DNA of 24,731 nt. It comes from a virus. The notes beneath the pieces were generated by a model. It was given only the letters and a program-made list of their open reading frames with translations, was not told the DNA's origin and made no database searches. The DNA is taken from IMG/VR virus record IMGVR_UViG_3300008050_000298, positions 1 through 24,731 of that record. One strand, written 5' to 3'. Each line of letters starts with the position of its first letter. Position 1 is the stretch's first letter. The translations under genes were made by a program, and so were the position numbers. Shown piece by piece: positions 1 through 24,731 of the stretch.

Positions 1-91
1 AGTAGGGTTTATAATCTCTGCCTTGATTAGCTACATGTTTCTTATGCTGAGTTACCAGTTTTTTTTCTATGTCTTTAGTTAATAGTTTCAT
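1..91 (-). CDS. Partial leftward gene, DUF2958-like N-terminus
   Basis: Reading leftward, ATG at 91 opens a frame that stays open for 30 codons to the window edge, so only the N-terminus is present. An AAGGA ribosome site lies just upstream of the start. The protein begins MKLLTKDIEKKLVTQHKK and reaches a GRDYKPY stretch. From memory this resembles the start of DUF2958 proteins, which open MKLLTKE..KKL and then have a 'D.KPVVKLF' segment. That family is common in phages and mobile elements and its function is unknown. The match rests on about 30 residues, so it is a suggestion only. It lies 69 bases beyond the stop of the next leftward gene and is probably co-transcribed with it. Confidence 0.5.
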   Translation of the reverse strand, partial: MKLLTKDIEKKLVTQHKKHVANQGRDYKPY

Positions 92-160
92 TGGTTATCC
101 TTATCAATGGTTAGTGATTAATGGTATTAGTCAGTTTATAGACTTGACTAGGTCTTAGGA

Positions 161-490
161 TTATTTCTTTAGCATTTCAGCTAGAAGAGTATCTCCTTTG
201 TTACTGGTTTCTCGGTAAGGATAGACCATAAAACCACCTTTGGTAGGTTTCATAGATACTAGCTTTTTAGCTTTGGCTTCTTCCCAGAATGCCACAATAT
301 CTTTGACTCCCAAAGCTCTTCTGACTGAGTCATTGAATCCAGAGTATGAACTATGGAATCCAGTAGTAACAATAGTCTTAGCTTTTCCAGTCTTTCGATC
401 TTTGACCTCTCTCTTTAGACCAACCTTCCCATTCTTGGGATTGAACATCCAAGATAGCATCTCAGAAACAGTAGTAATTTTCTTAGTCAT
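161..490 (-). CDS. Hypothetical phage protein, 109 aa
   Basis: I chose the ATG at 490 because a strong AAGGAG site sits at the right distance upstream; a longer in-frame reading to 589 has no such site and runs into the inverted repeat region. The product begins MTKKITTVSEMLSWMFNPK, is rich in Lys and Gly, and ends LLAEMLKK. It has no membrane segment, signal peptide or metal-binding cluster that I can see. The compact mixed alpha/beta-like pattern (a helix around SEMLSWMF, then basic strands, then a helix around DIVAFWEEAKAKKL) would fit a small nucleic-acid-associated protein, but I do not recognise the family. It is divergent from the structural operon and probably belongs to an early or regulatory module extending off the left edge. 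Confidence 0.7.
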   Translation of the reverse strand: MTKKITTVSEMLSWMFNPKNGKVGLKREVKDRKTGKAKTIVTTGFHSSYSGFNDSVRRALGVKDIVAFWEEAKAKKLVSMKPTKGGFMVYPYRETSNKGDTLLAEMLKK

Positions 491-565
491 AAATGACTCC
501 TTTCTTAGTCCCAGATTTTTTTTCTCCGAAGATCGGGACAAATCGCCGAAGATGGTATTCATCCC

Positions 566-640
566 CCACCCCAAGATTCTAGGAGTCAAGAGCAGAAGAG
601 ACCGAAGGGAACGTCTCTTGACTCAGAGAATCTGGGGTGG
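566..640. repeat. Long imperfect inverted repeat, 26-27 base arms
   Basis: The left arm is 566-592 and the right arm 615-640. They pair at 24 of 26 positions with one bulged base, around a 22-base centre. The core is CCACCCCA-GATTCT plus GAGTCAAGAG. A further partial copy of the CCCCAAGATTCT core, in the orientation of the right arm, lies at 647-659. Inside, AAGAGAC (596-602) can instead pair with GTCTCTT (613-619), so two alternative hairpins are possible. No T-run follows on either strand, which argues against a simple terminator. Candidate roles are a protein-binding operator, a terminase recognition element, or a structured RNA leader. Confidence 0.8.
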
Positions 641-645
641 ATAAT
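618..645 (+). promoter_or_regulatory. Candidate sigma70-like promoter
   Basis: TTGACT at 618-623 matches the -35 consensus at 5 of 6 positions. GATAAT at 640-645 matches the -10 consensus at 5 of 6. The spacer is 16 bases. Transcription would start near 652 and run right toward terS, giving a leader of about 270 bases that includes the 747-788 hairpin. The -35 box and spacer lie within the right arm of the long inverted repeat, so a protein bound to that repeat would be expected to affect this promoter. It is predicted from consensus only. Confidence 0.45.
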
Positions 646-746
646 TAGAATCTTTGGGGTCTTAATGATTCCCAAGATAGAGAGAGTTTTGAATGATCTT
701 TCTTTAAGAGAGAGGGATTTCTGGGACAAATGTTCTTTTTTTTCCT

Positions 747-788
747 CACTCTCTAAGAGAATCTTTGATTCTCCCAGAGAGTGTTTTT
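747..788 (+). terminator. Hairpin plus T-run: terminator or attenuator candidate
   Basis: Bases 747-763 pair with 767-783 at 15 of 17 positions (two A-C mismatches in the middle) around a TTT loop, followed at once by TTTTT at 784-788. This is the form of an intrinsic terminator for rightward transcription. No rightward gene ends before it, so if active it would cut short transcripts from the candidate promoter at 618-645. It would then act as an attenuator, or release a short RNA of roughly 135 bases. The T-run is short, so read-through into terS is plausible. Confidence 0.45.
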
Positions 789-797
789 CTGAGATTT

Positions 798-817
798 CTA
801 TACCCTTTAGGGTATAG
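798..817. repeat. Perfect 8-bp stem, 4-base loop
   Basis: CTATACCC (798-805) and GGGTATAG (810-817) are perfect reverse complements separated by TTTA. The stem lies just downstream of the 747-788 hairpin in the terS leader. It has no T-run of its own. It could be part of the same RNA structure or a protein-binding site. Confidence 0.6.
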
Positions 818-858
818 GATTGGATTTCTCCCATTTCCATTCCAGTCAGTCTCATCCA

Positions 859-895
859 GATAGCTATCAGTCTACTTATATATAGAGTATACTCT
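859..895. promoter_or_regulatory. Two perfect palindromes upstream of terS
   Basis: GATAGCTATC (859-868, 10 bp) and AGAGTATACTCT (884-895, 12 bp) are exact palindromes whose centres are 26 bp apart. The second is flanked on both sides by TATATA runs, so it can extend into a longer AT-rich cruciform-like structure. They end only 27 bases before the terS start, whose ribosome site AGGAG is at 908-912. Dimeric repressor operators and terminase-binding or nicking sites both take this form; the sequence does not decide between them. Confidence 0.45.
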
Positions 896-921
896 TATAT
901 ATATACTAGGAGTTAGAGAGT

Positions 922-1392
922 ATGAGTATAAATATGAAAGACTTACCTCTAGGTAAGAGAAAAACTTATCGGAAACAAGATAAGTTTTTAAAAGTCTATA
1001 AAGAGACTAGGAGTAGGAGCGTATCAGCTAGCTATGCAGGAGTATCTCAGTCAAGTATTACTAAGTGGATAAGAGAAGACTACTTAGAGTTCAAGGAGAG
1101 ATACGATGAAGCAGATACAGCGTTCTGTGAGGGACTAGAGCAATTAGCACTCGAGAGAGTTAAGATGCAGGACAGTAAGAGTAATCCTGTGCTACTGATA
1201 ACACTATTGAATGCGAATCTTCCAAGCAAGTATAGGCCAGCAGCAGTAATGACAGACGATACAGCTAAAGATGTACTGAGTCAGCTAAGGAAACTAGCTA
1301 AGGAGACTCCTCCGAGTAAGAAAGAGGAGGAGAAAGAAGAGTCAGCATTAGAGCAAGTAGATAAGATACTAAAGAGTAAGGTAGATGAGTAG
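922..1392 (+). CDS. terS: Terminase small subunit (TerS)
   Basis: This 156-residue protein has the usual small-terminase layout. The N-terminal third is a helix-turn-helix region (KFLKVYKETRSRSVSASYAG, then VSQSSITKWI), which in the family binds the packaging site. It is followed by a long charged helix (DYLEFKERYDEADTAFCEGL) and an ALERVKMQDSKSNPVLLITL segment ending LPSKYR, a hallmark of this group. The C-terminus is a Lys/Glu-rich tail. The start ATG at 922 has AGGAG nine bases upstream. It precedes terL, separated by two tiny genes. Codon use is unlike the rest of the operon: glutamate is GAG 13 times and GAA 3 times, the reverse of the capsid gene, and AGG arginines are frequent. That may indicate separate ancestry. 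Confidence 0.88.
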   Translation: MSINMKDLPLGKRKTYRKQDKFLKVYKETRSRSVSASYAGVSQSSITKWIREDYLEFKERYDEADTAFCEGLEQLALERVKMQDSKSNPVLLITLLNANLPSKYRPAAVMTDDTAKDVLSQLRKLAKETPPSKKEEEKEESALEQVDKILKSKVDE

Positions 1393-1473
1393 AGGGGGTA
1401 TGGCTTGAGATGTGTATTATAGGGTATGGTATCCCTATGACTGATTAATATATATAAAAGGAGTGGTATATAT

Positions 1474-1659
1474 ATGAATATATGGGAAGGTATGAGTAAG
1501 TTTATGGGGAAGGTACGGCCCCAGATCATGGTTTCAATCGTGATTCTTGGTACTATTGCCTATTATGGAATTGATAAAGAAATGGTTGAAATAACTGTTG
1601 GATGTATAGCAGGTATAATAGCTTTAGCTAAAGACGTACTGCAATCGGATGCTGATTAA
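1474..1659 (+). CDS. Small two-helix membrane protein, holin-like size
   Basis: The product is 61 residues with two hydrophobic segments, roughly residues 17-33 (QIMVSIVILGTIAYYGI) and 37-52 (MVEITVGCIAGIIALA), joined by a short GIDKE turn. A short N-terminal amphipathic part and an acidic DAD terminus flank them. A clear AAAGGAG site precedes the ATG at 1474. Size and topology fit a holin or another small phage inner-membrane protein, and placement between the terminase genes is compatible with either. No endolysin lies beside it, so the holin role is a guess; the membrane prediction is firm. Confidence 0.75.
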   Translation: MNIWEGMSKFMGKVRPQIMVSIVILGTIAYYGIDKEMVEITVGCIAGIIALAKDVLQSDAD

Positions 1660-1677
1660 ATCTAAAGGGAGGAAGTA

Positions 1678-1773
1678 ATGCCAAGTGGAAAAGGAACGTA
1701 CGGATCAAAAAGAGGAAGACCTCCTAAGAAGAAGAAGAAAACTTCTAGAAGTATGACTCGTAGAGGGTATTAG
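1678..1773 (+). CDS. 31-aa basic microprotein with AT-hook-like motif
   Basis: A short frame from ATG 1678 to TAG 1771-1773 encodes 31 residues. It begins MPSGKGTYGSKRGRPPKKKK and ends with an Arg-rich MTRRGY. A very strong AAAGGGAGGA ribosome site precedes the start, and the TAG overlaps the GTG of terL by one base, so it is embedded in the operon and almost certainly translated. GRP flanked by basic residues is the core of the AT-hook, a motif that inserts into the minor groove of AT-rich DNA. I recall similar GKGTYG...GRP microproteins in marine phages, unnamed. A role in packaging or condensing the AT-rich genome is inferred. Confidence 0.75.
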   Translation: MPSGKGTYGSKRGRPPKKKKKTSRSMTRRGY

Positions 1774-3101
1774 TGGACAAGGTATCCGAAAAACTTTATG
1801 AGTTAGTAGGATTTGATCCAACGGAATTACAAGTAAAGATATTAGATACTGACAAAAGATTTGTTTTAGTTGCTGGTGGAGAGCAAGCAGGTAAATCAAT
1901 GGTAGCATCTAAGTTTTTATTGGCACGCTTTATGCGTGACCCTAGCCCCGGTCTTTATTGGTTAGTTGCTGCTGACTATGAACGTACTCGTGCTGAGTTT
2001 GAATACTTAGCAGAGGATTTTAGTAAGATAGGAATATTATCTGAAGTAACTAAACGTGTAGACCCCGGTAGGATTGTACTGGCAGATGGCACAAGAATTG
2101 AAACTAAATCAGCAAAAGACCCACGAACACTAGCTATGCGTGCACCTAATGGTATTGTTGGGTGCGAAGCGTCACAGCTTGACTTAGAAACTTTTTATAG
2201 ATTACGTGGAAGGTGTGCACCAAAGAAAGGATGGTTGTTCCTAGGAGGAACATTTGAAAGTTCTTTAGGTTGGTATCCACAAACTTTTACAGCTTGGGAA
2301 TCAGGAGTGGGTGAAGAACAAAGTTTTTCACTTCCAAGTTATTCTAATCATCATCTCTATCCTGAAGGGCGTGATGATCCAGAAATTAAAAGATTGGAGG
2401 CCGTAGCTAGTGATGACTTTTTTATGGAGAGAATTGAAGGACTCCCTGTCCCTCCTAGAGGACTGGTGTTTTCCGAGTTTCGGGCATCGATCCATGCTGG
2501 TGAAGTGGATTACATCCCCGGTGAGCCTGTTCATGTCTGGATTGATCCCGGTTATGCTGGTGGTTATGCTCTTGAAGCGGTTCAAATAATAAATGATGAG
2601 ATAAGAATCTTTGATGAAGTGTACGAAATAGGTTTAGTTACAGAAGAAATAATAGATATAACTATTAGTAAACCTTGGTGGAAAGATGTGCAATATGGAG
2701 TTATAGACATTGCAGGGTATCAGCATCAAGCTATGCCAGCTCCTGCAGAAATCTGGATGAAGAAAACCGGATTATATATGAGTTCTGAGAAGGTTCAGAT
2801 CAATGATGGAACAGAAAGATTAAAGAGTTTCTTGAAAGTTGACCCCATTACAGGGTATCCTAGATTAACTATTGATCGTTCTTGTCAAGGAATACTGTCA
2901 GAGTTCGGTGCTGTTCCGAATCCATTTGATGGACAGACACGAGCATACACTTGGAAGATGGATAAAAGTGGAGCTATAGTAGGACAGACTCCTCAAGATA
3001 AGTACAATCATGGTGTAAAAGCTGTAATATATGGTCTTGTAAATCAGTTTGGTTATGGATACGTAGCCAATCGGAATAAAATTATGGTGCGACATTGGTA
3101 G
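1773..3101 (+). CDS. terL: Terminase large subunit (TerL), ATPase-nuclease
   Basis: The 442-residue packaging motor has both expected domains. The ATPase part has a Walker A loop GGEQAGKS at residues 35-42, a Walker B-like stretch ending GIVGCEA at about 127-133 with the acidic residue E132, and a LFLGGT coupling motif at about 155-160. The RNase H-like nuclease part shows its acidic residues in VWIDPG (D258), VIDIAG (D312) and DKYNHGVKAV (D409). Translation starts at GTG 1773, overlapping the stop of the microprotein, with AGAGGG upstream. It drives ATP-dependent DNA filling of the prohead through the portal and cuts the concatemer. At 442 residues it is at the short end for TerL but complete. 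Confidence 0.93.
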   Translation: MDKVSEKLYELVGFDPTELQVKILDTDKRFVLVAGGEQAGKSMVASKFLLARFMRDPSPGLYWLVAADYERTRAEFEYLAEDFSKIGILSEVTKRVDPGRIVLADGTRIETKSAKDPRTLAMRAPNGIVGCEASQLDLETFYRLRGRCAPKKGWLFLGGTFESSLGWYPQTFTAWESGVGEEQSFSLPSYSNHHLYPEGRDDPEIKRLEAVASDDFFMERIEGLPVPPRGLVFSEFRASIHAGEVDYIPGEPVHVWIDPGYAGGYALEAVQIINDEIRIFDEVYEIGLVTEEIIDITISKPWWKDVQYGVIDIAGYQHQAMPAPAEIWMKKTGLYMSSEKVQINDGTERLKSFLKVDPITGYPRLTIDRSCQGILSEFGAVPNPFDGQTRAYTWKMDKSGAIVGQTPQDKYNHGVKAVIYGLVNQFGYGYVANRNKIMVRHW

Positions 3102-4912
3102 CTCGAACAGCAGAAGAAATAACAAGATTAGTAGATGATCATTATGATGCAACCTATCCCTTTAGAGATAGGATGCAAAATGATTACGATCTATATAGAC
3201 TGAATCCTTATGACGCAGGAGATGGATATGAGTCCTATACTTCTAATGAACCAAGAACATATGCAGATAAAATTGTTTCTTGGTTAGCTGGAGCAGAACT
3301 TAGTATTCGTATTCCGAATATTGAAGAAGCTAGAGAACAAAGAGAAATGAATGATGCCAAAGAAAAGTTTCTTATTGGCGTACTTACTGGTGCAGACGAA
3401 AGACTTAGAAGAAGATTGCAACCATCTCTTAGAGAATCTCTTGCATGGTATATAGCACTTCGTGGGTGGTATTCAGGTAGAGCATTACTGCATAAAGACT
3501 CTGAAGATAAAACTCAAATAGATATTAAACCTTGGGATATAATGCATACTTACTGGGGAGAAGGGGAAGAAGGTTTATCTTGGGCTTGTTATAAAATTCA
3601 AAAGACAAAAGGTGAAATTTTACAGCAATATGGTATTGAATTACATACTGCAGATGACGAATTACCTACAGATATATATGATTTCTATGATGAAGAACAT
3701 AATATAGTAACTACTGGTACTACTATTCTTAAATCAGCTACACCTCATAATGCAGGTAGAGTGCCTGTGTTTATAGGAATGGTAGGGCCACAACCTCTTA
3801 TTCAAAACTTAGATAACAAAACAAGAACAGATACTATTGCTGACTACGGAGAAAGTGTTTATTCAGCTAACCGAGGTAATTATGAGAATCATAATTTTAT
3901 AATGTCGGTTATGATGGAGATGGTAGCACGATCTAGGAAGCAAGGTATTAAGATTATTTCTAGAGATGGACAAAAAACTCTAGATGAAGACCCATATAAA
4001 GCCGGAGCAGAAGTTGCATTGGGGCAAGGGGAAGATATACAGCCGTTAGGACTAATGGAAGTAGCCAGAGAAACTGGTGCATTCATGGGATTAGTAGCTG
4101 GTGAACTGCAACGTGGTGCTATACCACACTCTGTATATGGCGATTTGCAATTTCAATTGTCGGGATTTGCAATTAATACTTTAAGACAAGGTATAGATAC
4201 TATACTTTCCCCAAGAATTACTGCAATGGAAGATGCATACAAACAGATCACATTACTTATATGTGACCAATATGGTACAGGTATGTACGATCCAATTAGT
4301 GTTTCTGGTAGAGATAAAAACAGGATGTACTTTAGTGAAACAATAGCTCCTGATTCTATATTTCAAGCTGGTATGCCTGAAATAAAAATAGTTAGTCAAC
4401 TACCAGAAGACGATATGTCTCGAATGTCTATGGCACAAATGGCACGAGATGGTCAAACCCCATTACTTTCTGATAATTATGTTCGAGATAAAATTCTTGG
4501 ACTACAAGATGCAGACTCAATTGAGGATGCAATTAAAGAACAAATGGCTGAAAGAGTATTGCCCGAAGCATCATTGTGGACATTACTAGCAGCTACTGAA
4601 AATAGAGGAAGGCCCGACCTTGCACAATTCTATTATGGAGAACTTATGCATTTGTTACAACAAAAACAAATGATGAGAATGCAAAGTATGAATCCGGGCC
4701 CATCTTCAAATGGTATCACTCCAGAACCGGGAGGGGGTGGGCCCCCTACAGCTAACCCACAGGTAATGCCTAATGCAATGATGGGAGTGCCACCGCCTGC
4801 ACCTACACCTCAAGCTGGTGCTAATGTACCTCCGGGTACACCTAGACCGGGTGCACAAGATGATGATGAAGTCTTACGAAGAATGGGATTATTAGGGCCA
4901 AGGGGTGAATAA
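3095..4912 (+). CDS. Portal protein
   Basis: The 605-residue product follows terL directly, as portals usually do. The N-terminal half has the typical portal pattern: a helix with an RDRMQNDYDLYRLNPY segment, then YADKIVSWLAGAELSIRIP, an Arg-rich helix (DERLRRRLQPSLRESLAWY) and an IKPWDIMHTYWG strand. It would form the dodecameric ring through which DNA enters and leaves. Residues from about 530 are a low-complexity Pro/Gly/Met tail ending LLGPRGE. The start is TTG at 3095, seven bases inside the end of terL, with no Shine-Dalgarno sequence; the next in-frame Met is residue 27, which would cut into the domain. Translation is therefore probably coupled to terL. Confidence 0.85.
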   Translation: MVARTAEEITRLVDDHYDATYPFRDRMQNDYDLYRLNPYDAGDGYESYTSNEPRTYADKIVSWLAGAELSIRIPNIEEAREQREMNDAKEKFLIGVLTGADERLRRRLQPSLRESLAWYIALRGWYSGRALLHKDSEDKTQIDIKPWDIMHTYWGEGEEGLSWACYKIQKTKGEILQQYGIELHTADDELPTDIYDFYDEEHNIVTTGTTILKSATPHNAGRVPVFIGMVGPQPLIQNLDNKTRTDTIADYGESVYSANRGNYENHNFIMSVMMEMVARSRKQGIKIISRDGQKTLDEDPYKAGAEVALGQGEDIQPLGLMEVARETGAFMGLVAGELQRGAIPHSVYGDLQFQLSGFAINTLRQGIDTILSPRITAMEDAYKQITLLICDQYGTGMYDPISVSGRDKNRMYFSETIAPDSIFQAGMPEIKIVSQLPEDDMSRMSMAQMARDGQTPLLSDNYVRDKILGLQDADSIEDAIKEQMAERVLPEASLWTLLAATENRGRPDLAQFYYGELMHLLQQKQMMRMQSMNPGPSSNGITPEPGGGGPPTANPQVMPNAMMGVPPPAPTPQAGANVPPGTPRPGAQDDDEVLRRMGLLGPRGE

Positions 4913-6363
4913 TGGCAAATTGGGAAGTATATTCATCTAGAAACGGAAATATATATAACACATCTTTTTCTTCTGGAAGCTACTTACAACAAGTTGAAAA
5001 TATGGTTGTTGATTACGATACTATTGCTTCAGATACATTAATGAGTGAAAGTATAGATCACTATAATACTAGTATGTCTGATAAAATAAACGCTGCTTCT
5101 TCTGCAGGATATTTTTCTATGGGATTAAATACTGCTCCTGACAAACAAAGATTAGGTATAGCTTTAAATACTTTCAATAAAATAGGTGATGCAGTAAATA
5201 AAATTGTAGATACAAGTGCTATAGGTTTAGATGCACAAGGTGGATTATTACCACCTAATCAAATAGCTGAAAGTTATTTTAGTAGAAGTTCTGCTCCAGT
5301 ACGTGACCCTAAACAATATACATTAACAGATGAACAATTAAAATCTGTAAGTCCAACTAGTGCATCCGGAGATACGTTTAGAGATGTAGAAGATGAAGAT
5401 ATATATAAAAGAGATTTAGGATATAAAATTTTACAATGGAATGATCCTGAAACTGGAACAGTATATAAATTTCGAAACTGGGATGACGGAAGACCTGTAT
5501 CTAAAAATGATTTCTTAGATAAATCCGGATATGATAAATGGCTTAGTCATATTGCTAAAGACACAAGAAAGTTTAAAGAAAAAAAATTTGAACGTGATAC
5601 TCTTGATCCTACAACAGCTCGTACATCTGATCCATTTGGTAATTTACCATGGCAAACTGTGTATCAGGGAGTTGTAGATGATGCAGGTATAGGAAGTCCG
5701 GGTGCATATAATTATGCATTACAGCAAGGAATATCTGGTATACCAGAATTAAGAACAGCTCAAACTCAATTTTTAATTCAAGATAAATATGAAGCTCTTC
5801 ATAACGACCCAGATATGCTCGGTACAGATTATGGTAGAGCATTATTACAATCTAATCAGGAAGATGTAGATGGGCTTATTGATACTAGTAGTAGAGCTGG
5901 TAGAAATCCTTATTATGATTTCTTACAAGAATATAATCCATTGAAAGGTAATGAATTAATGAAAGCAGTTAATGATATTACTGATGTAGTTAGTTCATAT
6001 AAAACTGTAATACAAAGTGGAGAAGAAATACCAACTAGTGACTATTATGATGCTAGTAAGGATTGGCAACAACAAACTGATAGTCAAAGACAAGCCTTAT
6101 CTTGGACTACTAAATTTAAGACTGGAGAAAATGCAGAACAGTATCAAAAACAATTAGTAGCCTTGCCTATAATACAGAATACTCCTAATGTTCGTAGAGG
6201 TGAAATAGTACAAGTATTAAATAAGTTGTATAATAACTGGCAAACACAACCTAATAGGCCTACTGATGAAAGTTGGTTAGAGTTTGCAAGAAGTAAAAAT
6301 TATTGGGGTTTAGCTCCTAGTTATGCCCCCTCTGTTACTCCTGATTGGCAGAGTAGTTATTAA
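4912..6363 (+). CDS. Virion-associated protein of unknown function, 483 aa
   Basis: The ATG overlaps the portal stop (TAATG). The protein is soluble, rich in Asp, Gln, Ser and Tyr, with no membrane segment or catalytic motif that I can identify. Residues about 250-483 are related to the next gene. NPYYDFLQEYNPLKG (332-346) matches NPFGQFLQTYNPYSG there at 9 of 15 positions, and residues 401-443 match its 124-166 at 18 of 43, including GEN-AEQ and RRGEIVQVL. The first 250 residues are unique to this copy. Placement between portal and the giant gene suggests an internal virion or connector-associated protein, perhaps a partner of the giant protein. Function is unknown. Confidence 0.8.
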   Translation: MANWEVYSSRNGNIYNTSFSSGSYLQQVENMVVDYDTIASDTLMSESIDHYNTSMSDKINAASSAGYFSMGLNTAPDKQRLGIALNTFNKIGDAVNKIVDTSAIGLDAQGGLLPPNQIAESYFSRSSAPVRDPKQYTLTDEQLKSVSPTSASGDTFRDVEDEDIYKRDLGYKILQWNDPETGTVYKFRNWDDGRPVSKNDFLDKSGYDKWLSHIAKDTRKFKEKKFERDTLDPTTARTSDPFGNLPWQTVYQGVVDDAGIGSPGAYNYALQQGISGIPELRTAQTQFLIQDKYEALHNDPDMLGTDYGRALLQSNQEDVDGLIDTSSRAGRNPYYDFLQEYNPLKGNELMKAVNDITDVVSSYKTVIQSGEEIPTSDYYDASKDWQQQTDSQRQALSWTTKFKTGENAEQYQKQLVALPIIQNTPNVRRGEIVQVLNKLYNNWQTQPNRPTDESWLEFARSKNYWGLAPSYAPSVTPDWQSSY

Positions 6364-6379
6364 TTAAAGGAGTTTTATT

Positions 6380-7027
6380 ATGGCACATATACCCGGACAT
6401 ATAGGTACTGGAGCAGAAAACTTATTAAGTGGCTATGATCCTGCTTCTTTAGCAACTATGGGGACTACTTATAATCAATATATTAGAAGTCAACTAGGAG
6501 CTAATCCATTAGCATATGCAGCTGCAGGCCGATTTGCTCCCTTTGCACAATTACAATATTTAGGGCAACCAGCTATGACAGGTACTTTAGGACTAGCTGG
6601 AGCTGATGTAGCTAATCCATTTGGTCAATTTTTACAAACTTATAATCCTTATTCTGGTATGGAGTTTGCCAACTTAGCTAATCAAGTAAGAGGAGCATTA
6701 AGTGGAACAGCAGATATGGCTGATCCAGCTCAACAATTACTTAGACAAAGATTTGGAACTGGAGATGAAGCTGAACAAAGACAATATTCATTAGCTGCTG
6801 CTCCAATATTACAAAGTATAGCTCCTGCATTAAGAGGAGAAGTAGGTAATGTATTAAGTAATATATATGAAGATTACATAGTAGCAGGGCCAGAAGGCAG
6901 ACCTTCATTCTTAGATTTTGCTGCAACAGGCGGAGAGGGAATGGGGCCAAGTTTATGGAACAGATTTAATGTTAGTGGTACAGGTGGTACACCTACAACA
7001 GGAAGTTACTTTGGTAGTGCTACATAA
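6380..7027 (+). CDS. Paralogue of the preceding protein, 215 aa
   Basis: An AAAGGAG site precedes ATG 6380. The protein is Ala/Gly-rich and lacks the first 250 residues of its larger neighbour. The aligned order is the same: a YNQYIRSQLG helix (about 31-40), NPFGQFLQTYNPYSG (79-93), then FGTGDEAEQRQYSLAAAPIL and RGEVGNVLSNIYEDY (125-166), then RPSFLDFA (174-181). The C-terminus is a Gly/Thr-rich tail. The conserved polar and aromatic residues suggest an assembly or packing module rather than an enzyme. Duplication inside this operon is inferred from the alignment. Confidence 0.8.
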   Translation: MAHIPGHIGTGAENLLSGYDPASLATMGTTYNQYIRSQLGANPLAYAAAGRFAPFAQLQYLGQPAMTGTLGLAGADVANPFGQFLQTYNPYSGMEFANLANQVRGALSGTADMADPAQQLLRQRFGTGDEAEQRQYSLAAAPILQSIAPALRGEVGNVLSNIYEDYIVAGPEGRPSFLDFAATGGEGMGPSLWNRFNVSGTGGTPTTGSYFGSAT

Positions 7028-7395
7028 TGACAATGCAAAATGATAGTCCATGGTCTAGTTGGATGGATAATCCATACATGGCAATATTAGAAGAATCTCC
7101 CGGTGCAGCATATTTTAGTTATGCTGACCAATGGAGTTCTCCTGCACAACAACAGTATTATCAAAATCAATTTCAAAACGTATACAACCAATACTTAGGT
7201 ACACTAGGTACAGCTTTAAGGTCAGGTGCATCTGGGACTGAAGGTGCTCCATCTATATCTGATATAGGACAAATGGGATTTACTGATTACTTAGGTGGTA
7301 TGGATTGGACAGATAGATATACATCACTACCTCCAACAATGCGAGGAGACTACACTTCTTCATATAATCCAAGAACTAGACAAATATATTTCTAG
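7027..7395 (+). CDS. Small Tyr/Gln-rich protein, possible third module copy
   Basis: The ATG overlaps the previous stop (TAATG); a second ATG at 7033 is also possible. The 122-residue product is rich in Tyr, Gln and Ser. Its middle (SPAQQQYYQNQFQNVYNQYLG, about 38-58) resembles the RGEVGNVLSNIYEDY part of its neighbour in the N(V/I)Y..Y core. It is followed, as there, by a Gly-rich linker, a PS(I/F) segment and an aromatic stretch. The C-terminus ends with SSYNPRTRQIYF, a compact basic-aromatic tail. I read it as a distant, shorter member of the same set, with moderate trust. It sits immediately before the giant gene. Confidence 0.75.
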   Translation: MTMQNDSPWSSWMDNPYMAILEESPGAAYFSYADQWSSPAQQQYYQNQFQNVYNQYLGTLGTALRSGASGTEGAPSISDIGQMGFTDYLGGMDWTDRYTSLPPTMRGDYTSSYNPRTRQIYF

Positions 7396-7404
7396 GAGGA
7401 AGAT

Positions 7405-10400
7405 ATGGTACAACCTGCTCCAAGAGCCACTATAGGTACTGGGTTTGGTCTTGGGTATCAATTTGCGAAACAACTAATAGAGTCAGATAGTTGGTTACGT
7501 TCTCAAGCAATTCCATCAACTACTTCTTTTATGGCACAAATGGGCAGAAAATTTGGAGATGGTCATATAGGTCGTATTGATGAAGCTAATGATCCTGTAG
7601 GTTACAGTATAGATGACATTAACGAATATGCTAAGAGAGGTGAATCTTTTGACTTGAATATAGAGCCTGTAGAATATGCTAATCGACTTACAGAACAATA
7701 CCTTAATTTAGATAAATGGGGTAGTGTATTTGGTGATTCTATAGAAATAAAAAATAATCCTATATCACAAATATATGAGTATCCTAGTTCATGGGAAAAT
7801 AGTAATAATCCTAAAAAATATAATGCATGGATACAAAACGAACAATTAATAAAAGAAGCTAGAGAAAATGAATTACAAGTTCTTGAGGAAATTCCAGCTA
7901 TAGGAAAGGATTCATATCAAAGTAGAATATATGGAACACAAGAACTAGTAGCGACTAGAGATACTATTGGCCCTGTTAATGCACAAGAATATTTAAATAC
8001 TGTTGATAATACTACATTAGATATAACAGGATTAAATTTTAAAGATATCAAAGGGTTAGATAAGAAAGACCATTCAGTACATTGGAGTCAAGATAATTGG
8101 AAAGATATTATATATAATCTTGCAAGTGGTTCAAGTAAAATGATGGCTGCAATACCACTCACTCCAATAGATCCAGTAGCGTTAGTAGAAACACTAAAGG
8201 AAAATTATAAAAGAGCACAAGAAGAAATAAATACAGCTGAGCAAGCACATAAGTCTGGTTTTTTTGCACCACCAGATTCTTTAACTAGAACAAAAGAAGG
8301 TTATAATCCTGTAGTAGATTTTGTTAAATCACTTGCAGAAAATGCAGTACAAAGTAAAAACCCAATGAATATCCTTGAAGGTGCGGGAGAATTTTTTGAC
8401 GAAGGTCTAGCACAAATAGGAAGACCTCTACAACAAAGAATTTATATGGATCAGCCTCGTAAATCAATGTTTGGTGATGATATTGGTATAGAAGATATTC
8501 CAACTATGGCGAAAAATCCTAATATGGCTGTTGGAGCATTAGCACTTAGTTTGTTTCGTGACAACAAATCTCTACTTTATTATGATGCTATTGTAAAAGA
8601 TCAAAAAGAAAAGGGTACTTATAAAAAAGGTTGGGTTGCAGAAGATAATAGATTAGATCAAGCAGCACAAATGGCTATAGATAATGGAGATATTCCTTGG
8701 CCTAAACAAATAGGAGCTGAAGTATTAACTGATCCTATTGAATTAATACCCACTATTGGTATATATGGTGGTATAACTAAAGGTGCAATAAGAGGTGGAA
8801 GGACAACTGTTAAAGCATTAAGGCCTAGAGCTATAACATTTGATGCATTAAAAAATGAATTACGTTTACCTAAGATAAATACTTTAGGACTTAGTAAACC
8901 TAATATATCTTTTAAATCATTACTTAATACAGATATAAATACTAAGATTGAAATGAAACGTATGATACCTACGTTAAAAAATATTTTTACACGTAATCCT
9001 ACAATAGATAAAAATTTAATATCTGAACCAAGAGTTAATTTACAAAATATTTTAGAAAATAATTTAGGTCTTGCTCACGAAGAATCAGATGCACTTATAA
9101 ATCTTACAGGTAATGCTGCATTAAGAGCAGGAAAAAGTCCAGCAGATGTATTTTCTAAAACTAATCATGAAATATTTGAAGGCAAATCTTTTAATTATGT
9201 AAATGATTTATTTATTCCAGATAATACATTATATAAATTTGGAAATGAATCTATTGAAACTACTACACGTAATTCTAATTTATTAATTGAAAAAGGTCAT
9301 CCTGTATTCCAATCTAATTTATCTGTGGCTTTTGATTTAATTGATGAAGTAGATCAAATTAATCGTATACGTGTAGATAAAAATGCAATTAATATTAAAG
9401 AGGGTGGATTAAATCTTATAGGTAGAAACGGATTATTTACATCTGAAGGTGTAAGGAAATCAAAAGAATTTGAAAGAATAGGATTAACCTTATCTAATGA
9501 TGAATTAGCTTCTACAGGAATAATAAGATGGCTTGAAGATAAATTAGCACAAGGTACAAGAACTGTAAGTTTAGATGAATTACGTAGATATGAAGAAGAT
9601 AGTAGAGGAATACTTATTGCTAATAATGCTCCTGATTTATATGGAGGACTTGGTATCTATTCTTATGCTACAACTCCTGGCCTAGTTGTAGCAAATGAAG
9701 TTACAACACTTCAATTCATAACTAGAAATATAGTAGAACTATCAGATGACTTAGGATATTTTCTTAAAGAAGAAAGTGAGCATTATAAAGATATTAGAGA
9801 TAACAGAGTTGTTGTTTCTAATTTATCTAATCTTTTACCAAACTCAAAAGGATTAAATTGGAAATCTATTTTTAAAGCTAACGAAAATATAGCTATTCAT
9901 GAACGAGGTAATATAAGATGGTTTCTTGATCTTGAAGATGGCCTAATTAAATTAGGAAGTATGACTGATGAATTTCAATCTGATTATTTTTCTAAACTTA
10001 ATAGAGGTGGTAGAGCTCATTCATTTACTAATTTGTGGAAATCTTTAACTACTGGTTTGGACTCAGAACTTGTACCATGGAGACTCTCACAGGGCACTAG
10101 GCCCAGTTATGCTAGGGAAATATCTGAAACTGCACAAAAAGCTATATATAATATACCTGAGCAAATAAGTAAACGAACTAATGAAAATTCTGTTTGGGCA
10201 TCTAAACATAGTGTTGATGAATTTAAAAATCAATTTCCTAATGATCCAAGATTAGAAGCTATAACAAGAGGAAACGGATACACAGGTCGTAAACGATTTG
10301 TTCATATGACTCCTTTTAATAAAACAATATCAATTGCAGGATATAAAACCGAAAGATATATTGTTGCTGGGTTAGATGAAATAGGAGAAACATTTGTAGA

Positions 10401-13400
10401 TTTAACTTTCAATGATGCTATAAAACCTTTTCAAAGATTATTTACAGAAGATAATGAATTATTAAATTTAATAAAAACAAAAGAAACTAGAAATATAATT
10501 AATGAAAAAGTATTTAGTATTAATCCAGAACAATTTGTTAAATTAGTTTTTAGAGATACTAGTATTTTTGACACAAGTACTGGGAAAGCACCTATAGAAG
10601 TTAATCTTAAAACTGTAATAAATAATAATGTTATTGAAGAATTTAATAGAATATTTAATGCTATAAAACAACAAACAAATACTGAACTTTTATATGTACA
10701 TATAAAACATTTAGTTCAAGATACTCATCCAATAGTTGAACTTGATATTGGCACAAACATTCCTTCTAAATATTTTAAAGGTAAACCTAAAATTGTTTCT
10801 GATTCAGAACAAATAATAAATTTCATACCAAGCAGTATGTTTCCTTGGTCACCAACTAATATATCTAAAGGAACTAACTTATCTTTTAGAAAATTATTAG
10901 ATAAATTTGAGTATATGGTTAAAGATGAAATGTTTACTGAAGTCTTAGGTAAGACAGATAATTATCCTAAGTCTAGTAATTTTGAAGAAGCTGAATTTAT
11001 TTCAGAAAGTTATACAAAAGTTACAGATGAACCTACAAAAACATCATATGACCCACAGTTTATAATTTTTTCTAAAGCACAAATTAGAGATGGTTTAGCT
11101 CCTATACGAATTAAAAAATTTCCAGAAGGTTGGTCTATTACAGAAAATACTTTTACTCCAGAAAAACTTGCTAAAAAAGACCCTGCCTTTACTTATAGAG
11201 ATGAAGAAAAAGATGCTATAGACGATGCTTTTATATTTTTAAATAGTCATAGAAATGATACTGAACCTCTTTATATGATTGATTCTATGTTTGCTGAAAA
11301 ACATTTCAATATAATGGCAGGATATATTTTACAAAAAGCATCTTTACAACGTAATCCATTTCATATTATTAATACTTCTGAAGTTTTAAAACACAGATAT
11401 TATGATGTTACAACTCCATATTCTTTATATGGAGAAAATGGAAAAATTATGAAAGCATTTCTTGACCATGCTAAAGGTATGTTAGGTCAAGTTGGATATA
11501 AGGTTCAAAATAAAAGTTTAAAACCTTTAATTAAAAAAGTTAAAATGCTGACACCAGAAAATCCATCTCAATACGCTGAAGATGCTTCCAGCTATTATGA
11601 TACAAGTGTTACTCCTTTTAAACGTATAGATAAAGCAGATACAGAATTAGACAGATTTGGTGAATATACTGATAAACAATTAGCTGAATTTGATAAAAAT
11701 CCTAATATTAGAAAAGGTATAGGAGCAGAAGAATATACTAATAACTTTATGCCTGATGTAAAAATAGCTTTATGGGATATTGTAGGTAACGAAAAATTAA
11801 CTAAAGTTTTAAGTCAGTTTGAATTTGGAGATGAGAGTAATCGTCTTGGTGAAGAATTTTTAAATAAGTTATCACAGTTAGATGCTCAAATGGAGCCAAT
11901 AATACAAGACCCCAATTTACGTGTTAAGTATCCTGAAATTGTAGAAGAATCTGATAAAATATCTTCTATTGAAAAATATTTTGATAATATAATACAACAA
12001 CTATCTGGTGTAGCAAAAGATGCAGATGGTAATCCTATTATAAATCAAACCTTTACAATAAAAGAAGCTATTGAACATTTTGGAATACCAACTCAAATTA
12101 CTAAATCGTTTTCTCCAGCGAAATTTGTAGCAAATAAGGCTGAGACCGGTAATCTAGGAAATACTTTTTCTAATAATAGTGTTGATGATTTAATTACTTA
12201 TATAGCTGAGAAAAGTTTAGAAATTATAGACCCAACTAATGCAAAAGATATTACAGGGTACAATCGACTAACCCTTAAACCTAGAGAATTAGAAGGTATG
12301 CCCGGATTTGAAGTACCGGGTATAGATTTAAATGCAAATGTAGAAAACTTATTTGGAGTAGCTACAGATTTAAATGGCAAGCCTTTAGAAAATGCACCAA
12401 AAACTCTTGGGGAAATTTATCGTCATAATCAAATTAGATTATATAAAGCTAGACCTGAAACAAATACAAATGGAAATATATTAGGCTATACAGATTTTTC
12501 TAAAGATGGCGAAACTATTATTAAAATATTAAGAGCAGGTGATTTTAATACTGTAGTACATGAATATGGACATGTTATTAGAAGAACTTTATTAAATGAA
12601 CGGGACTTAGAAACTATTGGTCGCACTATAATGGGTGACAATAATTGGGATGCTTTACCTAATAAAAATGTATGGACAGTAGAAGCAGAAGAAATGTTTG
12701 CTAATCAACTTGAAATATATATTAGAACTGGTCAAGCTAAACGAGGATTAGCTCGTATCTTTGATAGAATCATTGATTACTTAAAAACTTTCTATCGCAG
12801 TATACGTAATACTACTGTAGAAAAAGAATTAAATCCTGAACTTAAAAAATTCTTTGATGAGTTTATAGATATTGGTAGACCTACTAGAGAAAAAATTATA
12901 GCTAGTTTACCTACACATGAACAAGCAGACGTATTAAAATTCTTTGGATATGATGGGGGATCAATCCCTACTCCTATATTACCTAGTGCAATTAAAGGAG
13001 TAGCTTTACATGATCAAGCTAGATATGCAGAACAACAAGCAGAAACTATTTTATTCAAAACAGAAGATGATCATTTTACTGGATTAAGAAACAGTATGAA
13101 ATCTCAAGAACAAGCTATTAATGAATTACCTTGGGATCAATATAAACAATGGGAAGTAGAAAATTTAGATGAAACAGAAATAGGGTTAGAACAATTACCT
13201 GACCTACAGGATATGGAACAAATTATTAATGCTAACTTTATTGTAGATAGTTGGGAAGTTCTAGCAAGAACTCCGGTTATTAAAGAATTAACAAACTTAT
13301 TTAATCCTAGTGCTGGAGCACGTAATCCATTATTTAAATCTATTGTTTCTCTATTTAGAATGAAAGAACAATCTAAAAGTTTAACTACTAATGCTATATC

Positions 13401-16400
13401 ACGATTAGACAGATTAGGTTCTTCTCAAAAAGTATTTGGTAAATTTGATGATACAGGTCGTATAGCAGATGGGCCATTAAAAGGATTTAATGTAAACGAT
13501 ATACGTTCAAGACCTTTAGACCCTAGATGGAGAAATTTATTAACAGATAATCAAAGAGTTTGGATACGTACTGCTGAATCTTTAGAACGTGCTAAGTTAG
13601 CTATGTTAAAAGCAGAAGGTATAGAGATTAGAACATTATCTGAATCAGAAGGAGGAGGTACAGTATACGCTGGTAGACGTACCTTTGCACAAATATCTTC
13701 TGATGGAGAAGTACTTGACCTTATTAATATGGGTACAAGTTCTAGACCCGGAGCAAAAGCAGCATTTGAAAAAGCACGTAAGTTTGAAACTATGGAAGAA
13801 GCTATAGAAAATGGATATAGATATATACCAGATGAAGAAGCATTAAGAATTAATATAGAAGCAGCATACAATAGAGTTGCATATCAAAGACATATGCAAT
13901 ATATATTAGATAATGTTGTTACTACACGTACTGGTGCTGCTCCTGAAAAATTAAGATTTGCTAGAGATGTAGCTTCTGAAAGATTAAGTAGAGTAAAGGC
14001 TTTATTAAAACAGTTACATCAAACTAAACGTGGAGAGAATATACACCCATCTACATTACGTTCACTTAAAAATGCATTCCCAGAATTAGGTGGCAGACTA
14101 GATACTATATCTAAATTAACTTTACAAGATTTAATAGAAGCTGGGAAAAAAGCTAGAAATCAACCTATTAGTATGAAACCTAAAAAAGAAACTATCCGAA
14201 AAATATTTAATGAAAGATTAAAATTAGAAACTCAAATAAAAGCATTAGATGAACAAGGATTAGAAGTTCCTCCAGATTTAATTAATGAATTAAATAAACA
14301 AAAAAGAAAACATTGGTGGCACAACATGGCTTTTGAAAAGGCATGGGAAAGCTATAGAGCAGGTAATGGGTTTATATATACATTTGAATTATCTGCAAAA
14401 TCTATTTTAATGGAACCTCGTGTTGGATTAATAGATGAACTAATTGATATAGTACAAGGAACTACTATTCCCGGAACTAGAAGAAAACGTGGAGGAATAC
14501 TACAAGACCTTAATAAAAAAGCAGCTGAAACTCAACAAGCATTTACTAAAGCAAAAGAAGAAGCTACACAATTACAACGTGGTGAAGGAATATTTAGAGA
14601 TGCTCCTGCATATACTGGTCGTATATTCACTAAAGATCAACCTGTATCTTTAGGTGGTATGAATGGTCAAGATGTTAGCAATATGTTAACTAGACAAATT
14701 ATCGGTAAGACTGAAGGTTATGAAGGTGCGTTTGCAAATGTATTAAAGGCTACTAGAGTATTTAATGCTGCTACAAGATTCTTTACATTAGGAGCAGATG
14801 CATCTCCATTCTTAATCCATTTAATATTTTTGTGGGGAGAATCAGCTACTAATCCTAAATTAATGGCAAACGTAATGAAAGGATTTGTATCAGCTTTATT
14901 TAGTCCTACATATCACGCAAAACTTATTGATGATAATGCTGAGCTACTTGCAAAATATCCTGATGTGTTAGTAGGAAGTGGGGGAAGATTTGAAACAACA
15001 GAATATTTTAATATGATTAAACAATCTGGTTTAAATAAATATAAACCTTTTCGTATAGGAAGAAAGATTATAGAAGCTCCATATATTCCAGCACAAAGAG
15101 CATTTGAATCTGTAATAGATAGTGCAGGTATACAATTATTAAAAATGTTTGATCATTTAGGTGTAGATGCTAAATCTATACGTGAAATATCTGATTTTAC
15201 TAACAATATAAGAGGTGTATCTTCAACTAAAAGAATAGGTGTATCTTCAAATCAAAAACAATGGGAACAACAATTAATGTTAGCTCCTTCTTACAATAGA
15301 GCAATAGCTGCATTGTTGTCAGATTTGGTTAAACCATCTAAAAATATGCGTGACTTTACTCCCGGGATTTCTACTAATGGAGACTTACGTATACAGTTAA
15401 CTAGAAGAGCATTAAATCGTGGAATAACAGCAATAGCATTGTTAGTTGTAGCTGCTAATATGGCACAAGATATGTCTTTTGAAGATATTGTAGAACAAAG
15501 ATTAAATCCTAATAGTCCCGGATTCTTAGGAGTAAACATAGGTGGTACTGAAATTGCTATTGGTAGTAAAGTTGTATCTATAATTAAGTTTTCAACACGA
15601 ATGGCAGTAGCTACATATGAAGGAAATTCAGAAGAATTTATTCCACAAAGTATGTCAGAGTTAGGAGCACCTCTTCAATTTATTAGAGGTAATTTAAGTT
15701 TTGGTGCTCAATCAGCTACAACAATTCTTACTGGTAGAACTTATATGGGAGATAGAATATATCACGAAGGTATATGGGATACTGCAAAAGCATTTGGTAA
15801 GCACGTATTTCCCGGCCCATTCTCAGGGCCTATATGGGCACAGTCTGTTATGTTTGAAGGTGGTAGTGTCACAGATAAAGGAACAAGAGGTGTAGTAGAA
15901 TCTGTTGGCGGTAGAGCTTATCCAGAAGGTTCGTATCAAATACTAAGAGAATTTACAAAAAATAATTTAGATATGGATTATGCAGATTTAGAACCTTTTG
16001 AGAAAAGAATTATAAGAACATTATTAGAACCTCAATTAACTCCATTACAAATGGAACGTATTGAACAAGGTGATAATACTGCAGGATATTGGGCAGCTGT
16101 AGAAGATTTAGATGCTATACGATTTGCACAAGAAGAATCTATATTACTTAAATACCAACAAAGGACAGGTAAATATGCAGAAGGTGGTATCTCTGCATTA
16201 AGACAAGATTTTTATGCTATACAAGAAAATTATGCTCAACATAAAGCATTGTTAAATCAACAATATGATATGTTTCAAGATGATGTAGAGTATGATGAGG
16301 ATTCTTCAGAACAATTTGTAATGTCTCAATGGTATGCATTATATGAAAAAGCAACTGATCCTCAAACAGGATTATTAAACTACGATAAATTACAAGCATT

Positions 16401-16650
16401 ACAAGGTAAATTTTGGAATGAAACATTACCTAATGGAGATTCATATAGAAATTATTTTGCTTATATACGTAGAAATATTTCTAGCACAATACATCCAGAA
16501 GAGTTCGCAAGAGTTTTAAGTCCAGAAACTGTACAAACTATGAATTTATCAGCTGAAGCACGAATAGATTTATTAAATAGTAGACCCGGTTGGGCACAAG
16601 CATTTGACAAATACGGATATAAATTAGAAGATTTCTCTATATGGAAATAA
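7405..16650 (+). CDS. Giant 3081-aa internal virion 'polyvalent' protein with metallopeptidase motif
   Basis: A single uninterrupted 9.2-kb frame starts at ATG 7405 after an AGGAGG site. The clearest motif is HEYGH at residues 1719-1723 (preceded by TVV and followed by VIRR), with a glutamate in EAEEMFA (E1763) about 40 residues on. This is the zinc-binding pattern of gluzincin-type metallopeptidases. Near residue 2035 a 'DPRWRNLLTDNQRVWI' helix region begins, and around 2450-2480 and 2670-2685 there are hydrophobic stretches (FFTLGADASPFLIHLIFLW; ITAIALLVVAANMA) inside a basic, Arg-rich C-terminal third. These features recall the large polyvalent proteins of phages, which are carried in the virion and injected. 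Residues 1-1700 have no domain I recognise, apart from IGAEVLTDPIELIPTIGIYG (about 434-453), a membrane-like helix common in such proteins. No lysozyme or transglycosylase motif is evident. Being between the portal trio and the scaffold gene suits a protein packed inside the head. Confidence 0.9.
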   Translation: MVQPAPRATIGTGFGLGYQFAKQLIESDSWLRSQAIPSTTSFMAQMGRKFGDGHIGRIDEANDPVGYSIDDINEYAKRGESFDLNIEPVEYANRLTEQYLNLDKWGSVFGDSIEIKNNPISQIYEYPSSWENSNNPKKYNAWIQNEQLIKEARENELQVLEEIPAIGKDSYQSRIYGTQELVATRDTIGPVNAQEYLNTVDNTTLDITGLNFKDIKGLDKKDHSVHWSQDNWKDIIYNLASGSSKMMAAIPLTPIDPVALVETLKENYKRAQEEINTAEQAHKSGFFAPPDSLTRTKEGYNPVVDFVKSLAENAVQSKNPMNILEGAGEFFDEGLAQIGRPLQQRIYMDQPRKSMFGDDIGIEDIPTMAKNPNMAVGALALSLFRDNKSLLYYDAIVKDQKEKGTYKKGWVAEDNRLDQAAQMAIDNGDIPWPKQIGAEVLTDPIELIPTIGIYGGITKGAIRGGRTTVKALRPRAITFDALKNELRLPKINTLGLSKPNISFKSLLNTDINTKIEMKRMIPTLKNIFTRNPTIDKNLISEPRVNLQNILENNLGLAHEESDALINLTGNAALRAGKSPADVFSKTNHEIFEGKSFNYVNDLFIPDNTLYKFGNESIETTTRNSNLLIEKGHPVFQSNLSVAFDLIDEVDQINRIRVDKNAINIKEGGLNLIGRNGLFTSEGVRKSKEFERIGLTLSNDELASTGIIRWLEDKLAQGTRTVSLDELRRYEEDSRGILIANNAPDLYGGLGIYSYATTPGLVVANEVTTLQFITRNIVELSDDLGYFLKEESEHYKDIRDNRVVVSNLSNLLPNSKGLNWKSIFKANENIAIHERGNIRWFLDLEDGLIKLGSMTDEFQSDYFSKLNRGGRAHSFTNLWKSLTTGLDSELVPWRLSQGTRPSYAREISETAQKAIYNIPEQISKRTNENSVWASKHSVDEFKNQFPNDPRLEAITRGNGYTGRKRFVHMTPFNKTISIAGYKTERYIVAGLDEIGETFVDLTFNDAIKPFQRLFTEDNELLNLIKTKETRNIINEKVFSINPEQFVKLVFRDTSIFDTSTGKAPIEVNLKTVINNNVIEEFNRIFNAIKQQTNTELLYVHIKHLVQDTHPIVELDIGTNIPSKYFKGKPKIVSDSEQIINFIPSSMFPWSPTNISKGTNLSFRKLLDKFEYMVKDEMFTEVLGKTDNYPKSSNFEEAEFISESYTKVTDEPTKTSYDPQFIIFSKAQIRDGLAPIRIKKFPEGWSITENTFTPEKLAKKDPAFTYRDEEKDAIDDAFIFLNSHRNDTEPLYMIDSMFAEKHFNIMAGYILQKASLQRNPFHIINTSEVLKHRYYDVTTPYSLYGENGKIMKAFLDHAKGMLGQVGYKVQNKSLKPLIKKVKMLTPENPSQYAEDASSYYDTSVTPFKRIDKADTELDRFGEYTDKQLAEFDKNPNIRKGIGAEEYTNNFMPDVKIALWDIVGNEKLTKVLSQFEFGDESNRLGEEFLNKLSQLDAQMEPIIQDPNLRVKYPEIVEESDKISSIEKYFDNIIQQLSGVAKDADGNPIINQTFTIKEAIEHFGIPTQITKSFSPAKFVANKAETGNLGNTFSNNSVDDLITYIAEKSLEIIDPTNAKDITGYNRLTLKPRELEGMPGFEVPGIDLNANVENLFGVATDLNGKPLENAPKTLGEIYRHNQIRLYKARPETNTNGNILGYTDFSKDGETIIKILRAGDFNTVVHEYGHVIRRTLLNERDLETIGRTIMGDNNWDALPNKNVWTVEAEEMFANQLEIYIRTGQAKRGLARIFDRIIDYLKTFYRSIRNTTVEKELNPELKKFFDEFIDIGRPTREKIIASLPTHEQADVLKFFGYDGGSIPTPILPSAIKGVALHDQARYAEQQAETILFKTEDDHFTGLRNSMKSQEQAINELPWDQYKQWEVENLDETEIGLEQLPDLQDMEQIINANFIVDSWEVLARTPVIKELTNLFNPSAGARNPLFKSIVSLFRMKEQSKSLTTNAISRLDRLGSSQKVFGKFDDTGRIADGPLKGFNVNDIRSRPLDPRWRNLLTDNQRVWIRTAESLERAKLAMLKAEGIEIRTLSESEGGGTVYAGRRTFAQISSDGEVLDLINMGTSSRPGAKAAFEKARKFETMEEAIENGYRYIPDEEALRINIEAAYNRVAYQRHMQYILDNVVTTRTGAAPEKLRFARDVASERLSRVKALLKQLHQTKRGENIHPSTLRSLKNAFPELGGRLDTISKLTLQDLIEAGKKARNQPISMKPKKETIRKIFNERLKLETQIKALDEQGLEVPPDLINELNKQKRKHWWHNMAFEKAWESYRAGNGFIYTFELSAKSILMEPRVGLIDELIDIVQGTTIPGTRRKRGGILQDLNKKAAETQQAFTKAKEEATQLQRGEGIFRDAPAYTGRIFTKDQPVSLGGMNGQDVSNMLTRQIIGKTEGYEGAFANVLKATRVFNAATRFFTLGADASPFLIHLIFLWGESATNPKLMANVMKGFVSALFSPTYHAKLIDDNAELLAKYPDVLVGSGGRFETTEYFNMIKQSGLNKYKPFRIGRKIIEAPYIPAQRAFESVIDSAGIQLLKMFDHLGVDAKSIREISDFTNNIRGVSSTKRIGVSSNQKQWEQQLMLAPSYNRAIAALLSDLVKPSKNMRDFTPGISTNGDLRIQLTRRALNRGITAIALLVVAANMAQDMSFEDIVEQRLNPNSPGFLGVNIGGTEIAIGSKVVSIIKFSTRMAVATYEGNSEEFIPQSMSELGAPLQFIRGNLSFGAQSATTILTGRTYMGDRIYHEGIWDTAKAFGKHVFPGPFSGPIWAQSVMFEGGSVTDKGTRGVVESVGGRAYPEGSYQILREFTKNNLDMDYADLEPFEKRIIRTLLEPQLTPLQMERIEQGDNTAGYWAAVEDLDAIRFAQEESILLKYQQRTGKYAEGGISALRQDFYAIQENYAQHKALLNQQYDMFQDDVEYDEDSSEQFVMSQWYALYEKATDPQTGLLNYDKLQALQGKFWNETLPNGDSYRNYFAYIRRNISSTIHPEEFARVLSPETVQTMNLSAEARIDLLNSRPGWAQAFDKYGYKLEDFSIWK

Positions 16651-16675
16651 AAATAATATAATCTGGAGTTATTAT

Positions 16676-17413
16676 ATGGTTACAGAAAATACAAATGACA
16701 GTCCAAATTTTAGTAATTTTGAAAATATAGAAACTACTGAAGTTACAGAAACTGTAGAAGAAGCTGCCCCTGTAGAACAGAATGCACCAGCACCTGCAGA
16801 TGATAGTCCTGCACCTACTGCTGATGCCACTACTACACCACAGGTTACGCCAACTCCTACAATTCCTAATACTGATGTTGCTCAAGTGGAACAACAGCTT
16901 GCTGAAATGCGAAAAGAACAAGCTAAAATGGAACACGAGAGACAAATTCGGAATCTTGAACAAGAAGCCTTAGACATGGAGAGAAAGTTAATTGATGAAG
17001 GCCAAGCTCCGGCAGAAGCTAGAAATCAAACAATGACTCATCTTCAAGGTAAGGTTCAAAAGATAGAAACTGAAGCAAAACAAAAGCAGCAAATAGAAGT
17101 TGCTCAAGCCAAAAGGAATGCCTCTGTACATTTTGCAAAAAAGTATAGTTTAGGTATAGATGATCTCACAGAATTAGAAAGGGCTAATAACCCTGACGAG
17201 ATGGAAGCTATAGCTAAAACAAAATCTACTATTGCAAAACAACAAAGAGAAATAGAGGAATTAAAAAAAGCTCAGGCTCAACCCCAGAGTTTTGATAGTA
17301 ATTCTCCTACTGCTACTGCTGGTACAAACCCTAACCAGAAATGGATAGATGCGTATCAAGCAGGAGATCGTTCCCCTGAAGCAACTGCTGCTGTAAGAAA
17401 ACTATTACAATAA
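16676..17413 (+). CDS. Capsid scaffolding protein
   Basis: The 245-residue product has the composition and position of a scaffold. It lies 22 bases before the major capsid gene. It has an acidic, Thr/Pro/Ala-rich disordered N-terminus (residues 1-65), then long charged heptads (about 68-150, for example QQLAEMRKEQAKMEHERQ) and a second coiled coil around 176-200. A short C-terminal helix (QKWIDAYQAGDRSPEATAAV and RKLLQ) follows a Ser/Thr/Asn linker; in scaffolds the C-terminal helix contacts the coat protein. No protease motif is present, so removal from the prohead would need exit or another protease. GGAG at 16665-16668 serves the ATG at 16676. Confidence 0.8.
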   Translation: MVTENTNDSPNFSNFENIETTEVTETVEEAAPVEQNAPAPADDSPAPTADATTTPQVTPTPTIPNTDVAQVEQQLAEMRKEQAKMEHERQIRNLEQEALDMERKLIDEGQAPAEARNQTMTHLQGKVQKIETEAKQKQQIEVAQAKRNASVHFAKKYSLGIDDLTELERANNPDEMEAIAKTKSTIAKQQREIEELKKAQAQPQSFDSNSPTATAGTNPNQKWIDAYQAGDRSPEATAAVRKLLQ

Positions 17414-17435
17414 ATAATTAGGTAGGAGGGCTATC

Positions 17436-18311
17436 ATGGCTCAAACAGCAACAACTGGGAATTTAGATAGTGCCCAGAAAATAATAATAAATACTTCTAG
17501 ATATACAGAAGAACATAATGCACCAGCTATGGCACTTATAGAACAATTTAGTTTGCCTAAAGGTGCAAAACAAGTAACTGTTCCTAAAGTCGGACAGATG
17601 GAAATGTCAGACTTAGTAGATGGTGTTGACATCATTGATGATGAAGATATCAAAATGACAACTGTAGATTTAACTTCTAGCGAGGTTGGTTCTAAAGTTA
17701 TTCTTACTGATAAACTTCTTCGTCAAATGGCTGACAATGTATTTGCTATGATTGGGCGACAGATGGGTGACGCAATGGCTAGAAAGAAAGATACTGATGT
17801 TCTAGCTCTTTATACAAACTTAAATGGTGGTACTAAACTAGGTGCTGCTACTAAGTTTATGAAAGCTACAAACGTACAAGCATGTATATCTTTTGCAAAA
17901 GCAAACAAGTTTGGTAGCCAACTGTACATACTTCATCATCCAAATGCAGTAGCATATCTTTCTAAAGAAGCAGCTACTGTAGCTTCTACTGCATCTGCCT
18001 CAATACCTGATGGGTTTACAGCAGATTTACTTTCAAACTTCTTTAGTGGTCTACGACCATTTAATGGTGTTCCAATCTTTGAAGATGGTAATATTGTTGA
18101 AGATTCTTCTGGAGATGGTATTGGAGTAATAGCAGATAAAGGTGCAATGGCTGTACTTAACTCTGTAGAAACTAGAACAGAACGACAAAGAGATGCTTCC
18201 CTTAGAGCTACAGAAGTAATCATGACTTCCGATTACGGAGTCTTTGAACTTGATGATAGTAAAGGGGCTGGTATTACATTTGACGTAGCAGACTTAGCAA
18301 CAAATAACTAG
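17436..18311 (+). CDS. Major capsid protein (HK97-like fold expected)
   Basis: The 291-residue product follows the scaffold and has a strong AGGAGG ribosome site, as expected for the most abundant virion protein. The N-terminal arm is followed by KGAKQVTVPKVGQMEMSDLV (residues 42-61) and a long helix region SKVILTDKLLRQMADNVFAM with GRQMGDAMARKKDTDVLALY (about 86-126). These correspond to the E-loop and spine helix of HK97-type coat proteins. The C-terminal half (GFTADLLSNFFSGLRPFNGV, PIFED, GVIADKGAMAVL) fits the A-domain. Codon use is typical of the operon (glutamate GAA 12, GAG 1). No signal for N-terminal processing is seen. Assignment is by context and fold pattern. Confidence 0.83.
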   Translation: MAQTATTGNLDSAQKIIINTSRYTEEHNAPAMALIEQFSLPKGAKQVTVPKVGQMEMSDLVDGVDIIDDEDIKMTTVDLTSSEVGSKVILTDKLLRQMADNVFAMIGRQMGDAMARKKDTDVLALYTNLNGGTKLGAATKFMKATNVQACISFAKANKFGSQLYILHHPNAVAYLSKEAATVASTASASIPDGFTADLLSNFFSGLRPFNGVPIFEDGNIVEDSSGDGIGVIADKGAMAVLNSVETRTERQRDASLRATEVIMTSDYGVFELDDSKGAGITFDVADLATNN

Positions 18312-18320
18312 GAGTGAGTT

Positions 18321-18710
18321 ATGGTAGAAATGACTAAACGGAATCAGCAAAAACAAGAATTAATTTCTTCAGGATTTTCAGCACAATATGTTGATGAATG
18401 GCCTCCTAAAACTAGGTTATATAGGCATAAGCCTTCTTATAATTCAGCTGGTGAAATTACTGATGAGATAGGTACTTCTATGGGTAATGTACCCGGTAGT
18501 CCTGATTATGTTTTAGCTAAGAGGAAGATTGGTTTATTTCCATGGCCACCTAGTAATGAGTGCGAATGTCGTTGGTGCACAGAACGTGCGAGTGAAGAGT
18601 TATCGTCTGATACTTGTAGTCAATGTGACTTTCAAGCTAAGGGGGAAACTCCACAGGCGATAGCTTCTTCATTACGTATGCATATGCAACATAGACACAA
18701 AGAAGAATAA
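18321..18710 (+). CDS. C2H2-like zinc-finger protein, 129 aa
   Basis: AGGAG precedes ATG 18321, directly after the capsid gene. The C-terminal 50 residues carry many metal ligands: C81, C83 and C86 (ECECRWCTE), then C99-SQ-C102-DF and, 18 residues later, SLRMHMQHRH with H121, H124 and H126. The CxxC-D-F...L..H..(x)H pattern is that of a classical C2H2 zinc finger with a slightly long loop. C81-C86 could complete a second site. The N-terminal part is polar with an EWPPKTRLYRHKP segment. In a late operon it could be a minor virion protein, or a DNA-binding protein delivered into the host or controlling late genes. Function is unknown. Confidence 0.8.
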   Translation: MVEMTKRNQQKQELISSGFSAQYVDEWPPKTRLYRHKPSYNSAGEITDEIGTSMGNVPGSPDYVLAKRKIGLFPWPPSNECECRWCTERASEELSSDTCSQCDFQAKGETPQAIASSLRMHMQHRHKEE

Positions 18711-18720
18711 AAATATTTAG

Positions 18721-18779
18721 AGTAACTGTACCGATACTCCGAGGTTACTTTAAATATATATATATATATCGGAGTATCG
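18721..18779 (+). repeat. Overlapping inverted repeats: alternate hairpins or pseudoknot
   Basis: CGATACTCCGA (18732-18742) and TCGGAGTATCG (18769-18779) are perfect 11-base inverted repeats around a 26-base loop containing (TA)7. AGTAAC (18721-18726) and GTTACT (18744-18749) form a second, interleaved 6-bp stem. Because the left arm of the long stem lies in the loop of the short one, the two could fold as a pseudoknot or compete. No T-run follows, so it is not a standard terminator. It lies in the only sizeable spacer of the rightward operon. It could be an RNA-processing site, an attenuator or a promoter region (TATATAT could act as a -10). Confidence 0.7.
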
Positions 18780-18801
18780 CAGGACATAGAGCCTGTTAGT
18801 A

Positions 18802-18820
18802 TAAACCTTAAGGAGGTTTA
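18802..18820 (+). promoter_or_regulatory. Perfect Shine-Dalgarno in a small hairpin
   Basis: TAAGGAGGT at 18809-18817 is fully complementary to the canonical 3' end of 16S rRNA. It lies five bases before the ATG at 18823. The same bases take part in a perfect 6-bp inverted repeat, TAAACC (18802-18807) with GGTTTA (18815-18820), so the site could be partly masked. This is the strongest ribosome site in the window and implies high expression of the downstream protein. Confidence 0.7.
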
Positions 18821-18822
18821 AT

Positions 18823-19596
18823 ATGGCATTTCCAGTAGCCGTACAAGGCAGTCCCGGAATGGATAAAGCGTCTACTTCTGGTAAGAAGCACAGACTTGGG
18901 ACTAAAATGGAGTTTCCAGATGGTAGAGTTTTCTACTATGGTAAAGCAGGTGAAGCAGTCACAGCAGGTAAAGTTGCTATGATGAAAACACCTAACGCTG
19001 ACCACATTAAAGACTTGGCTGTAGCTGCTGCAGCTGCTGTTGGAGCAACACAGATTACTGTAACCAATGGTGGATCAACAGCTGTTACAGGTTCAGGTAA
19101 ATTCACAGGTGATTTTGCAACAGATGGTGACCTAGTAGATGGTTATGTATTTGTTAATGATGCTGCAGGTGAAGGACAAGTATGGCAGATAAGAGATCAC
19201 TCTACTGCTGCTACAGGTGCAACTATTACTATAGATTTCCATGATAGCGATTCTGTAAGAACAGCTCTTACTACTTCTTCTGAGGTTGGTATTGCTGTAA
19301 GTCCTTACAGTTCAGTTGAAGTATGGGATGTAAATGATATTGACGGAATAGTAGTAGGTGTTCCAACTTGTGACCAGACATCTGGTTACTATGGTTGGTA
19401 TCAAGTTAAAGGGCCTGCTGCTGTACTTACTAACGGAACAGTAGTATTAGGTAAGAATGTTATGACTGGTTCTACTACAGATGGTACAGTAGATGTTATG
19501 GCTGACGACTCTAGTGCTGAGTTCTTGATTGGTGGAGTTATGCACGTAGGTGCTACTACTGAATATTCATTAGTAGATTTAAACATACGAAGCTAA
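18823..19596 (+). CDS. Head decoration/structural protein, 257 aa
   Basis: The protein is Gly/Ala/Thr/Val-rich and predicted almost all beta. It begins with a polar arm, then LGTKMEFPDGRVFYYGKAGE (26-45), TAGKVAMMKTPN (47-58), a GYVFVNDAAGEGQVWQIRDH strand pair, and YYGWYQVKGPAAVLTNGTVV. This organisation (short arm, 'DGR.F.Y.KAG', then repeated beta strands and a 'YGW.Q..GPA.V' segment) is that of a widespread, mostly unnamed family of phage structural proteins. I recall it downstream of capsid genes, where it is taken as capsid decoration. The perfect ribosome site and location two genes after the coat protein support an abundant capsid-surface role, but a tail role is not excluded. Confidence 0.72.
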   Translation: MAFPVAVQGSPGMDKASTSGKKHRLGTKMEFPDGRVFYYGKAGEAVTAGKVAMMKTPNADHIKDLAVAAAAAVGATQITVTNGGSTAVTGSGKFTGDFATDGDLVDGYVFVNDAAGEGQVWQIRDHSTAATGATITIDFHDSDSVRTALTTSSEVGIAVSPYSSVEVWDVNDIDGIVVGVPTCDQTSGYYGWYQVKGPAAVLTNGTVVLGKNVMTGSTTDGTVDVMADDSSAEFLIGGVMHVGATTEYSLVDLNIRS

Positions 19597-19600
19597 CCGA

Positions 19601-19969
19601 ATGACAGAGTTATGGACTCCTCAAGGTTCTCAGTTAACCAACACGTCTGTTGGAGGATTTAATAAAGTAACTGGAGAGTCCATAACTTTATATACATTTA
19701 GTTTTAGTGATCCAGAATCAGGACAATCTACTACAGCTATAGTGCCAGCTGATCCAAGTATGTCTACTGCACATATAGAAGACATGGCAGCTCAAGCATT
19801 AGAACAATGGTTAGAAGATGTTCGGTTTAAATCTAGAGGTAAAATACCTACAGATGAAGAACGTAAAGATATTGGAAAACAAATAAATGAATTTAAGAAA
19901 TACGCTGCAAAGCGTAGAGAAAGTACAAATAACAAAGTATATTATTCTGGAGTAAGTTTTGACAAGTGA
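19601..19969 (+). CDS. Hypothetical virion-operon protein, 122 aa
   Basis: ATG 19601 lies five bases after the previous stop with no clear ribosome site, so translation is probably coupled. The N-terminal half is strand-like (GESITLYTFSFSDPESG, TTAIVPADP) and the C-terminal half helical and charged (EDMAAQALEQWLEDVRFKSR, then IGKQINEFKKYAAKRRES). I do not recognise a family. Position between the decoration protein and the connector proteins is where head-completion or tail-assembly genes often sit. Confidence 0.7.
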   Translation: MTELWTPQGSQLTNTSVGGFNKVTGESITLYTFSFSDPESGQSTTAIVPADPSMSTAHIEDMAAQALEQWLEDVRFKSRGKIPTDEERKDIGKQINEFKKYAAKRRESTNNKVYYSGVSFDK

Positions 19970-20144
19970 AAATATAACACCAAATCTTGATGATATTAAT
20001 ACAGTATTTAGTAATAATCCTAATGCTGCACAACAATTACATATTGTTACATTAGAAAGATTATTAAAAGAACAACAGGAACAAAACGCAGAGCTACAAG
20101 CAAAGTGTGATTCTTGTAAAAGTGAGAAGAAATCTAAAACATAA
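19959..20144 (+). CDS. Small coiled-coil protein, 61 aa, TTG start
   Basis: The frame opens at TTG 19959, eleven bases inside the previous gene, with GGAG seven bases upstream. No in-frame ATG or GTG gives a comparable product. The middle is a continuous helix with heptads (HIVTLERLLKEQQEQNAELQ), followed by a CDSC pair and a Lys-rich tail. The CxxC could bind metal in a dimer or form a disulfide. Function is unknown; the size and tight overlap suggest a partner of the 122-residue protein. It has its own start signal and no slippery heptamer is evident, so I do not call a frameshift. Confidence 0.6.
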   Translation: MTSENITPNLDDINTVFSNNPNAAQQLHIVTLERLLKEQQEQNAELQAKCDSCKSEKKSKT

Positions 20145-20157
20145 CAAGGAGTGAGCC

Positions 20158-21420
20158 TTGGTTATACAAAAAAGAACTAGAAAACAAATAAGAGAATCTA
20201 TTGGATATAACCTAGGAGCTATTAAAGTTGGCACAGCTTATGATGCAGGTTCAACTACTACCCTTATAGATGCCATTGGATTTGAAGGTGGTGACGATAA
20301 CTATAATGGTAAGTATGCAGTTGTAGCAGATGTTACTGATAGTAACAATACAGAAACTAGACGTATAAGCGACTATACAGAGTCAGCTTATAGAGCAACT
20401 TTATATCCTGCTTTATCATTTTCTACTGCAGCTGGTGATACATACGAAATATGGGACAGAAATTATCATCCTGATACTATTAATGAGTTTATTAACCAAG
20501 CAATCCTTGATGTTACAGGACAAGTATACGATCCATTAGAAAGTTTGAGTATACACTCAAACGGATATAACTCACGATTTGATTTACCTAGTAATTTTTC
20601 TATGGTAAATAAAATACAGATTAGAGATCAGGTGCAACAGAAAAGTATTCATCCTTGTGACGCTGCATTTGATGAAACTATAGACTCTGATATTACTGTA
20701 GCTACAGATTCTAAAGATAGGAAACAAGGCAATGCTAATAAATTTACTATTGCTGCAGGAGCTAGTGCTGGTGACATAGCAACTGATTCTATTACTAGTT
20801 TAGATATTAGTAGATATGATTACCTAGAGTGTTGGGTTAAGAGTACTGTTGCCACTTCTGCTGGTAACCTGAAAATATTACTTGATGATACAGCCTCCTG
20901 TGCGTCTCCAATAGAGACGTTATCTATCCCTGCCCTATCAGCAGACACATGGACTTATGTACGTATCTCTCTGTCTAGCCCAGAGCTTGATACAGCAATT
21001 ATATCTGTAGGGTTAGAGTATGATGCAGATATAGGAGCTTGTGTTGTATGGCTTGATGATATTAAAGCAGTAGCTAATGATACTATTACTTGGAAAAATG
21101 TTCCAAATAATTTGTGGAGAATAGATAAAGCAGCACAAGATATAGTATTTACTACTGATGGTGTAGATTTTATAGGCTACAACTTATTAAAGATTACAGG
21201 TGGAGATAAACCTGCTTTATTAACTAGCGATACTGCAACGTGTGAAATAGATGATGGATATGTTATTAATAAAGCTACGTCTTTAGCATTATCATCTAAC
21301 TCTGGTAGCCCAGCTACTGACCCGGATGCTAACAGACAACAAGCTGCATTTTATTATGGTATGTCTGAACAGAATAAACGTGCTTTCCCAATGTTAACTA
21401 ATGTAAGGACTGCATCTTAA
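20158..21420 (+). CDS. Head-tail connector/tail protein with jelly-roll insert, 420 aa
   Basis: AAGGAG at 20146-20151 points to TTG 20158 as the start. The N-terminus (RTRKQIRESIGYNLGAIKVG) and an HPDTINEFINQAILDVTGQV helix (104-123) resemble a common marine-phage virion family that I take to be a head-tail adaptor, by position ahead of the propeller-like protein. Residues about 167-304 look like an inserted carbohydrate-binding-type jelly roll: KFTIAAG, LDISRYDYLECWVKST, LKILLDD, IPALSADTWTYVRISL and VVWLDDIKA follow the strand order and the 'W..v.isl...DdI' signature. The insert could bind host or matrix sugars. The C-terminal 100 residues have adaptor-like helices (DPDANRQQAAFYYGMSEQNK). 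Confidence 0.72.
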   Translation: MVIQKRTRKQIRESIGYNLGAIKVGTAYDAGSTTTLIDAIGFEGGDDNYNGKYAVVADVTDSNNTETRRISDYTESAYRATLYPALSFSTAAGDTYEIWDRNYHPDTINEFINQAILDVTGQVYDPLESLSIHSNGYNSRFDLPSNFSMVNKIQIRDQVQQKSIHPCDAAFDETIDSDITVATDSKDRKQGNANKFTIAAGASAGDIATDSITSLDISRYDYLECWVKSTVATSAGNLKILLDDTASCASPIETLSIPALSADTWTYVRISLSSPELDTAIISVGLEYDADIGACVVWLDDIKAVANDTITWKNVPNNLWRIDKAAQDIVFTTDGVDFIGYNLLKITGGDKPALLTSDTATCEIDDGYVINKATSLALSSNSGSPATDPDANRQQAAFYYGMSEQNKRAFPMLTNVRTAS

Positions 21421-23363
21421 TGGCTACTAAAGTAATAGAAGAAAATGAAGTAGTTATTAATGGGGTTTATTACCCTACTACTAGACCTATACAAGCTGTA
21501 TTAGCATCACTATATCCTCCTAAAGTTACTATTGGAGATACAACTAGAGACTCACAAACAAGAGCATCTGTTATATCTTGGGCTGATTGGAGAGGTGGAT
21601 TAGGTACAGAACGTATGGAAGGTAGTGTAGATGTAGACAAAGCATGGTGGTCTACAGCACAGCTTAGATACAAACGACATTTAGTTTTACCTGAATTAAC
21701 TACAGCTACTGCTGCAGTATCTAGTTATAGTGGTTCTGCATCTTCTGCACAGTTAGGAGAATATAGTAACGAAGTATATGTTGCTATGAATGAAACAGTA
21801 TTTAAATATTCTAGTGCTGCTGATAGCTGGGGTTCTGCATTAAGAACTTTAGCAACTGATTGTACAGATATTTTAACTATTAGATTGTCAGATGTAACTT
21901 ATATTATATTTGCATATACATCTGGATTTGATTATTACAATGGTAGTTCATGGGCAACTAATACTAAAGATGTTAAGTATCTAGCATGGTGGAATGATAA
22001 GTTATGGGGTATAGATAATACAGGACAGCTTTGGTATGCAGCTACTCCTAATGCTACACCTACAGATGATGCACAGTTACCTTTACCTGATGGATATGTA
22101 ACAGATTTATTTATAGCTAGAGATGCAGGTGGTAATTTAATTTTATATGCTGCAACTAAAGTAGGTTTATTTGCACATGATGCTACTAATGCTAGATGGA
22201 TAGAAACAGAAGTAGCATTTCCTTTTCATGAGTTTAATGGTTCAGGAACTAAAAGATGGAGAGACTCAGTATACATACCATCTGGTCAAGGTATATATAA
22301 ATATATTAATGGTAGTAATAATGCTGTTATAACTACAGTTGGCCCTGATAAAGATGATGGATTACCTTCTGATGAAAGAGGAACTATTAAAAAGTTAGAT
22401 GCATCTCATAATGAATTGTTTGCTATGGTAGATTCGGCAGCAACTAATGAGTCTGGTATATCTAATACAACTACAATGCCCGGTTATCAATGGAGCTCAA
22501 CTGTACATGGGCATGGTTCTCCTGTTATTGAAGCATCTAGTGGACTAAGTGCTATATATGGATGGAATGAAGTAGGCTGGCAAACTAAATGGAAAGCTAC
22601 AGAGAATGGACAGGGAGTATTAGATACCTTAGTTAGTAATGCTCATGATGAATATAGATTGTGGTGGGTATTTAATAACAGAATTTATTTTATTAAGTTA
22701 AGTGCAGATATTATTAACCCATCTCAAGTAGCAAACTTTGAGTATGGTGAAACAGCAACACATGAAACCCCTTGGTTTGATGCAGGGCAAGTAGAAGTAG
22801 ATAAGTTAGCATTAACTCTTAAAATAGAAGCATCTGGATTATCTTCAGGTTCTACTGCAACTGACCACGAGTTAATAGATTTGTCTTATGCAATTGATTA
22901 TTCAACTAGCTATACATCATTAGGTCGTGTTGATTCTACCACTGTAGGTGCAGCACAAGGAATTAAAACATATTACTTTGGAGATAGTGCTTCTGTTTTA
23001 AATGGAGTTTCTTTTAGATCAATTAAATTTAAAATGGATTTAGCACGTACAGCAGGTATAGCTAATAAATTAAAGACTCCTGATTTAATATCTACTACGT
23101 TTGCGTTTCGTAAAAAGTTAGATGTTAAATGGGGACATACTGTTACTGTAGATTTTTCTAAAGATTATAAAGGTAATACCCCAATGCAGTTACGGGCTAA
23201 TCTAGTAACAGCTATAGAAACTCAACAACTAATTGACTTTACATTTAGAGATGATAGTGGTGGTACACGTAATTACTATGTAGATATAGCATCTGCATCT
23301 GGTTTGGAATATACAGGATATGATGAGAGAGGGCAGTCACAAGTACTGTTAGTAGAGCCATGA
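21420..23363 (+). CDS. Tail/nozzle-like protein with beta-propeller pattern, 647 aa
   Basis: The ATG overlaps the previous stop. The first 100 residues hold a conserved-looking WADWRGGLGTERM and DKAWWSTAQLRYKR region. Then, from about 100 to 430, short blade-like repeats follow: EVYVAMNETVFKYSS, YIIFAYTSGFDYYNGSSW, KLWGIDNTGQLWYA, LILYAATKVGLFAHD, VYIPSGQGIYKYI. This is the pattern of a beta-propeller. The C-terminal third is beta-rich (LDVKWGHTVTVDFSKDYKG, FRDDSGGTRNYYVDI). In podoviruses a propeller-containing nozzle protein follows the adaptor, and both size and order agree here. A distal-tail role is the alternative. Confidence 0.7.
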   Translation: MATKVIEENEVVINGVYYPTTRPIQAVLASLYPPKVTIGDTTRDSQTRASVISWADWRGGLGTERMEGSVDVDKAWWSTAQLRYKRHLVLPELTTATAAVSSYSGSASSAQLGEYSNEVYVAMNETVFKYSSAADSWGSALRTLATDCTDILTIRLSDVTYIIFAYTSGFDYYNGSSWATNTKDVKYLAWWNDKLWGIDNTGQLWYAATPNATPTDDAQLPLPDGYVTDLFIARDAGGNLILYAATKVGLFAHDATNARWIETEVAFPFHEFNGSGTKRWRDSVYIPSGQGIYKYINGSNNAVITTVGPDKDDGLPSDERGTIKKLDASHNELFAMVDSAATNESGISNTTTMPGYQWSSTVHGHGSPVIEASSGLSAIYGWNEVGWQTKWKATENGQGVLDTLVSNAHDEYRLWWVFNNRIYFIKLSADIINPSQVANFEYGETATHETPWFDAGQVEVDKLALTLKIEASGLSSGSTATDHELIDLSYAIDYSTSYTSLGRVDSTTVGAAQGIKTYYFGDSASVLNGVSFRSIKFKMDLARTAGIANKLKTPDLISTTFAFRKKLDVKWGHTVTVDFSKDYKGNTPMQLRANLVTAIETQQLIDFTFRDDSGGTRNYYVDIASASGLEYTGYDERGQSQVLLVEP

Positions 23364-23761
23364 CAACTCAAACTATTCCTGAAATGCCAGCAACTTGGGA
23401 AGGGTCTTACCCTGAATGGGTTACTTATATTACATTAATTAATTTAGGAAAAATAGTTGACGAAGATTTTACTTATCAATCACCATTGATGGGTGGTAGG
23501 TTAGATAAAGGTGGGAGTGTTATAGACTTTATGTTTAAAAATCCTCCAGACCTAGCTATTAATGTACAAGGTAACTATTATCACTATGGTATGGGAGTAG
23601 AAACAAAGACTAGAGATATACTTGCTAGAGTACAATTAGCATCATTGGGTATAATACTAATATTTATAGATGAAGATATGTTAGAAGAAAATGCAACATA
23701 CTATATACAAGAAGCACTAAGATACCGAGATCATTCTAGATTAGGGAGTAGAGGATTATAA
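23360..23761 (+). CDS. Restriction-endonuclease-fold-like protein, 133 aa
   Basis: The ATGA overlap with the preceding stop shows tight coupling. The pattern is that of Vsr/DUF559-type PD-(D/E)XK folds: VIDFMF (D56), PPDLAINVQGNYYHY (64-76, where related nucleases have an 'aiEiDG..H' strand with catalytic acid and base), then KTRDILARVQLASLGI (83-98) and a final ILIFIDEDML strand (99-108). At the positions where an E-x-K or E-x-D would be expected the protein has N68-V-Q70, so catalysis is uncertain. A nuclease-like fold inside a tail operon may be a structural reuse, or an enzyme delivered to or used on host DNA. The C-terminus is basic (RYRDHSRLGSRGL). Confidence 0.62.
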   Translation: MTTQTIPEMPATWEGSYPEWVTYITLINLGKIVDEDFTYQSPLMGGRLDKGGSVIDFMFKNPPDLAINVQGNYYHYGMGVETKTRDILARVQLASLGIILIFIDEDMLEENATYYIQEALRYRDHSRLGSRGL

Positions 23762-24731
23762 TGGCTATTAACCTTGCAGGATTTTTATATTCAGATAATG
23801 GTACAGCAGTACAAAGTGCTGATGTTACGTTAGTAGATAGTGGTGGTAGTAGTGAAGCAACTACTACGACTAATAGCTCTGGCTATTGGTCATTTGCTGA
23901 AGCTGATGAAGACATATACGATATCCAAATTACTTCTGGTTCTCAAGTCAGACGTATCAAAGGATTAGACAAGATTAGTATTTCAGAAATAGATGTACGT
24001 AATGGTGCAGCTGCAACTACTGGAGCATTTACATTTACTAATACAACTAATGCTGTAGCTAACAGAGTAGGTACATTTAGAAATTTAAATTCTACTAGAG
24101 CTGATGGAGATGAAATATATATATCTTTTAATTTGCAAAATGATGCAGGAGAAGATACAGAATTTGCTCGTATAACAGCAGAAGCAGTTGATGTATCTAA
24201 TGGTGCAGAAGATGGCCAATTAAGATTTGGTGTTGCTAAAACTGATGGCACTATAACTGATGTATTTACTATTAATTCAACTACAGGTGGTGTTACAGAT
24301 ATGACAATGGATGTATCAGGAGATATAAATCTTGATGCAGATGGCGGAGATGTATTCTTTAAAGATGGTGGTACTACCTTTGGATCAGCTACTAACAATA
24401 GTGGTAACTTAATAATTAAATCAGGTACTACAACAGCATTAACATTTTCTGGTGCTGATGTATCTGTTGCAGGTGATCTTACTATTAGTGGAGATGACTT
24501 GAAGATGGCTACTAATACAGATACTTATATATTAGTAGCAGATGGTACGAGTTATAATCCTGTAGCTATATCAGGAGATGTAACAATAGCAAATAATGGA
24601 GCTGTTACTATAGCTAATACTGCTGTAGAAACAGCAATGATAGCAGCAGATGCAATTACAGCTGCCAAAATAGCTGATGATGCTATTGATAGTGAACACT
24701 ATACTGACGGCTCTATCGACAATGCTCATAT
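23761..24731 (+). CDS. Tail fibre, N-terminal part (runs off window)
   Basis: ATG 23761 overlaps the previous stop, and the frame stays open for 323 codons to the window edge. Residues 1-75 look like a carboxypeptidase-regulatory/Ig-like beta sandwich (NLAGFLYSDNGTAVQSADVT, NSSGYWSFAEADEDIYDIQI), which in fibres serves as a virion anchor. Then comes a long Thr/Ala/Asp/Gly-rich shaft with repeated short strands (DLTISGDDLKMATNTDTYIL, VAISGDVTIANNGAVTIAN) and AADAITAAKIADDAID heptads typical of trimeric fibres. The receptor-binding tip is outside the window. Fibre identity is by composition, repeats and its last position in the tail module. Confidence 0.82.
   Translation, partial: MAINLAGFLYSDNGTAVQSADVTLVDSGGSSEATTTTNSSGYWSFAEADEDIYDIQITSGSQVRRIKGLDKISISEIDVRNGAAATTGAFTFTNTTNAVANRVGTFRNLNSTRADGDEIYISFNLQNDAGEDTEFARITAEAVDVSNGAEDGQLRFGVAKTDGTITDVFTINSTTGGVTDMTMDVSGDINLDADGGDVFFKDGGTTFGSATNNSGNLIIKSGTTTALTFSGADVSVAGDLTISGDDLKMATNTDTYILVADGTSYNPVAISGDVTIANNGAVTIANTAVETAMIAADAITAAKIADDAIDSEHYTDGSIDNAH

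Follow-up and report, generated by a model that had tools for sequence, protein, structure and literature searches.

A giant phage protein with a conserved metallopeptidase domain at a module boundary, encoded in an exchangeable slot before the scaffold gene

The source record, IMGVR_UViG_3300008050_000298 of IMG/VR, is a 24.7-kb virus fragment from an uncultured marine phage, and the window analyzed here covers its positions 1 to 24,731. The gene order is terminase small subunit, a 61-aa protein, terminase large subunit (terL), portal, g5, g6, g7, a giant gene, scaffold, major capsid protein (MCP) and tail-side genes. The following features of this module are used below.

1773 to 3101, plus strand: terminase large subunit (phrog_2, E = 2.5e-16)
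3095 to 4912, plus strand: portal, named by position and size; without database match, kept beside terL
4912 to 6363, plus strand: g5, 483 aa, possible companion internal protein; position variable in relatives
6380 to 7027, plus strand: g6, 215 aa, paralogue of the g5 C-part (blastp, E = 1e-13); present in long-giant loci
7027 to 7395, plus strand: g7, 122 aa, conserved small protein directly before the giant (alignment of 16 loci)
7394 to 7399, plus strand: AGGAGG, Shine-Dalgarno-like, 5 bases before the ATG (from the sequence)
7405 to 16650, plus strand: giant protein, 3,081 aa, whole gene; intact in L001 and L102, with homologues in more than 30 loci
16676 to 17413, plus strand: scaffold, named by position and composition; its place matches the annotated scaffolds of HTVC111P and HTVC026P
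17436 to 18311, plus strand: major capsid protein (Pfam Phage_capsid_4, E = 2e-9; HTVC111P MCP, E = 3e-19)

The giant frame opens with ATG behind a good ribosome-binding site, the upstream AGGAGG, and the single frame of 3,081 residues described in an earlier note on this DNA was borne out. A second record has a nearly identical contig (L102, 99%) in which this frame is likewise unbroken, and relatives share about 50% identity with it across 1,490 residues, indicating that the giant is not an assembly or reading artefact. The earlier note correctly placed it between portal-side genes and scaffold/MCP, the portal and scaffold being named by synteny and make-up. Its statement that no other ejection gene is visible is doubtful, because g5, g6 and g7 lie directly upstream; nor is it obvious that the giant replaces a whole core gene set, as it may have smaller companions in these three. 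Identity between g6 and the C-part of g5 is 28% (E = 1e-13), and the place of g5 is taken in relatives by variable proteins of 369 to 1,016 aa. No tape-measure gene was recognized in the window, and relatives as long as 39.9 kb showed neither such a gene nor one for a tail tube, a gene content that suggests a short-tailed phage. PDB sequence searches with profiles of g7, g15 and g16 returned nothing significant, so that the short-tail assignment is one from gene content only. A scan of 84,980 species genomes with the MCP, intended as a hint to the host, gave no match.

Within the giant protein, we distinguished three parts.

7405 to 12381, plus strand: N-part, residues 1-1659, fast-diverging (low identity; without Pfam match in pieces)
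11272 to 11403, plus strand: divergent copy of an unnamed giant-protein segment, residues 1290-1333 (hhalign, subclade profiles)
12382 to 12924, plus strand: metallopeptidase domain, residues 1660-1840 (phrog_9880, E = 5e-9; external HMM; AF2 model)
12559 to 12573, plus strand: HEYGH, residues 1719-1723, candidate two Zn ligands and general base (conservation)
12691 to 12693, plus strand: E1763, candidate third Zn ligand, in an EExFA helix (invariant in alignments; model helix 101-117)
12925 to 16647, plus strand: C-part, residues 1841-3081, conserved, outside Pfam, candidate packaging/ejection part (homologues)
14779 to 14835, plus strand: hydrophobic segment, residues 2459-2477 (Kyte-Doolittle; aligned D.S...I motif conserved)
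15409 to 15465, plus strand: hydrophobic segment, residues 2669-2687 (Kyte-Doolittle)

Pfam scans of the whole giant and of pieces gave no match, and no named enzyme or LPD was found in the N- or C-part, which leaves the peptidase as the sole named domain. The two hydrophobic segments announced near residues 2460 and 2675 were found, with Kyte-Doolittle peaks of 1.47 (2459-2477) and 1.52 (2669-2687); they are borderline and not clear transmembrane helices. The description of the C-terminal third as Arg-rich holds as a mild enrichment, since its 6.5% arginine is weak against 4.5 to 5.2% in the other thirds. The net charge of this third is +3, compared to -20 and -24 for the other two.

HEYGH lies at residues 1719-1723 as claimed, and E1763 is the second glutamate of EEMFAN. 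The motif alone is weak evidence, because about 3% of shuffled versions of the giant sequence contain one or more HExxH; it is conservation that makes it real. H1719, E1720, H1723, R1726, W1757, E1762 and E1763 were invariant in ten non-redundant long members, and the same residues were invariant in a 61-sequence alignment of giant-protein peptidases with a mean identity of 24%. In picking the latter, HExxH was required for most rows and either motif could seed the search, and the ten-member comparison is thus the cleaner evidence. An external HMM, built from 49 sequences of other phage giants with the window's subclade left out, matched the window domain at E = 2e-36. It also matched subclade members, ORF24 of Xanthomonas phage CP2 and vir555_00054, and found nothing below E = 1 in short slot proteins, N4 gp50 or HTVC026P gp30.

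The AF2 model computed from the 61 sequences (pLDDT 80) consists of H10-16, E19-24, E34-40, E46-50, H56-70, which carries HEYGH, and H101-117, which carries E1763. This topology agrees with the core given for polyvalent MPTases, namely, a helix, three strands, the HExxH helix and then a glutamate in the following conserved helix (PMC5512222). A first model from 6 sequences (pLDDT 57) and its Foldseek run were uninformative and were superseded by this one. Foldseek of the model against the PDB reached at best E = 0.11, for a protein that is not a peptidase, and recovered no solved zincin; against BFVD it returned giant phage proteins, two at E below 1e-3, one of which is named a large-polyvalent-domain protein. 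PDB sequence searches with profiles of the peptidase and the C-part gave nothing significant. As for the structural check proposed in the earlier note, HEYGH sits in a polyvalent-MPTase core, but Foldseek gave no match to a solved gluzincin. The proposal of a metallopeptidase with E1763 as the predicted third ligand is backed by the invariance, the external HMM and the model, and both sequence and topology lend good support to its assignment to the polyvalent MPTases. This class of phage giant-protein metallopeptidases is already known, and the window protein is a further member. Another giant, of 4,168 aa (L184:1-12504), combines the same peptidase with ddrB-ParB and PBECR5 nuclease domains (Pfam).

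Six distant giants (L164, L167, L174, L176, L178 and L182) lack HExxH at the aligned place, where L164, L167 and L174 have IEEISH or IEEITH, and L179, L180, L181 and L214 have HExxxH or a like variant. This points to active-site loss and variation in the peptidase group, and HExxxH forms of polyvalent peptidases have been reported (PMC5512222). We consider it probable, with some confidence, that the window peptidase is active. A structural or metal-binding fold without proteolysis, serving packaging or the regulation of neighboring domains, would agree with the motif loss in L164, L167 and L174 and with domain C1 of the N4 virion RNA polymerase (vRNAP), which has HExxH with protease activity unreported in the part of PMC12633501 used here, where the C-terminal domain is described as inhibiting the polymerase. 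We regard this as unlikely, since the His, Glu, His and Glu residues and R1726 are invariant in 10 of 10 long relatives despite strong divergence elsewhere.

The peptidase begins where the protein changes from variable to conserved. Over 28 pairs of peptidase-bearing proteins, identity was 15 to 32% in the N-part and 34 to 77% in the peptidase plus C-part, compared to 69 to 94% in the MCP. Against L002, whose MCP is 91% identical, the giant showed about 30% identity up to residue ~1650 and 85 to 92% right after HExxH, with a sharp step near residue 1690. A search of viral contigs with the N-part found three relatives only. Wholesale swapping of N-terminal domains was set aside, as the N-parts of long giants are distantly homologous, and the N-part variation appears to be fast divergence and/or allelic replacement rather than a succession of unrelated domains. 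The segment at residues 1290-1333 was detected by hhalign with subclade profiles (94 to 95% probability, E = 4e-8 to 9e-8, 44 to 45 columns), the probability being only 6% with a profile of the window, L002 and L016 alone; it has no Pfam name. All 15 giant codons that differ between the window and L102 are in the N-part, most of them clustered at residues 1308-1325, where eleven differences fall within 54 bases (window 11326-11379). This suggests a small converted or hypervariable patch, as a hint from few contigs. Elsewhere in the same pair, in a stretch otherwise nearly identical, five adjacent bases (window 19997-20001) are TAATA in the window and GTTAT in L102.

Residues 2450-3010 of the C-part are common to approximately 20 to 29 loci. 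The C-part is homologous to that of the L093 giant (hhalign 95%, E = 2e-8). L093 shares the peptidase and also has a region that aligns to vir555, the latter itself matching ART-PolyVal weakly. No homology was found between the C-part and CP2, or between the C-part and LPD38-type giants, for which only a forced global alignment gives 40%.

We next consider the slot before the scaffold, for which the loci studied are the best 80 of 371 relatives from a capsid-based search. Among the loci listed, every contig long enough to show it has one large gene as the frame preceding the scaffold, and complete slot genes mostly encode ~1,400 to 3,188 aa, with two shorter ones (746 and 991 aa) that are possibly fragments. 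The slot protein diverges much faster than the capsid; the neighbors of the slot are stable, terL being 66 to 70% identical in six relatives. In many slot giants, blastp similarity to the window's giant is confined to the C-terminal ~550 residues. Among the loci listed, 24 of these giants group in a cluster of their own, in which Pfam LPD38 (PF18857) occurs; it was found in 9 of 31 scanned slot-mates (best E = 1.5e-17), with no match above the gathering score in the window giant. LPD38 has been reported only from phage-type polyvalent proteins (PMC5512222). One slot giant of 2,328 aa (L079:2228-9211) contains a C5-cytosine DNA methyltransferase at residues 525-856 (Pfam, E = 8e-16), which suggests that this slot can also deliver anti-restriction cargo. 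The enzyme and the LPD38 slot-mates bear on whether the giant could be a tape-measure or purely structural core protein without effector role. It is the largest gene of the virion module, in which no tape measure was recognized; however, the length of slot proteins ranges from ~1,000 to 3,200 aa at constant capsid type, and enzyme swapping is unexpected of a tape measure, making a purely structural role quite improbable.

The peptidase is confined to a minority of slot proteins: those of the window, L002, L016/L092/L149, L085, L105/106/108, L109/118, L111, L112, L114/116 and L117, and fragments, the complete ones measuring 2,854 to 3,188 aa. In 26 non-redundant relatives with the same type of MCP, scaffold and slot, the domain is missing, indicating that it is accessory and neither a maturation enzyme nor generally needed for ejection. 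The usual place of a prohead maturation protease, between portal and scaffold/MCP, is the one point in favor of assigning that function to the giant; the 26 peptidase-less relatives led us to reject this reading, whose probability is minimal. A tree of the MCP from 36 non-redundant loci whose slot content is known requires four or more changes of the peptidase state over well-supported branches, and L085, with the peptidase, and L072, without it, are sisters. Slot content and capsid are thus clearly uncoupled, to which a swap of the giant or of the capsid would fit equally, as the MCP may recombine. Whole slot proteins may be exchanged among related phages at one fixed gene position, with a possible contribution of capsid recombination.

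The MCP is distantly related to those of the pelagiphages HTVC111P, HTVC026P, HTVC112P and HTVC202P, of phage DSL-LC06 and of Microcystis phage Mae-JY09. Among the distant phages inspected, the same slot holds small genes only in DSL-LC06, a MuF protein in Mae-JY09 (Phage_Mu_F, PF04233, E = 1e-17), and MuF-like proteins in HTVC111P and HTVC026P. MuF proteins thus share the portal-scaffold slot in phages with related capsids, but the window giant gave no match to PF04233 and differs in this respect. HTVC026P gp30 (L008:11402-13228) has an extra C-part of ~280 aa with HEFGHH and a weak Pfam ATLF match (E = 8e-4); HTVC111P gp33 (L006:12640-13629), 71% identical to it, is without that part and has no HExxH tail. 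By its motif, the gp30 C-part is a predicted accessory peptidase of this slot, independent of the one in the window giant.

Two results uphold the earlier note's comparison with large polyvalent proteins: LPD38 occurs in slot-mates, and another peptidase-bearing giant has a homologous C-part. Phage-type polyvalent MPTase proteins such as vir555_00054 and CP2 ORF24 share the peptidase, the giant size and the virion-gene context; in CP2 and vir555, however, the giant follows tail and internal-virion genes, whereas the window giant lies between portal-side genes and scaffold. Encoding among virion or late genes, a hallmark of polyvalent proteins, is seen in its gene order. As for the number of distinct domains, the peptidase is the one named domain of the window giant, whose N-part also holds the divergent unnamed segment; the methyltransferase and LPD38 are in slot-mates. 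The N4 vRNAP (gp50, Schitoviridae) is similar in size (about 3,000 to 3,500 aa for both proteins), in having smaller proteins encoded directly upstream and in its layout of a large N-part, an HExxH domain and a large C-terminal part (more than 1,100 aa for N4 C2). In PMC12633501, vRNAP is described as an ejected protein with an N-terminal domain, polymerase, HExxH-bearing C1 and large helical C2, in that order; encapsidation of vRNAP requires its C-terminal 1,400 aa (PMC5512222). No homology was found by hhalign, which gave a probability of ~1% against 11 vRNAPs (C1-C2 region), and family scans with Pfam and PHROG found no T7-like RNAP domain in the giant, so that the likeness appears to be one of plan, not membership.

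T7 gp16 and P22 gp16 would share the proposed role, each being the largest of an ejected set, with two hydrophobic stretches and fast divergence (PMC8954989). The window giant is two to five times longer, has a peptidase and lacks a recognized transglycosylase or family match. DarB-like giants of Bcep22-type podoviruses, likened here by description, are also giant single genes in a podovirus virion module, and the 4,515-aa protein of JC1 (gp69) was detected in virions by mass spectrometry (PMC9144972); unlike the window giant in architecture, it is annotated as helicase/antirestriction.

Taken together, the giant is likely an ejected polyvalent protein. Our computations establish the domain with its invariant active-site residues, the boundary between modules and the exchangeability of the slot; everything beyond a conserved peptidase that stands at such a boundary, in a slot among virion genes, is inferred, including virion location, ejection, catalysis and self-cleavage. 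The best explanation overall, which we hold to be rather more probable than its negation, is a virion-internal protein that is ejected and in which the peptidase cuts the N-part free of the delivery half. The C-part (~1,240 residues with two weakly hydrophobic segments) would probably serve head packaging and passage into the cell. The middle domain would be a zinc metallopeptidase with ligands H1719, H1723 and E1763 and general base E1720, and the N-part (~1,650 residues) would be a rapidly diversifying effector or anti-defense region. Most likely, the peptidase would cut the chain near the junction of N-part and peptidase, during or after delivery, and free the N-part. Release of the N-part is favored because the peptidase is strictly conserved at the junction while the N-part diverges fast. 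Cleavage after ejection is the likelier timing because N4 vRNAP is packaged uncleaved (PMC5512222); P1 DdrB is processed before packaging (PMC5512222). Points against this explanation are that Foldseek matched no solved zincin, that relatives with the same capsid do without the peptidase, that the two hydrophobic segments are borderline and that no conserved cleavage site emerged. Self-cleavage as the main job of the peptidase has, in our estimate, slightly less than an even chance, and host proteins are a less probable set of targets.

In the competing account, the peptidase is an injected effector that cuts one or more host proteins, whereas the giant itself either remains a single chain or is processed by proteases of the host. 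The minority presence of the domain suits cargo and not machinery, effector use is listed as an option in PMC5512222, N4 vRNAP stays uncleaved, and an extra HExxH C-part is present in HTVC026P gp30 and missing from HTVC111P gp33. The junction position and a conservation far higher than that of the N-part nevertheless suit a self-directed enzyme better, and we rate such host attack as possible though doubtful.

Predictions of peptidase-bearing polyvalent proteins go back years, and N4 vRNAP, the one studied best, is packaged without being cut. More interesting than the peptidase itself are a slot whose content is exchangeable, an N-part that is hypervariable and the comparison of relatives with and without the peptidase. 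This phage group is a natural experiment, with the same capsid and the same slot in the presence and absence of the domain and with a single boundary at which a conserved delivery half meets a hypervariable one. Self-release and host attack can thereby be tested directly against each other. A tentative further reading is that the slot is a capsid-delivered chassis with exchangeable cargo, in which the conserved C-part delivers, the N-part, hypervariable through an arms race, targets the host, and the peptidase at the junction releases this N-part; if true, this would be a capsid-delivered counterpart of polymorphic toxins with built-in release proteases. The phage group also suggests that uncultured marine phages hold a reservoir of anti-host domains still without names. 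In a relative of ~40 kb, the ORF at L098:3618-4472 resembles, by eye, an ArdC-type N-terminal domain (antirestriction).
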